From Candidatus Melainabacteria bacterium (lineage in GTDB: Bacteria; Cyanobacteriota; Vampirovibrionia; Obscuribacterales; Obscuribacteraceae): a DNA stretch of 64,000 nucleotides. The stretch's first letter is position 1. Every line of letters starts with the position of its first letter. A program made the translations under genes and the position numbers. The stretch covers positions 17,152-81,151 of the forward strand of contig RXJR01000011.1 of assembly GCA_003963305.1 (NCBI GenBank), read 5' to 3'. Below are positions 1 to 64,000 of the stretch, in pieces. Below the pieces are notes generated by a model that saw only the letters and a list, made by a program, of their open reading frames with translations, searched no databases and was not told the DNA's origin.

Positions 1-262
1 ACTGAGTGCTAACGAAGCCCACAAAAACACGAATAGGCGTGATCTCAGGGATAGATTTTTCAGCATTTAAGCCACCCGACAGTCTGACTACAGGGGCCAA
101 TTCTAGCCGTGATCGAGAATGAATACATTTCGGCAGATATCAAGAAGCTTGAGTCGCCAACCACAATACAAAAGTCCGATCCGTTATATATGGATTGCAC
201 TAATTGCCCCCTCAAGCGCAACCTTATAGGCAATATGAGTTTATAATTGATTGCAGAAACCT

Positions 263-335
263 GGGGATATAGCTCAGTTGGTAGAGTGCACGGATCGCAC
301 CCGTGAGGCCAGGGGTTCGAATCCCCTTATCTCCA
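263..335 (+). tRNA. tRNA-Ala (CGC)
   Basis: This is a complete cloverleaf. The 7-bp acceptor GGGGATA pairs with TATCTCC through one G-T pair. The anticodon stem CACGG/CCGTG closes the loop ATCGCAC, which reads anticodon CGC (codon GCG, Ala). The T-arm is AGGGG-TTCGAAT-CCCCT and the discriminator is A. No CCA is encoded. A CGC alanine tRNA is unusual next to rRNA, where Ala(TGC) is the usual partner; that one lies separately at 1709. Confidence 0.95.
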
Positions 336-513
336 ATTCTTACTAATTACAAAGCCCGTTGCGTGACACCTTGTTGGTGGACATTGCGGCTTGAGTTCAG
401 GCTTTCGCTGATTGCAACCGACATCCAAATCGAAAAAAATTGCCAAATTTGTGAAGAAGAGCCACTACAACAGTCGCCAAGAATAGCCGGTAATGATACT
501 ATTGCCACATTGC

Positions 514-587
514 GGGCTATTAGCTCAGGTGGCTAGAGCGCACCCCTGATAAGGGTGAGGTCCCTGGTTCGAGTCCAGGATGGCCCA
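514..587 (+). tRNA. tRNA-Ile (GAT)
   Basis: This is a complete cloverleaf. The acceptor GGGCTAT pairs with ATGGCCC through one G-T pair. The anticodon stem CACCC/GGGTG closes the loop CTGATAA, which reads anticodon GAT (codons ATC/ATT, Ile). The T-arm contains GGTTCGAGTCC and no CCA is encoded. In most bacteria this tRNA sits between the 16S and 23S genes. Here a terminator follows within 50 bases. Confidence 0.96.
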
Positions 588-634
588 TATTTTTCCGAAA
601 AATATGGACAGAGCACCGCAAGTGGTGCAGGCAA

Positions 635-661
635 GCAGGCGAGAGAATCGTCTGCTTTTTT
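635..661 (+). terminator. Rho-independent terminator after tRNA-Ile
   Basis: An 8-bp stem, GCAGGCGA with TCGTCTGC (one G-T pair), encloses the loop GAGAA and is followed by six T. It reads on the plus strand 48 bases after tRNA-Ile. It therefore appears to end a tRNA-Ala(CGC)-tRNA-Ile transcript before the tRNA-Ala(TGC)-23S-5S unit. Confidence 0.7.
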
Positions 662-695
662 GTTGCAAGGTGTCCTGTACCTTTGTCTTACTGCG

Positions 696-1322
696 CTATT
701 GGTCCGGCGCAAAACATCCAAGAATTGCACAAATCAGAATCAAAAAGCCGATAGAAGCACCGATCCAGTTTGACACGGTGAACTTGCTATTAATCGCTGC
801 GCTTCTTCCGGCAACACGGTTGATCTCATTGACATATTTGAGCACCGGAATAAGAGGAATAAAGCTCAGAAAACTTATCAGCCAGAGCGGATCGGGCAAT
901 CGGCTCGAGATCTCCAAGAAAAGCCAGGGCACAAAAACAACCGTTGGCGAGAAAGAATTTGGCAATCCGAACGAATTTCCGGTCTGCAAAACATCTTTCA
1001 AAAGTCCATGCAGATAGAAGACGGAAAACCAGGCTCGCCATCCGGAACGAACACTGCGACCCTGACTCTTGTAGTATTCCCAGTTCTTGTAAGCCCAGAA
1101 AATGTTGTACAAACCCAATGTGCCCAGGTCCATTACTATGAACTTCTTTAGAGATACTGGAAACAAGATCGGCTCAGCGAGCGGCGTTGCGAGGGCGCTA
1201 TCAAGAGGCTGCCCCGACATGTCAGTACCACTCCCCGCTTCTATTGGTTTCCCACACACGCTACATTGCACAGCGGAAGCCAATTGAGGAGTCATGCAGC
1301 TGGCGCATTTTATCTTGTGCAA
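696..1322 (-). CDS. Zinc-ribbon membrane protein between tRNA genes
   Basis: A 208-residue protein that opens with a CxxC...CxxC zinc ribbon (Cys 6, 9, 20, 23) and then has several hydrophobic segments from about residue 60 to the end. This architecture resembles small zinc-ribbon/DUF4234-like membrane proteins. The function is unknown. The chosen TTG start is preceded by AAAAGGA at suitable spacing and is needed to keep the first CxxC; the next ATG would cut the zinc ribbon. The gene lies antisense between tRNA-Ile and tRNA-Ala(TGC), an odd place for a protein gene. The overlapping plus-strand frames have no family features. Confidence 0.75.
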   Translation of the reverse strand: MHKIKCASCMTPQLASAVQCSVCGKPIEAGSGTDMSGQPLDSALATPLAEPILFPVSLKKFIVMDLGTLGLYNIFWAYKNWEYYKSQGRSVRSGWRAWFSVFYLHGLLKDVLQTGNSFGLPNSFSPTVVFVPWLFLEISSRLPDPLWLISFLSFIPLIPVLKYVNEINRVAGRSAAINSKFTVSNWIGASIGFLILICAILGCFAPDQ

Positions 1323-1433
1323 AACGCAAATCCTTTTATATGCAATTTGATCTGGTGCAATTGATCTGATTTAGAACCTGATCTGGAACTCGAATCATAA
1401 CGCCTCTACCCCCACTATCCGCCACGCCCAGGG

Positions 1434-1485
1434 GGCTGTGTCCCACTGTGCCCGGCGCCAGCCCCAGGCACAGTGGGACACAGCC
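1434..1485. repeat. Perfect 19-bp inverted repeat with 14-base loop
   Basis: Left arm 1434-1452 begins GGCTGTGTCC. Right arm 1467-1485 begins GGCACAGTGG and is its exact complement. The spacer is 14 GC-rich bases. No T-run follows on either strand, so this is not a classical terminator. It lies in the 386-base gap between the start of the minus-strand membrane-protein gene and tRNA-Ala(TGC). It could be a dispersed palindromic element, an RNA processing site or a boundary hairpin. I saw no second copy in the window. Confidence 0.75.
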
Positions 1486-1530
1486 TCATTCTTAGACGCT
1501 TTCAATAGACCTTAAAACTTTGTGTTGATG

Positions 1531-1559
1531 CTTCCAACTCGGAAGATTTAGGGTATTAT
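1531..1559 (+). promoter_or_regulatory. Possible promoter of the tRNA-Ala/23S/5S unit
   Basis: The -10-like TATTAT at 1554-1559 lies 17 bases after CTTCCA at 1531-1536, a poor -35. TTGATG at 1525 is a better -35 but is too far away at 23 bases. A promoter here is expected because a terminator and an opposite gene separate this unit from the upstream tRNAs. The motif match alone is weak. Confidence 0.25.
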
Positions 1560-1708
1560 AGAGAAGTAGTCGTTACTGGGCTTCCTAACTGCGCGAAAGC
1601 GAGTTGAGTTCGAAGCCGATAGTGACGTGTGTGAAGAAATTTCAAAATGTACGCTCGATGCTAACGAGCACAGGCAATGAGCCTAGTACAATGAAATCCC
1701 GCATGAGT

Positions 1709-1781
1709 GGGGGCTTGGCTCAGTTGGTAGAGCGTCTCCTTTGCACGGAGAAGGTCAGCGGTTCGACTCCGCTAGCCTCCA
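1709..1781 (+). tRNA. tRNA-Ala (TGC)
   Basis: This is a complete cloverleaf. The acceptor GGGGGCT pairs with AGCCTCC (one G-T). The anticodon stem TCTCC/GGAGA closes the loop TTTGCAC, which reads anticodon TGC (Ala). The T-arm is CAGCG-GTTCGACT-CCGCT-like and no CCA is encoded. It lies about 300 bases upstream of the 23S gene, the position expected for the spacer Ala tRNA. Confidence 0.96.
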
Positions 1782-1967
1782 GAAATCAAGTCGGATAGAC
1801 ATTCTTATGAAGTCGACTCTGACAAGCGAACAAGAAACTCTGAAGAACAATTCAGAAAAACACTTGTAAGAGCGCTGATTCATCTGATAGTATTGATGAT
1901 TCGCGCAGGTTTCAAAAAACCGGCGCGACGGCCATCCGGAAAAGGCCATTAAACAAAACCGGCTCTG

Positions 1968-1992
1968 TACCCTGAAAACTGCATATTGAGGT
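1968..1992 (+). other. 5' arm of the 23S rRNA processing stem
   Basis: These 25 bases, starting TACCCTGAAAACTG, pair with 5112-5136 on the other side of the 23S gene. There are 24 Watson-Crick pairs and one G-T pair. Long helices bracketing 23S are the known RNase III processing sites of rRNA precursors, so the two arms help fix the limits of the pre-23S. Confidence 0.85.
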
Positions 1993-2087
1993 CCGTATTC
2001 TAGAAATACATTTTCTAGAATTTCCACCATCAATGTTGTCTGGAATACTCGACAGTGTCCTGCTGATCGAGATTATGTCCAGACTTT

Positions 2088-5047
<2,960 letters not shown>

Positions 5048-5111
5048 ATTATTGATGATGGAAAGCCAACCTAATAAATTGGCCGACGCTATAAAGCGTT
5101 GCATTACGCAA

Positions 5112-5136
5112 ACCTCAATGTGCAGTTTTCAGGGTA
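5112..5136 (+). other. 3' arm of the 23S rRNA processing stem
   Basis: This is the complement of 1968-1992 and lies 65 bases after the 23S 3' end. Together the arms form a 25-bp helix closing the 23S loop, which places RNase III cuts here and separates 23S from 5S. Confidence 0.85.
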
Positions 5137-5217
5137 CTGGTTGAAACTTGTAACGAGTTTCAAGCCAGAACCAAAACAAGGTTGACACCATATTCGGTGA
5201 CCTTGTACCCTAAAGGT

Positions 5218-5334
5218 TCTTGGTGCTCAAGCGACCGGAACACACCCGTTCCCATCCCGAACACGAAGGTAAAGACGGTCAGCAGCGACAATACTTGGTG
5301 GGTGACCGCCTGGGAAGATAGCCCGGTGCCAGGA
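5218..5334 (+). rRNA. 5S ribosomal RNA
   Basis: The length is 117 bases. The terminal helix TCTTGGT/GCCAGGA, the loop with CCCATCCCGAACACG and the GGGTGACCGCCTGGGAA arm are typical 5S features. It lies 170 bases after 23S and directly before a strong terminator. The ends were set from the terminal helix. Confidence 0.95.
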
Positions 5335-5340
5335 GTTATA

Positions 5341-5376
5341 AAAGCCTCGAGTTAATAGCTCGAGGCTTTTTGTTTT
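5341..5376 (+). terminator. rRNA operon terminator
   Basis: A perfect 11-bp stem, AAAGCCTCGAG with CTCGAGGCTTT, encloses a 7-base loop and is followed by TTTTTGTTTT. It lies 6 bases after 5S and is a textbook Rho-independent terminator for the 23S-5S transcript. Confidence 0.92.
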
Positions 5377-5440
5377 GGTGCTTTTTAGTGTGGAGTGTTC
5401 GATTCGCGCGCATCATCAACACTCATGCCGAACCACCATG

Positions 5441-5472
5441 GAAAACGAGCTCCGAGTAAACTCGAAGCTCGT
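5441..5472 (-). terminator. Terminator of the secreted-protein cluster
   Basis: On the minus strand the hairpin ACGAGCTtCGAG-TTTA-CTCGgAGCTCGT has one internal mismatch and is followed by TTTTCC. It lies 30 bases after the stop of the 5502 gene. It faces the rRNA terminator, so the two transcription units end back to back. Confidence 0.65.
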
Positions 5473-5501
5473 TCAAAATTAGTCCTGCTTTGACTGCTAT
5501 C

Positions 5502-6143
5502 CTATAGTATTTCAACGCAATCAGCTTCACCTTCACAGCCGGCTGTATCGAGAATCAATGTGCTGACAGCATCAGTGTCCAATACAACTTTTCCTAATGT
5601 GATGTTGTTAGCAATGCTGTTATCGAAAATAAACTCAATTCTGTCGATAGTAGCAGCACCAAATACAACGTTAGCAGGGAAGACCTTGTTGTTCTGGTCC
5701 AATACGCTCCAACCATCCTTTTGAGAGCTGACTGAAGCGCTCACACCACCGTCAACAATTTTTTGCACTCTTTCGCCGGTGGCCTTAACGGTAAAGCAAT
5801 ATTTGACCTTGAGCTGCTTGAGAGCATTTGAGCCTCTGGCCTCTCTGAAATACCAACGTATATAATTGAACGTTTGCGTCGGCAATTGGAGGCTGACTCC
5901 GGTGGTTCCGCCGCTACCATTGCTTACCAACACCGCAACCTGGTTGGTATTTCCATAATCGAATTGTTTTTCCTTCGATGTGATATACCGGAAAGACACA
6001 TTGCCAGTTGATTTGCAATTGAACAACTGAGCTGTACCACCGTCAGCAGCGAAAGCTCCAGCTCCGGAAACTGCTGCCACGAGCAGGGCAGATACTACGG
6101 ATTTGCACGCGATTGATAGAAATTTTCCACTAAATGGCAACAT
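5502..6143 (-). CDS. Tandem secreted protein family, copy 1
   Basis: A 213-residue protein with a Sec signal peptide of about 30 residues (positive start, hydrophobic core, cut after AFA-A). The mature part starts with QLFNCKSTGNVSF. It shares with its three neighbours a TSxxxxF block, the WYFREARGSNAL block, FIFDNxxANNITLG near the C-terminus and paired C-terminal Cys. The ATG at 6143 was chosen because CTGGAGG precedes it and the signal peptide starts there; a longer frame upstream has no such signal. The family is not recognised. The alternating hydrophobic pattern suggests a beta-rich extracellular domain. It is the most distal copy. Confidence 0.85.
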   Translation of the reverse strand: MLPFSGKFLSIACKSVVSALLVAAVSGAGAFAADGGTAQLFNCKSTGNVSFRYITSKEKQFDYGNTNQVAVLVSNGSGGTTGVSLQLPTQTFNYIRWYFREARGSNALKQLKVKYCFTVKATGERVQKIVDGGVSASVSSQKDGWSVLDQNNKVFPANVVFGAATIDRIEFIFDNSIANNITLGKVVLDTDAVSTLILDTAGCEGEADCVEIL

Positions 6144-6351
6144 ATAGCCTCCAGACACTGAGAAAGACAGATCACCGACGGTAAGCTGAACAGTACAAGG
6201 ATAGGCATTTTGGGCCGAATTTTCAACCGACGATAGCATACAAAAGAGCCAACGATAGCTGTTATCAATGGCTCTAGCACCAGCTACAGTATCAAGCGAA
6301 CGGCAATGAAGTGAAAATATCAATCACAACAAAACCTTACAAGTTACGGTA

Positions 6352-6978
6352 CTACGGGCACCCTTTCAATTCGAGATCCAGATCGCTGATCGTTGCTGAA
6401 GAGGAAGACGAGCTTCGGCTCTGCAGGCGCAGATCGCCGAGCGTAATCGTGCTCGAAACCTTATTGTCAAAAATGAACTGCACCCGCTGCAGAAACGCTT
6501 GCGTATTTCGAACATTGCTCGGAAAAGAGCTGTTCTTTTGTGTTAGATAATTCCAGTTATTGTGCACAGGCTTCACCGTTGCATCAGTTCCTGCCTTAAT
6601 CGTGTACTCAATCTTTTGACCACCACCAGTTGTTTTGAAAATGTATTTGACCGTCAGATTATTGAAAGCTGCCGAATTTCTGGGCAGACTATAGAACCAA
6701 ATGACATCTTGGTCGTCAAAAAGAAGACCATCGAAACGATACTCGACTCCACAGGTGCCACCTGAGCTGTTCGTAGCAACATCAGCGACTTTATTCGTTC
6801 GCCCATAGTCAAACTGGGTATCTTTAGAGGTGCTCTGCCTGAAAGCGACATTAGACGTGGAGTTGCATTTAAACAATTGCGCCGTACCATCGTAAATGCC
6901 TGCGACGGCCGGATAGGCTGTAGATGATGCTGCGAGCAGAGCGAACACTGCAAGCGTTGCTGAAAACTTGCGATTCAT
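6352..6978 (-). CDS. Tandem secreted protein family, copy 2 (divergent)
   Basis: A 208-residue protein with signal peptide MNRKFSATLAVFALLAASS and a cut near VAG. It is the most divergent of the four. It keeps LFKCNST at the mature start, TSKDTQFDYG, FIFDNKVSSTITLG and a terminal Cys. The usual WYYKEAR block has become WFYSLPRNS, and the central Cys of the VKYCF position is Ile. The ATG at 6978 follows AGGAG with 7-base spacing. Its function is unknown. The divergence suggests it is older or under different selection from copies 3 and 4. Confidence 0.82.
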   Translation of the reverse strand: MNRKFSATLAVFALLAASSTAYPAVAGIYDGTAQLFKCNSTSNVAFRQSTSKDTQFDYGRTNKVADVATNSSGGTCGVEYRFDGLLFDDQDVIWFYSLPRNSAAFNNLTVKYIFKTTGGGQKIEYTIKAGTDATVKPVHNNWNYLTQKNSSFPSNVRNTQAFLQRVQFIFDNKVSSTITLGDLRLQSRSSSSSSATISDLDLELKGCP

Positions 6979-7089
6979 GCAATAACTCCTAAAGGATCGC
7001 GGGATCTTGGGGATGCCAGGCAAAAAAGAGAGCCTACACAACAGTGTAAGCTCTGCAGATAAGACCGGCAAGAACCGCAGGAATTAAAC

Positions 7090-7716
7090 CTAGTCAGCTT
7101 GCTTGGTGCACTTTTCTTTCAGGCTGCATGGTCCGGTTTCTGTGATTAGAGTTGGACTGATAGCATTCTGATTAATTACAAGACGACCAAGCGTAATGTT
7201 ATTGGCATTGTTCTTGTCTTTGAAAATGAACGTCAATTTTGAAAGAACAGCATTGCCGTTGTAAACATAGTTCGGGAATGCACGAGTGTCTTGAATCGTG
7301 CTTGACCATCCATCCCCGACCTGACCGCCGCGGTCATACTGCCCGCCGTCGATGTCGACGCTCTTCACATCTGAACCATCGGTCTTACTTATGCAGTATC
7401 TGGCGGTTATGCCACGCAAAGCGTTTGAGCCTCTGGCTTCTTTGTAATACCAGGTGACGAACTGCATCGGAATTGGCGGGTTGAATTCATAGTTGATACC
7501 AACCGGTCCCTCAGCACTGGCATCAACAAGTACGGCGATTTTATTGATACCGGGAATGACAAACTTTTTGTCGTGCGAAGTGCCATTTTGAATGGTCACA
7601 GAACCGCGTGCATCACAAAGGAAACTTTGCAAAGTCGTATCTGCAAACGCAGGCATGCAGCTTAACGCAGACATTGCCATGGACACGCCAATTTTGTGAA
7701 TCGAACCTATCTTCAT
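7090..7716 (-). CDS. Tandem secreted protein family, copy 3
   Basis: A 208-residue protein with a signal peptide (MKIGSIHKIGVSMAMSALS, cut after AFA). Landmarks are SFLCD, NGTSHDKKFVIPG, AVLVDASAEGP, WYYKEARGSNALRGITARYC, FPNYV, LTFIFKDKNNANNITLG and the C-terminal GPCSLKEKC. The ATG at 7716 follows AAGGAGG. It is very close to copy 4 across its length, so the two probably arose from a recent duplication. Its role is unknown, and it is exported in all likelihood. Confidence 0.85.
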   Translation of the reverse strand: MKIGSIHKIGVSMAMSALSCMPAFADTTLQSFLCDARGSVTIQNGTSHDKKFVIPGINKIAVLVDASAEGPVGINYEFNPPIPMQFVTWYYKEARGSNALRGITARYCISKTDGSDVKSVDIDGGQYDRGGQVGDGWSSTIQDTRAFPNYVYNGNAVLSKLTFIFKDKNNANNITLGRLVINQNAISPTLITETGPCSLKEKCTKQAD

Positions 7717-7963
7717 TACGCCCTCCTTTGAGCTGCTATTCCATGCAGTATCGTGCACTCCGCACTCACTGTTCGCCGGTTTAAAAACGAAACTTTGTCG
7801 TCAGATTTAGTCGATCAATACAATCTAAGAAGTTCAAAACTCAAGAAAGAATATCACGGACACACGTCCAAACACGCAATTTAAATGTAGAACAAAGTCT
7901 ACACTTTTGATGTCGATTATTGTAGACACCAAGAGTGCAACAGCCAACCATCACAGCAAAGCT

Positions 7964-8002
<39 letters not shown>

Positions 8003-8075
8003 TAGAGCACGACAGGCGCCACCATATACAGTGCGTCAAAAGCAGCGATCACAGAAGCGATCACAGAAGCAATTA

Positions 8076-8131
8076 CAGCAAGCAAGCAAGCAAGCAAACA
8101 AACAGACAGATAGACAGACAGACAGACAGAG
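8076..8131. repeat. Tetranucleotide microsatellite (AGCA/ACAG)
   Basis: About 56 bases of four-base units drift from AGCA through AACA to ACAG with few interruptions. A 12-base direct repeat, GCGATCACAGAA, lies just before it at 8046-8070. Together with the CAA tract it makes most of this gap simple sequence. Confidence 0.85.
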
Positions 8132-8179
8132 CATAGCGGGCGGTGCGCTGCGGAGAGAGACAAATGCCGCTTCTCTATG

Positions 8180-8215
8180 CAAGCAAAAGGTCACGAGCCA
8201 GTGCGCGTGACCTTT
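8180..8215 (-). terminator. Terminator of secreted copy 4
   Basis: A perfect 10-bp stem, AAAGGTCACG with CGTGACCTTT, has a 10-base loop. On the minus strand TTTTGC follows. It lies 32 bases after the stop of the 8247 gene, which makes copy 4 a separate transcript from copy 3. Confidence 0.7.
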
Positions 8216-8246
8216 CGTAATTTCGGACTAGCCGGATTGGTTATTG

Positions 8247-8885
8247 TTAGGGAGCCTGAATGATGCAGGGGTCTTGCAGGCTGCAAGGTCCAACATCGGT
8301 GATTATGCTCGGGCTAACGGCATTCTCATTGATTGAGACACGACCCAGAGTGATGTTGTTCGCAGCGTTGGCGTCCTTGAAGATGAAGGTCAGTCTGCTG
8401 ACAACAGCATTTCCGTTCGTGACGATACTTGGGAATGCACGAGTGTCCTGGATCACACTAGACCAGCCGTCGCCTACGCTGCTGCCGCGATTGCCAACTC
8501 CGCCCTGCACATCGTAACTGGTCTGCTGAGAACCATCGGCGAGCGAGAAGCAATATCTTGCAGTAATGGCGCGCAAAGCATTGGAATTGCGCGCTTCCTT
8601 GTAATACCAGGTTATGTTTTTAAATGGGATAGGCGGATTGAACACATAGTTAATGCCGGCAGGTCCAGAAGCATTAGCATCAACGAGAACGGCAACCTTG
8701 CCTGTTCCCGGAATCACAAATTTCTTGTCATGAGAAGTGCCATTCTGAAAGCTCACCGAAGCTCGATTGGTATCACATGAAAAGCCTTGCACTGATGCAT
8801 CAGCCAAAGCAGGGCTCGCAAAACCAGTGGCTGAAACTATAATCGTTGCCAACAGTCCTAATTTTTGAATCGAACTAAAATTCAT
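8247..8885 (-). CDS. Tandem secreted protein family, copy 4
   Basis: A 212-residue protein with a signal peptide (MNFSSIQKLGLLATIIVSA, cut after ALA). The mature protein shows GFSCD, NGTSHDKKFVIPGTG, AVLVDANASGP, WYYKEARNSNALRAITARYC, LTFIFKDANAANNITLG and C-terminal GPCSLQDPC. The ATG at 8885 follows GGAGG. It is the promoter-proximal and possibly founding copy. The family is unrecognised. Four invariant-looking Cys in copies 3 and 4 could form two disulfides outside the cytoplasm. Confidence 0.86.
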   Translation of the reverse strand: MNFSSIQKLGLLATIIVSATGFASPALADASVQGFSCDTNRASVSFQNGTSHDKKFVIPGTGKVAVLVDANASGPAGINYVFNPPIPFKNITWYYKEARNSNALRAITARYCFSLADGSQQTSYDVQGGVGNRGSSVGDGWSSVIQDTRAFPSIVTNGNAVVSRLTFIFKDANAANNITLGRVSINENAVSPSIITDVGPCSLQDPCIIQAP

Positions 8886-9314
8886 AACGCCTCCATCAAC
8901 TCATGAACACCCGCGAAATTGCACGCCAAAGCCAGGCAGTGTAATCGTCCAAGAATAGATTCTCTGTTGCCATATGTCAACAGAATCGGCACCACTACAA
9001 AAACTCCGCGTTGCAATTGACTCCAGTAACCCCTGAAAACCAAAAACCTAACACCACTTTGCAAATAAAAGCCATCTGGATGTGAGGCTTCAGAATCTCT
9101 TACTCAGCTAATGGATAGCGCTGAAATCAGCTCCAGCAAGGGATTAGCAAAATATCAGCACCATATTCAACACCACCTGAATTGCTCGGCAAGCCGATCG
9201 CAAGTTGAATCGGAGCCAGATTAAATAATCTTGACATCAGGCAAACTGCCCTCATAATAGGGATGCCCACATATAGACAGTTGTCTTCTCAAGCGCGGTT
9301 CAGCCAGCCCAGGC
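8886..9314. other. Intergenic region between divergent genes
   Basis: These 429 bases separate the start of secreted copy 4 from the start of the 540-residue repeat protein. They must hold promoters for both directions. I see no RNA gene, clear hairpin or convincing -35/-10 pair. Confidence 0.5.
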
Positions 9315-10937
9315 ATGACCTCCGACGCGTACAGTCCTTACTCAGAGGATCGATTCTCCATGCCAAGCTATGATGCAAACGTTGAAGCACCAGTGACCCC
9401 GACGCAGCAAATGACGAACCCAGCGCTCCTCAGCGAGGGATACCCGGGCATATCATCTTCGCAAACACAAACAAGCTTCCAACCACCAACAGATGGAAGC
9501 AGCTTCAGCGGCTCGACATCCTCCGCTTCCACGCTCAATGGTCTTCCCAAAGAGGTCCTATTAGGAGCAATTACGAATCTACCACAGCAAGACATTGCTA
9601 CATTCTTCGCCGGATTGCCTCAGAACGAACAGACGCAAATCCAGACCTTTATACAGCAGAATCCAAATGCGCAAGGACAAGATCTTTTCAATCAACTTGC
9701 CCAACTGCCGACAGCCGACCTCGCTCAAGGTCTGGCGATGGTGCCAGGCAGCGATCTGCAACAGGCGCTTGCAGCTTCACAACAAAGTGGCAGCTTAGCA
9801 GGGACCGATTCTTCAACCGGCACTAGCTATGGTGCTACGGGCACAGGCACGGATGCCAGCGGTTTGTACACTCAACCAACTACTGGTGCGGGTACCGATA
9901 CCAGCGGCTTGTACACTCAACCAAATGCAGGCGCAGGCACCGATGCCAGCGGCTTGTACACTCAACCAAATGCAGGCGCAGGCACAGATACAAGCGGCTT
10001 GTACACTCAACCAAATACTGGTGCGGGTACCGATGCCAGCGGCTTGTACACTCAACCGAATACTGGTGCGGGTACCGATGCCAGCGGCTTGTACACTCAA
10101 CCAAATGCAGGCGCAGGCACAGATACAAGCGGTCTAGCCACCCAGCCCCAAGTCGCGCAAGGCGATGGCACCTACCAGACGATGCCTCAAGACGTGACCG
10201 GCGGCGGTGCTGCACAAGGCACCGTAGACAGTTCAGCAGTGCTGAACAAGTTAGCCACACTGGACGCGGCTCAACTCAGTGCGGTCATCGCCGGTTTGCC
10301 CCAACAAGATTTAGCGACCCTTTTCAAAGCGCTGCCATCTGCAGATCAACAAGCTGTGCAGTCCGATCTGGCGAACAACAGCAATCCAAGCGCTCAGGAC
10401 GTAGCCGCCTCCATGGCAAAATTGCCCACTCGAGACGTTTTAGCAGCAGCAAGTGCAGTACCTGCTTCCGACTTTGCTTCGCTTCTGTCATCAGACACGG
10501 GAAGTCAAAGCAGTGGCAACCAGGCGCCCAAACCGGGTGGCTCAGAGTTTCCATTGTTGTTTGGACTGGCTGCAGCTGGCGGAGTCGGATACCTCGGGTA
10601 TCGCAAGGGTATGTTTAACAATGTGCCTGACCTCTTCCAAAAATTGACAGGAAGATTCGATGCGCAAGCACCTTCATGGATGTCCAAGTTCGCTAGAGGT
10701 GGAGCTGACGCCGCTGAAGTCGAAGCCGCTCTAGCGCCTGTAGTTGTTCCAGAAGCCTCGGCTGCTACCAGTCTCGCGGCAGATGGCTTGAGCATGGGCG
10801 CCAAAATTGCTGAAGAGTCCGCAGCACTTGCTCGCGTTGGCTCAGAAGTTGGGTCGGTTGCCGCGGCAGTCGAACACGCCGGTGCAGCAGCAGCCATCGT
10901 CGAAGATGGTTTAAACGTGGCGAAGGTTCTTCACTAA
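9315..10937 (+). CDS. Repeat protein with duplicated helical domain
   Basis: A 540-residue protein of unknown function. Residues 1-75 are Ser/Thr/Pro/Gln-rich. Residues about 76-152 form a helical domain with LPQQDIATFFAGLP. Residues 176-280 are seven 15-residue repeats of the type GAGTDASGLYTQPNA. Residues about 305-390 repeat the helical domain (LPQQDLATLFKALP). A hydrophobic stretch near residue 415 (FPLLFGLAAAGGVGYLGYRKG) could span a membrane, and the tail is Ala-rich. There is no signal peptide. The ATG at 9315 has only a weak purine-rich upstream (CCCAGG), and downstream ATG codons are possible. It could be a surface or cell-envelope protein; this is inference. Confidence 0.8.
   Translation: MTSDAYSPYSEDRFSMPSYDANVEAPVTPTQQMTNPALLSEGYPGISSSQTQTSFQPPTDGSSFSGSTSSASTLNGLPKEVLLGAITNLPQQDIATFFAGLPQNEQTQIQTFIQQNPNAQGQDLFNQLAQLPTADLAQGLAMVPGSDLQQALAASQQSGSLAGTDSSTGTSYGATGTGTDASGLYTQPTTGAGTDTSGLYTQPNAGAGTDASGLYTQPNAGAGTDTSGLYTQPNTGAGTDASGLYTQPNTGAGTDASGLYTQPNAGAGTDTSGLATQPQVAQGDGTYQTMPQDVTGGGAAQGTVDSSAVLNKLATLDAAQLSAVIAGLPQQDLATLFKALPSADQQAVQSDLANNSNPSAQDVAASMAKLPTRDVLAAASAVPASDFASLLSSDTGSQSSGNQAPKPGGSEFPLLFGLAAAGGVGYLGYRKGMFNNVPDLFQKLTGRFDAQAPSWMSKFARGGADAAEVEAALAPVVVPEASAATSLAADGLSMGAKIAEESAALARVGSEVGSVAAAVEHAGAAAAIVEDGLNVAKVLH
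9840..10154 (+). repeat. Seven tandem 45-bp coding repeats
   Basis: Seven in-frame 45-base units encode GxGTDxSGLYTQPxx. Units 2-6 are almost identical, and alternation of ACC/GCC at one codon and AAT/ACT at another shows repeated copying of unit pairs. Units 1 and 7 have diverged at their outer ends. Copy number probably varies between strains. Confidence 0.95.
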
Positions 10938-10984
10938 GAGCCCCACTAACCAAAACTAAAGTTCATAGCGCATAGGATGCACCG

Positions 10985-11020
10985 CAAACAAACAAACAAA
11001 CAAACAAACAAACAAACAAA
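10985..11020. repeat. CAAA tetranucleotide microsatellite
   Basis: Nine perfect CAAA units lie between the stop of the repeat protein and the stop of a small minus-strand gene 12 bases away. On the minus strand this reads (TTTG)9. Confidence 0.92.
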
Positions 11021-11032
11021 GACGGTCGCCAA

Positions 11033-11248
11033 TCAGCTCGCCAAACGCTGCTCCTGAACCTGGAACTGTTGCTCGAACTGTTGCTGACAATAAGACTCCC
11101 AGTCCATCTGGATCTGAAAAGATTCGACAATAGCAATAGCTTCTCTATTGGCACCTTGATTAAAGAGGTTCTGAAGTTGGCGCCAGTGTTGCATGTTATT
11201 TCTCGTCGTCACAACAGAATCAAATCCTGTCTGCCAGCAGCTCTTCAT
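11033..11248 (-). CDS. NREA small-protein family, member A
   Basis: A 71-residue protein on the minus strand. It aligns with three plus-strand neighbours (12348, 12646, 13011) through a pattern Arg-x3-Gln-x-Trp, then L-NQG-NREA-IVESFQ-QM. Here the core reads NQGANREAIAIVESFQIQM. The tail is Gln-rich. The ATG follows GAGGT at 8 bases. The function is unknown and it looks all-helical. Opposite orientation to the other members means it is not simply part of one operon, which supports a real, maintained family. Confidence 0.75.
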   Translation of the reverse strand: MKSCWQTGFDSVVTTRNNMQHWRQLQNLFNQGANREAIAIVESFQIQMDWESYCQQQFEQQFQVQEQRLAS

Positions 11249-11371
11249 GGGGTGGGACCTCTAGTAAATTAGACGGGGGTGTCTGTCTCAACACGACTAA
11301 ATTACCTGAGAGTTGTTTCTTTTTTGTTACCACGAAGCGCAAAGAACCAAGTTAACACAAAAGCTTTTCAG

Positions 11372-12220
11372 TTAACGCAAAAGCCCCTCGAAACCCTCAA
11401 CATCAGCATGGCTGACCCAAACATCACGAGGATCTTTGCACTCCTTGTAGCCCTGATAAGACGGCAAGCTGTGGCGCTTCACGACAGCGACCTTCTTTGC
11501 CTCCATCGCTTTCGGACCGCCGTTGTTGACACCGGAGTACAAAAACAACGAATTCATCTTGCTGCTCATCTTATCCGTGTCCCATAAATTTAGCTGCAAT
11601 GGCAACGCCGCTACGCTTTTAGGAGTTTGAATGAGAGTGGCAACAATCTGACATGGCTGCTTGGGAAAGAATCCCTCCCCCAGCACAAGAAAGTCTCCTA
11701 CATTCCCTCGACTCACCGGAACAATCGCTCCATTTTGCGTCTTATAAGGAAGTGCGTAACAGGTCGCGTTCCAATTCAAAAACGGACGGATTCCTGTTCT
11801 AACTAACGGCCATTCAGGAATCGACGTTACTTTCAAAAAGTTGAGAGGCGACCCACGACGCACCCAGTCCTGGCAAGTACTCACACCCGTCAGTTTACGC
11901 ACTGGGGAGATAGCACGTACACGCCAATCTGGTGCCTGGGACAGGATAACCATTTGATGGTCAGGCAAATCAACGCTCAAGTAGTCCTTACAGATGCGCA
12001 GGTTAACGCGACGGTGCATTTCAAGTTCATAGCTCAGATCCAGCTCCTCATCCGGCTTCAGAGAGAATGCCTGCCCCGACGGTGCTGCACAAACAGCCGG
12101 GAATGCGACTGCAGCAAAATACGCCATTAACAGGAATCCGAAAACCCTAGCCAGCGCAGTGTTGGTCACGTGTAACCATCTCATCAAAGGAACAAATATC
12201 TTTCCAGCCATTCTAAACAT
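11372..12220 (-). CDS. Secreted or anchored protein of unknown function
   Basis: A 282-residue protein. The N-terminal 45 residues contain a hydrophobic stretch (ARVFGFLLMAYFAAVAF) ending in VCAAP, which fits an export signal preceded by a basic region; the true start could be a later Met. The mature part has five or more Cys, including ICKDY, TCQDW and PCQIV, and no domain I recognise. It ends 123 bases from the start of the divergent-facing small gene. A short imperfect hairpin near its 3' end (AAAGCTTTT...AAAAGC) may act as terminator. Confidence 0.7.
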   Translation of the reverse strand: MFRMAGKIFVPLMRWLHVTNTALARVFGFLLMAYFAAVAFPAVCAAPSGQAFSLKPDEELDLSYELEMHRRVNLRICKDYLSVDLPDHQMVILSQAPDWRVRAISPVRKLTGVSTCQDWVRRGSPLNFLKVTSIPEWPLVRTGIRPFLNWNATCYALPYKTQNGAIVPVSRGNVGDFLVLGEGFFPKQPCQIVATLIQTPKSVAALPLQLNLWDTDKMSSKMNSLFLYSGVNNGGPKAMEAKKVAVVKRHSLPSYQGYKECKDPRDVWVSHADVEGFEGLLR

Positions 12221-12347
12221 ACAACGACTGATTTATCCAAAGAGCGTGCAGCCGCTCGAACTTTCTATTTAATTGTTCGCGCACCCGTTCTCAAATATTT
12301 TTCAGATTTGACCTGTAGATTGATGACACCAAGCAGAGGATAAACGA

Positions 12348-12557
12348 ATGAATCCCTACATCGCGTACCAAGCTTCCCCATCGACCGGCTTCGAACGGTT
12401 ACTGAAAAGAAGGGCGGTAACGCAGCAATGGTCGACGGTTTCGCATCTTTTGACGCTGCGAAAAAATCAGGAAGCAACTGAAATCGTCGCGTCATTTCAA
12501 CGCCAGATGGAACTGCAATCGTCCACCAGTGCGGCACCCAACGACAAAGCAGCTTGA
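12348..12557 (+). CDS. NREA small-protein family, member B
   Basis: A 69-residue protein and the most divergent member. It contains GFERLLKRRAVTQQW and then NQEATEIVASFQRQM, matching the family positions of Arg, Gln-x-Trp, N-EA, IV-SF and QM. The ATG follows AGAGGA at 7-base spacing, a good ribosome site. Its function is unknown. It is first in a run of three plus-strand members. Confidence 0.75.
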   Translation: MNPYIAYQASPSTGFERLLKRRAVTQQWSTVSHLLTLRKNQEATEIVASFQRQMELQSSTSAAPNDKAA

Positions 12558-12645
12558 GTCTAATTAATCTCAAAGCGCCCGAACTTTCCAGAAATTGACA
12601 CACGAAATGACTAAAGTGATGTCATAGCAATTGCGGGAGTAAAAA

Positions 12646-12855
12646 ATGACTGAAGAACTCACTCGCAGACACGACAAAGTAAGCGGTATCCAATCATTGT
12701 TGGCGCGCAGAGCGTCGATGCAATGGACTCACCTGAAAAATTTGATGAACCAGGGCAGCAACCGTGAAGCCGCAGCAATTGTCGAATCGTTCGAAATCCA
12801 AATGAGCCAAGAACAGCACCTGGAACAGCAGGTGGTCGACTTCACCCCTCAATGA
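12646..12855 (+). CDS. NREA small-protein family, member C
   Basis: A 69-residue protein with RRASMQWTHLKNL and then MNQGSNREAAAIVESFEIQM. It lacks the residue between Gln and Trp seen in the other members. The ATG follows GGGAG with good spacing. A clear terminator stands 27 bases after the stop, so it is the end of a short transcript or is transcribed alone. Its function is unknown. Confidence 0.8.
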   Translation: MTEELTRRHDKVSGIQSLLARRASMQWTHLKNLMNQGSNREAAAIVESFEIQMSQEQHLEQQVVDFTPQ

Positions 12856-12881
12856 TTCTACAGACCCTGGAAAAACCTTTT

Positions 12882-12907
12882 AAAGCTGGCAGGCGCCAGC
12901 TTTTTTT
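12882..12907 (+). terminator. Rho-independent terminator after member C
   Basis: A perfect 9-bp stem, AAAGCTGGC with GCCAGCTTT, has loop AGGC and is followed by a run of T (seven counting the stem end). It separates members C and D into different transcripts. Confidence 0.9.
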
Positions 12908-13010
12908 ATTGGGTCAAAATCTTCCCAGTTTTAATGTGCATGTCAGAGAAATGCCAGAATTGGCCATTAGATTAAGGGAACGGAAAGGGACAGCGCGGAG
13001 CGATTCTAAA

Positions 13011-13211
13011 ATGACTAACGAAACAGCAAAAAAGACCGGCTTCCAAAATATGGTTTCGCAGCGCGATTCGATGCAATCCTGGACCCACGTGCGAACGCTC
13101 CTGAACCACGGCATTAACCGGGAAGCCGCCGCAATCGTTGAATCGTTCCAGAGACAAATGGACTTCGAACAGTCTCAGTACGGCGACACTCCAGTACAGG
13201 TGGCTGCATAA
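13011..13211 (+). CDS. NREA small-protein family, member D
   Basis: A 66-residue protein with GFQNMVSQRDSMQSW and LLNHGINREAAAIVESFQRQM. The frame is open back to 12852, but that part covers the terminator and has no family similarity. The ATG at 13011 starts exactly where member C's homology begins and has GCGGAG upstream. Its function is unknown. Confidence 0.78.
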   Translation: MTNETAKKTGFQNMVSQRDSMQSWTHVRTLLNHGINREAAAIVESFQRQMDFEQSQYGDTPVQVAA

Positions 13212-13497
13212 CTTTGCCAGTTGAAAGCTCAGTCGAGACCTGTAAACGTTGAATTAACTCCAGGCATCTATAACTGTTCCACCTCACTTCACGTGGATTT
13301 CACACCAGCCCTCAATAATGAAACTCTCAGCAGAGCGAAATAGCGGCAACCGCCGTAAAAACAAGCTGAGCCAGCGTTTAATCATAGCCACATGAAATGC
13401 ACGCAAACAGGGTGTGTTTCTTTGGGTATGAAACAACTTGGATATATCTTCCCGTTTTAATTCAATTACCGGATGAAACTCCGCAATCGAGTAGCAG

Positions 13498-16200
13498 ATG
13501 CCGCCAGAAATCCCACCTATTAAGAACACCGATGCCGCCCAGCAGATTTCGCAATCTCCGGAAAAGCGCTCAGACCATGGACTGTTAACAGAAGCACTCG
13601 AACTGGCAATCGATACTCTTCCAGGGCGGTCAAAAAATACGGACAGTTCTGGGAAATCGGACTTCGGCGCCGCAGATGCCGCTGCAAGTTTCATAAAATC
13701 CGTACCACTCTTCATGGGACCGGGCAAGGGCATGTTGCTGTCAGCAGCATTGCACGGTCTGGACGAAGTGCATCGGGGTGATACAACGCAAAATCAAGTC
13801 GAAGATTTTGCCCTGGGAAGCGCCAAAGGCGTGGGCACAAAACTACTCATGGATAAATTCGGCGCCGCTCAAGAACTTTCCATGGCAAACAAAGGACTCA
13901 TGATAGGTGGCGGCAGCAGTCTAATCGACAGCACCCTGACCCGCTCTACCTGGACAAATCAAACGACCGGGCAGTTAGACCTGGCGGGCGGCTTCACCAA
14001 AACAGCATTCAACACAGCTTTCGGAGCCGGAGTAGGTATGGCGGCGTTCCCGCTCGGTCATGCCTTCGGAAGTCGAGTCACTCCTGCAGCAGAGAAGTTG
14101 CTCGGCAACACAATCGACAAATCCATAGTTGGCGCCGTCACTACTGGTGGTGCCTTTGGTTTCACTTCAGGTGTTGTTGGTGAATCAGCGGCGCAACTCT
14201 ATTCAGGATCATTCGATCCCCTGGCGATCGCAAGACGTGGCGTCGTCGAAGGGCTGAGCACAGCAGCAGCAGGTGGTGTCGGGCACAGATTCTCAAATCA
14301 ATACGCCCTTAACAAAATCGAAGCCGCAAGAACAGCCGGCATTCAAGCTGAAGCAACGCCTCCACAGACCACAGCGGCAAACGGTCTGGAGGTAACGCCA
14401 ATGCAGACCGCAACGGCAAACGGTCGAGTCGAAACACTGATTGGCAAGGATGGTCCGACTCGCGGCGATAATCTGAATCGCTCAATTACAGAAACGACAG
14501 ATGGCAAAAGCGAGAGCACGAAGACTGCAAAGCTTGACGTAGACAATCGTCCCGCCGGCGAAAGCGACAGAGCCAGAGTGGAAAAAGAGTGGGAGACAAT
14601 AAAACAACTGTCTCCAGAGCAAATCACACATGCAAAAGAAATGGCTCGTCAGGATCTTTCCGAAATTCAAATCGAACCAGGTAAAAGCGCCTGGGATGTA
14701 ATCAACAATGCTTTCAAGACAGGCACTGTTGCCGACCCTGAAGCAGTCATGACGACAATAGCCATGGCGCGAGAGCACTTTTCATCATTGCGCACCGCTG
14801 ATGGTGCAATCATTCCAGACCAGGCAGCTAACTGGGTGCACACGATGGGCGAGCTGGCCAGAGTCGTCCAATACAGCGACCTGGTTCGCAGCACAGCCGT
14901 CAGCCAGAGCGGCGAAACCGACCCTGCAAAAGTTCGCGCCATAGCAGACCAGGCAATGTCGCCTGAGGCAACTAAGCTGGCAATGATCGCTTCTGCCGGT
15001 TCAGACAGCACAAAATCACAGGCCAGTCCCTACATGCGAATGCTCGCGGACGGCACGACTGTGGCTGACAATCTTCCAGCAAATTTCCACACCCATCATC
15101 TCGAAGGCGTGCTAGCAATTGACGGCATTCGAAATCAGATTGGTCTCGCTCCACGAGAGTTCGACCTGGTCAAAAGTGGCATTCTGGCACATCAAGTTGC
15201 GCCACCAGAAACGATTATGGGACTGCTCTACTTCTTCAAAACAAGTGGAGCCGTAAGCGCCATTCAAAAAGCCGCTGAAGCTGGGGACACAAGCAAACTT
15301 GCGCCCTGGGTCCAGGAAGAAATCAAGGCAGATCCACAGTTCCCGCAGAAACTGGGCGACGCGCTCAAACGCGAAACGCGGGTGATGAGAGATCCTGTTG
15401 CAGAAGGAAACACCGGAGAGATAGCACCGCTTGCTAAAGGCATGCCCGTGATCAAGGCAATAGCAGATACAAGCTACTTACTCATGCCTGCCGCAGAAGT
15501 ACCAAAAGGTGCCGAAATTCCGAAAGTAAAAATGACCGCAGACGGCAAAGGTTGGGAACTTGATTTGAACCCTGATGCTCAAATGCTTCTGCGCCTCGCT
15601 GGTGACTCGCACTGGTATGTCGCGCATCAACCGTCGGCTGCCGAGCGGAGCACCATGACACCTGACCAGATCAAATACTTCGACGATTTATGGAAAGTCA
15701 GTCAGGCAGTCTATGCAGGAGATAATGGACAGTACGGCGCACGCGAATCAGTCTACAAGTACGTGGCAGCAATGCGAGGACCGGGCACCACTTTCCATGA
15801 TGGCACCGTCTGGGATTCAATTAACAGCATTGATACAAGCCGCATCGATTCGCGCAGAATACTCGACTCGGCAGGAAGACAGGTCCTGGACGACACCACA
15901 GCCAAAACAGCCCAGGTTTTCGATCGCACCAACGGTACATTCCGGCAAAGAGCTGACCAGGCGCTGATCAAAGCCTTCGATATCAAGACAGAGGGCAAAA
16001 CGCCGGAAGAGATCCAAGCAGAACTTAAACAAATACCATATTACGGACGGCCGATCACTGAAGCTGATTACAAAGAGCAAACGCCTGACTATCAGCAAGC
16101 CATTCGTGTGCGCGCCATTCTCGGTGATGTTGCTCGCAGAGAAGCGGCGATGGATCCGACGAAACCGACCGACAATTTCCAGCCGGTGCGCGCAAAATAA
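13498..16200 (+). CDS. Large 900-residue protein of unknown function
   Basis: Residues 1-60 are polar. Residues about 60-270 are rich in Gly/Ala with small hydrophobic helices (SAALHGLDEVHRGD, GGFTKTAFNTAFGAGVGMAAF, GAVTTGGAFGFTSGVVGE), reminiscent of the Gly-rich pre-toxin regions of large secreted proteins. Residues about 280-350 are a Thr/Ala linker. The rest is an alpha-rich domain with a His cluster FHTHHLEG and a second His in LAHQVAPPE about 50 residues later, possibly metal-binding. There is no signal peptide. A stop codon lies two codons before the ATG, so this is the earliest start; its ribosome site is weak. A small helical protein follows directly. Confidence 0.8.
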   Translation: MPPEIPPIKNTDAAQQISQSPEKRSDHGLLTEALELAIDTLPGRSKNTDSSGKSDFGAADAAASFIKSVPLFMGPGKGMLLSAALHGLDEVHRGDTTQNQVEDFALGSAKGVGTKLLMDKFGAAQELSMANKGLMIGGGSSLIDSTLTRSTWTNQTTGQLDLAGGFTKTAFNTAFGAGVGMAAFPLGHAFGSRVTPAAEKLLGNTIDKSIVGAVTTGGAFGFTSGVVGESAAQLYSGSFDPLAIARRGVVEGLSTAAAGGVGHRFSNQYALNKIEAARTAGIQAEATPPQTTAANGLEVTPMQTATANGRVETLIGKDGPTRGDNLNRSITETTDGKSESTKTAKLDVDNRPAGESDRARVEKEWETIKQLSPEQITHAKEMARQDLSEIQIEPGKSAWDVINNAFKTGTVADPEAVMTTIAMAREHFSSLRTADGAIIPDQAANWVHTMGELARVVQYSDLVRSTAVSQSGETDPAKVRAIADQAMSPEATKLAMIASAGSDSTKSQASPYMRMLADGTTVADNLPANFHTHHLEGVLAIDGIRNQIGLAPREFDLVKSGILAHQVAPPETIMGLLYFFKTSGAVSAIQKAAEAGDTSKLAPWVQEEIKADPQFPQKLGDALKRETRVMRDPVAEGNTGEIAPLAKGMPVIKAIADTSYLLMPAAEVPKGAEIPKVKMTADGKGWELDLNPDAQMLLRLAGDSHWYVAHQPSAAERSTMTPDQIKYFDDLWKVSQAVYAGDNGQYGARESVYKYVAAMRGPGTTFHDGTVWDSINSIDTSRIDSRRILDSAGRQVLDDTTAKTAQVFDRTNGTFRQRADQALIKAFDIKTEGKTPEEIQAELKQIPYYGRPITEADYKEQTPDYQQAIRVRAILGDVARREAAMDPTKPTDNFQPVRAK

Positions 16201-16221
16201 TTGATGAGGACAGCAATAATC

Positions 16222-16413
16222 ATGACTGAACAGCTCGAACAACAATTGTCTTCAGCAAGCACCGAAGAATTGATGCAACGAAAGCGCGAATTAGAAAATG
16301 GCTTGTCCGCGGCCACGATTCATGGAGTCGAGATTCCAGAAGACCTCGCAAACGAATTGCAAGCCACTCAAAACGAGTTAGCCAGACGCTCGAGAGCTGT
16401 TTCTCATACCTGA
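16222..16413 (+). CDS. Small coiled-coil protein
   Basis: A 63-residue, highly charged protein with heptad-like Leu spacing (EELMQRKRELENGL, LANELQATQNELARR). It lies 21 bases after the 900-residue gene and is probably co-transcribed. The ATG at 16222 was preferred over the ATG at 16201 because GAGGA lies before it. It could be a partner of the large protein; that is inference from position. Confidence 0.6.
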   Translation: MTEQLEQQLSSASTEELMQRKRELENGLSAATIHGVEIPEDLANELQATQNELARRSRAVSHT

Positions 16414-16575
16414 AACAAAAGCGAAAGTGGTATTAGATATGGTGCGGACCCTAAAATCCACACTGATCGAGCCTCCAGGTTGATTTTTGTTAATAATACC
16501 GAAACCCTGAATGTGGCATAGTTTCGGAGAAACAGCTTCGCTTGACATCCGGCGCGCTAGCGTGAAAGGATAAAC

Positions 16576-16677
16576 ATGGGGCGCATTCTTGATCTTCTAC
16601 GATCGCAAACGTCGTTGGCGCGACGTGCCCCTGGCGGGATACTAAAGGAACCGAAGGCAAAGAAATTGCCTGCTTGA
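16576..16677 (+). CDS. Candidate 33-residue micro-ORF
   Basis: The ATG follows GAAAGGATAAAC, a good ribosome site at 5-base spacing. The peptide begins MGRILDLLRSQTSLARR and is strongly basic (pI clearly high by eye). It lies in the 330-base gap before the Roadblock/LC7 gene, 66 bases upstream, so it could be a leader peptide or an independent small protein. The evidence is the ribosome site and position only. Confidence 0.4.
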   Translation: MGRILDLLRSQTSLARRAPGGILKEPKAKKLPA

Positions 16678-16743
16678 GCACTTGCGTTCACTGCTTGGCC
16701 GTGACGTACTTGGCTTGCCGTGCAGACACCAGGAGGGTGGTGA

Positions 16744-18582
16744 ATGAACGCGAGATATATTTTGCTTATTCAAAAACAATTTGACGAAGAACTCTCGGAG
16801 CGAGAGACATACGAGCTGCAAGGTTTCCTTGCCGGAAACGAAGCAGCAGCAACGCTTTGCGAAAACCTGCGACGACTCCTTGAAGAATCAGAGAATTTAG
16901 ACTTACCGGAACAACTGAAACCACCAGACGCAGAAAACTTACTGAGAGAGATTCTTTCAGCTATAACCAAAACAGAGTCAAAGTCATGGTTTTCGAAAGT
17001 CAAAAAATTCGTCCGAAACAAGACGAAAATATCAGAGCCCAATATTACACACGCAGATGAATTAGCCGTCTTGCGCAAACACAAGGCAGCAGCGGAGCAT
17101 CGCAGCAGCAAAGCCATGGACGCGCTGCGAAACAAAGTGATTGCTGAAGTTGCGCCTGTCACTTCACATGATGCCGTCAGCCTGGCCGTAGCTATTAAAA
17201 GACGAATGCTGGAACCGACGCCGGCTCCAACGACTGCAACTGGTCCGGCCACGCTTTCAACGGAGACAAGTGCAGTGCTTGAGACGAATCCAGCTCCTAC
17301 GCCCTCAATTTCAGAATCGATGGATCAACTTTTCAGCTCCTCAAATTGGCCCGTTATAGCCCCAGGTGCTGTCGAAACATCACCGGAACAGCTGCCGGAG
17401 TTCAAGCCTCTGAGCACGCCTCCGCCATTCAACACTATCCTGCGAAACAGACTTAACCAACAACAACAACAAGAACAAGAAGAACAACAACAACAGCCCA
17501 GAGAGGAACACCGCCAGAACAACGCTGGCGGAACAGATAACCGAGCCTGGCTCGGCGATGATGAGCCGGTTGCGACTATGCCCGAATTTCCGCGCGGGGA
17601 TCATCTGCAATCGGCTCAAAATCATCCTCCTGAGCAATGGTCCGTCCCTGTTCCAGGTACCTCGGGCCAGATGGAATCGATATGGCAGATGGAGCCGGAG
17701 ACACAAGTACCTGTACCCGTATGGCAAGTAGAACTTGAGGCACAGCTGCCCGAGCCGGAATGGCACATGGATCTGGCAGCACAGGTAAAGCAGATGAAGA
17801 TTGAACCACAAGCACCTCAGCCTACACCGCAACGGGAACAGGATTCACCGAGCCGGCAGACTGAACCACCAATCCAACCTGTAGCTGACAATGTCGACAA
17901 AGCAAGCTCTGCTCCAGTTCCGCATGAAGTCTTAAAGCCGTCCGGATTGATACCAGTTGACGACATAATTGCACACGTCAGTCAGATCTTTGCCGAAGCG
18001 AGCGATACAAAGGAAGACCCGCTTGGATTCTCGTCGGGGCCCTATCCTCAAATCAGCGAAATCGATTTGCGCAAAGCCAGGGCGGCCAGGCTTGCCACTA
18101 ATGACAATACCAGCGAGTCAAGCGGACAAATAAGAGGACTCGGCAAATTCTTGCTCGACGAGCAGTCAGAAGCAGCCATCGGCAACCTTTCCAGCAACAG
18201 CGCGAACCTTTCACATGCACGCATCCTGTCTGACGAAGAGGCGATAGCACTGCAAGAGTGCCTCTCACCAATTGAGAGCCTACAAGGTGTTGCCGGCTGT
18301 ATTGTCCTTGGCTATGACGGCATGATCGTCATGAACACTCTACCGGCTCATGCGGATCAAGACGCTTTGTCAGCCTGGGCACTTCTGACCTACATGAACA
18401 GCCACGAGTTGATCCGAGTGATCGGTCACACAAAACTAAGACAGTTCGTCTCGAGAACTTTCAGCGGATACTTACTGCTCGCCGATTTCGGGCAAGGACT
18501 CCTGCTTGCGGTTAGCGATAATGCATCACGCGAGGCGATTCTCCCCCTGATGAAGAGCATACGAAAAGTTACAGCTGCATAA
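16744..18582 (+). CDS. Roadblock/LC7 protein with anti-sigma-like N-terminus
   Basis: A 612-residue protein. Residues 1-80 resemble the cytoplasmic start of anti-sigma factors (FDEELSERETYELQGFLAG). Residues 80-420 are a low-complexity linker rich in Pro, Glu and Gln, including a poly-Gln tract and repeated WQME/WQVE/WHMD units. Residues about 500-612 are a Roadblock/LC7 domain (VAGCIVLGYDGMIVMNTL, then FSGYLLLADFGQGLLLAVSD). This fold regulates small Ras-like GTPases such as MglA in bacteria. The ATG follows GGAGGGTGGTGA. No GTPase gene is nearby. There is no transmembrane segment, so an anchoring role for the N-terminus is unlikely. Confidence 0.78.
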   Translation: MNARYILLIQKQFDEELSERETYELQGFLAGNEAAATLCENLRRLLEESENLDLPEQLKPPDAENLLREILSAITKTESKSWFSKVKKFVRNKTKISEPNITHADELAVLRKHKAAAEHRSSKAMDALRNKVIAEVAPVTSHDAVSLAVAIKRRMLEPTPAPTTATGPATLSTETSAVLETNPAPTPSISESMDQLFSSSNWPVIAPGAVETSPEQLPEFKPLSTPPPFNTILRNRLNQQQQQEQEEQQQQPREEHRQNNAGGTDNRAWLGDDEPVATMPEFPRGDHLQSAQNHPPEQWSVPVPGTSGQMESIWQMEPETQVPVPVWQVELEAQLPEPEWHMDLAAQVKQMKIEPQAPQPTPQREQDSPSRQTEPPIQPVADNVDKASSAPVPHEVLKPSGLIPVDDIIAHVSQIFAEASDTKEDPLGFSSGPYPQISEIDLRKARAARLATNDNTSESSGQIRGLGKFLLDEQSEAAIGNLSSNSANLSHARILSDEEAIALQECLSPIESLQGVAGCIVLGYDGMIVMNTLPAHADQDALSAWALLTYMNSHELIRVIGHTKLRQFVSRTFSGYLLLADFGQGLLLAVSDNASREAILPLMKSIRKVTAA

Positions 18583-18856
18583 GCAACCTAGAGCCGGAGA
18601 AGCTGACCAGGGGCTAACTTTCGGCTTTAGCGCGCCCACATCACACTGCGCATAAACTGCGGCCGGAAAAATGCGATCTCGTGCAGTCCATTTTGCGGAG
18701 TGTGAAATTTAGCAATATTTCTCAACCTTGTAAAGCTCTTTGCAAACCCGGATTGATAGCGCTCGTCTGGGTTTCGCCCTTTATTGGAATTTGTACTCGA
18801 TACAGAAATACAGCTTTCCTTTACTATTGGGACAGAGTTGCGGAGGTCACCAACTA

Positions 18857-18922
18857 ATGAACAATGACGATAGATTGAACCAAGATGAAGAGCAAGAAAT
18901 TGTCTGCGAAGGCGCTGACTAG
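18857..18922 (+). CDS. Candidate 21-residue acidic micro-ORF
   Basis: The ATG follows a perfect GGAGGT at 9 bases, better than most genes here. The peptide begins MNNDDRLNQDEEQEIV, is very acidic and contains one Cys. It stands alone in the 530-base gap between the Roadblock gene and the next minus-strand gene. The remainder of that gap shows only a weak hairpin at about 18587-18633. The peptide may be a real small protein or a remnant of a longer one. Confidence 0.4.
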   Translation: MNNDDRLNQDEEQEIVCEGAD

Positions 18923-19076
18923 CTCATCTCATTTCGGATAAATCGATTCCATAATCGGGCAAGAATCTGATGGCACCATTTGCGGTGACGTCATTTTTTG
19001 CTTTTTGGCTGACAATCAAGCTCTTCTCAGTGCAGCTTCCAGCTTTATTCTGGTTTTATTCTGGTTTTCTAGTCGG

Positions 19077-19095
19077 AGACGGCAACCTGCCGTCT
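19077..19095 (-). terminator. Possible weak terminator after the TPR protein
   Basis: A perfect 8-bp hairpin, AGACGGCA with TGCCGTCT and a 3-base loop, lies 17 bases after the stop of the minus-strand gene. No T-run follows, so termination there would be inefficient or need Rho. Confidence 0.35.
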
Positions 19096-19112
19096 TGGGG
19101 CACTTAGCCCCC

Positions 19113-19619
19113 TCAACCAAAGCTGACCCTGCCGCCACCGCCGCCTCCACCGTTGAAGCCGCCCCGACTGCCGCGATCAAAGTTATTACCCTGACCAGAG
19201 TAAGTACGGTGCCCGCTGTAGTAGGCCAGACATTGATTGGCATATTCTGCGTATCGACGCAACGTTGCGTCTTTCGATCTCTCTAAAACCCAGCCGTAGT
19301 GCTGCTCAGCGGCAACCGTCTGATTTGTATTTTGATAGCACTGAGCAATGTAATAGTGCACCGTATCGCTGCAGAATCCAGTACTGTCAAGAATCTGAAA
19401 GTCTTTCAAGGCGTCGGCGTAGTTCTTCTTCTGAAAGTATCCAATCGCTTCCTTGAAAGTTGGATTAGCCATCAACTGAGCTTTGGTTGGCTTCTTGCCG
19501 TTCTTACCAACCCTGCTGACAGCCACTCCCGCCTTCAATTGCTTGGCCGCAACGGAAGGTAAAGACCCCGACAAAACGCCAGCCAGAATAACAGTAGTGA
19601 GCAGAACTTGGATTTTCAT
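19113..19619 (-). CDS. Secreted TPR-like protein with glycine-rich tail
   Basis: A 168-residue protein. A signal peptide (MKIQVLLTTVILAGVLSGS, cut near SVAA) is followed by a basic stretch. One to two TPR-like units follow at about residues 55-125 (AIGYFQKKNYADALKDFQIL, YYIAQCYQNTNQTVAAEQHY), and the tail is Gly/Arg/Phe-rich ending in GGGGGGGRVSFG. The ATG at 19619 was chosen because the signal peptide begins there and AAGG lies upstream. It probably works outside the membrane as a binding scaffold. The partner is unknown. Confidence 0.75.
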   Translation of the reverse strand: MKIQVLLTTVILAGVLSGSLPSVAAKQLKAGVAVSRVGKNGKKPTKAQLMANPTFKEAIGYFQKKNYADALKDFQILDSTGFCSDTVHYYIAQCYQNTNQTVAAEQHYGWVLERSKDATLRRYAEYANQCLAYYSGHRTYSGQGNNFDRGSRGGFNGGGGGGGRVSFG

Positions 19620-19802
19620 AGTTACAACCTTGAAGTTATTAATAGGATGCCCAAAAACAGCCAATTAAAACGCCGCTTACAGTCGTCCAGCCCCATCGCC
19701 GCTTGGTTTTGCACACCAGGAGAGCCTCTTGAAGACTATTGAAAAAGTCTTAATTCGAACACTTATTGTAAGCTGTAGGCGACAACATCGGGAGGTCGAC
19801 TT

Positions 19803-20660
19803 ATGGCGCACAGAACGAAACGGCTACAAAGGATAAGTTCGCTTACCGCAGCCGCATTTTTCGCTCTCGCTGCTATCGCTTCATCCGTCCAGGCCCAAAC
19901 AGAACCGGCTCAGAAACCCATTATCGGCATAAACCTGGACCTTGAAGGTGCAGAGCACAGAGAAAGCAAGATTTCAGTTCTCTACTACGAAGCAATCAAG
20001 AAAGCGGGCGGCATTCCGGTTTTGATTCCACCCATAGCGGGTGCTGACTTGCGGGAAATTGTTCCGAAGCTGGACGGCATCATGATGATTGGTGGTGCCG
20101 ACTATCCGCCTTCCCTGTACAAAAAAGAGACGGAAGAAAAAACCAGCATCATGGAGAAAGAGCGCTCCGACTTCGATGTCGAACTGACTAAAACTGCGCT
20201 GGCGACACCGGACTTGCCGATTTTAGGCATCTGCGCGGGCTGCCAGGTCTTGAACATTCAGCCGGGTGGCTCACTGACGCAGGACATTCCCACACATCAT
20301 CCCGAGTCAACAGTGATGCACGCCAGCCGCGACGGTTGGAAGAAGGGCTTTAACAAGCACACAGTCACGTTCGAAGCTGACAGCAAACTGGGGAGAATCT
20401 ACAAGGCACCGCTATCGGTACCAACATCGCACCACCAGTGCGTCGACAAGGTAGCTGCCGGATTCAAAATCGTTGGTCGTTCAGCCGACGGTTTACCTGA
20501 AGCAATAGAAAAGACAGGCTCAAAGTTCGTAGTCGGTGTACAGTTCCACCCCGAGCGAGATTATGAGGCTAACAAAGCGCTCTTCGCCGAGTTGATCAAA
20601 TACGCTAGCGAGCGCCACAAAAACCGGGAAAAACTGGCTCAGGACGGCAGCACGCACTAA
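19803..20660 (+). CDS. Exported class I glutamine amidotransferase-like (peptidase C26) protein
   Basis: A 285-residue protein. An N-terminal signal peptide (hydrophobic stretch to about residue 31, cut after VQA) precedes a gamma-glutamyl hydrolase/PuuD-like domain. The nucleophile Cys144 sits in GICAGCQ, and His is present in VQFHPE near residue 249 followed by Glu, completing the triad pattern. SHHQ near 215 is also typical of the family. Family members hydrolyse gamma-glutamyl bonds in the cytoplasm (PuuD) or in lysosomes. An exported form suggests cleavage of gamma-glutamyl peptides outside the membrane. The ATG follows GGGAGG. Confidence 0.85.
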   Translation: MAHRTKRLQRISSLTAAAFFALAAIASSVQAQTEPAQKPIIGINLDLEGAEHRESKISVLYYEAIKKAGGIPVLIPPIAGADLREIVPKLDGIMMIGGADYPPSLYKKETEEKTSIMEKERSDFDVELTKTALATPDLPILGICAGCQVLNIQPGGSLTQDIPTHHPESTVMHASRDGWKKGFNKHTVTFEADSKLGRIYKAPLSVPTSHHQCVDKVAAGFKIVGRSADGLPEAIEKTGSKFVVGVQFHPERDYEANKALFAELIKYASERHKNREKLAQDGSTH

Positions 20661-20782
20661 GTTGCGAAGATTCTGAATTATGTAGGTACGAGGGGTTTTT
20701 CCCGTAATTCGGCCGGATAATATGTTATAGACAAAACTAGGAGTCTGATGGCTCGAAACTGACACTGTGAGGGATCGCGGAA

Positions 20783-21106
20783 GTGCCGAACTGGTCAAAG
20801 GAAGACCACGAAAACGAAGAAGGCGTTATCACCGAGCGCAAGCAGAAGGTCGATAAGCCACCGATGTACAAAGTGCTTCTGCACAACGACGACTTCACAA
20901 CCCAGGAATTCGTTGTGCTCATTCTGCAATCGGTTTTTCATAAAAGTTTTCCAGATGCTTTCAAAATCATGATGGCCGTTCACAATGCTGGAATCGGCAT
21001 TGCCGGGGTATACACGCATGAGATAGCAGAAGCAAAGTGCAACAAAGTGATTGAAATGGCTCAATCGCAAGGATTTCCACTTCTTTGCACCGTTGAAGAA
21101 GAATAG
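20783..21106 (+). CDS. clpS: ATP-dependent Clp protease adaptor ClpS
   Basis: A 107-residue ClpS. It has the core motif YKVLLHNDDFTTQEFVV, where the Asn-Asp-Asp region contacts N-degron substrates. The helix VHNAGIGIAGVYTHEIAEAK and a final LLCTVEEE-like strand follow. ClpS binds proteins with bulky N-terminal residues and hands them to the Clp unfoldase encoded next. The start is GTG with GAGGGA upstream, and there is no ATG before the conserved core. clpA begins 52 bases downstream, so the pair is almost certainly one operon. Confidence 0.93.
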   Translation: MPNWSKEDHENEEGVITERKQKVDKPPMYKVLLHNDDFTTQEFVVLILQSVFHKSFPDAFKIMMAVHNAGIGIAGVYTHEIAEAKCNKVIEMAQSQGFPLLCTVEEE

Positions 21107-21158
21107 TGCCGGGTAGAACAGAATAAGACAAGCGCGAAGCATAAAAGAAGAAGAAAAT

Positions 21159-23522
21159 ATGATCACAAAGGAATTACAAGACACGCTCAATCTGGCTTTG
21201 CAGGAAGCGGTAGCTCGCAGACACGAATACCTGACACTGGAGCACTTGCTTTTCGCGCTGCTCAGTGAGAAGACGTCCAGCCAGGTGATACGCAATTGCG
21301 GCGGAAACATCGACGAGTTGCGAAAAGAGCTGGATCAGTTCTTGAGAGAAAGCATGGAGCGCATGGGCGACTCATTCAGACAGAACCCCGAACCGAGCGC
21401 GGCGTTCGAACGCGTGCTCTCCCGCGCTGCTATGCAGGCTGAATCTTCGGCCCAAAACACCATAGATGGTGGCAACGTGCTGGCGGCAATGTTTCAGGAG
21501 CGCCGTTCTCACGCCGTATATCTTCTCGAGAAACAAGGCATAACCAGACTGGACGTGCTCAACTACATCTCGCACGGCATCTCGAAAGTTGGCGGACGTG
21601 ACGAAGACGAAGAAGGAGCGAATGCCGGTGGTTTCGATGAAGACGACGACCGACGCTCAGTCAAAGATCCGCTCGCGGAATTCACTGTCAATCTGATTGA
21701 GCGCGCTAAAGACAATAAGATAGATACACTGATCGGTCGCGATGCCGAAATTCAACGCACAATTCAGGTTCTATGCCGCCGCCGCAAGAACAACCCCATC
21801 TACGTGGGCGATCCAGGCGTAGGCAAAACAGCTATCGCCGAAGGTCTGGCTTTGAAGATCTTCAAAGGTGAAGTACCGGAAGCTCTCAAGGGAGCAGAAG
21901 TCTTCGCCCTCGACATGGGCGCGCTGATTGCCGGAACCAAGTTTCGTGGACAGTTCGAACAGCGCATGAAAGCCGTGATTCGTGAATTGCAAAAACGCCC
22001 GGGCGTGATTCTATTTATCGACGAAATTCACACGATTGTCGGCGCAGGAGCCGTGTCAGGCGGGTCAATGGACGCCTCCAATATCCTCAAACCGGCGCTT
22101 GCCAGCGGCGAGTTACGCTGCATCGGCTCGACCACATATCCTGAATACAAGTCAGCATTCGAACGAGACAAGGCGCTCGCCCGCAGATTCCAGAAAATCG
22201 ATATTGGGGAGCCGACAACCGAAGAAACGATCAAGATTCTTCAGGGCTTGAAAAGCTATTACGAACAGCATCACGGCGTCACATACAGCGATGAAGCGAT
22301 CACCGCATCGGCTGAGCTAGCAGCCAAGCATATCAACGACAAGTTCCTCCCGGACAAAGCCATTGACGTCATCGACGAAGTCGGTGCCGCTGTCAAACTG
22401 ATGCCGGAATCGGAGCGCCCTTCCAGAGAAGTGACCACGCACGATGTGGAGCTGGTTGTAGCGCGCATGGCGAAGATTCCGCCCAAGTCAGTCTCGGGCT
22501 CGGACAAAGAACGCCTGCAGAACATGGAAGCAGAGCTCAAGTCAGTTCTGTTCGGGCAGGACCACGCGGTCGAGCAGATGGTGCGAGCGATCAAATTGTC
22601 TCGTTCAGGTCTGAGCAACCCTGGCAAGCCAATTGGTTCATTCCTGTTTTCTGGTCCGACCGGAGTTGGAAAAACCGAGCTGGCCAAGCAGCTAGCCAAG
22701 GTTCTCGGCATCAGCTTCTTGCGTTTCGACATGAGCGAATATATGGAGAAGCACACTGTCTCACGCTTGATTGGTGCACCTCCCGGCTACGTCGGATTCG
22801 ACCAGGGTGGATTGCTCACAGATGCCGTCGCCAAAACACCACATGCGGTGCTGGTGCTTGACGAAATCGAGAAAGCACATCCAGATCTGTTCAACATCTT
22901 GCTGCAGGTTATGGATCACGCCACCCTGACCGACAACAACGGGAAGAAAGCTGATTTCCGCAACATCATTCTGATCATGACGACAAACGCCGGCGCCCGA
23001 GAGATGAGTGCAGGCGACATCGGATTCGCCCTCTCGCCAAGTCTGGAACAGGAGTTGTTCAAGCCCTCGGCTAAAGTGGCAGATCCCACAGGCAAAGGCA
23101 AAAGCGCACTGGAGCGCACCTTCAGTCCCGAATTCCGCAATCGCCTCGACGCTTCGGTAGTGTTCCACCAACTCGGTCGGGCAGAAATTCTGCGAGTAGT
23201 CGACAAGTTCGCCGATGAAGTGCGCATACAGCTGGTCGATAAAAACGTAGACCTTAAGCTGACCGATGCTGCAAAACAGTGGTTCGCGGTCAAGGGATTC
23301 GACAAACTCTATGGCGCAAGACCGATGTCGAGAATCATCCAACAGAAGATTCGCGAACCGCTGGCAGAAGAATTGCTTTTCGGCAAATTGCAAAAAGGCG
23401 GCAGTGTCATCGTCAACGAAAAAGACGGCGAAATCGTGCTGGAAGTCAAATCATCCGACCCAGACGACCAGGAAGTGGTGGTCAAAGAAACCGGCGACCA
23501 GACTGCAAAAGTCGCAGAGTGA
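21159..23522 (+). CDS. clpA: ATP-dependent Clp protease ATP-binding subunit ClpA
   Basis: A 787-residue AAA+ unfoldase. The N-domain (residues 1-145) has two Clp repeats that dock ClpS. An acidic linker ([17 protein letters not shown]) follows. The first AAA+ module has Walker A GDPGVGKT at about 217-224, and the second has GPTGVGKT at about 499-506. There is no middle coiled-coil domain, which separates ClpA from ClpB and ClpC. An IGF tripeptide in GDIGFALS is the expected ClpP-docking loop. It unfolds substrates and feeds them to ClpP, which is not in this window. Confidence 0.94.
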
Positions 23523-23551
23523 CCCCACTTCATTTAGGCGGCTGACTTCAA

Positions 23552-24274
23552 CTAGGCGATTGCCCATTCCAGACCGTCGGGAAGCATCCGCGACGTGTAT
23601 TCGATGTGCACGATGCGTCGGTGCCCTTCGTCCCGTGCTGTGGATGACCGATGCACAAGCAGCGGACGCATCAAAAGAACATCGCCGCTGCGCGCAGCAC
23701 ATACCTGATAGGACCCTTTGGCGTCCATATCGTCAATTCTCTTCTTCGAAAGAACGCCAGTATAGTGCGAACTTGGAATCACTTCCAAAGCGCCATCTTG
23801 AGGCTGGCAGTCATCCAAATGTATGCGCACCGTCAGCATACGCGAAAGATATTCGACGGGCGGTTGCACATGTAAAATGCCATTCTTTACCGACCAGGCT
23901 GAGAAGCCAGGTGCATCCACACGCTTCTTGACGCCGATATGCAAATCTTGATGCCAGTTCAGATACCAGGCAGCATCCGGGTCATTATCCAGCAATACAG
24001 CTCGAACCGGAAAGGCGGTTGGTCCGAGAATTTCTTTGACCATATTGAGGATGGTGGCGGACTCGGCGATCTGGCAAACTTCGGGAACTTCCTTAAGCAG
24101 GTGCCGCATGGCAAACACGCCGGCTCCGCGCTTCCGCACAGTTGCACTGACTTTCGCATGCTCGATGGCAGCGAGAATCTGATCGACCTGTGAGGCGTTA
24201 AGAACGCCTTTTCTCAATGAATAACCTTCGTCAGTGAAAGTCTTAGTCATATCTATGAGGCATTCTTGTGACAT
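23552..24274 (-). CDS. Phytanoyl-CoA dioxygenase family protein
   Basis: A 240-residue Fe(II)/2-oxoglutarate-dependent dioxygenase of the PhyH type. The iron ligands are visible as the His-x-Asp in NWHQDLHIG and the distal His in LLVHRSS. The Arg about 10 residues later (GHRRIVHIEY) is placed to bind 2-oxoglutarate. These enzymes hydroxylate diverse small molecules, so the substrate cannot be named. It is convergent with clpA (29-base gap) and not part of that operon. The first ATG has GGGGA upstream; a second ATG 8 codons later has none. Confidence 0.85.
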   Translation of the reverse strand: MSQECLIDMTKTFTDEGYSLRKGVLNASQVDQILAAIEHAKVSATVRKRGAGVFAMRHLLKEVPEVCQIAESATILNMVKEILGPTAFPVRAVLLDNDPDAAWYLNWHQDLHIGVKKRVDAPGFSAWSVKNGILHVQPPVEYLSRMLTVRIHLDDCQPQDGALEVIPSSHYTGVLSKKRIDDMDAKGSYQVCAARSGDVLLMRPLLVHRSSTARDEGHRRIVHIEYTSRMLPDGLEWAIA

Positions 24275-24500
24275 GATTCCCCGCCAGTGCTAGGCATATA
24301 TCGAACATGGAGAGTAATTCTACACACATTCGCGAAAAAGTCATGGTTATTCCGCTCAAATTCACAATTGTCGCTAGAGGCGCCCGTGAACGTTTCCGAT
24401 GTCTGAACAAAATCAAATATCGGCAGTCTCCAAAACGCGCTCCTGGCGCGACCTTTTTACGACCAGAGCATGCTGCTAAACTGCCGACATTCCAGAACGG

Positions 24501-25466
24501 GTGAACTCAAGTATGTACCTTTTTAAATTGGCAAACGTTTTGCTGGCCGCGGCGACGGTTCAATCAGCACCTCTGACCGACGTAAAGCGCCTGTCTGATG
24601 AACCGGTTCTCACCCCGCGCCCCAAGTTCTTCGACGACATGGCTGCCTATAACCCTGCTGCCGTTAAGGTCGGCAAGAAAACGGTGCTTCTCTATCGAGG
24701 CCAAAACAAAGCCGGCACGTCACAAATAGGCTACGCAGAAAGCACCGACGGCATTCACTTCACCCGCAGCGCCAAACCAGTTCTTTCACCCGAAACCGCA
24801 TATGAAAAGGATGGAGGCATCGAAGACCCTCGCCTTGTCAAAATCGACGGCACCTACTACCTGACATATACAGGCTACAACAAAACGGATGCGCAATTGT
24901 GCCTCGCCACCTCTAAAGACCTGAAGAAGTGGGACCGGGTCGGAATTATCATGCCTGCAAATAAAGGCACGTGGAATACAAAGTGGACGAAGTCTGGTGC
25001 CATACTTACGACCAGAGTTAACGGCAAATATTGGATGTATTACCTTGGCACCGCAGACGGTGCCGACCAAATGGGACTGGCCTCATCAACCGATCTGAAA
25101 CACTGGCAAGACGCCACGAAAAAACCGGTATTGCCAAAGCGCCCCGGCATGTTCGACTCCAAGGTGGTCGAGCCCGGTCCGGCACCGCTATTAACGGATG
25201 AAGGCATTCTGCTTATCTACAACGGCGCTGACGACAAATTGGTCTATCGCACCGGCTGGGTTTTGTTCGATAGGAAAGATCCGACCAGAGTGCTGCGACG
25301 ATCAGACGAACCATTCTTTGTACCGGAAAAGAAGTGGGAAATCGAAGGGCAAGTGCCCAACGTGGTTTTCGTTGAAGGTCTGACACAAGAAGGCAGCAAG
25401 CTGAACTTGTATTACGGTGGCGGCGACACAAGCACCGGCGTTGTGCAGTGCGAACTCAAGAAATAG
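24501..25466 (+). CDS. Exported GH130-like beta-propeller protein
   Basis: A 321-residue protein with a short signal peptide (LFKLANVLLAAATVQSA). The five-bladed propeller of glycoside hydrolase family 130/DUF377 follows, with blade motifs YNPAAVKVGKKTVLLYRG, GGIEDPRLVKIDGTYYLTYTGY, KYWMYYLG, LLIYNGAD and LNLYYGGGDT. GH130 enzymes are mannoside phosphorylases, mostly cytoplasmic; exported members are less common and the substrate is unknown. The Asp in IEDPR matches the family's catalytic acid region. The start is GTG at 24501 or ATG at 24513; the ribosome site is weak for both. Confidence 0.82.
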   Translation: MNSSMYLFKLANVLLAAATVQSAPLTDVKRLSDEPVLTPRPKFFDDMAAYNPAAVKVGKKTVLLYRGQNKAGTSQIGYAESTDGIHFTRSAKPVLSPETAYEKDGGIEDPRLVKIDGTYYLTYTGYNKTDAQLCLATSKDLKKWDRVGIIMPANKGTWNTKWTKSGAILTTRVNGKYWMYYLGTADGADQMGLASSTDLKHWQDATKKPVLPKRPGMFDSKVVEPGPAPLLTDEGILLIYNGADDKLVYRTGWVLFDRKDPTRVLRRSDEPFFVPEKKWEIEGQVPNVVFVEGLTQEGSKLNLYYGGGDTSTGVVQCELKK

Positions 25467-25515
25467 ATCGTCTTTCAACGATATTGTCCGACTCGTTTAT
25501 GAACGGATGCGCAAT

Positions 25516-25548
25516 GCCACGCCCCGTGGCAATCCCACCCGGGTGGGA
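25516..25548. repeat. Two adjacent GC-rich palindromes
   Basis: GCCACG-ccc-CGTGGC (25516-25530) is followed two bases later by the perfect 16-base palindrome TCCCACCCGGGTGGGA (25533-25548). They lie 50 bases after the GH130-like stop and 55 bases before the next start, in otherwise AT-rich DNA. No T-run follows. They could be a boundary or processing structure. Confidence 0.7.
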
Positions 25549-25602
25549 GGTAAGGTATCCTAGCATTCAACCAATGCCATGGCCAGCCAACTTGGAGGAC
25601 CA

Positions 25603-26079
25603 ATGCTTAACACCAAAACCACCCGTCTTGTAAAAACCATTCTATTCTCTGGGCTTCTATGTTTCTTCCATAATTTCTCAGTTTTCCCTGAAACGAGTGC
25701 TCAAGCCAGAGTTAGCGAGAATAATGAGGTTTTCTTTGGACCCGCTTTGATTTCCAGTTGCAAGGAAATTATATTGCAACCAATAAACTCAAAAGAACCA
25801 ACTCGAAAGCTCAGCGAAGGTGACAAGTCGTTTAAGGAAGCAAAAGTGTGGCTTTCCAAAAACATTCTTACTGCTATAAATCATCATGAACGACTTTACA
25901 CTAAATTTGATGCAGACTATAGCCTACACTTATTTTCGGGCCGAACTAACGGAATGATGGGGCTATTGATGAGCATTCACCTTAGTCCCGAACTCCTCAA
26001 TCCTAATTATCCAGAAAAGATCGAGGAGTTGCGATTGCTAATGAATAGCAAAACGAATCCAAGGGACGGTCAAAAGTAA
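25603..26079 (+). CDS. Small secreted protein of unknown function
   Basis: A 158-residue protein with a signal peptide (basic start MLNTKTTRLVK, hydrophobic TILFSGLLCFFHNF, cut near SAQA). No domain is recognised. The ATG at 25603 follows GGAGG; an in-frame ATG 24 bases earlier lacks a ribosome site. Base composition is clearly AT-richer than the neighbours (one sampled 60-base row has 18 G/C), which suggests recent acquisition. Confidence 0.65.
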   Translation: MLNTKTTRLVKTILFSGLLCFFHNFSVFPETSAQARVSENNEVFFGPALISSCKEIILQPINSKEPTRKLSEGDKSFKEAKVWLSKNILTAINHHERLYTKFDADYSLHLFSGRTNGMMGLLMSIHLSPELLNPNYPEKIEELRLLMNSKTNPRDGQK

Positions 26080-26321
26080 AACGAGCAAGGCGAATTTGGT
26101 GACCTAATTTTCAAACGGCCTGGGATGTGAGCAGGAGCGTCGTACTGGTGCCTCTCCTTCTTGCACAAACGAATCAAACCAACCAATTCATCTAGCTTCT
26201 GGAGGCTGTATTGACTTGACCGAACCATAAAGATTCAGGAAGTGGACAGTGGTGTGCACTGGCAATTTCAGTTTTCGCTCCCTGAATCACAATCAAAGGT
26301 ATCAGACACTCGGACACAAGA

Positions 26322-26519
26322 ATGCCCATTCCAGAAGATTCTAAAATACAGACCTTTTTTCAAAAATTAGCCACAAACTGGAAGAGTCAATCTCTACCGG
26401 CAAAAGTTGGTTATTCACTGATCTTCTTCCCCATGCTTTTAACTGGTTTTGTTATTTTGTGGGTCACCTTTTGCACGACTTTGGTTTGGATCCAGGTCTA
26501 CGGGCCGAGATTGTGGTGA
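26322..26519 (+). CDS. Small single-span membrane protein
   Basis: A 65-residue protein with a polar N-terminal half and one long hydrophobic segment at about residues 29-57 (VGYSLIFFPMLLTGFVILWV), ending with a short basic tail. It has no family assignment and a weak ribosome site. It lies in the AT-rich patch; a 242-base gap before it shows nothing I can name. Confidence 0.5.
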   Translation: MPIPEDSKIQTFFQKLATNWKSQSLPAKVGYSLIFFPMLLTGFVILWVTFCTTLVWIQVYGPRLW

Positions 26520-26563
26520 AGAACGAAACATGAATCAGCTTATAGGACGTTGAGTAAGAACAC

Positions 26564-26998
26564 ATGGAAAAAAACCGCAAGCACAATCTACTTTCAGCAG
26601 CTTCTTGTTTGATCCTTGTTGGTCAGTCTATAACTGCATGTGGTCACATCGAAGCAAATGTGCCTGATGCTCAGGATTTCAGAACTTTTTTAGTTCGAGA
26701 TTTGAATTCCTACTTCGGGTCGAAATTACAGAAAAATGTGAACGTGGAATATGAACTGCTTCGAAACGGACCAACTCAAACTGGTATAGCTTGGCCAAAA
26801 TATTATGCTTGGGTGCGCGTCTATGAGGGTAGCAAGCTGATCGATCAAGGCGCTGTGAGACTCGCCGCAGTAAGAAAGACTGAATTTGGGATAACTGATT
26901 TCGTGAGCAAAACAGAGATTCGGAAAGACGCACAATCCGTTCAAAGAATATTCCCTGCGGCACTCAGTCCCGCTATTGTGGCAAAGGCCAACGAATGA
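26564..26998 (+). CDS. Putative lipoprotein of unknown function
   Basis: A 144-residue protein. The N-terminus has a basic start, a hydrophobic core and a lipobox ITAC with Cys26, so it is probably lipidated and anchored. The mature part has mixed alpha/beta character (YYAWVRVYEGSKLIDQGAVRLAAV) and no recognised family. It starts 45 bases after the small membrane protein, so the two may be co-transcribed. Confidence 0.6.
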   Translation: MEKNRKHNLLSAASCLILVGQSITACGHIEANVPDAQDFRTFLVRDLNSYFGSKLQKNVNVEYELLRNGPTQTGIAWPKYYAWVRVYEGSKLIDQGAVRLAAVRKTEFGITDFVSKTEIRKDAQSVQRIFPAALSPAIVAKANE

Positions 26999-27005
26999 AA
27001 CATAA

Positions 27006-27300
27006 CGAAAATTATCCGACCAGTCCATCCTCATCGAACTCGATGATTTTTTGAGGAAGCAGGCTCGTAAAGATGCTCCAGACCTCTTTCTAACATTTGT
27101 GCTAAGTTGCCGCGAGGAGCCTGGTGTTATTCTTGGTTATTACACCTTGAGTTCAACAAAACCCCAGGCGAACGATTTGCCGGACACGCTTGGCAAAAGA
27201 CTTGGTAAATACGGAGCAATTCCAGCCACGCTATTGGGACGCCTTGCGACGGCGACAAGCTATCAGCGAGATAAGTTAGACCGAAACTCCTTCAGCAAAA
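27006..27300 (+). pseudogene. Broken GNAT toxin (TacT-like) gene
   Basis: The reading frame from 27006 gives ELDDFLRKQARKDAPD, then VILGYYTLSS and IPATLLGRLAT-x-SYQ. These are the hallmark blocks of GNAT acetyltransferase toxins that acetylate aminoacyl-tRNA. The N-terminal block has no start codon before it (stop at 27003). After SYQ the acetyl-CoA loop expected as GxGxG(L/I)G is degraded to RDKLD, and the C-terminal helix is missing. The frame then runs into a terminator. No DUF1778-type antitoxin is beside it. I read it as a dead toxin fragment in an AT-rich patch. Confidence 0.7.
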
Positions 27301-27327
27301 GCGCTCCCGTAAGGAAGCGCTTTCGAC
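27297..27327. terminator. Hairpin terminator between convergent units
   Basis: An 8-bp stem, AAAGCGCT with AGCGCTTT, has a 10-base loop. Short T-runs follow on both strands (CGACTTTT on plus, TTGC on minus after TTT). It sits between the GNAT remnant and the 3' end of the minus-strand VIT gene and could serve both. Confidence 0.55.
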
Positions 27328-27392
27328 TTTTGCAGGTCCTGCTTTGGAGTTACAGAATGGAGGATAATTCTCCATTAAAAGTGATTGCCTCT

Positions 27393-30137
27393 TCAGGAAA
27401 ACAGATTCGCATCTCTTGCTGAAGCCACAAACCAATTAAATACTCCAGGGCAGGCGAGTCCGGCTGCAGTCACCAGTAAACCAGTAATCACCATAACCGG
27501 TACCGAAGCACCTTTCATGCCGAAATAAGCTGAGTAGGTGGTGCGGAACAGCAATGCCTGCACGGTCAGAGACATTCCGTATACGAAACCTACAATCTCA
27601 AACGAGTTAGCGAGTATGTTCAGAAGCGCTTCCAGATTTGCGAGATTGTTTACACGCACTGTTCCCGAGGTGTTCACCCCTTCCAGCGCTTCCGACGCGG
27701 AGGAGACAGAACCATTTGTCACTCCAGCCAATGCAGGTTCGGCGGGTTTGTTTGCTTCCTCATCAGATGAAGTGTTTGAGGAGGCAACAGTGCCCGAGCC
27801 TTGCTGAACGTATCCTTCATCACTGACTTTCCTCATCAGCACAACGGCGGAGCTTACCGGAGTCACTAGCCGATTGCGAACAGCAACAGCTGTAGCCGCA
27901 TGATAATTTCCGCGAGCTATAAACGCTTGTGATTGTTCCTTGGCAAGCAGAGCACCGAGTTCTGCTGCTTCCTGCGGCGTACCGACCGCTGCGCTTCCAG
28001 TTTTCGGGAATGCGCCCTGCTCGTAGAGTTTGACTATGTACTCTACGCCGCCTGGTTGCCACCGAGAGACAAAGCGAGCCAGATCGTTTTCAATTGATCC
28101 ATTGCGAGGAACCGGAACAAAGGGTCCGATTTCGCGGTGATTCTTGAAAAAATCGATTCCGTCTGTTACTCCATTATCCAAGGCCAGCTCATAGAAGGCA
28201 GGCGTTTGAATATATGGTGCCATCACATACAGTTCGCGATTCAGAGTCGGCTGCGGTCCGTGAATCCACAAAATCGCACCGTCCCTGGTTTCACCTGCAG
28301 TGCCAGCTGCTTTTACAACCGCCTGCAAGTTATCCTGACCGCCATCGAAATCACTTACGGTCAGTTTAGGCAATCCAGACGAAAGTGGCTGCAGCTCCTG
28401 CAATTTGGGAGAAACATCACTTGCAACAATAAGCGAACTAGTCATCGAAGAAGGCAGTTTCGACAAACCAGCCTTGATTGCAGCCAGATCGCTTTTAACA
28501 TTTTGCGAACCGTCCAAAACAACAATCAAATGGTTGGGAACCTTCACCGGCTTAGCCTGTATTGACTCGATAAAATAGCGACCGGGTTTGTTGGGTACTG
28601 CCACGGCAATTGCTCCGAGCGTCGGCTTGCGAGCTGCTGTCACAGATACTCCAGGTCCGGACAGTTCTTCGTTTTTCATACTACCGACGAGAATTCGTTC
28701 ACCGGTCGGCGAAAGACTCTCTTTCAATCCACCAAGCTTCAACGACAGGCGATCTGAAGATCGCAATCTGACTTGATGCTCGCCATTGACCGCAAAATTG
28801 GTATCAATAAAGCGAGGCAAAGCAAGCGTGGCTTCGTCGGCTTTGTCCAACTTGAGAGGCAAAACCATAGTCATGCGCACCTTGAGCTCATCCTGTCCTT
28901 TGACCGGATAACAGTGCAAAAGCGTGCGTCCTCGTCCAAGGTCCGAGACAACAGCAGGAGTATCGTGACCAACAGCGGTGAAACTGTCGGCACGCGGTGC
29001 CTTTCCGCTCGGCGCAAAAGTGGCATCTACAGGCTGTCCATCTTTCCAGACTGTGACATTAGAAATCACAGCGCCTGAAGGTAATGAAAACTCGGCGCGC
29101 GCTTCCTTGTCATCGTAAGCTGTGTTTTTGAAAACAAAGGTCCAATTCAACGTCGAGGAAAGTGCATCGGCATTGACCGCTCCATCCATACCTGATCGCA
29201 CCAGAGAAAGCTCCGGTATCATTGCACCAACAACATGGCGCCTGAGGTAATCGTTTGAAAAACCTGAAAGGTCAGTTGAACGATCGTCTCGGAACGGTTT
29301 CCCAAAAGCAGCAAAATAAAGTTGTTGTTCTGCTTGCGTATTGATTGGAATGAACAAACCGGGTAGCCCGACTGTGCGTGCATCTGCGCATTCAAGACGC
29401 ATATCCTGCTCAGCGTTCAACCAACGCAACATTTTCAATCCATCAAGCTGTTCTTGATGCGTGTTGCCGGCATAAGCCATGTGTTGCGCGACACGCATAT
29501 ACACAGACTTCGCCTCAGCCCCGACAAAACTAAGCAGTGCCATGACGACTCCCACAGCAGAATAAAGCGTGGTGCGAAGCCTGGCGCTTTTGAACTCGCG
29601 CAAGGCTCGCAACTGATATGCCAGGTAAAGCGAGGACAACATTGAAAGAAAAAACGTGCAAGCGATGACCGCAAATCCTTCAGCGAAAGAATGGATCTCA
29701 TGCAAGAAATAGATATTAACGCGCCCCATACAGATTGCAGCAACTGAAACGGCTACAAACAAAAAAGATGCCCCTATAGAGATTCCATTGCAGAGACTAC
29801 GCCGCATCGCAAACCGCACGTCTTTGCGACAGATGGAAGACCAAATAGAGAAATTCGCGATGGGAATGGCGAGGGCCAGAGTGACTTCCACCAGCGTTTC
29901 AATGGGATGCTTAATCAGCAACATGCTGATTCGCTCATGACAGAAGATTGCAAACAGCGCTAGAAACAGTGCTGGCAGCACCACGCCAGTCATCATCACA
30001 GCAGAGCCAATCGGAGCTTCCCAGATTTTTCGGTGTTGCGGTTTCTGATGCAACTCTTCGGCCCAGTTCTCCAGCGGCGGTTCCTCAACACCTGGACCAG
30101 GATGTGGTCGGGCTCGGTTGAAATCCAAATTAACCAT
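27393..30137 (-). CDS. Membrane protein with VIT domain and VWA-like region
   Basis: A 914-residue protein from the chosen start. About five membrane spans fill residues 40-215, and at least two more lie near the C-terminus. Between them is a VIT-type (inter-alpha-trypsin) block, AYDDKEARAEFSLPSGAVI near residue 340, then a VWA-like fold starting LIVVLDGSQNVKSD near 545. The usual DxSxS metal site is altered (DGSQN), so metal-dependent adhesion is doubtful. The overall plan recalls VIT proteins of exosortase-linked sorting systems, but no exosortase is seen here. The start is the second ATG, which has GGAGA upstream; the ATG at 30152 has none. Confidence 0.72.
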   Translation of the reverse strand: MVNLDFNRARPHPGPGVEEPPLENWAEELHQKPQHRKIWEAPIGSAVMMTGVVLPALFLALFAIFCHERISMLLIKHPIETLVEVTLALAIPIANFSIWSSICRKDVRFAMRRSLCNGISIGASFLFVAVSVAAICMGRVNIYFLHEIHSFAEGFAVIACTFFLSMLSSLYLAYQLRALREFKSARLRTTLYSAVGVVMALLSFVGAEAKSVYMRVAQHMAYAGNTHQEQLDGLKMLRWLNAEQDMRLECADARTVGLPGLFIPINTQAEQQLYFAAFGKPFRDDRSTDLSGFSNDYLRRHVVGAMIPELSLVRSGMDGAVNADALSSTLNWTFVFKNTAYDDKEARAEFSLPSGAVISNVTVWKDGQPVDATFAPSGKAPRADSFTAVGHDTPAVVSDLGRGRTLLHCYPVKGQDELKVRMTMVLPLKLDKADEATLALPRFIDTNFAVNGEHQVRLRSSDRLSLKLGGLKESLSPTGERILVGSMKNEELSGPGVSVTAARKPTLGAIAVAVPNKPGRYFIESIQAKPVKVPNHLIVVLDGSQNVKSDLAAIKAGLSKLPSSMTSSLIVASDVSPKLQELQPLSSGLPKLTVSDFDGGQDNLQAVVKAAGTAGETRDGAILWIHGPQPTLNRELYVMAPYIQTPAFYELALDNGVTDGIDFFKNHREIGPFVPVPRNGSIENDLARFVSRWQPGGVEYIVKLYEQGAFPKTGSAAVGTPQEAAELGALLAKEQSQAFIARGNYHAATAVAVRNRLVTPVSSAVVLMRKVSDEGYVQQGSGTVASSNTSSDEEANKPAEPALAGVTNGSVSSASEALEGVNTSGTVRVNNLANLEALLNILANSFEIVGFVYGMSLTVQALLFRTTYSAYFGMKGASVPVMVITGLLVTAAGLACPGVFNWFVASARDANLFS

Positions 30138-30286
30138 AGTAATTTTCTCCATAACAACAGCCCAACATCACCTCCCCGCGCCAGAGCAGTTATCCACCGC
30201 CCAGGCACGGAATGCGTGACATGAGTTGCTAGAACAGCGCGCCAAACGGCGCACCGAATGTAGTACTGAATTCGAAGCCTATTAGT

Positions 30287-30312
30287 AAAAGCGCTTACAA
30301 AACAGTAAGCGC
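30287..30312 (-). terminator. Terminator of the 30373 gene
   Basis: A perfect 8-bp stem, GCGCTTAC with GTAAGCGC, has a 6-base loop. On the minus strand TTTTAC follows. It lies 61 bases after the stop of the upstream minus-strand gene and separates it from the VIT gene. Confidence 0.7.
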
Positions 30313-30372
30313 CACCAGTTTATGCAAACGGCAGAAAAGAGGCGATAGGGTTTTCCCTGAAAACAGGTTAGC

Positions 30373-31134
30373 TTAAACAGCACCAGCCAGATAATACTGC
30401 GCTTTAGCTGCGGCGATTTCATCGCGGGTTTGCTCGATCAGATAATCGAAACAGTGCAAGCAGTAGCGCTCAAGCCGATCCGAAGTCAGAGGTTTTCCTT
30501 CTACTTGCCAGTCAACCAGCCCGACGCCGTTGTCTTCACCAGTGAACGTCATCAGCGGCTTGTGCTGCGACTCGATGTTGGTGAGCGCCATGACTCGCTC
30601 AACCGGAATCAAAAAGAAATCGACTTTGTTGTACTGTCCACGCACTACCATGCTGAAGCGGCAGGTAGAAATTCTGGCTCGGTAAGACGAAACGCTGTGC
30701 AATGGTCGACGCAGGCTATCGAAACTGAGCACCTCTTTCACCAGTGCAGGATTAGTGCAAGAGACTGATAGTTCGGTACATGCGACGGCGCGATTGAACT
30801 CAGAAATATATGGTTCGAGCGTGGTGAAAACTTCATCGACCACTGAGCGCATCGACGAAGCGATGACCTCGTCCATGTTCATTCTCTGCCGCTCAAGAAG
30901 CTTCTGCCCGGCAAGGAAATTGAGAGATTCGCGTGTTATGTCCTGCAGAAATTCCAACCTGACGTTTTGCACACGAACTTTGTAGTTGCCCAATATTTGT
31001 CGAGCGAGATCAAAAGTCGAACTCGGCGCCTGATGCTCGAAGTTGTTGTAACCATCCAACTCGCCTGGATCGATCGCTGCATCCGAGTGATTTCTACGAT
31101 TGTTTGGCAAATGCACTAAGTTAGTTCTTCTCAT
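30373..31134 (-). CDS. Conserved-looking protein of unknown function
   Basis: A 253-residue soluble protein. Its N-terminus is polar. Residues about 80-250 are mixed alpha/beta, with two Cys in CTELSVSC and a CLHCFDYLIEQ segment near the end that could bind metal. No family is recognised. The ATG at 31134 was preferred over an upstream TTG. It is divergent from hen1-pnkp with a gap of about 250 bases, so shared regulation is possible but not shown. Confidence 0.65.
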   Translation of the reverse strand: MRRTNLVHLPNNRRNHSDAAIDPGELDGYNNFEHQAPSSTFDLARQILGNYKVRVQNVRLEFLQDITRESLNFLAGQKLLERQRMNMDEVIASSMRSVVDEVFTTLEPYISEFNRAVACTELSVSCTNPALVKEVLSFDSLRRPLHSVSSYRARISTCRFSMVVRGQYNKVDFFLIPVERVMALTNIESQHKPLMTFTGEDNGVGLVDWQVEGKPLTSDRLERYCLHCFDYLIEQTRDEIAAAKAQYYLAGAV

Positions 31135-31381
31135 TCCCACCCACGCGGTTGATGATGCCTGAAAGATATACAACGGGCTCTTGACAGTCCCGAATTTAGA
31201 ATACCTGCTTGGCGTTTACAGATGTACTTAAGTTTTTGCAATCGAATTTTCCATCCACTCACCGGTTGTGCGTTTGCGCCAAATCAAGTGAACAAGCCAA
31301 TTCATCAAATATTCGTAATCAACGATCGTATATACAACTGAAATACAGGATAATAACCAATCCCTGCAATATTCAAAAGAT

Positions 31382-32785
31382 ATGCTCCTCACGATCTCGA
31401 CTACACATCAACCTGCTACAGACCTGGGATTTTTGCTTCACAAGAACCCCAGCCAGGTGCAGTCGTTCGAACTTTCATTTGGTCAGGTGCATGTTTTCTA
31501 CCCCGAAGCCAACAACGAAAGATGCACGGTGGCGATGCTGCTCGACGTCGATCCGGTCGCACTTGTGCGCGGAAAAGCGGAAGGCTCCGCAGAAGGGGGA
31601 GGTCTGGATCAATATGTGAACGACAGACCATACGTCGCGTCATCTTTTGTCAGCGTCGCCATCGCTCAGGTTTTTCGTTCAGCTCTGTCAGGCAAAAGCA
31701 AAGAGAAGCCGGAGCTGGCGGACGCAGCACTGCCTCTGGTGGCATCAGTTTCAGTAATTCCCTGCCGCGCAGGCGAAGATTATTTGCGCGGTTTGTTCGA
31801 GCCCCTCGGTTACGAGGTCACGGTCACCCAACCCGAGCTTGATAGCAAATTTGGAGAATGGGGAAAGAGCAAATATTACGCACTGACTCTGACGAAAAAC
31901 TGCAAGCTGCGCGAGCTTCTCACGCATTTATATGTGTTGCTACCGGTCCTGGATAACGACAAACACTACTACGTCGGTGACGCCGAAGTGGAAAAACTGC
32001 TGCGGCACGGCGAGGGCTGGTTGAACAACCACCCCAAGAAACAAGATATCTCCAATAAGTATTTAAAACATCGACACAGCCTGGTCCGTCAGATCAACGA
32101 AAGGCTCGCAGCGGATGAATCCAACGAAGATCCTGATGCCGTCGCTGAGAAGAAAGAAGCCGAAGAAGAGTCACTGGAAAGAAAAATCAGTCTAAACGAG
32201 AGACGCATAGGCACAGTAGTGTCGGTGCTCAAACAAAACAACGCGCACCGCGTGGTTGATCTCGGATGCGGCGGAGGCAAGCTGTTGAAGGCGTTGCTTG
32301 AAGAAAAGGAATTCTCAGAAATTGTGGGAATGGATGTTTCGCACCGAGCGCTGGAAATCGCACATCAGAGATTGTATCTAGATCGACTGCCCGAAATGAA
32401 GCGAGCCAGAATCAAACTCATGCAGGGCTCACTCACATATCGAGATGCGAGAATCGCCGGGTACGACGCAGCCACACTGATTGAAGTCATTGAACATCTG
32501 GATGAGCCTCGACTATCAGCCCTGGAAAAGGTGGTCTTCAAGTTTGCCAGACCAAAACTCGTCGTGGTCACAACTCCGAACGTGGAATACAACGCCACTT
32601 TTGAGAACCTGCCGGCAGGGAAATTGCGGCACAGAGACCATCGATTCGAATGGACACGCAATGAATTTCAAGATTGGTCGCATCGAATCGCCACCACATA
32701 CGGTTATAAAGTTCAGTTCCTGCCTGTCGGCGACGAAGACCCTGCTCTCGGCGCACCTACACAAATGGGTGTATTCACGACATGA
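31382..32785 (+). CDS. hen1: RNA 3'-terminal ribose 2'-O-methyltransferase Hen1
   Basis: A 467-residue bacterial Hen1. The N-terminal half is the Hen1-L domain that stimulates the Pnkp ligase. The C-terminal half is a SAM methyltransferase with VVDLGCGGGK at about 291-300. Its metal-binding set is E368, E371 and H372 in EVIEHL, with His417/His420 in KLRHRDHRF. Hen1 methylates the 2'-OH at the 3' end of cleaved RNA so that the sealed junction resists a second cut. It overlaps pnkp by ATGA, indicating translational coupling. No clear ribosome site precedes the ATG. It is well matched to known Hen1 in length and order. Confidence 0.93.
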   Translation: MLLTISTTHQPATDLGFLLHKNPSQVQSFELSFGQVHVFYPEANNERCTVAMLLDVDPVALVRGKAEGSAEGGGLDQYVNDRPYVASSFVSVAIAQVFRSALSGKSKEKPELADAALPLVASVSVIPCRAGEDYLRGLFEPLGYEVTVTQPELDSKFGEWGKSKYYALTLTKNCKLRELLTHLYVLLPVLDNDKHYYVGDAEVEKLLRHGEGWLNNHPKKQDISNKYLKHRHSLVRQINERLAADESNEDPDAVAEKKEAEEESLERKISLNERRIGTVVSVLKQNNAHRVVDLGCGGGKLLKALLEEKEFSEIVGMDVSHRALEIAHQRLYLDRLPEMKRARIKLMQGSLTYRDARIAGYDAATLIEVIEHLDEPRLSALEKVVFKFARPKLVVVTTPNVEYNATFENLPAGKLRHRDHRFEWTRNEFQDWSHRIATTYGYKVQFLPVGDEDPALGAPTQMGVFTT

Positions 32786-35349
32786 AAATTATCCTTCCAG
32801 AACTGTGTGTTGTAGCGCTGATCGGTGTCTCCGGATCAGGCAAGTCTACCTTTGCACGCAAACATTTCAAGCCAACCGAAGTGATCTCCTCCGACTTCTG
32901 CCGCGCCCTTGTTTCCGACGACGAAAACAATCAAGCTGCGACAAATGATGCTTTCGACGTTTTGTACTACATTGCAGGTAAACGGCTTGATGCTGGTCTA
33001 CTTACGGTTATCGATGCAACTAATGTTCAGGACGACGCGCGCAAACCGCTCCTCAACCTCGCGAAAGAGCACCACTGTCTCAGTGCAGCGATAGTGTTGG
33101 ACCTGCCTGAGCAAATCTGCAACTCACGCAATGAAGCTCGCCCGGACCGAAACTTTGGTCCACATGTGATTCCACGCCAGAGGCAGCAGCTCCGCAAGGC
33201 AATTAAACAACTGAAGAGAGAAGGATTTAGATATATCTATATTCTCGACTCAGAAGAAAAGATCGAGGCAGCGACGATCGAACGTCAGCCGCTCTGGAAC
33301 AACCTGAAGCATGAGCATGGTCCATTCGATATTATCGGTGACGTGCACGGATGTTTCGATGAATTGCTCGAACTCGTAAGTAATTTGGGATACTCCGTAA
33401 CGCGCACGGAGACGGCGCCGTTCGGATTCTCAGTCAGCGCTCCGCATCAACGCAAAGCCTGCTTCGTCGGCGACCTCGTTGACAGAGGTCCGAACACGCC
33501 AGACGTACTGAGACTGGTGATGAGCATGATGGAAGCAAACATCGCCATTTGCGTTCCAGGCAATCACGACGTCAAACTGATGCGGAAATTGAAAGGCGCC
33601 GACGTACGTATCACTCATGGACTGGCGGAATCGCTTGAGCAACTTGAGCGCGAAACGCCTGAGTTTAAAAATCAGATTGTTGAGTGGGTAGACAAACTGA
33701 TAAGCCATTACGTGCTCGATGACGGCAAACTGGTTGTCGCCCACGCCGGTATGAAAGAGAAATTCCAGGGCAGGGGTTCAGCCAAAGTGCGTGACTTCGC
33801 GCTATTTGGCGAAACCACTGGCGAAACCGACGAATATGGACTGCCAGTGCGCTACAACTGGGCCAGTGACTATCGTGGCAACGCAATGGTCGTGTACGGA
33901 CACACGCCCGTTGTAGAACCGGAGTGGATCAATCGCACCATCTGCATAGATACTGGTTGCGTATTTGGTGGCAAGCTCACGGCACTACGCTATCCAGAGC
34001 GCGAACTTGTTTCAGTGCCGGCAAAGAAAATCTACTACGAGTCGGTCAAGCCATTTCTTCCGGAATCGGAGGATAGTCCGCCGGTCGAGAAACATACAGC
34101 AGAGAACGATGTTCTGGATTTGAATGACGTAATCGGCAAGCGTGTTGTTCAAACGCGCTTTGGACGCTCAGTGATGATTCGCGAAGAGAACGCTATTGCG
34201 GCTCTGGAGGTAATGAGTCGCTTCGCTGTCAATCCTAAATGGCTCGTCTACCTGCCTCCGACAATGTCTCCGAGCGAGACAAGCAAGCAGCCGGGAATGC
34301 TTGAACATCCGACCGAAGCATTCAACTACTACCTTGAGCAAGGCATAGCAAAAGTCGTCTGCGAGGAGAAACATATGGGTTCTCGCGCTGCCGTTGTAGT
34401 GGGAAAAGACACCAACGCCATCGAGAAACGATTTGGTATCAAATCTGAGGGCTCTGGAATTTGTTACACCCGCACAGGGCGGAGATTCTTCGATAAACCG
34501 CAACTCGAGACTGAGTTAATTGCTGAAATCACGACAGCGATAACAAAAGCAAATCTGTGGGAAGAATTCAGCACCGATTGGTTTGTCCTGGATTGCGAGC
34601 TCATGCCCTGGTCAGCCAAGGCGCAAGAACTCATTAAGGATCAGTACGCAGCGGTAGGCGCGGCCGCCCGCACATCGATTACATCGGCATTGCAGGCGCT
34701 GAACGAAACACAACAACGCGGCATTGACGTGAGTGGGTTGACGGAAAGGTTCAAGAGCCGTGAAACATCTGTCAATCTCTACACTGAATCTTACCAACGC
34801 TACTGTTGGACCGTGAACGGGTTGAGCGACTACAAACTGGCACCATTTCACATAATGGCGTCGGAAGGAAAAGTACACATCGATCAAAATCATCAATGGC
34901 ACATGAACCACATTGCCCGAATCGCCGAACAAAGCAACGGCTTGATCATCAGCACACAACACAGGATCGTCGACCTGACTGACAAAGAAGCAGTCGCAGA
35001 CGCCACACAATGGTGGACGGAATTGACAAATGCCGGCGGTGAGGGCATGGTGATCAAACCGTTCGATTTCATCGCCAGAGGCACGCGCGGCTTTGTACAG
35101 CCTGCTGTAAAATGCCGTGGACGAGAATATCTGCGCATCATTTACGGTCCCGAATACACGAATGAGGAGCATCTGCAAAGACTGCGCCGCCGCGGTTTAG
35201 CCAGCAAGCGCGGTCTGGCTGCTCGCGAATTTGCACTCGGCATAGAGGCTCTCGAAAGATTCGTGCGTCACGAACCACTCTACCGGGTTCATGAGTGTGT
35301 TTTCGGCGTACTTGCGCTGGAAAGCGAGCCGGTCGACCCTCGCTTGTAG
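32782..35349 (+). CDS. pnkp: Polynucleotide kinase-phosphatase-ligase Pnkp
   Basis: An 855-residue, three-domain RNA repair enzyme. The kinase has P-loop GVSGSGKS at residues 15-22. The metallophosphoesterase has GDVHG at about 185, GDLVDRGP near 230 and GNHD near 260. The C-terminal adenylyltransferase-ligase has nucleotidyl Lys530 in EKHMGSR and distal GGEGMVIKP and QPAVKCRGREYLRIIYGP motifs. It heals 5'-OH and 2',3'-cyclic phosphate ends left by ribotoxins and, with Hen1, seals them with a 2'-O-methyl mark. Length and domain order match characterised bacterial Pnkp. The start overlaps the hen1 stop. Confidence 0.96.
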   Translation: MKIILPELCVVALIGVSGSGKSTFARKHFKPTEVISSDFCRALVSDDENNQAATNDAFDVLYYIAGKRLDAGLLTVIDATNVQDDARKPLLNLAKEHHCLSAAIVLDLPEQICNSRNEARPDRNFGPHVIPRQRQQLRKAIKQLKREGFRYIYILDSEEKIEAATIERQPLWNNLKHEHGPFDIIGDVHGCFDELLELVSNLGYSVTRTETAPFGFSVSAPHQRKACFVGDLVDRGPNTPDVLRLVMSMMEANIAICVPGNHDVKLMRKLKGADVRITHGLAESLEQLERETPEFKNQIVEWVDKLISHYVLDDGKLVVAHAGMKEKFQGRGSAKVRDFALFGETTGETDEYGLPVRYNWASDYRGNAMVVYGHTPVVEPEWINRTICIDTGCVFGGKLTALRYPERELVSVPAKKIYYESVKPFLPESEDSPPVEKHTAENDVLDLNDVIGKRVVQTRFGRSVMIREENAIAALEVMSRFAVNPKWLVYLPPTMSPSETSKQPGMLEHPTEAFNYYLEQGIAKVVCEEKHMGSRAAVVVGKDTNAIEKRFGIKSEGSGICYTRTGRRFFDKPQLETELIAEITTAITKANLWEEFSTDWFVLDCELMPWSAKAQELIKDQYAAVGAAARTSITSALQALNETQQRGIDVSGLTERFKSRETSVNLYTESYQRYCWTVNGLSDYKLAPFHIMASEGKVHIDQNHQWHMNHIARIAEQSNGLIISTQHRIVDLTDKEAVADATQWWTELTNAGGEGMVIKPFDFIARGTRGFVQPAVKCRGREYLRIIYGPEYTNEEHLQRLRRRGLASKRGLAAREFALGIEALERFVRHEPLYRVHECVFGVLALESEPVDPRL

Positions 35350-35480
35350 TTCAGAATTGAGCACTATCTCAAAAGACATAGACGACACGCCTGTAGACAC
35401 ATACGCTCAAGACATCCACGCACTATATCTAGTGCAAAGTCGTCGGCTGATCTAAAATGCAGTGACGATTTCAGGAAGCC

Positions 35481-36014
35481 ATGGACAAATACGACGCAGT
35501 CACTCTCGCCCGCGATTTACTAAAGGACTACGGTCTGCCCAGTTGGGACGTGAAGCTCAACAAAAACAAGCGGCAGCTCGGTGTCTGCAAACAGAATCTG
35601 AAGCGGATAGAACTCTCCGAGCATTATGTGATGATGAATGCTCGTGAGAAGGTCATCGACACAATATTGCATGAGATCGCACATGCCCTGGTTGGTGTTG
35701 AGCATGGACACGATTCAGTTTGGAAGGATATGTGCGCAAAGCTCGGCTGCAACCCGATGTCGTGTGAAAGCAGCGCCGAAATGCCTGAAGGCGACTGGAG
35801 AGCAGAGTGCCCAACTTGCCTGAAAGTTTTCACGCGATTTCGCCGCCCGAAAGTCCTGAGCGGCTTCTACTGCACAAGCTGTGGACCGGTCAAAGGTCCA
35901 TTAGCATTCAAAAATTTGAAACTGAAATACAAGCAAAAGGTTATTCAAGCCGCGACAAAACATGAAGGCACTGAATACGAAGGCACCAAACAACTGATGC
36001 TCAAGATATTTTAG
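35481..36014 (+). CDS. SprT-like zinc metalloprotease
   Basis: A 177-residue protein with the HEIAH motif at residues 64-68 and a third His in VEHGHDSVW, the zinc site of SprT/Spartan-type proteases. A C-terminal zinc ribbon (CPTC...YCTSCG) follows. Eukaryotic Spartan degrades DNA-protein crosslinks; the bacterial substrate is not established. It starts 131 bases after pnkp on the same strand. The ATG is preceded by AGGA. It could be co-transcribed with the repair genes, but no direct evidence exists. Confidence 0.85.
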   Translation: MDKYDAVTLARDLLKDYGLPSWDVKLNKNKRQLGVCKQNLKRIELSEHYVMMNAREKVIDTILHEIAHALVGVEHGHDSVWKDMCAKLGCNPMSCESSAEMPEGDWRAECPTCLKVFTRFRRPKVLSGFYCTSCGPVKGPLAFKNLKLKYKQKVIQAATKHEGTEYEGTKQLMLKIF

Positions 36015-36121
36015 AAATTGGTCGCAACCAGCGTCAAAAAATAGTCGACATTGGCGTCCCGACAAAATATTCGCAGGCGCTGTTGGGGTACACTACAGGA
36101 ACTGGCGTCGGATGATTAACA

Positions 36122-38494
36122 GTGCCTGAAGAGTCGAAGCAGCATAAGGACAAGTTTGAGCAACCTGACCTGGTCAGCCGCGACGACTCGACCGCGCCCA
36201 CCGACACAACATCATCTCGCGACTCAGAGAGCGAAGCGGCCAACTCATGGCAATCAGAGCCACCTCAACTGATTATCGAAAGCATTGAGGATCGTTGGGA
36301 AATAGTCGAACCACTGGGTGTAGGTGGGATGAGCGCGGTATACAAAGCGAGACACCGAGTTACAGGAAAAGTCAGTGCGATTAAGGTCTTGTTGCCTGAA
36401 CACAAACTACGACCGCAATCATTAAAACGATTCGAAGTGGAAGCGAAAGCAATCAGTGCGTTGGATCACGCACACATCGTGCATCTTAGCGATTGCGGCA
36501 CTACAGACGATGGTCACTTATTTATCGTCATGGATTTTGCGGACGGAAGAAGTCTGGCTGAATTGCTCAGTGAAGAGAACCATTTACCTACAGCCCGTGC
36601 CATCAAGATATTCGTGCAAATCGCAGATGCTTTGGCGCACGCGCACAGAAGAGGTATTGTTCATCGCGATTTGAAGCCGAGCAATATCATGTTGGTGAAA
36701 GACCAGGACTATCCTGACTATGTGAAGGTTGTGGATTTTGGAATAGCGAAGGTTGTACATCCAGATCCGCAATCCGGCGAATCATTGAGCGCGACAGTAA
36801 CCGGCGAAGTTTTCGGAAGCCCGCTTTACATGAGCCCCGAACAGTATCGGGGCAGACAATTGGACTTTAGATCCGACATCTACTCGATGGGATGCTTGAT
36901 GTACGAAACACTGGTCGGGCGCCCACCATTTATCGGTGAGAATCCTCTGGACACGCTGTACAAGCACGTGACTGAACAACCAGAACCATTAGTGATTCAA
37001 GGTTCAGATGCGTATAAAACGAAGCAGCTAGAACAAGTGATATTTCGTTGCTTGGAAAAGGATCCGCAAATGCGTTACGAATCTATGGATGCTTTGAAAG
37101 CAGATCTTGAGCGCTTTGAATCAAACAAGCCTGTTACAAGCACTACAGGTAGTGGCAGGCACGACAGAGGTAAGAAGTGGCTCAAATATTCCATCATAGG
37201 AACACTGGCACTTGCAGCGTGTTTCGCGGGACTTATACATTTCATCGAATCAACTCCAGATGATGATGATAAAGAGAGCAGCGCTCCAGAGTCAGAACAA
37301 ACGGACTACAACGGTAAAACACTTGCTCAATTGAACCGCGAGATCGAGGCGGCGCCGAATGCCGATCTTTACTTGGAGCGGGGGAAATTTTATAGCTACA
37401 TCAAAGATCAGCGACCCAATGCAATTGCAGACTTCACAACAGCTATCACAATGCAGCCAGGTTTTGCAAACGCATACAGATGCCGCGCCGAGGAACTGCT
37501 CCTCCTGAATGACTTTCCCAAAGCAATGGCGGATGTTCAACGCGCCATCCAACTAGCCCCAAAGAAATACCTCAACTATTACACACTTGCACGCATCCAC
37601 AACAGCCTGGGAAATTACAGTGCAGCGGCTTCGGACGCGCTCAAAGGCTTGGCGCTTAAACCACACGACCAAATTCTTATGCAGGAGCTATCGTTTGCCT
37701 ATAATTTGTGGGGACGACACGATGAAGCGATTAAGGTTTCGGACGAAAATATCAGTAGAAATCCGGATGATGCCTATGCCCTGGCCTATCGAGGGCTGTA
37801 TCACTTTCACAGATTTGAATTCGAGAAGGCTCTCGCAGATACAAAAGCGGCAGTAAAGTTAGATTGGCACGACCGTATGTTGTACGCATTCGCTCTCGAT
37901 GGCGTCGGCAACCATAGTGAAGCCGATAAGCAAGCTGACCAGGCGTTGAAGGAAGAGACTTTTCCGGCCCGAGCGCACCGAATGCGGGGAGAACTGCAGC
38001 GCTTTCGGGGTAAGTTCGAAAATGCGATCGAAGAGTACAGTGCAGCCATTGCGCTGGAACCCAACTACGTGCCAGGTATCGTGCAGCGAGGTGTATCTTA
38101 CTTCAGAATAAATCAACTTAAAAACGCGTTAGTCGATTTCGACCAGGCTGCAAAGCTCAATCCAAATTACGCACTAGCTCTATCATGGAAGGCGCTAGCT
38201 GAAGAGAAACTGGGACATCACGAATTAGCCGACCGCGATATTGAAAATGCACTGAAGGCACCCACTGTTACAGCCGATACATTTGCAAATCGGGCTGCAA
38301 TCGAACTTTCTAGAGGCAACGGCTCTGAAGCGCACTCGCTCGCGGAGCGAGCTATCAGAATGAATCCATACAATTCAGATTCATACGCCGTTCTGTTTCG
38401 GCTAGCTAAGCCGGGCACACCTGAAGCCTCTCTGCTCGCTGCAAAGTTGAAAAGAATGCACTACGATGGCTCAACACCACAAATTGGCTGGTAG
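36122..38494 (+). CDS. Receptor-like Ser/Thr protein kinase with TPR sensor
   Basis: A 790-residue protein. The kinase domain (about 60-330) has the Gly loop GVGGMSAVY, Lys88, HRDLKPSN with Asp183, DFG at 205-207 and SPEQ, all intact, so it is predicted active. A transmembrane helix follows at about 357-375 (SIIGTLALAACFAGLIHF). The outer part is a run of about nine TPR units to residue 780. The kinase is cytoplasmic and the TPR array likely extracytoplasmic, binding an unknown ligand or partner. The start is GTG at 36122, with a weak ribosome site. It is convergent with argH, 5 bases apart. Confidence 0.88.
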   Translation: MPEESKQHKDKFEQPDLVSRDDSTAPTDTTSSRDSESEAANSWQSEPPQLIIESIEDRWEIVEPLGVGGMSAVYKARHRVTGKVSAIKVLLPEHKLRPQSLKRFEVEAKAISALDHAHIVHLSDCGTTDDGHLFIVMDFADGRSLAELLSEENHLPTARAIKIFVQIADALAHAHRRGIVHRDLKPSNIMLVKDQDYPDYVKVVDFGIAKVVHPDPQSGESLSATVTGEVFGSPLYMSPEQYRGRQLDFRSDIYSMGCLMYETLVGRPPFIGENPLDTLYKHVTEQPEPLVIQGSDAYKTKQLEQVIFRCLEKDPQMRYESMDALKADLERFESNKPVTSTTGSGRHDRGKKWLKYSIIGTLALAACFAGLIHFIESTPDDDDKESSAPESEQTDYNGKTLAQLNREIEAAPNADLYLERGKFYSYIKDQRPNAIADFTTAITMQPGFANAYRCRAEELLLLNDFPKAMADVQRAIQLAPKKYLNYYTLARIHNSLGNYSAAASDALKGLALKPHDQILMQELSFAYNLWGRHDEAIKVSDENISRNPDDAYALAYRGLYHFHRFEFEKALADTKAAVKLDWHDRMLYAFALDGVGNHSEADKQADQALKEETFPARAHRMRGELQRFRGKFENAIEEYSAAIALEPNYVPGIVQRGVSYFRINQLKNALVDFDQAAKLNPNYALALSWKALAEEKLGHHELADRDIENALKAPTVTADTFANRAAIELSRGNGSEAHSLAERAIRMNPYNSDSYAVLFRLAKPGTPEASLLAAKLKRMHYDGSTPQIGW

Positions 38495-38499
38495 CGATC

Positions 38500-39861
<1,362 letters not shown>

Positions 39862-41067
39862 TGCGCTTGCTCCATGCCGTTAACCTGAGACCGTTGATGT
39901 TGATGAATCCGCCAGAATCAGCCTGGTTGAAGATTCCCATCTCCTCGAAGCTGGACATTTTATGGTCATACAGCGAGGAATCGGAGCCGCGTGCTACCAC
40001 ACCTGAATGTCCTTTGTACAATTTCAATTTCGCCCAGCCAGAGACTGTTGCCTGGGTTTCATCGATGAACTTACGCAAGAGCACATGCTCAGGTGCAAAC
40101 CAATAACCGTTATAAGTCAGCTCAGCGAATTTGACGCCCAGGCTCTCTTTCATATGTGATACTTCACGGTCAAGCGTCAAAGATTCTATCGCCTGGTGTG
40201 CCTGCATGAGGATGGTCGCACCTGGGGTTTCGTAAACGCCGCGTGACTTGATGCCGATGTAGCGGTTTTCAACCAGATCCACACGTCCGACACCATGTTT
40301 AGCACCGAGTTCGTTCACGGCTTCAAGCAATTCAACAGGCTTCAGCTGCTTGCCATTGACTGCGACGGGCACACCGTTGCTGAATTCGATCGTCACATAC
40401 TCTGGTTTGTCCGGAGCCTGCTCAGGGTTAGTTGTCCACTGGCACAGATCATCTGGCGGCGCAGCAGCAGGGTCTTCGAGAATGCCGCCTTCATAGCTGA
40501 TGTGCATCATATTCGAGTCCATCGAATATGGCTTTTCTTTTGAAACAGGAACAGGAATGCCGTGCTTTTTAGCATAATCGATCAAATCGTTTCGACCGTT
40601 GAATGTCCATGTTCTCCATGGAGCTATAACTTCGATGTGTGGCGCCAGGGCTTTGATAGCCAGCTCGAAACGCACCTGGTCGTTGCCTTTTCCTGTTGCA
40701 CCATGGGCGATGGCATCACAACCTTCTTTCAACGCAGCGGTGACCATCCCCTCAGCAATGCATGGTCGAGCAAGGCTGGTTCCCATCAAATAGGTGCTTT
40801 CATAAACGCCATTCGCTTTGATGGAATTGAACACATAATTCTCGACGAAATCAGCGCGCAGGTCTTCAACAATACATTTGTCGGCGCCGGTTTTCAGTGC
40901 TTTTTCTTCGACGCCGCTCAGGTCATCGGTCTGTCCGACGTTAGCGCAATAAGCAACAATCGGCACGTTATACTTCTCTTTGAGCCAGGTCAAGATGCAC
41001 GATGTATCGAGTCCGCCGCTGTAAGCCAGCAGAATTTTCTTCATTTTCAAATCCCCTTGTTATTGAT

Positions 41068-41544
41068 TTACTGAGTCATACTGCGCAAAGTCTTTACGAC
41101 ATTGGCAGTTTTCGATTCAGCACTGACTACAAAAAATACTGTGTTATCGCCTGCAACACTGCCCAGCAACTGGGGCAGGCGCAAGTTGTCTATCGCTTCC
41201 GCGACGTATGATGCTGCTCCACTGTCAGTTCTGACGACAATCATGTTGCCCGAATAAGTAATGTCTTGAATAAACTTGCTGATTGTCTCTAGCGCTGCAG
41301 GCTTCGGTGACGGCTTCGTCGTCGTCGGTAGGGTCTGGCGACTAACATATCGATATGCTCCTTCGTCTTCGACTTTGACCAATCCAAGCTCACGGATGTC
41401 TCTCGACAATGTCGCCTGATTGACTGGAATTCCCATTTTTAACAGTGCAGATTGCAAGGCAGCCTGGGTATCGATGGCTGATTTCTCAATCACCGTAAGG
41501 ATTTTGCGCTGGCGTTCAACTCGTGACTGTACTTGCATGTGCAT
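41068..41544 (-). CDS. argR: Arginine repressor ArgR
   Basis: A 158-residue protein with an N-terminal winged helix (VNQATLSRDIRELGLVKV) and a C-terminal hexamer/arginine-binding domain with GSVAGDNTVFFV. The classic arginine-binding pair is GDDT; here the second Asp is Asn, a modest change that may tune affinity. When arginine is plentiful it should repress its own operon, since two ARG boxes cover its start. No ribosome site is visible, and the start is ATG 41544 or 41538. Confidence 0.94.
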   Translation of the reverse strand: MHMQVQSRVERQRKILTVIEKSAIDTQAALQSALLKMGIPVNQATLSRDIRELGLVKVEDEGAYRYVSRQTLPTTTKPSPKPAALETISKFIQDITYSGNMIVVRTDSGAASYVAEAIDNLRLPQLLGSVAGDNTVFFVVSAESKTANVVKTLRSMTQ

Positions 41545-41573
41545 AATTATTCACAACAAAGCATAATTATGCA
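41540..41573. promoter_or_regulatory. Two ARG boxes (ArgR operator)
   Basis: TGCATAATTATTCA at 41540-41553 matches the known TGAAT-rich ARG box, and a second palindrome, GCATAATTATGC, lies at 41561-41572. Their centres are 20 bases apart, close to the 21-base spacing typical of ArgR hexamer operators. They overlap the argR start codon, so binding would block transcription or initiation of argR-argG-argH. Confidence 0.85.
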
Positions 41574-41726
41574 AGCAATATTTGAGGTTAATTAAGAACG
41601 GTTACATCCTTAGAATTACCGGGGTAGAAAGCGAGCTTTATCGTCAATTAAAGAAACTGGAGATAACCCTATTGCCTGTTCAATCCATAGTAGATTAGGG
41701 TTCGTATAGTTTCGCCGGAGACCAGC

Positions 41727-42443
41727 ATGCCAGAGTCAGAAATGGGACCAGCCAGTGCAAATTCAAACGCCAGTGAGCAAAATGGCGACGCCGGGTTGAA
41801 GAAACGCACTGTCGAATCAATCAAGTATGTCCTGGTAGTGCTCGGCATTATGACTCTTCTGAAAGGAACGATAGCCGAAGCCCGGTTTATTCCATCCGGC
41901 TCAATGGAACCGAATCTCAACATTCAAGACCGGGTGCTTGTGGAAAAACTTGACGGCGTGCTTGGGCGCGACGTCCAACGCGGCGACATTCTAGTTTTCT
42001 ATCCACCGCCCATCGAAACGGGTGTTCCAGACAATGGACTGCTCGGCAGATATATCCCCTTTGTACCGGAGAACCCGCCTGCCTTTATAAAGAGAGTAAT
42101 TGGGCTACCGGGAGACGTGATCAAAATCGAGCACGGCGTTGGAGTCCTGGTGAACGACCAGTTGCTCAAAATCGATGGCGCTACGACTCCGGAGTACGAC
42201 CTATCGAATCTGGGCGACATTCAGGGATACAACATGCGTGGTAAATGGATCCGCCCATACGGTGCCAGCACGAAAGAAATAGTAGTACCACCCAATTCAT
42301 TCTTTATGATGGGCGACAATCGCAATGCCAGCGCTGACAGCCACGTCTGGGGTTTTGTCTCCAAGGACCGCGTGGTCGGTCGCGCCTGTCTCGTCTTCTG
42401 GAAACAAGAGTGGCTGAGATCATTACTGAACCATCAAGGCTGA
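41727..42443 (+). CDS. lepB: Signal peptidase I
   Basis: A 238-residue membrane protease that removes Sec signal peptides outside the cytoplasmic membrane. One membrane anchor lies at about residues 33-52. Catalytic Ser59 is in PSGSMEPNL and catalytic Lys122 is in FIKRVIGLPGD. GDNRNASADSHVWGFV is the conserved box E. The ATG follows CGGAGACC. It is divergent from argR. The many secreted proteins in this window are its likely substrates. Confidence 0.95.
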   Translation: MPESEMGPASANSNASEQNGDAGLKKRTVESIKYVLVVLGIMTLLKGTIAEARFIPSGSMEPNLNIQDRVLVEKLDGVLGRDVQRGDILVFYPPPIETGVPDNGLLGRYIPFVPENPPAFIKRVIGLPGDVIKIEHGVGVLVNDQLLKIDGATTPEYDLSNLGDIQGYNMRGKWIRPYGASTKEIVVPPNSFFMMGDNRNASADSHVWGFVSKDRVVGRACLVFWKQEWLRSLLNHQG

Positions 42444-42552
42444 GTAGATGCTTGCGAAAAGAAGTATGCACAATGCATCGACGCAGCTTCGGCAGATAAA
42501 TTCTGCTTTCTATCGGCGCTTGTTACCTGTATAGTGTCGACAGAAGGTGCCT

Positions 42553-43032
42553 ATGAAAACAAATCACTTAGTATTCATGAGCTTTTCACTCGCAGTAGTG
42601 AATTTATTTTCTTGCAATTTCTCGACGCTGGCGCAGCAACAGAGTCAGCAACAGCAGCAAGAATACAGACCAACGCCATCCGCTGCACCTCAAAAACCCA
42701 AGATGTACGGTGGGGGCTATGTGCACGCACCCCTGCCGTCCCGAGACGCCTTCGCTCAACCAGCGGCAGCACATTCAAACAATCAGCAGGCTTTGAGAGA
42801 ACCGACGTATCAACGAAGCAACGAAGAGGCGAGCGTGCAACGAGTTGAAGCCCCACAGATTGTGCCGATAGATCAGGCACACACTCAAGATTTATCTATG
42901 CCCGACGACCAGCAACAGCAGTCAAACTCGGGCGGTCAATCACCATCAACCTTTTCGAGAAACAAGAAGCAGCTCGAAAATAACTTCATTCGCAAACCAC
43001 TAATGAACATCAGAAGTCGCCTGGGCATATAG
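42553..43032 (+). CDS. Secreted glutamine-rich protein of unknown function
   Basis: A 159-residue protein with a signal peptide (MKTNHLVFMSFSLAVVNLF, cut near LAQ) and a low-complexity mature part with several Gln runs. The C-terminus is basic (RKPLMNIRSRLGI). No domain is recognised. The ATG at 42553 follows AGAAGGT; a GTG two codons earlier is less likely. It lies 110 bases after lepB. Confidence 0.65.
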   Translation: MKTNHLVFMSFSLAVVNLFSCNFSTLAQQQSQQQQQEYRPTPSAAPQKPKMYGGGYVHAPLPSRDAFAQPAAAHSNNQQALREPTYQRSNEEASVQRVEAPQIVPIDQAHTQDLSMPDDQQQQSNSGGQSPSTFSRNKKQLENNFIRKPLMNIRSRLGI

Positions 43033-43075
43033 CACCATATGCGGTGACAACAATATCGGCAGCAAACAAACATCG

Positions 43076-44005
43076 ATGACAGAGCGACCGAACCCTCATT
43101 TGATTTTGCCGGCAGGCACTCAAATTGTCACGCTAGTTAGCATTAGCGAGCGCAAACCATACCCTGAACGAAGCGCTGGTGTAGTCGGAAAAATCATCAA
43201 GTCGCCAACCGACAACGAACACGCTTATCAGATTCAACTACCAGACGGTCAACAAGTCAGTTTAAAACGCCATGAAATGGCGATTCGAAAACAGGTACAG
43301 GGAGCGGCTTTCGACCTGCCTGCAGACGCAATTGCTGATCGAAATCTGTACGAATTTGTCATCTACAAATGCATAGTGGGTTCAAATGCCTTTGGTCTCT
43401 CCGGAGAAAGTTCGGATGTTGACCTGCGCGGCATTTATCTTCCGCCTGCCGATATGCAGTGGTCGCTTTACGGTTTACCGGAACAAATTGAAAAGACAGA
43501 ATCCGACGAAGTGTACTGGGAGTTGCAAAAATTTCTGACTTTGTCGCTTAAGGCAAATCCAAATGTTCTCGAATGTTTGTACACGCCGTTGATCGAGAAG
43601 ACCACGCCGCTTGCAGATGAGCTGCTTGCTGGTCGCTCAAAATTCCTCTCAAAACTTGTCTACCAGACCTACAACGGCTATGTAATGTCGCAATTCAAGA
43701 AGCTGGAACAAGATATCCGCACAACCGGCGAATTGAAATGGAAGCATGTGATGCACTTGCTGAGACTTTTGATTTCCGGCATCACCATTTTGGAAGAGCA
43801 CATGGTGCCGGTTGACGTTGGCAACTACAGAGAACGATTGCTTGCTGTCAGGCAGAAACGGATGTCATGGGAAGACGCAAATAAGTGGCGCCTGGAACTG
43901 CACAAAAGGTTCGACAAAGCGTTCGAAGAGACGAGTCTGCCGGACCGTCCCGACTACGAATGGGCCAACAGCTTCTTAATTAAGGCGCGACGCCAGATGA
44001 TATGA
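43076..44005 (+). CDS. RlaP-type nucleotidyltransferase
   Basis: A 309-residue DNA polymerase beta superfamily protein (COG3541/RlaP family). The active-site motif is GSNAFGLSGESSDVDLRGIY with the catalytic Asp-x-Asp. A helical C-terminal half follows. The family was named for its link to RNA ligases and repair operons, although its reaction is not firmly known. It lies 7.7 kb from hen1-pnkp on the same strand, with unrelated genes between. A preceding 70-residue region (residues 10-75) looks beta-rich and may be a small added domain. The ATG has no strong ribosome site. Confidence 0.82.
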   Translation: MTERPNPHLILPAGTQIVTLVSISERKPYPERSAGVVGKIIKSPTDNEHAYQIQLPDGQQVSLKRHEMAIRKQVQGAAFDLPADAIADRNLYEFVIYKCIVGSNAFGLSGESSDVDLRGIYLPPADMQWSLYGLPEQIEKTESDEVYWELQKFLTLSLKANPNVLECLYTPLIEKTTPLADELLAGRSKFLSKLVYQTYNGYVMSQFKKLEQDIRTTGELKWKHVMHLLRLLISGITILEEHMVPVDVGNYRERLLAVRQKRMSWEDANKWRLELHKRFDKAFEETSLPDRPDYEWANSFLIKARRQMI

Positions 44006-44082
44006 GGCGCCCGCAGGTTAGGATTTCGGTCTGTGGGTGGCATAATTGAATTCTAGAGATTAAACGGTCGGAGCCGTCTCCT

Positions 44083-46725
44083 TTGACCAAGAAGAAACAG
44101 TCAAAACGAAGCGCGAAACAAGGTGGGAAAAAATCGTCGTCCAGAGCGGGCGTAGCACCTACTTTGCATGAAATACCCGCGATCAAACCAGGACAACCGT
44201 TGGCGGAAGCGCCTGTCGATGCAAAAACATTATCAGCACCTGAAGCAGAAACGCCGAAAGAACCGGTAACGAGTTCCACGGAAAAACCAATAACGGAAAC
44301 ACCGACGGCGGAAACAGCGACGGCAGAAAAACCGACGACCGAAACAGCTGCGGCGGAAACACCGACGGCAGAAAAACCGACGACCGAAACAGCTGCGGCG
44401 GAAAAACCGACGGCGGAAACACCGACACACGTCGACCCGCAAATCGATGCACATGCACTGTCTGCTCCCGAGCCAATCCACCCCGAGCCAGCTCCAACCG
44501 ACATAGCCGCCGAGCCAACCTCTCATACTTCAATTGCAGCCGCGGTTACGGATCAAGTCATTGAGCCGCAGCCCACGACAAAAGACGGAAATGCAGTCGA
44601 ATCTGCCGCGGTTGTGGAAACAGGCAGCAGTGCTCCCGCAGCATCATCACCATCGCCATCTATCACTAATGACATTCCGATGCCCGCTACTCTAACGAGT
44701 TCCGCAGCAGCACAGGATTCAGGCGCTGTTTCGGCGGCTCAAGCTCAAGACTCGACTGGCGCACTGCCCGGGCAAGTGCAAAAGACCAAATATGACATTG
44801 AAGCTGTGAAAAACGCAGCACCAGGCATTACGCCTACTGCGAGCACTGCACCCGCACTAAATCCACAATCGCTCGGAAGTTTGACCAGAAGCAAATCAAG
44901 ATCCGAAGTGGCTCGCGGACTATCTTCTTCCGGCAAAGAAGAAGGATACAAGTGGCGCCCACCAGTTGATTACTTCGGCGCGTCAGCCTCGGCATTCTCG
45001 TCATCGTTTTCAGGGAGCAGCAATCGTGATTTAAACGCGCTCAAAAAGCCGAGCGACGCTCAGAACAACAATGCTGCATCAGCGACGCCACCCCAGCCAA
45101 CCGCCCCGCACCCAGCCATGCCGCCCAATCCAACGCCGTTTGCGAACGCGCCAGGCACTGGGCCGACAACAATCAAGCCTCTACCTTTCTCAGCTCCGAA
45201 TTCATCCCCATTCGGCAACGCTCCGTTACCAGCACCGGCGCCGCTTCCGTTGCCAGTTCCACCTGTTCCCCCCGTTCCATCTGTTCCGGTTGTTCCGCCA
45301 GTTCCACCTGTCCCGGCTGTCCCACCCGTCTCACCACCTTTCCCTTCCGGTGCAGCAACTCCCGCTGTTCCGCCTGCTCCGACTGTTCCACCGCAACCGC
45401 TGCCAAATCAGCCTGGTCCAGCAACTCCGCTGAAAGTGTATGAGTCAACAACTGACGCAACAGCGCTTTCTCCCAAAATGGCCAAGTTCATCGAGAGTCT
45501 CCGGGAACGTGAAATCACGGGATCGGGAAGTGCGCCGACTATGCCGCAAGCCGCGACATCCGTTGATTTGAATGCCGTTCCTCAACAACAGGCGGCAACC
45601 TCCGTCGACATGAACGCTGCTCCGCAAGCACCTGCAGCACCAGTACAGCCGGCAACTGCACCATCAGTACTTAAACCTTCATCGGAAGCCAAGCCTTCTT
45701 CGACGCCTGCTACGGCTGACCAAACTTCAAGAGATCTCGCACCGCTTGCCAAAGAGAACGATGCAGAAGCTCCACCGTCTAAATCCACGGGAGACACGCC
45801 ACTCGCACCCAAATCGTCATCGCAAGTGGCTGAACTGCGCGAATCGATCATCTCTCAAAAGTCCGACGGCCAATCGGATGATTGGCATCCAATCGGCGAG
45901 AAGAAATCACCGCGAAAGGTAGATCCGCAGTTCTCTGCCGAACTCGACGATTTCAAAACAGAAACGATCAGGCATAAATCCGATTCGGAGCGCCATCTGA
46001 CCCTCGAAGAGATGGCGGCAATGGACCCGGATCTACTACTGGCGCCTCAGACTCCGCAGCAGCAGTCAATAAGGCGACTGAAAAATGCTGGTGGCATACA
46101 TGCCGAAATTTACATCCCCATCTATCTAATTTGCATTGGTTTGAGCTGGGTGACGGAGCAGTCGGCGGTGTCTGGAACATTCAGAGATGCTGGTCAGCGT
46201 GTCGAAAGTTCGCTCCAGCTCATCGCGCCTAAAACACTGGCTGAAAACTTTAGAGCCGGCGTGGATGCATTCGACGACCGCGATATCAAACTGCATCCGT
46301 TCAATCCGAACAAACCAAGGAGCATCGTTTCATTGCTGATCAGCCGAATACAGGCATTTTGCTCGGGGTTGTCCTCCGCGTTCAGCCGTATTCCAGGTAC
46401 GATTGCGTCCTCCACAGCGAACAATCCATTAGCGCAGGTGATGGTTTTACTGAGCTATCTTTCGGTGTTCAGCCTGGCGCTGATGATCTACTTCAGGTTC
46501 AAGCGCTCTACCAGCTGGATAATCGCGGACTTCATATTGCTTCCAATCGGCCTCGTTGCTGCATCAACTGTTATTACAGCTGTATTAATCTCAGTGTTAT
46601 CAATGTCTGTCTCTCTTGGCGCCGGTATTGTTTCCAACACAATCGTCTTGTACACGACCCTCGCAGTAGTACTATGCGTCTCAGACATGGCCCGACGCAC
46701 CTTTTTCAGACGAAAGAACCAGTAG
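44083..46725 (+). CDS. Low-complexity membrane protein (Pro/Ala/Thr-rich)
   Basis: An 880-residue protein of unknown function. Residues 1-640 are disordered by composition: a Lys-rich start, then Thr/Ala/Glu repeats of the type TAEKPTTETAAAE (residues about 70-120), a Ser/Ala stretch, and Pro-rich repeats of VPPVPPVPxVP (about 385-430). The C-terminal 200 residues contain two or three membrane spans (MVLLSYLSVFSLALMIYF and a longer FILLPIGLVAASTVITAVL segment). No signal peptide is seen. The TTG start has GGAG 9 bases upstream. It could be an envelope-spanning scaffold; this is inference. Confidence 0.7.
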   Translation: MTKKKQSKRSAKQGGKKSSSRAGVAPTLHEIPAIKPGQPLAEAPVDAKTLSAPEAETPKEPVTSSTEKPITETPTAETATAEKPTTETAAAETPTAEKPTTETAAAEKPTAETPTHVDPQIDAHALSAPEPIHPEPAPTDIAAEPTSHTSIAAAVTDQVIEPQPTTKDGNAVESAAVVETGSSAPAASSPSPSITNDIPMPATLTSSAAAQDSGAVSAAQAQDSTGALPGQVQKTKYDIEAVKNAAPGITPTASTAPALNPQSLGSLTRSKSRSEVARGLSSSGKEEGYKWRPPVDYFGASASAFSSSFSGSSNRDLNALKKPSDAQNNNAASATPPQPTAPHPAMPPNPTPFANAPGTGPTTIKPLPFSAPNSSPFGNAPLPAPAPLPLPVPPVPPVPSVPVVPPVPPVPAVPPVSPPFPSGAATPAVPPAPTVPPQPLPNQPGPATPLKVYESTTDATALSPKMAKFIESLREREITGSGSAPTMPQAATSVDLNAVPQQQAATSVDMNAAPQAPAAPVQPATAPSVLKPSSEAKPSSTPATADQTSRDLAPLAKENDAEAPPSKSTGDTPLAPKSSSQVAELRESIISQKSDGQSDDWHPIGEKKSPRKVDPQFSAELDDFKTETIRHKSDSERHLTLEEMAAMDPDLLLAPQTPQQQSIRRLKNAGGIHAEIYIPIYLICIGLSWVTEQSAVSGTFRDAGQRVESSLQLIAPKTLAENFRAGVDAFDDRDIKLHPFNPNKPRSIVSLLISRIQAFCSGLSSAFSRIPGTIASSTANNPLAQVMVLLSYLSVFSLALMIYFRFKRSTSWIIADFILLPIGLVAASTVITAVLISVLSMSVSLGAGIVSNTIVLYTTLAVVLCVSDMARRTFFRRKNQ

Positions 46726-46730
46726 GCAAG

Positions 46731-47099
46731 CTACTTCATCATTGAAAGTGCCAGCATTTGCTGGTAAATCTTCGAGTCCATTGTCGCTAAAAATTTCCGC
46801 CCATCTTTCAATTCGCAAAGAGCGCAAACCTCTTTACGGTTGCCGCCCAGAGCCAGACCAGCAAGCATGCCCACCGGTCCCAGCACGAGTGAGCCAGCCA
46901 ACCCCCAACCGAGGGTGCCGGCGACTTTCTTGACGCTTTCTTCTGTCTGTAGAGTCAAACTCTTAATTTCGCCCTGTAGCTGAACAGTTTCAAAACCGCC
47001 CCAGAGCGCGCCCATGTTGAATTCATAATCTCCCGCGTCGATGTCTCCAGCCAAAACTTTGACGCCCTTGTTGTCGAAGATTTTTTCCAGCCTTTGCAT
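46731..47099 (-). CDS. Small protein with glycine-zipper segment
   Basis: A 122-residue protein. The hydrophobic Gly-rich segment LGWGLAGSLVLGPVGMLAGLALGG at about 65-90 resembles a glycine-zipper membrane helix. The ends are polar, with CALCELKDGRKF after it. The family is not recognised. The ATG at 47099 has GAGG upstream; the earlier in-frame TTG does not. It is convergent with the 880-residue gene, 5 bases apart. Confidence 0.65.
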   Translation of the reverse strand: MQRLEKIFDNKGVKVLAGDIDAGDYEFNMGALWGGFETVQLQGEIKSLTLQTEESVKKVAGTLGWGLAGSLVLGPVGMLAGLALGGNRKEVCALCELKDGRKFLATMDSKIYQQMLALSMMK

Positions 47100-47255
47100 G
47101 ATTAACCTCAAAGCAGTGCTGAAATTATACCCGAAGGACGGTCCATTAATCTTTGCTCACCTGCACCACATCTGGTGCGATAAGCGGCCCGGCCAGCATT
47201 GCAATTGTTACATCAGACCGTTTTAGTCACGGCAGTTTTGGGCAGATCACTCTAC

Positions 47256-47819
47256 ATGAAGACTCAAGCCGAACCACCGCTAGTACCCGAAGAGACAGTT
47301 TGCGTTCCCTGGGAGGTCCTGACTGCCTCGGCCGAGCAGGCCCTGACAAACAAGAACTACTCAGAAGCCGAGACAATGGCACTGTCAGCCCTCGAAGAAG
47401 CCGAATCGTTTGACCAGAACGATGGCAGGCTGGCCATGACGCTCGAAAGTCTGGCTGAAATCTACTATTTGCAGCAAAAGTACGCTCTAGCAGCGCCAAT
47501 CTGCCGCCGGTTGATTTCGCTCTATTCCAGGACTCTGGGCGAAGACCATCTTGATACGGGCATCATCTCTCACAACCTGGCCATGATTTATCACTCCGCC
47601 GGCAAGCTGCTTCAGGCAGAACCGCTGTATAAGCAAGCGCTCGCCATCAAGACCAAAGCCATGGGTGCCAAACACCCTCAGGTTCTGACCTTGCTGGGAC
47701 ACTACACGACTTTGCTTTATCAAACAAACCGTGGACCAGAGGCCGAAGCCTTGCGCGCCTCAGCAATTGCCATATCGTCGGGTCGTTTCTCACGCTCCGG
47801 TCGCTGGGAAGCAATTTAA
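47256..47819 (+). CDS. Tetratricopeptide repeat protein
   Basis: A 187-residue protein with three or four TPR units of the kinesin-light-chain type (LTASAEQALTNKNYSEAETMALSALEEA, then LAEIYYLQQKYALAAPICRRLI and LAMIYHSAGKLLQAEPLYKQAL). Such units bind other proteins. The ATG at 47256 is chosen because an earlier TTG lies in a region without TPR similarity. It is convergent with the receiver-kinase fusion. No partner is evident. Confidence 0.75.
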   Translation: MKTQAEPPLVPEETVCVPWEVLTASAEQALTNKNYSEAETMALSALEEAESFDQNDGRLAMTLESLAEIYYLQQKYALAAPICRRLISLYSRTLGEDHLDTGIISHNLAMIYHSAGKLLQAEPLYKQALAIKTKAMGAKHPQVLTLLGHYTTLLYQTNRGPEAEALRASAIAISSGRFSRSGRWEAI

Positions 47820-47829
47820 GCGATTCGTT

Positions 47830-49419
47830 TCAGCAAACCTTCTTCTCGCGTTGCAGAGCAGTGGCTTGCTCTCGGTAGCTTACGGCGAGAGCATTTTTTA
47901 CCTGCCTGGCGGTTTGGAAGCGAGCCTCAGGCATCTTCTGCAAAAGTGCAAAGACAATGTGCTCTAAAGCTTTTGGCACTCGGCGGTCCGGGCAAGCTTG
48001 TTCAAATCGCGGCGGCATTTCCTGAAGATGCCTGGCGATACACTCCATGGCGCAAGAGCCTCCTGCGGCTTGCTGCCCTGTCAAAGCCTCATACATGACG
48101 CACCCAAGCGAATAAAGATCGCTGCGTGCATCCAGCTTGCCGCCGCGACATTGTTCGGGACTCATATAGGCGGGACTGCCGGATACTTCGAAACTGTCAG
48201 TCAGTTGAGCCTGAATGCTGGATTGCGGCGGGGGCAGAATCTTAGCCAGACCAAAGTCGATCAATTTGACTGTATCAAAACCGATACTGTTGGGGAGAAG
48301 CACAATGTTACTCGGTTTGATATCGCAGTGAATGATGTCTTTGGCGTGAGCAGCGATGAGTGCGTCGCAAACCTGCTCGAAAATGCTGTAAAAGCGATCT
48401 ATGCTCAGATGTCGATCTCGCCGCAAAATACTTTCGAAGGAAACCCCTTCAATGTAATCCATTACAAGAAAAGACTGCCCCTCTCTTGTGACACCGAAGT
48501 CGAGAATCTGCACAGTGTTCTGGTGAACCAGAGCTGACGCTGCTTTTGCTTCTTCCTGAAACAGGCGAACAACGCGGCGATCCGAGGCAAGCTGAGGCAG
48601 CAAAACTTTGATTGCCACTACTCTGTCTGTGTGCAGATGCAAAGCTTTATAGATGCGTCCCATGCCACCCCGCCCAATCTGGGCTTTAATCAAATACTTA
48701 TCGGCGAAAGTATCACCGATCGAAAGAACAGCAGGCTGATCGCCATCGAAGATTACGTCACCAAGCTTAGCGGCGTACTGCTGGCGTAACTTCATTCCGC
48801 TTTGAACCGGAGCATCCGCAAGAAACAAAATCTCGAGCACTTCACGCATCTTCATTCTTAAGACATCGATATGCCAACCCATTTCGACGGCTATTTCTTC
48901 GTTCGTCAAGCCCTGCTCCATGTAGCAAAGCAGATCGAGATTTTCTGCCGTCAATCTGGGCGGCTCCTGAGGTTTTTTTACAGCATTGACTTGCTGCGTC
49001 TTCAAAAGACGCTCTGCGATGCGGCGATCAAGCCAGGTGCCACCATCGTGCACGGTTCGTATCGCGTCAGCCAGTTGAGCGGTCGGAACGTCCTTGAGGC
49101 AATAACCATCAGCTCCAAATCCCATTGATGCAAGAATGTCGTCATCACCATCATGAGAAGTGAGCATAATCAACCGAGTCAAAGGCAGATGTGATTTGAT
49201 CTGAAAACCAGCTTCGATGCCGTTTGTACCAGGCAAACCAATATCCATGAGAATGACATCTGGTTTCAATTCAAGGGACTTTGTGATCGCCGCCGTGCCG
49301 TCTTCGACTTCACCGACGATGGCAAAGTTCGGCACTTTCTCAAGGAAGAGTCGCAGTCCCAGTCGAACAATTTGATGATCTTCTACGATCAAAATTCTGA
49401 TCACGCCTACATTGCTCAT
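47830..49419 (-). CDS. Response regulator fused to a Ser/Thr protein kinase
   Basis: A 529-residue fusion. Residues 1-125 are a receiver with acidic pair Glu13/Asp14 and phospho-acceptor Asp59 (VILMDIGLPG) and Lys in CLKDV. Residues about 160-210 look like a weakened LuxR/FixJ HTH (LTAENLDLL...GLTNEEIAVEMGW). Residues about 255-510 are a Ser/Thr kinase with Gly loop GRGGMGRIY, VAIKVL, HCDIKPSN in place of HRD, intact DFG and SPEQ. The HCD change is typical of kinases without activation-loop control. A His kinase gene lies 76 bases upstream. The ATG at 49419 has GGAG upstream. Confidence 0.85.
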   Translation of the reverse strand: MSNVGVIRILIVEDHQIVRLGLRLFLEKVPNFAIVGEVEDGTAAITKSLELKPDVILMDIGLPGTNGIEAGFQIKSHLPLTRLIMLTSHDGDDDILASMGFGADGYCLKDVPTAQLADAIRTVHDGGTWLDRRIAERLLKTQQVNAVKKPQEPPRLTAENLDLLCYMEQGLTNEEIAVEMGWHIDVLRMKMREVLEILFLADAPVQSGMKLRQQYAAKLGDVIFDGDQPAVLSIGDTFADKYLIKAQIGRGGMGRIYKALHLHTDRVVAIKVLLPQLASDRRVVRLFQEEAKAASALVHQNTVQILDFGVTREGQSFLVMDYIEGVSFESILRRDRHLSIDRFYSIFEQVCDALIAAHAKDIIHCDIKPSNIVLLPNSIGFDTVKLIDFGLAKILPPPQSSIQAQLTDSFEVSGSPAYMSPEQCRGGKLDARSDLYSLGCVMYEALTGQQAAGGSCAMECIARHLQEMPPRFEQACPDRRVPKALEHIVFALLQKMPEARFQTARQVKNALAVSYREQATALQREKKVC

Positions 49420-49495
49420 GCCTGGCTCTCCACGAATAAGGTAATAAAGCCGCGTGCTCAACCATCATCGCGATGACAGAGTTGCTAACTGGAAC

Positions 49496-50671
49496 TCAAC
49501 GATTTGATCTTTCAGGAAGGTTTCTGTTGCGAGACTGTTTCAAGCTCTGCGCAGTGCTCTTTGGGTCACCCGGCTCCCGTGGCAAAGTGATCCTGATGGT
49601 CGTACCTTCGTTCACTTTACTGAGACAAGCTATGTTTCCGTTCTGCTCTTCTACAAAACGCCTACAGAGATCTAATCCGATACCAAAACCATCAGGTTGA
49701 TAGCGCCGGGGCTTCTCGGCACATTGCAAAAAAATGGAATCGAGCAGTTCAGGTTCTACACCAATGCCGGTATCAGTTACCGAAAGAACAGACTGGTTAG
49801 ACAAGTTTTCGAATTTTATCGTCACGCATCCCCCAGAGGGAGTAAACTTAACTGCATTGCTCAAGAGATTCAGCATCACTTTCCGCATTGCAAGCGGGTC
49901 AGCGTAGAGCACATCTTCTGTCGAAAATGATTTTACAAATCGAATTTTCTTAGCCGCCGCCTCCGCCACAATTTCATGCAGAGAGTCGGAGACCAATCTT
50001 CCAACGTTCACATCGGTTTGCACAAAAGTATCAAAACCATTTTTAAATCGATAAAGATCGAGCACGTTATTAATCGTGCGCAAGAGAGTCTGATTACTCA
50101 GACAAATCTGCTTGAGCAAATTGCGCACGTCATCGGGAACGGTTTCAGTTTCAATCAGAATAGATAAAATGCGTTGAGCACCGACGATTGGAATGCTCAG
50201 CTTATGAGCCAGCATAGCGATAAAGTGCTCTCGCTCTTCCATCAAACGCAGTTGCATAACAGCGCGATCGGCTCTGCATCTTTCAATCGCGTACTGGATC
50301 ACACGCACCAGTGATTCGGAGGTGGCACGGCCCTTGACGAGAATATCTTGGGCGCCGTTTTGCATGGTCTCAATCGCCACTTTATTGTCTATTGAAGCGG
50401 TAAGAACCACGACAGGAATGGTTTGCCGACATTCTCGAATTCTGCGCAGCGTCTCTATACCGTTGCTGTCGGGAAGTTCGAGATTAAAAAGGACGGCATC
50501 AAAGCTATGATCAGCCAGCTCACGCAATGCGGCGTCGAGATTAGTGACCCACACGATACCGATTTTACTGAAAGCAGATTGGTCTTCTGCGAGCAGATTA
50601 AGCAGATGATTAGCATCAGCTCGATCGTTTTCAATCAGCAGCACTTGAACTGACGCATTAGGATTCGTCAT
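49496..50671 (-). CDS. Sensor histidine kinase with degenerate N-terminal receiver
   Basis: A 391-residue soluble kinase. Residues 1-125 are a receiver-like domain in which the phospho-acceptor Asp is Asn62 (VLFNLELPD) and the acidic pocket is partly lost. Residues about 145-215 are a HisKA dimerisation domain with His155, followed by Lys instead of the usual Glu/Asp (AHKLSIP). Residues about 250-370 are a HATPase with N-box NLLSNAVKF, DTGIGV and GFGIGL. The receiver is probably a pseudo-receiver for ligand or protein binding. It is likely the partner of the receiver-kinase fusion just downstream. There is no membrane segment. Confidence 0.85.
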   Translation of the reverse strand: MTNPNASVQVLLIENDRADANHLLNLLAEDQSAFSKIGIVWVTNLDAALRELADHSFDAVLFNLELPDSNGIETLRRIRECRQTIPVVVLTASIDNKVAIETMQNGAQDILVKGRATSESLVRVIQYAIERCRADRAVMQLRLMEEREHFIAMLAHKLSIPIVGAQRILSILIETETVPDDVRNLLKQICLSNQTLLRTINNVLDLYRFKNGFDTFVQTDVNVGRLVSDSLHEIVAEAAAKKIRFVKSFSTEDVLYADPLAMRKVMLNLLSNAVKFTPSGGCVTIKFENLSNQSVLSVTDTGIGVEPELLDSIFLQCAEKPRRYQPDGFGIGLDLCRRFVEEQNGNIACLSKVNEGTTIRITLPREPGDPKSTAQSLKQSRNRNLPERSNR

Positions 50672-50828
50672 TGCTTACCTTCGTAATCTGTCAGGGTCAC
50701 TTGTACGAGTATAGATGGACAAATCAACCATATCGTCACCACGGCGGGTGATTTTGGCATCACCCATAGGCACGGTCTGATTTGTACTCCTGACCACACT
50801 CAGGTTTCAAACTGCTCGTCTGAGTAAT

Positions 50829-51254
50829 TTAGCTGTTTTGCTCGGCGATATCAGACACGACAGGGATTTGCAGACGACGCCCCTTATAAGCGCAGTACAT
50901 AAGGTAAATATTGCCGCCGAAATAAACAAGCGAAACCAACAGCCCCAATAAAGCAGGGATGAATCCGAGGAAACCCAAAAACGGAATCACGCCAAGCGTA
51001 AAGGCAACCATGGTCAAAACAAGGTGAATTCCAACAAAGCCCACATTGAGAACAAGACTTTGAACGGCGTGACGGCGCAGATACTTGTTGCTCTTAGGTT
51101 CAGTGACCAACCAGACGATCGAAAAAATAATATTTGCTCCGATCAATGGAACATAAGCCAGGGCAGAGGCGATATTGTTATCCATATCAAACAGCTTTGT
51201 TTTGACCAGTAATTCATTGCCGGTTGACGAGCGCGTTGAAGGCAAATCGTCCAT
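50829..51254 (-). CDS. DUF4870-like membrane protein
   Basis: A 141-residue protein with four hydrophobic segments. The pattern ALAYVPLIGANIIFSIVWLV, an Arg-Arg-His-Ala-Val-Gln turn and LGVIPFLGFLGFIPALLGLLV recall DUF4870 membrane proteins, whose function is unknown. It starts 4 bases after the stop of the following minus-strand gene (51259), so the two form an operon. Confidence 0.7.
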   Translation of the reverse strand: MDDLPSTRSSTGNELLVKTKLFDMDNNIASALAYVPLIGANIIFSIVWLVTEPKSNKYLRRHAVQSLVLNVGFVGIHLVLTMVAFTLGVIPFLGFLGFIPALLGLLVSLVYFGGNIYLMYCAYKGRRLQIPVVSDIAEQNS

Positions 51255-51258
51255 GTTT

Positions 51259-51783
51259 CTACTCCGTTTTAGTGACGGCGTCTATTGTAGTACTTTTGGA
51301 ACTGCCAATTCGCAAAAAATGATCTGCCTGGCTGTTTAAAATCAGGTCTGGTTTATAGGCTCGAATCAATTCAATCATGGTTTTGATGGCGTTTTTATCG
51401 AAAACATTGACGTTGGCTTCTGCGCATACTTTATCGTCAAATTCCACGAAGCGCAGGAGTATGGAGCGCCCAGGAGCATATTCGGAAACGTTCTTGTAGG
51501 TTGTCGCCAACTCGAGCTTTCTGAAGCTGTTAAAACTTATTGCCCACGCCTCTTGCCCGGGGTAGAGGAAAACAACACGATCAGTGAAGACCTGAATAGT
51601 TTGCGAGGATTGCCGGAATGAAATTACCAGAAAGATAGTCAGCAAAAATATTCCCAGGCAGCTGATCATAGCCTGATGTCCGACGACCCCAGCCAGTGCT
51701 ACAACACCGCCAAATGCGATCATGCCTCTGCATACCCAGATGACAGAGGCGTCCGGCTTGAAGACTTTGACCAGTTCACCCAT
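51259..51783 (-). CDS. Membrane protein with PH-like domain
   Basis: A 174-residue protein. Two membrane segments at about residues 15-57 are followed by a beta-rich region (IQVFTDRVVFLYPGQEAWAISFNSFRKLELA) that resembles bacterial PH domains, and a helical C-terminus. The family assignment is tentative. It is first in an operon with the DUF4870-like gene. Confidence 0.6.
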   Translation of the reverse strand: MGELVKVFKPDASVIWVCRGMIAFGGVVALAGVVGHQAMISCLGIFLLTIFLVISFRQSSQTIQVFTDRVVFLYPGQEAWAISFNSFRKLELATTYKNVSEYAPGRSILLRFVEFDDKVCAEANVNVFDKNAIKTMIELIRAYKPDLILNSQADHFLRIGSSKSTTIDAVTKTE

Positions 51784-51917
51784 GCTATGACCGCTCCTGA
51801 CCCACTATCAGTTTAAACGAAAACCGCCGCGTGGACCACCGGTTGCAAATTACACCATATACAGTGGCAAATCGACACATGCAAACCGAACACAGTGCAT
51901 CGACAGCTGCACGAATA

Positions 51918-52036
51918 CAAAAGCACGTCCCCAAAAGCACATCCCCAAAAGCGCATCCACAAAGGCTCGTCCACAAGAGCACATCCACAAAGGCTCCTCC
52001 ACAAGAGCACTTCGACAAAGCACATCCACAACAGCG
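51918..52036. repeat. 14-bp minisatellite, about 8.5 copies
   Basis: Imperfect tandem units of the type CAAAAGCACATCCC, 14 bases each; the eighth has 13. Variants alternate AGCACATCC and GGCTCGTCC, suggesting higher-order copying of pairs. A 14-base period is not a multiple of three, so all frames stay open by accident. It fills much of the gap between the PH-like gene and the aldo-keto reductase; the rest of that gap shows nothing else. Confidence 0.88.
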
Positions 52037-52198
52037 AATTGCCCGTTCTATCGCTTCCTTACTCAGCCACAGTTATCTTGTATTACAAAGCAGGTTCCCA
52101 CGTTCAACCCTCCTGGCGGTCTATAGTATAATCCGTGCCCAATCACCGAATCAGTCACGCTCAGCGGCGTATCGAATGCAGCAATGGGGATAAGAAAC

Positions 52199-53191
52199 AT
52201 GCAATACAGGAAGCTCGGATCATCCAATATCAACGCATCAGTCATCACATATGGTGCGTGGGCAATCGGCGGAACGATGTGGGGCGGCACCGACGAAAAT
52301 GCGTCCATCGCTTCGATTCATGCAGCTTTCGACGCCGGCGTAACAACGATAGACACTGCTCCCATCTACGGTTACGGCTACAGCGAGGAACTGGTAGCAA
52401 AGGCTATCGGCAACCGTCGCGACAAAGTGCAGATTTTGACCAAGTTCGGCTTGCGCTGGGATTGCGAAGACGGAAACCACTTTTTCGATTTAGACGAGCA
52501 GGGCAAGAAAGTAAAAATCTACAAAAACGCCAGAAAACAGAGCATTTTGAAAGAGTGCGAAGATAGCTTGAAGCGGTTAAAAACCGACTACATCGACTTA
52601 TATCAGTGTCATTGGCGAGACACCAGCACTCCGCTGGAAGAGACGATGGATGCTTGCGCTCAGTTGCTGAAAGAAGGCAAGGTACGCGCCATCGGGGTGA
52701 GCAATTTTACAGCCGAGGACATAGAGATCTGCAATCGCATCGTGCCAATTGCCTCCAATCAACCGCCTTACAGTATGGTTTTGCGCGACATAGAAAAGGA
52801 CGTCTTGCCTTATTGTCGCGAGCACAACATAGCGACAATAGTCTACAGCCCGCTGCAACGGGGCTTGCTGACAGGCAAATTCAAACCGGATCACAAATTT
52901 GCAGCAGGTGACCATCGCGCCTCCACAGCACAATTCCAACCTCAATTCATCGAACGAGTAAACAAATTTCTAGTTGAACTCAAGCCAATTGCAGCGAGGC
53001 ACAACACCAGCACAGGCAACGTCGTCTTGAATTGGACGATTCAACAACCAGGAATAACCATCGCTCTCGTGGGAGCACGTGACGCGGCCCAGGCAATCGA
53101 AAACGCAAAAGCAGCTGAATTTTCCCTGACGGCTGAGGAACTCGGAACCATTGACAAACTACTGGAGCAATTCACAAAAGTGCAGGCTTGA
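52199..53191 (+). CDS. Aldo/keto reductase
   Basis: A 330-residue NADPH-dependent TIM-barrel oxidoreductase. The catalytic tetrad is visible as Asp52, Tyr57, Lys82 and His138. IGVSNFTAEDIE and VYSPLQRGLLTGKF are typical loops, and the late SxxxGAR-like IALVGARDAAQAIENA binds the cofactor phosphate. The substrate cannot be told. The ATG at 52199 follows GGGGAT; an earlier in-frame ATG has no ribosome site. Confidence 0.9.
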   Translation: MQYRKLGSSNINASVITYGAWAIGGTMWGGTDENASIASIHAAFDAGVTTIDTAPIYGYGYSEELVAKAIGNRRDKVQILTKFGLRWDCEDGNHFFDLDEQGKKVKIYKNARKQSILKECEDSLKRLKTDYIDLYQCHWRDTSTPLEETMDACAQLLKEGKVRAIGVSNFTAEDIEICNRIVPIASNQPPYSMVLRDIEKDVLPYCREHNIATIVYSPLQRGLLTGKFKPDHKFAAGDHRASTAQFQPQFIERVNKFLVELKPIAARHNTSTGNVVLNWTIQQPGITIALVGARDAAQAIENAKAAEFSLTAEELGTIDKLLEQFTKVQA

Positions 53192-53304
53192 TGTCAAAAG
53201 GCGGCACACCTGACCGGTATTCCACATTTCTGCGTTAACTATTGCCCCAGCCTGTTTAAGTTTGCTGCCCAAGTTGGTAGAACTAATAAGAGGGATTTTT
53301 CGTC

Positions 53305-54180
53305 TTGGGGGGCGAATTGGGTTTGGCACAGGCGTCGTTAATCGGATGCACCATTGCAGACCGCTACATAATCGAAGACGAGATTGGAGCGGGCGCGCTT
53401 GGCAAGGTCTATCGAGCCAGACACAAGGCGCTCGAACGTCTTGTGGCGGTCAAAGTCTTATTTGAAGACCTCAAGGGCAATGAAAACAGCTTCCTGCGAT
53501 TTCAGCGCGAAGCCCAAGCAGCGAGTTCTCTCAACCATCCAAATATAGTCACGATTTTCGATTTCGGGTTACAAGACAACACCTATCCCTTCCTTGTGAT
53601 GGACTATTTGCAAGGAGACAACCTCAAAGACGTGATTGCAAAGCGTGGAAGGTTGCCGCTGTATCGAGCCTTTCCCATTCTTATTCAAACAGCCGAAGCA
53701 CTTGCTCATGCGCACAGCCGCGGCATCTTGCATCGGGATATAAAACCGGACAACATCATTTTGCTGCGCAACGACCTGGTCAAAATAGTCGATTTTGGTA
53801 TAGCCAAGCGCATCAATGAGCGCCGCAACGACAAACTGACGATGGACGGACAGGTGGTCGGAACGCCGGCTTTCATGAGCCCTGAACAGGTCCTCAACGC
53901 CAATCTCGATGCTCGGTCCGACATATATTCATTCGGCGTACTGACATTCAATCTGGTCACAGGAGTCTTGCCCATCATCGGCAGAACACCAGTCGAGACA
54001 ATGAGTGGACACGTCAGCAACGAACCTCTGACGCTCACGGCAGCTTGCCCCGGCGTTTCCTTCCCTCAAAGTTTGCAAGATTTGATCAGAAAAATGATGA
54101 AGAAGTATCCCGACGAGCGATACAGATCGATGGACGATGTAAAAGCTGAACTGGAATGGCTTGCTAAAGCTTATAAGTAG
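53305..54180 (+). CDS. Soluble Ser/Thr protein kinase
   Basis: A 291-residue kinase domain almost alone. It has the Gly loop GAGALGKVY, VAVKVL, HRDIKPDNI, DFGIAK and SPEQVLNANLDARSDIYSFGV, all intact. It has no membrane segment or sensor domain, so it must be recruited or activated by another protein. The TTG start has AGAGGGA 9 bases upstream. It is the third Ser/Thr kinase in 18 kb. Confidence 0.88.
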   Translation: MGGELGLAQASLIGCTIADRYIIEDEIGAGALGKVYRARHKALERLVAVKVLFEDLKGNENSFLRFQREAQAASSLNHPNIVTIFDFGLQDNTYPFLVMDYLQGDNLKDVIAKRGRLPLYRAFPILIQTAEALAHAHSRGILHRDIKPDNIILLRNDLVKIVDFGIAKRINERRNDKLTMDGQVVGTPAFMSPEQVLNANLDARSDIYSFGVLTFNLVTGVLPIIGRTPVETMSGHVSNEPLTLTAACPGVSFPQSLQDLIRKMMKKYPDERYRSMDDVKAELEWLAKAYK

Positions 54181-54218
54181 CGAAAATTCGACCAGTCTAA
54201 TATCATTGAGCCGTCAGC

Positions 54219-55127
54219 GTGACAAAGGCTCCAATGCGCATCGGTCAATTTCTGATACTAACAATCTCGTGCCTGGCGCTTCTCAGCTCGTGCAGCGTGG
54301 AGGCAAATGACAGAGTCATAGCGCCTTTTTCCATGAAAACAGTCTCGTATGTGCCTAAGCTGCACGACGAGGCGCACCTGATGGACTTATACATACCAGC
54401 GAAAGCGGTTAAACCGATGCCCGTGATCCTCTGGATCCACGGTGGTGCCTGGCTGATGGGCAATAAAGAAGATACGCCGGCCTTGTTTTTCATGAAGTCC
54501 GGATACGCAGTTGCCAGTATCAACTACAGATTCAGCACCGCAGCAATCTTCCCCGCCCAGATTGAAGACGCAAAAGCGGCAGTACGATGGTTGCGCGCCA
54601 ACGCCGATAAATATCATCTCGATCCCGACCGCATAGCAGCTTTCGGCAATTCTGCAGGGGGTCATCTGGCCGCCTTGCTAGGCACCACAGGTGATGTCAA
54701 ACCGCTGGAAGGTAATTTAGGCAATGCCAACCAGAGCAGCAAGGTGCAGGCGGTTGTAGACTGGTGCGGTCCAAGCGATTTTATTAGCATTGAAGAACAA
54801 GGTGATGCCAACAACCAGCTCCGCCCTGGCGATCCCAAAGGTCCAGTAGCCAAACTATTCGGCGGCTTACCCAGCAAAAAACCTGAGCTGGCAGCATCAG
54901 CCAGCCCGATGACTTTTGTCAGCAATGACGACCCGCCCTTCCTGATCATGCACGGAGATCACGACAATGTCGTACCGATCAAACAGAGTTCCGATTTCTA
55001 CGAAGTTTTGAAAGCGGCAAAAGTGAAAGTCGTTTATCACGTCGTCAAAAATGGGGGGCACAATTTCTTTTCCCCAGAGAATCTCCAGATCGTGGAAAAC
55101 TGGCTGAAACTGAATCTGCGCAAATAG
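54219..55127 (+). CDS. Exported alpha/beta hydrolase (BD-FAE-like)
   Basis: A 302-residue esterase-type hydrolase. The oxyanion motif HGGAW and nucleophile elbow GNSAGGH are present, with Asp in GDHDNVVP and His in GGHNFF completing the triad. The N-terminus has a hydrophobic stretch and LSSC, so it could be a lipoprotein or a cleaved protein. The substrate is unknown; relatives include feruloyl and acetyl esterases. The start is GTG 54219 or ATG 54234. Confidence 0.83.
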   Translation: MTKAPMRIGQFLILTISCLALLSSCSVEANDRVIAPFSMKTVSYVPKLHDEAHLMDLYIPAKAVKPMPVILWIHGGAWLMGNKEDTPALFFMKSGYAVASINYRFSTAAIFPAQIEDAKAAVRWLRANADKYHLDPDRIAAFGNSAGGHLAALLGTTGDVKPLEGNLGNANQSSKVQAVVDWCGPSDFISIEEQGDANNQLRPGDPKGPVAKLFGGLPSKKPELAASASPMTFVSNDDPPFLIMHGDHDNVVPIKQSSDFYEVLKAAKVKVVYHVVKNGGHNFFSPENLQIVENWLKLNLRK

Positions 55128-55184
55128 AAACTTTCTGCTCATCTGTTGCGTCATCAGAGCGATTGCTCAATGAGGACAGAGTTT

Positions 55185-55490
55185 ATGAAGAACGCCAACG
55201 ACGCGCAACCGGACCGGCAAATCGAACTGCCGGTAGAAGACGGGCTGACCAACATAAAGAGCGTTTCGCAACGTGCCGATGAGCTCTTACTGGCAGAGAA
55301 ATTTGCCGAAGCAGAACAGCTGTATCGTGAGTTATGCCTTGGTCTTGAGGTACTGCTGGGCGCAGCCCACCCGGACGTGGCTGAAGTACGACATAAATTG
55401 GCCGCCGCTCTCAGCGGTCAGGGCAAAACTGATGAAGCCGCCGCTCAAGAACAGAGCGCTCAGATCATCAAATCAGCTTTGAACCACTAG
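55185..55490 (+). CDS. Small TPR protein
   Basis: A 101-residue protein with one and a half TPR units (ADELLLAEKFAEAEQLYRELC, then HPDVAEVRHKLAAALSGQGKTDEAAAQE). The ATG at 55185 has GAGGA upstream. It is similar in style to the 47256 protein. It lies 57 bases after the hydrolase and may be co-transcribed with it. It is convergent with the next gene. Confidence 0.65.
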   Translation: MKNANDAQPDRQIELPVEDGLTNIKSVSQRADELLLAEKFAEAEQLYRELCLGLEVLLGAAHPDVAEVRHKLAAALSGQGKTDEAAAQEQSAQIIKSALNH

Positions 55491-55493
55491 AAT

Positions 55494-56750
55494 TTACTTA
55501 CTCTTGCTCAAGTGAATGACCTTGTTTGCTGAGTCAATTGAATATTGAAATTCGCGAAAGAAAGTCTGCCCCAGCAAGGGGTAAGGCGCGACAGACTTTC
55601 CACCGATAGCGCATGGCACATCTTTGACTTCAAGCGTCCCCAAACGCAAGGTGCCAATGGAACCCATTTGCGCGCTGGAGCCGCCTCCCACCCCCTGCAC
55701 CGGAATCACCTGGGCGTTAGGCGGAGGTGAAATTCCGACTTTAGCGGCTTGCTCAGAGGTGAAGAAACAGATACCAGCGCCAGTATCGAAAATCATCTTA
55801 CATGGCACGCCGTTTAACTTTGCTTCCACAACGATCATCGAAGTGGTGCCGGTGTAAGGAACGTTGTAGACATATGTTCCATTTGCACTGACCGTAGTTG
55901 AACCCTCTGGACCGAGAGGCGCTGGCTTGGCTGTTTTTGATGACGAAGCAGTCTCTGTCGACGCTCCGGACCCAATACGCTTGAAACCGATTGTGTTGTT
56001 AGCATCATCGATGCTGTACTCGAATCCGGAATAGAAATCACGCCCCAGTAATGCCACTACCTGCGGTACCTTCGTGACCCCAATTTTGAAATTCTTTCGT
56101 TCGATACGACCGACCTTGAGAGTGGAAGGCACACGCCACATCGGCTGCATACCTGCCTTACCGACTCCACCGCTCATGCCGTCGGGTGGACGATCGGGAA
56201 CGCTCATACCGAGTTCATTGAGCATGCCTTCACTGAAAAAACATGTATCCGCCCCTGTATCGAAAATCATTTTGACAGGATGTTGATTCAATTCCGCATC
56301 AATTAAAATGTGCGCGCCCTGTCGATGAAATGGAACCCATGTCTCGCGCGGCAAGTTCGCCACTTCCGGTGGTCCCGAAAGATTCTTGATGGCCAGCGCA
56401 CTCATTTTTCCAGCTTCACTGGTCGGCGCCAGCTTGACGATACTTTCATATAGATGTTTAGCTCGTTCATATTCGCGCATCTGCTGCGCCGTTAACGCGG
56501 CGTAATAAGCGATGTTCAAATCGCCTATCGGTCCCTGCAAACAGCGCTTAAAACAAGCGTTGGCGGCAGCATAATTGCGCTGCTTATAGTACGCCACTCC
56601 GTCGTCGCAATCAGACGCATAAGCTTGCGAAATAATTAGAGACTGGAAGAGCATGCAGCTTGCCACTGCCAATAGGAAACGATTCACAGCCGTTATCAAC
56701 CTCGCCATGCTGTTCTTAGGACCTGTTTTTGATATGTACCCAGGCATCAT
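55494..56750 (-). CDS. Exported protein with two retropepsin-like aspartic protease domains
   Basis: A 418-residue protein. A hydrophobic export segment (about residues 20-44, cut near AYA) precedes one or two TPR units (about 48-115). Two retropepsin-like domains follow, at about 140-257 and 300-416. Each has its own catalytic motif FDTGA (Asp164 and Asp322), a later LLGRDF or LLGQTFF motif and a final FEYSID or FQYSID strand. Retropepsins normally work as dimers of single domains; here both halves are in one chain, as in pepsins. The start overlaps the Sel1 gene by ATGA; a Met at residue 15 is an alternative. Confidence 0.85.
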   Translation of the reverse strand: MMPGYISKTGPKNSMARLITAVNRFLLAVASCMLFQSLIISQAYASDCDDGVAYYKQRNYAAANACFKRCLQGPIGDLNIAYYAALTAQQMREYERAKHLYESIVKLAPTSEAGKMSALAIKNLSGPPEVANLPRETWVPFHRQGAHILIDAELNQHPVKMIFDTGADTCFFSEGMLNELGMSVPDRPPDGMSGGVGKAGMQPMWRVPSTLKVGRIERKNFKIGVTKVPQVVALLGRDFYSGFEYSIDDANNTIGFKRIGSGASTETASSSKTAKPAPLGPEGSTTVSANGTYVYNVPYTGTTSMIVVEAKLNGVPCKMIFDTGAGICFFTSEQAAKVGISPPPNAQVIPVQGVGGGSSAQMGSIGTLRLGTLEVKDVPCAIGGKSVAPYPLLGQTFFREFQYSIDSANKVIHLSKSK

Positions 56751-57268
56751 TGGATTTGTTCATTAATGAGCTGGACCGCCTGCTCAGCTCTGCGCACGCC
56801 TTGTTTTGCGGCTTTTTCGTACCAGAAAAGCGCCTTCTCTATATCTTTATCGCGCCCGCGGCCGGAATGATAAATCACAGCCAGGTCGTACTGAGCACGC
56901 GCCGAACCATTTTCTGCGGCGCACTGATACCACTTGAATGCGTCATCAAGCAGATCTTGCTCTTCATAAATCAAAGCAAGCGCGAACATCGCGTCGACGT
57001 CGTTCTGCCCCGCCGCAAGCTCAAACCAGTGCCGGGCCAGGGCAGCGTTGCGTTCAACGCCCTGACCATTCTGATACATGGTAGCAAGGTTGTGCTGGGC
57101 CACTGCCGCCCCCTGACGAGCGGCCAGTTCATAGTAGTAGGCAGCTCGCGACCAGTCGCGCTGCACTGCTTCACCTTTCATAAACTGAAACGCCAGCTGC
57201 ACCTGCGCCTCAATCTCACCACGGTCAGCGGCGGCTAAGAGCGTTTCAAGATCCGTCCATTCAGACAT
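56747..57268 (-). CDS. Sel1-repeat protein
   Basis: A 173-residue protein with four Sel1-like units, for example AAYYYELAARQGAAVAQHNLATMYQNGQGV and KALFWYEKAAKQG. Such repeats form helical scaffolds for protein binding. There is no signal peptide from the chosen start, so it is probably cytoplasmic. The stop overlaps the start of the aspartic protease gene, which makes them an operon. The start is ATG 57268 or the upstream ATG 57298; neither has a strong ribosome site. Confidence 0.8.
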   Translation of the reverse strand: MSEWTDLETLLAAADRGEIEAQVQLAFQFMKGEAVQRDWSRAAYYYELAARQGAAVAQHNLATMYQNGQGVERNAALARHWFELAAGQNDVDAMFALALIYEEQDLLDDAFKWYQCAAENGSARAQYDLAVIYHSGRGRDKDIEKALFWYEKAAKQGVRRAEQAVQLINEQIQ

Positions 57269-57457
57269 ATATCTCGCTTGTAACTGACTCCATGCCAAGT
57301 GTCACACAAGCACCCTGTTTACATTTGTGAGCCGCGCCTGCAAGCCGTATCGTATCGCTTTACGTACAAGCATTGCGCGCAAACATAATAAATGGTTATT
57401 TTGCTTGGATATGATTGCCGTTCTTAGTACTCTTAGTGAGGTCAGGACCGGGGAGGA

Positions 57458-57495
57458 CCAGCAAAACTTCAGCAGTTGCCTGGAATGTTTGCTGG
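57458..57495 (+). promoter_or_regulatory. Hairpin in the purF leader
   Basis: CCAGCAAA (57458-57465) pairs perfectly with TTTGCTGG (57488-57495) across 22 bases, 30 bases before the purF start. The leader also has repeated GGACC. It could be a regulatory RNA structure. I see no purine or PRPP riboswitch core. Confidence 0.4.
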
Positions 57496-57525
57496 CTTCA
57501 TATCCATTTTGGGGTGATCAGCGAG

Positions 57526-58992
57526 ATGTGCGGACTAATTGCCGTCGCGGGGAGTACTAACTCAGCGCTAGAGACATTCGCCGGTCTGATGAATCTTCAA
57601 CATCGTGGGCAAGACGGCGCCGGGATACTGTCGGTTGACAGCAAGAAATCAGGCGGATTTCACCTGCAAAAGGGAAGCGGACTGATTGAGAATGTTTTTT
57701 CAGAGCGCTCCTTCAAAAATTTGACTGGCGCTGCAGCGATCGGGCATGCTCGATACGCAACCATCGGTCGAGACGATCCAAACCTATTACAACCGTTTCT
57801 AGATTATGAAACCGGCATCGGGCTCGGACACAACGGCAACATCGTCAATTTCTATTCGCTGCGCGAAGAAATTTTGAAAAAGAGTGTCGGTCGAGTACCG
57901 CTCGAGTCCGACTCCGCGCTCGTTCTCAAGTTGCTGACAGACAGTATCGGCACAAAGAAAGTTGAACCGGAATCAATCTTTGCCGCAATCAAAGTGGCAA
58001 TGGACAAGCTCGTAGGCAGCTATTCAATAGTATGCCTGACACGCGGTGGCGACATTTTCGGATTCAGAGATCCAAACGGCATCCGACCGCTGGTATTCGG
58101 CTGCAAAACGACTGTTGAAGGCGATAAAGTCTACGCCATAGCGAGCGAATCAATCGCGCTCAACTTTTTGGAATATGAAAATCTCGAAGAAATTCAACCT
58201 GGCGAGGCGATCTATATTTCCGCAACGGGCAAAGTAACTCGCCGCATGATCAAGCCGGATTCCTACTCCCCATGCATGTTTGAGTGGGTCTACTTCGCAC
58301 GGGTAGAAAGTGAATTCGGCAAGCAATCGGTTTACGAAGCACGCTTCAGACTGGGACTGATTCTTGCTGAGCGCATCAAGTCACTGGGAATCGAAGCCGA
58401 TATCGTAGTGCCTGTGCCGGAAACTTCGCGAGTAGCAGCGGTAGCACTGGCCGAAGGTTTGAAGCTGCCCTTCAGGGAATTGCTGATCAAAAACCGCTAT
58501 ATCAACAGAACATTTATTCTTGATGGTCAACAATCGCGGCAAGAAGCCATTCGTCGCAAACTCTTCCCGATTGCAGCCGAGTTCAAAGACAAGCGCTGCA
58601 TTGTCGTTGATGATTCGATCGTGCGAGGAAACACGGCCAAGCAGATAGTCAGATTGATCAAACAAGCGGGCGCAAAAGAAGTGACACTTGTCTCCTCCTG
58701 CCCACCTATCAACAGCCCGTGCTACTACGGCATCGACTTCCCCAGCGCAAGCGAGCTGGTCGCCCACAACAAATCAGAAGCAGAAGTTGCTGCTGATCTC
58801 GGTTGCGACAGAATAGTCTTCCAAACGGTACAGGGTCTCAAGGACGCCCTCGAACAGCAGTCTCTGTGCACAGGTTGCCTGACTGACAGTTATCCGACAG
58901 ACATAAATTCCGGTCGTGAATTTGAAACGAGAAGACTGCAAGATCGAAATGACGATCGCGCTCTCACGCCAGCAAAACACTCATCGTGCTAA
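57526..58992 (+). CDS. purF: Amidophosphoribosyltransferase
   Basis: A 488-residue first enzyme of purine synthesis; it makes phosphoribosylamine from PRPP and glutamine. The start is set by MCGLIAV, where Cys2 is the glutaminase nucleophile once Met is removed, so there is no propeptide. PRPP-binding VVDDSIVRGNTAK is present. Cys in SPCMFEW, CPPINSPC and LCTGC match the 4Fe-4S ligands of Bacillus-type PurF. A long frame before this ATG is not homologous. GGGGTGAT lies upstream. First gene of the pur operon. Confidence 0.95.
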   Translation: MCGLIAVAGSTNSALETFAGLMNLQHRGQDGAGILSVDSKKSGGFHLQKGSGLIENVFSERSFKNLTGAAAIGHARYATIGRDDPNLLQPFLDYETGIGLGHNGNIVNFYSLREEILKKSVGRVPLESDSALVLKLLTDSIGTKKVEPESIFAAIKVAMDKLVGSYSIVCLTRGGDIFGFRDPNGIRPLVFGCKTTVEGDKVYAIASESIALNFLEYENLEEIQPGEAIYISATGKVTRRMIKPDSYSPCMFEWVYFARVESEFGKQSVYEARFRLGLILAERIKSLGIEADIVVPVPETSRVAAVALAEGLKLPFRELLIKNRYINRTFILDGQQSRQEAIRRKLFPIAAEFKDKRCIVVDDSIVRGNTAKQIVRLIKQAGAKEVTLVSSCPPINSPCYYGIDFPSASELVAHNKSEAEVAADLGCDRIVFQTVQGLKDALEQQSLCTGCLTDSYPTDINSGREFETRRLQDRNDDRALTPAKHSSC

Positions 58993-59002
58993 GGAGAAGC
59001 AG

Positions 59003-60265
59003 GTGAATCAAAGCAAACCGGAGTCACTTCAATTAGCCTACGAAGGCTCGGTGAAGCGAGTCTACAGTTCAGCCGACCAATCAGAGAGACTATGGTTCGA
59101 GTTTACCGATGATTACTCGGTATTCGACTGGGGCAAGATGCCTGACACGATCGCTCATAAAGGACGCGCCCTGGCGCTTATGGGCGGTTACTTCTTTAAC
59201 CGTCTGGCAGACCAAAACTTCTGGAAATCGCTGCCTGCTTCTGCGCACTTGCAGAACCTTGATCAAACCTGGCTGAAAGAACGCTTAAACCATGCGGTTT
59301 TTCAGAAGCTAGAAAAGGAAGGAGTGCCCACGCACTTCAAATCACTGGCGCAAGCAGGAGCAACAGTTTCCGATTACAAATCGGCAGCGGCAAGCCCGGA
59401 GCCAGTTCTCATGGAAGTTTTGAAGGCTGCTGTCTTCAGACCGGAACCTCGCAATATTAACGGCAGCACGATCTACTTTTACAACAACGATGTCACTGCA
59501 AACCGCCGCCTGATTCCACTGGAAATCGTTTTTCGCTTCGGCATGCCAGCCGGCAGCTCACTGATTGAGCGCCTGGAAAGAGATCCAGGTTACGTGCATG
59601 CCCTCGGTCTGAAAGAGATTCCCGCACCGAATTCCTTCTTTCCCCACCCGGTCATTGAGCTTTACACCAAGCTCGAACCAAAAGACCGACTGCTCTCCTT
59701 CCAGGAAGCGGCTCTCATGGCTGATTTAGACGGCAAGACTTTCGAAGACATGATCGAGCTGGCTACTGATATTGCCCTTGGTCTATACGTCATTTTTGCT
59801 GAGCGTTCAATTGAACTGTGGGACGGCAAAGTCGAGATGATTCTTGCCGACGGAGTGCCGGTGCTGGCAGACAGCATCGGTCCGGATGAACTGCGATTGA
59901 TTCACAAAGGCGCCCACCTCTCAAAAGAGATGATCAGACAGATCTATCGAGGCAGCGTTTGGGAAGCGGCTATCAAAGATGCCCAGGCACGCGCCAAAAT
60001 TTTGCCTAACAAAGGTTGGAAACACATCTGCAAGGTTGACCTGGGCGCGTCGCCTGAGCCACTTTCACCGCCGGACAAAAACCTCGTAGACAGACTCTAC
60101 GGCGTTATCGCCAATCATGTTATAGGTGAACCGGTATTCGCCGATCATCCCTCGCTGGATCAGTACGTGCAATCGATGCCGGTCAAGCCTGGCGACAGAG
60201 ATTGCCAGCACGACGACAAAAAATCAGCTGTTGAATCTGCTGCTCAGGGAGCAAGGAAGAACTAA
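59003..60265 (+). CDS. purC: SAICAR synthetase (large form)
   Basis: A 420-residue protein. It joins aspartate to CAIR with ATP. YEGSVKRVYSS is the ATP-loop start, and FRFGMPAGSSLIERL, IELYTKLEPKDRLLS and ILADGVPVLADSIGPDELRL are family motifs. Most PurC are 235-300 residues; this one belongs to a longer form. The GTG start has AAGGAG upstream and lies 10 bases after purF; a frame open into purF is a shadow. Confidence 0.88.
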   Translation: MNQSKPESLQLAYEGSVKRVYSSADQSERLWFEFTDDYSVFDWGKMPDTIAHKGRALALMGGYFFNRLADQNFWKSLPASAHLQNLDQTWLKERLNHAVFQKLEKEGVPTHFKSLAQAGATVSDYKSAAASPEPVLMEVLKAAVFRPEPRNINGSTIYFYNNDVTANRRLIPLEIVFRFGMPAGSSLIERLERDPGYVHALGLKEIPAPNSFFPHPVIELYTKLEPKDRLLSFQEAALMADLDGKTFEDMIELATDIALGLYVIFAERSIELWDGKVEMILADGVPVLADSIGPDELRLIHKGAHLSKEMIRQIYRGSVWEAAIKDAQARAKILPNKGWKHICKVDLGASPEPLSPPDKNLVDRLYGVIANHVIGEPVFADHPSLDQYVQSMPVKPGDRDCQHDDKKSAVESAAQGARKN

Positions 60266-60270
60266 ATCGC

Positions 60271-61563
60271 ATGTTGCCTGAATACCCACTTAAAATTCTG
60301 GTTGTAGGCAGCGGCGGTCGCGAACACGCTCTGGCGTGGAAAATTGCCAAAAACAAAAGCGTCGAAAAAATCTTCTGCGCCCCCGGCAATGGTGGCACAG
60401 CCGGAGAAGCAAAGTGTGAAAACGTTCCGATCGGCGTCATGGATTTTGCCGGGCTGGAAAAATTCGCCCTGGAAAACAAAGTCGACCTGGTTGTAGTCGG
60501 TCCAGACAATCCGCTTGCCGACGGTATCGTCGATGCTCTGGAGAAAGCAAATTTGCGTGTTTTCGGTCCAACCCGAGAACAGGCCAAACTCGAGTGGAGC
60601 AAAGCTCACGCCAAGAAATTCATGGATCGTCTCGGTCTGCCGACACCCCGCTATCTCATTTGCAATTCACATGAAGAAGCAAAGAAAGCTGCCACCGAAA
60701 ACCCCTGGGCTCAGGTTGTTAAGGTCGATGGACTGGCGCTGGGAAAGGGTGTCTTCGTCTGCGATAACGAAAGCGAAGTTTTAGACGCACTGCAAGAAAT
60801 TTTTGGCAAGAGAAGTTTTGGCACCGCCGGCGAAACCGTACTACTGGAAGAAAAAATTGTCGGTGAAGAGTTGTCGCTGCTCATGCTATGCGATGGCAAG
60901 ACCCTGATAGAGTTGGCTCCCTGCCAGGATCACAAACGTCGCTTTGATGGCGACAGCGGTCCGAACACTGGCGGCATGGGGGCATATTCGCCGGTCGAGC
61001 TCTATGAGCGCCATAAATCTCAAATCAAGACAAAGATTGTCGAACCGCTGCAGAAGGCACTTTCCTCAGGAGCACTCTCATTTAAGGGCGTCCTTTACGC
61101 AGGCATCATAGTTTCAGAATCCGGACCGGAAGTACTGGAATTCAACGCCCGATTCGGCGATCCCGAAACTCAGGCGCTCATGCCCAGACTCAAATCAGAT
61201 TTACTGGAAGCGCTCTGGGCCTGCACCTGCGAAGGGCTGAACAACATAAAAATGGAATGGATCGCTCAGAGCAGTTGCTGTGTCGTGGCAGTCGGAGAAA
61301 AGTATCCGGCCGCTTCTTCCAAAGGGGAAACAATTACGACAGCGCCGCACCCCGGCACCGTAATTTATCAAGCCGGCACTAAGTTCGTCGACGGTCACGT
61401 CATTACAGACGGTGGCAGAGTGCTGGCTGTAGTGGCCACGGCGCCGACAATGGAAGCAGCTGCAAAAACCTGCTATGCCGCGCTGGAAAAAGTCTCGTTC
61501 AATGGTATGGACTATCGCAAAGACATCGCAAGGAGAGCCTTCAAGCAATGTCTATCCAGTTAG
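60271..61563 (+). CDS. purD: Phosphoribosylamine-glycine ligase
   Basis: A 430-residue ATP-grasp enzyme that joins phosphoribosylamine and glycine. VVGSGGREHALAWK starts the N-domain. VVKVDGLALGKGVFV is the ATP-binding loop, DHKRRFDGDSGPNTGGMGAYSP and LEFNARFGDPETQ hold metal-binding residues. It starts 5 bases after purC and overlaps purN by 16 bases. Confidence 0.96.
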   Translation: MLPEYPLKILVVGSGGREHALAWKIAKNKSVEKIFCAPGNGGTAGEAKCENVPIGVMDFAGLEKFALENKVDLVVVGPDNPLADGIVDALEKANLRVFGPTREQAKLEWSKAHAKKFMDRLGLPTPRYLICNSHEEAKKAATENPWAQVVKVDGLALGKGVFVCDNESEVLDALQEIFGKRSFGTAGETVLLEEKIVGEELSLLMLCDGKTLIELAPCQDHKRRFDGDSGPNTGGMGAYSPVELYERHKSQIKTKIVEPLQKALSSGALSFKGVLYAGIIVSESGPEVLEFNARFGDPETQALMPRLKSDLLEALWACTCEGLNNIKMEWIAQSSCCVVAVGEKYPAASSKGETITTAPHPGTVIYQAGTKFVDGHVITDGGRVLAVVATAPTMEAAAKTCYAALEKVSFNGMDYRKDIARRAFKQCLSS

Positions 61564-62171
61564 CAATCTTCGTCTCTGGACGGGGATCAAACATGGAAGC
61601 GATTTTGAAGTCCATAAAAAATGGCGAATTAGACGCATCGGTCGAACTTGTCTTTTCAAACGACCCGCATGCTAAGGCGCTGGAAACAGCCAGAGAATAT
61701 GGAGTAAGGACGGCAGCTATTTCCAATGCCGGTCTTAACCGAACTGCGCATGAAGACAAAGTGCGAGAGCTTCTCCAGACAGTCAGTTTTGACTACATCA
61801 TTCTGGCCGGCTACATGCGTATTCTCTCTCCTAAGTTCCTCAACCACTTCAGAGACCCTCGCGGTTTCTTCCGGGTGATCAATATCCATCCATCGCTCTT
61901 GCCCGCGTTCCCCGGCAAATCTGCTTACGAAGACGCGTTCAACTACGGTGTAAAAGTCTCCGGCATCACGGTACATCTGGTCGACGAGCAGGTCGATCAT
62001 GGCGCCATACTGGCCCAGCAATCTTTTCCGCGCTTGCCGGAAGACACGCTCGAAACTTTCAAGGCTCGCGGTCTGGCCGTCGAGCACGCACTTTATCCTT
62101 CCGTGCTCAGAGATATTTCCAACAACGGTATCAAAATAGACAATTTTGTCAGGGAGTCAATCGAGACATGA
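61548..62171 (+). CDS. purN: Phosphoribosylglycinamide formyltransferase
   Basis: A 207-residue enzyme that transfers the formyl group from 10-formyltetrahydrofolate to GAR. FVSGRGSNMEAIL binds the substrate phosphate. Asn and His in INIHPSLLPAFPG and the Asp in DEQVDHG are the catalytic set. The start lies inside the end of purD, and the stop overlaps the start of purL by ATGA. Confidence 0.95.
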   Translation: MSIQLAIFVSGRGSNMEAILKSIKNGELDASVELVFSNDPHAKALETAREYGVRTAAISNAGLNRTAHEDKVRELLQTVSFDYIILAGYMRILSPKFLNHFRDPRGFFRVINIHPSLLPAFPGKSAYEDAFNYGVKVSGITVHLVDEQVDHGAILAQQSFPRLPEDTLETFKARGLAVEHALYPSVLRDISNNGIKIDNFVRESIET

Positions 62172-64000
62172 GTCAGACACAGGGTACCGCCCAAACTGCA
62201 AACAGTTCAGCGAAAGCCGACAAGACCCTGTTGTGGTGCCTGTCAGTTATTCCTAAAACTGACTATTCATCTTTTCCACAATATTGGGTGCGTATTCCAG
62301 AGTCGTACAAAGACCAGCAAGACGAGCTGGTAAGCGCCCTGCGCGAAGTGCTCATCGATCCGCTGCAAGAAGAGTTGTGGGTAGCAAAACCAGAGGAAAG
62401 AAACGCCTGGGTTGCTCAGTGGAACAAGAGCGGTTACAGATGGTGGGCGGAGAAGCAGTTTCTGCCGGGTGTTACCGACAACCTGGCTCACACAGTTCAA
62501 GAAGCCCTGGAATTAAAGAAGTTTCCCGGGGTGATGGTTGCTTCTGGAGCTGGATATATCTTCCGCGACCGATTGATGAGCGCAGATGACGCGGCTAACT
62601 TACGCAGAACACTGACGATGCACAAAATCTATAGCGATGTTGAGGCTGTGGAGAAAGAGAGCCGTTACACGATCTATCACCCACTGGCTGACCTCTTTAA
62701 GGTGCACGATCTCTCAGCCGATTGTGCAGACGAATTCTTGAACTTTCCCAACGTGCACTTGCCGGAGCCACCGCCTACAGTGCCGGTAGATCTGGAACTT
62801 GATGATGCCGGGCTCGAAAAACTGAGCAAAGATCGGCTGCTGGCGTTGACGCTACATGAGATGCGCACGATCAGAAATTATTTCCGCCAGAAACAAGTAC
62901 AGAAGCTCAGATCAAGCCGCGGATTGCCGAGCAGCCCTACTGATGTCGAGCTGGAAGTTCTCGCTCAAACATGGTCTGAGCACTGCAAACACAAAATCTT
63001 CAACGCCACCATCTCGCACATAGATTTCGGCTCAGGCAGCCGCAACAAAGTAGTGGTGAAGAGCCTCTACAAAACCTACATTCAAGGTCCGACCAAAGAG
63101 CTGATGGCATCACGAAAAGATCTGCTGTCGGTCTTCAAAGACAACAGCGGCGTGGTGAAGTGGAACGACGAATTCGCCGTTTGTTTCAAGGTTGAAACGC
63201 ACAATTCGCCGTCGGCGCTCGAACCTTATGGCGGCGCCTTGACAGGCATTCTCGGCGTCAATCGCGACATTCTCGGCACCGGTCTTGGTGCAAAACCGAT
63301 ATTCAATACAGACATCTTCTGTTTTGCTTACCCGTCATCCGACCTGCCCGTGCGTCCCAAACTGCTGCCGGCGAAAGCGATCATGGACGGAGTGCGCAAA
63401 GGCGTAGAAGATGGCGGCAACAAGAGCGGCATTCCAACGGTGAACGGGGCAATCTTTTTCCATCCCGGTTATCGAGCCAAGCCGCTCGTATTCTGTGGCA
63501 CCGGCGGGGTCTTGCCGCTCGACGTACACGGTCAATGTGGTTACGAAAAACATACAAAGGTCGGTGACACAATTGTCATGGTCGGCGGACGGGTCGGCAA
63601 AGACGGCATCCACGGCGCCACCTTCTCCTCCGAGTCGCTGCATGAAGGTTCACCGATGTCAGCGGTACAGATAGGTGATCCGTTCACGCAGAAGCGAGTG
63701 CTCGACTTCATCATCGAAGCCCGCGATCAGGGATTAATCACAGGCATAACCGACAACGGCGCCGGTGGACTCTCTTCTTCAGTAGGCGAGATGGCGCAAA
63801 TAACTAATGGCGCCTCAATCGAGCTCGACCAAATTCCAACCAAGTACCCGGGCTTAGCTGACTGGGAGTTGGTTGTATCCGAGTCGCAAGAGCGCATGAC
63901 CCTCTCCACTACGTCGCTTGAGAAACTGCAAGCACTGGCGGAAAAACATCATGTCGAAGCAACTGCAATAGGCACGTTCCACGACAAAGGCTACTTCGAA
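62168..64000 (+). CDS. purL: FGAM synthase PurL (partial, runs off the window)
   Basis: 611 residues are visible and the 3' end lies beyond the window. It converts FGAR and glutamine to FGAM. TWSEHCKHKIFNA and KVETHNSPSALEPYGGA are the hallmark motifs, followed by GDPFTQKRVLDF and DNGAGGLSSSVGEMA. About 240 residues precede the first motif, longer than in small-type PurL, so a PurS-like region is probably fused at the start. The start overlaps purN by ATGA. Confidence 0.93.
   Translation, partial: MSQTQGTAQTANSSAKADKTLLWCLSVIPKTDYSSFPQYWVRIPESYKDQQDELVSALREVLIDPLQEELWVAKPEERNAWVAQWNKSGYRWWAEKQFLPGVTDNLAHTVQEALELKKFPGVMVASGAGYIFRDRLMSADDAANLRRTLTMHKIYSDVEAVEKESRYTIYHPLADLFKVHDLSADCADEFLNFPNVHLPEPPPTVPVDLELDDAGLEKLSKDRLLALTLHEMRTIRNYFRQKQVQKLRSSRGLPSSPTDVELEVLAQTWSEHCKHKIFNATISHIDFGSGSRNKVVVKSLYKTYIQGPTKELMASRKDLLSVFKDNSGVVKWNDEFAVCFKVETHNSPSALEPYGGALTGILGVNRDILGTGLGAKPIFNTDIFCFAYPSSDLPVRPKLLPAKAIMDGVRKGVEDGGNKSGIPTVNGAIFFHPGYRAKPLVFCGTGGVLPLDVHGQCGYEKHTKVGDTIVMVGGRVGKDGIHGATFSSESLHEGSPMSAVQIGDPFTQKRVLDFIIEARDQGLITGITDNGAGGLSSSVGEMAQITNGASIELDQIPTKYPGLADWELVVSESQERMTLSTTSLEKLQALAEKHHVEATAIGTFHDKGYFE

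Follow-up and report, generated by a model that had tools for sequence, protein, structure and literature searches.

Do four short open reading frames crowded into 2.2 kb of the window (the whole 64,000-nucleotide stretch of DNA that was analysed) make up a protein family, and what might such proteins do? An initial annotation made from the letters alone had placed four small genes here, one on the minus strand and three on the plus strand, and both positions and strands are as it gave them. Member A occupies 11033-11248 on the minus strand (71 aa, with its ATG at 11248), and the plus strand carries member B at 12348-12557 (69 aa, C-terminus KAA), member C at 12646-12855 (69 aa) and member D at 13011-13211 (66 aa, C-terminus VAA). 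A-D encode homologous proteins of 66-71 residues; the alignment spans the proteins and has 15 columns identical in all of them, B being the most divergent member. A BLAST search with C against the whole 7.5-Mb genome (G000) of the source bacterium, which is uncultured, non-photosynthetic and related to cyanobacteria, matched exactly the three other members, at E values of 3e-12, 3e-11 and 6e-4. A further apparent copy in this genome (G000:C24, QQRDTMRSWTRLSNW) lies out of frame within an oxidoreductase-like gene and was rejected. Just 3' of the A stop, at 10985-11020, there is a perfect tetranucleotide repeat, (CAAA)9, that is missing there in the two other species of the genus (G001 and G002).

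Those two species supplied the evidence on whether the frames are genes. Orthologues were found for A (L026:5695-5880 at the G001 locus, L027:8793-8978 at the G002 locus), B (L026:6978-7187, L027:7449-7658), C (L026:7279-7506, L027:7156-7359) and D (L026:7887-8081, L027:6619-6807), and the three species share the order A (minus), a non-member gene for a 282-aa secreted-type protein between A and B (minus; here 11372-12220), then B, C and D (plus), followed by a gene for a 900-aa protein. The comparison also settles the start of D: its mechanical open reading frame opens at 12852 and reads through a terminator, but the G001 orthologue opens directly at the same MTNETA, with no such extension, so 13011 is taken as the start. 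Third-position differences exceed those at first and second positions in the orthologue pairs, which marks the frames as real genes and not chance open reading frames; dN is 0.15-0.48 against a dS of 0.76 to saturated, saturation being frequent, with dN/dS well below 1. It is close to certain that the four genes are real and conserved. Spurious frames, or decaying repeats without function, have practically no probability as an explanation: the very narrow distribution and the want of a named domain would suit them, but the codon-position pattern already contradicts them, as do purifying selection and the order, ribosome sites and upstream blocks kept across three species. The initial annotation had allowed for a locus with no homologues elsewhere and with frame-disrupting changes in its relatives, and that is not the picture found.

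How far the family extends was addressed with the iterative profile search and count of members per genome that had been proposed at the outset, and true relatives were obtained in three other genomes. With a profile of A-D, both G001 and G002 yielded four copies at the corresponding locus, G001 a fifth elsewhere, and G049, which belongs to another genus of the same GTDB family, a single one. A second profile, built from all 14 members and run over 50 genomes of the GTDB family, returned the same 14 in 4 genomes and no credible new member, and no credible further member appeared in a phylum sample (386 genomes) or a class sample (382 genomes). Beyond the phylum, where each scan relied on a single short peptide pattern or a single sequence and could miss remote relatives, the pattern scan of 84,980 species matched only the G002 locus (Candidatus Melainabacteria bacterium palsa_1080); viral contigs and phages held no family member. 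So far, the family is confined to four genomes. Several weaker matches were set aside: a Rhizobium plasmid match at E 0.2, the only one among plasmids; cyanobacterial matches in G229 and G271, where 29 residues ending a 500-aa protein-kinase-like protein stop short of the NREAA core and are attributed to chance; a match in G150 to low-complexity DNA full of stops; and other matches with internal stops.

In a tree of the 14 members, the A, B and C orthologues each group by slot and the three D sequences lie close together but do not make up a clade, supports being modest over about 70 columns. Conserved order and tree grouping together indicate that the four slots were present in the ancestor of the genus. 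The extra G001 copy follows a gene for a TPR protein and has no counterpart beside the orthologous TPR gene in G000 or the best match in G002, so either it was gained late or it alone has survived; the G049 copy has a HAD-like hydrolase gene on one side and, on the other, an unrelated gene. With no neighbour constant across the copies, context gives no partner, which counts against reading the proteins as binding modules. An antitoxin of a toxin-antitoxin system is not supported, as there is no constant partner gene by each copy: A-D are mutually adjacent and the neighbours of the extra copies differ.

Alignment of the members bears out a strict core with free ends, with part of the detail revised. 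Besides Met1, the residues invariant in 14 of 14 members are Gly10, Arg18, Asn36, Glu38, Ile42 and Phe46 (D numbering), and Trp24, Leu30, Ala39, Val43, Ser45 and Gln49 are conserved in 13 of 14; of the four residue types singled out for checking, Asn, Arg and Glu are accordingly complete and Trp lacks one member, the distant G049 copy. The proposed core NREAAAIVESF-x-x-QM is exact in C and D, but A has NREAIAIVESFQIQM and B has NQEATEIVASFQRQM. A Gln-x-Trp site common to all does not hold, since C has QW without the intervening residue and orthologues have NSW or HNW. The strict core is therefore G, R, N-x-E, I and F, and Gln-x-Trp is not part of it.

The proposal that the family was undescribed has stood up, no credible match being found in Pfam, NCBIfam, PHROGs or the PDB. 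In Pfam and NCBIfam the A-D family matches nothing at any curated cut-off and hits unrelated models only weakly, and a sequence search of the PDB gave no match. The match to a known domain that might have explained the family did not turn up, nor was any such family to be seen among the papers listed on this order and its small proteins. DUF2336 and DUF1217 (Pfam) were considered and rejected: they reach E 0.005-0.009 and 17 bits against cut-offs of 23-35, in only 1-2 of 14 members, and the likeness is one of helical stretches of similar composition. A phage or defence protein was dismissed as well, with PHROGs, PADLOC, phages and viral contigs giving only weak, chance-level matches and none credible. 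A-D form a genuine, undescribed, lineage-restricted small-protein family. Like other clusters of ORFan paralogues it is short, narrowly distributed and under purifying selection, and unlike them it is not in the libraries searched.

Structure prediction gave a divided answer to the suggestion of a helix pair. Single-chain AlphaFold models from an eight-row alignment are all-helical for both D and A, so the proteins are likely all-helical; the D model forms a hairpin of helices 10-32 and 37-57 (pLDDT 65), but the A model is one continuous helix, 8-70 (pLDDT 79.8). The hairpin is not reproduced between the two, a further point against the binding-module reading. The A model would suit a coiled-coil rod, a single oligomerising helix of about 60 residues. 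Such a rod is nonetheless unlikely, for the D model breaks at 33-36, the Gly common to the members and the invariant Asn-x-Glu near the middle of the chain would speak rather for a turn, with a helix cap, and straight-helix models often result from shallow alignments. Hydrophobic moments were not above shuffled controls in most members, and clear amphipathic helices were not found, which also tells against the binding-module reading. The size of about 60-70 residues and the helical content would also fit a helical-hairpin dimer of the Rop or NblA kind, binding RNA or a protein complex, yet the searches do not bear this out: Pfam matched no such family, Foldseek of the D model against the PDB gave no match with E up to 10, and the single rod of A is out of keeping with it. 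Such a dimer appears improbable.

A related possibility is that the family descends from TPR proteins, of which this lineage has many, as a single degenerate TPR-like hairpin serving as scaffold or adaptor. By eye, W-x2-L-x6-G-x-N-x-EA resembles the TPR pattern minus one residue, in the models D, though not A, folds as a helical hairpin, and a TPR-protein gene adjoins the extra copy in G001. Yet the loop is shorter by one residue and the unit is single, with no flanking repeats; Pfam TPR models match 0 of 14 members at E 1, and profile comparison with the consensus TPR gives a probability of 0.1%, a score reached by 6 of 100 column-shuffled controls. A TPR origin is unsupported by that comparison and is regarded as quite unlikely.

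The genes of the family appear to be separately controlled. Each has its own ribosome site, as first claimed (AGAGG for A, AGAGGA for B, GGGAG for C and CGGAG for D), purine-rich and at a plausible distance, and each has its own upstream block kept among the three species, most with a TAnnnT hexamer. A consensus scan found no strong sigma-70 promoter above chance, and for that reason the promoters are only putative. The one private terminator had been correctly noticed: an intrinsic terminator at 12882-12910 (plus strand) in the gap between C and D, with a 9-bp stem in a hairpin at 12882-12903 followed by a T tail. G002 also has a terminator after C, of different sequence, and the pair argues for separate transcription of D; B and C could form a single transcription unit. 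An inverted repeat, TTGAG-TCTAATTAAT-CTCAA, at 12554-12575 overlaps the B stop, its TAATTAA is kept in all three species, and it is possibly an operator of C.

The ends of the proteins provide a lead. An Ala-Ala C-terminus is found in 7 of 14 members, namely all B and all D of the three species and the G049 copy, and is missing in A, in C and in the extra G001 copy; the stretch of tail that precedes it differs among the B, D and G049 members. Only 4 of 184 long open reading frames in the DNA examined end in Ala-Ala, and by simple binomial arithmetic the occurrence in three of six groups (B, D and the G049 member) has a chance of about 2 in 10,000, a figure that is a lead only, since the pattern was spotted post hoc and the groups share ancestry. 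In these genomes the tmRNA tags finish in -ALAA and -LRAA, and the ssrA tag and the B, D and G049 members are alike in their C-terminal Ala-Ala. Recognition of ssrA-like Ala-Ala ends by ClpXP is established. A gene for a ClpA-like ATPase lies 8 kb from the cluster, possibly by coincidence.

What the proteins do is best read, with a probability of about 0.35, as the work of separately regulated binding modules: small all-alpha proteins, soluble, of a family that is restricted to this lineage and kept at one locus. Their size, the lack of an enzyme-like motif, the upstream element that each paralogue has to itself and the degron-like ends all point towards a regulator or binding module. The four paralogues would have arisen before the species of the genus separated, with purifying selection keeping the locus; each protein would be a separately regulated module whose conserved helical core (R18, W24, N36-R-E, F46, Q49) packs and makes contact with a partner in the cell, and the variable tails would set specificity or lifetime. 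Through their Ala-Ala ends B and D may be degraded quickly by a ClpXP-type protease, which would be in keeping with regulators and not with structural proteins. A bolder version is decidedly doubtful: the proteins would represent a new fold-family, helical regulators with short lifetimes that are confined to one non-photosynthetic cyanobacterial branch, the four paralogues each having a promoter of its own and an ssrA-like C-terminus for control by a protease. The family, with its defined core and orthologues, is an addition to what is known of a group of bacteria that has been little characterised. Lineage-restricted families of small proteins are numerous, and this one would become important only if its four paralogues turn out to be a set of regulators, each with its own trigger or partner.

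The surroundings of the cluster have features of their own. The 282-aa protein is 64-66% identical within the genus and has no Pfam match, and its distant relatives come from two further genera of the same family, where the small genes are missing in most genomes. A fragment in a genome of a different genus (L115, on G033:C572, 3760-4515) shares 66% identity with the N-terminal part of the neighbouring 900-aa protein, other matches to that protein in the same genus being about 34%, which points to transfer, to contamination or to a close relative that is missing; no family member lies upstream of the fragment on its contig. Part of a ribosomal RNA operon (263-5334), with LSU and 5S rRNA and three tRNAs, lies 6 kb from the cluster. 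A 540-aa open reading frame contains in-frame 45-bp repeats at 9836-10132 (GAGTDxSGLYTQPN units), adjoining weak MgtE_N/FliG_C-like segments.
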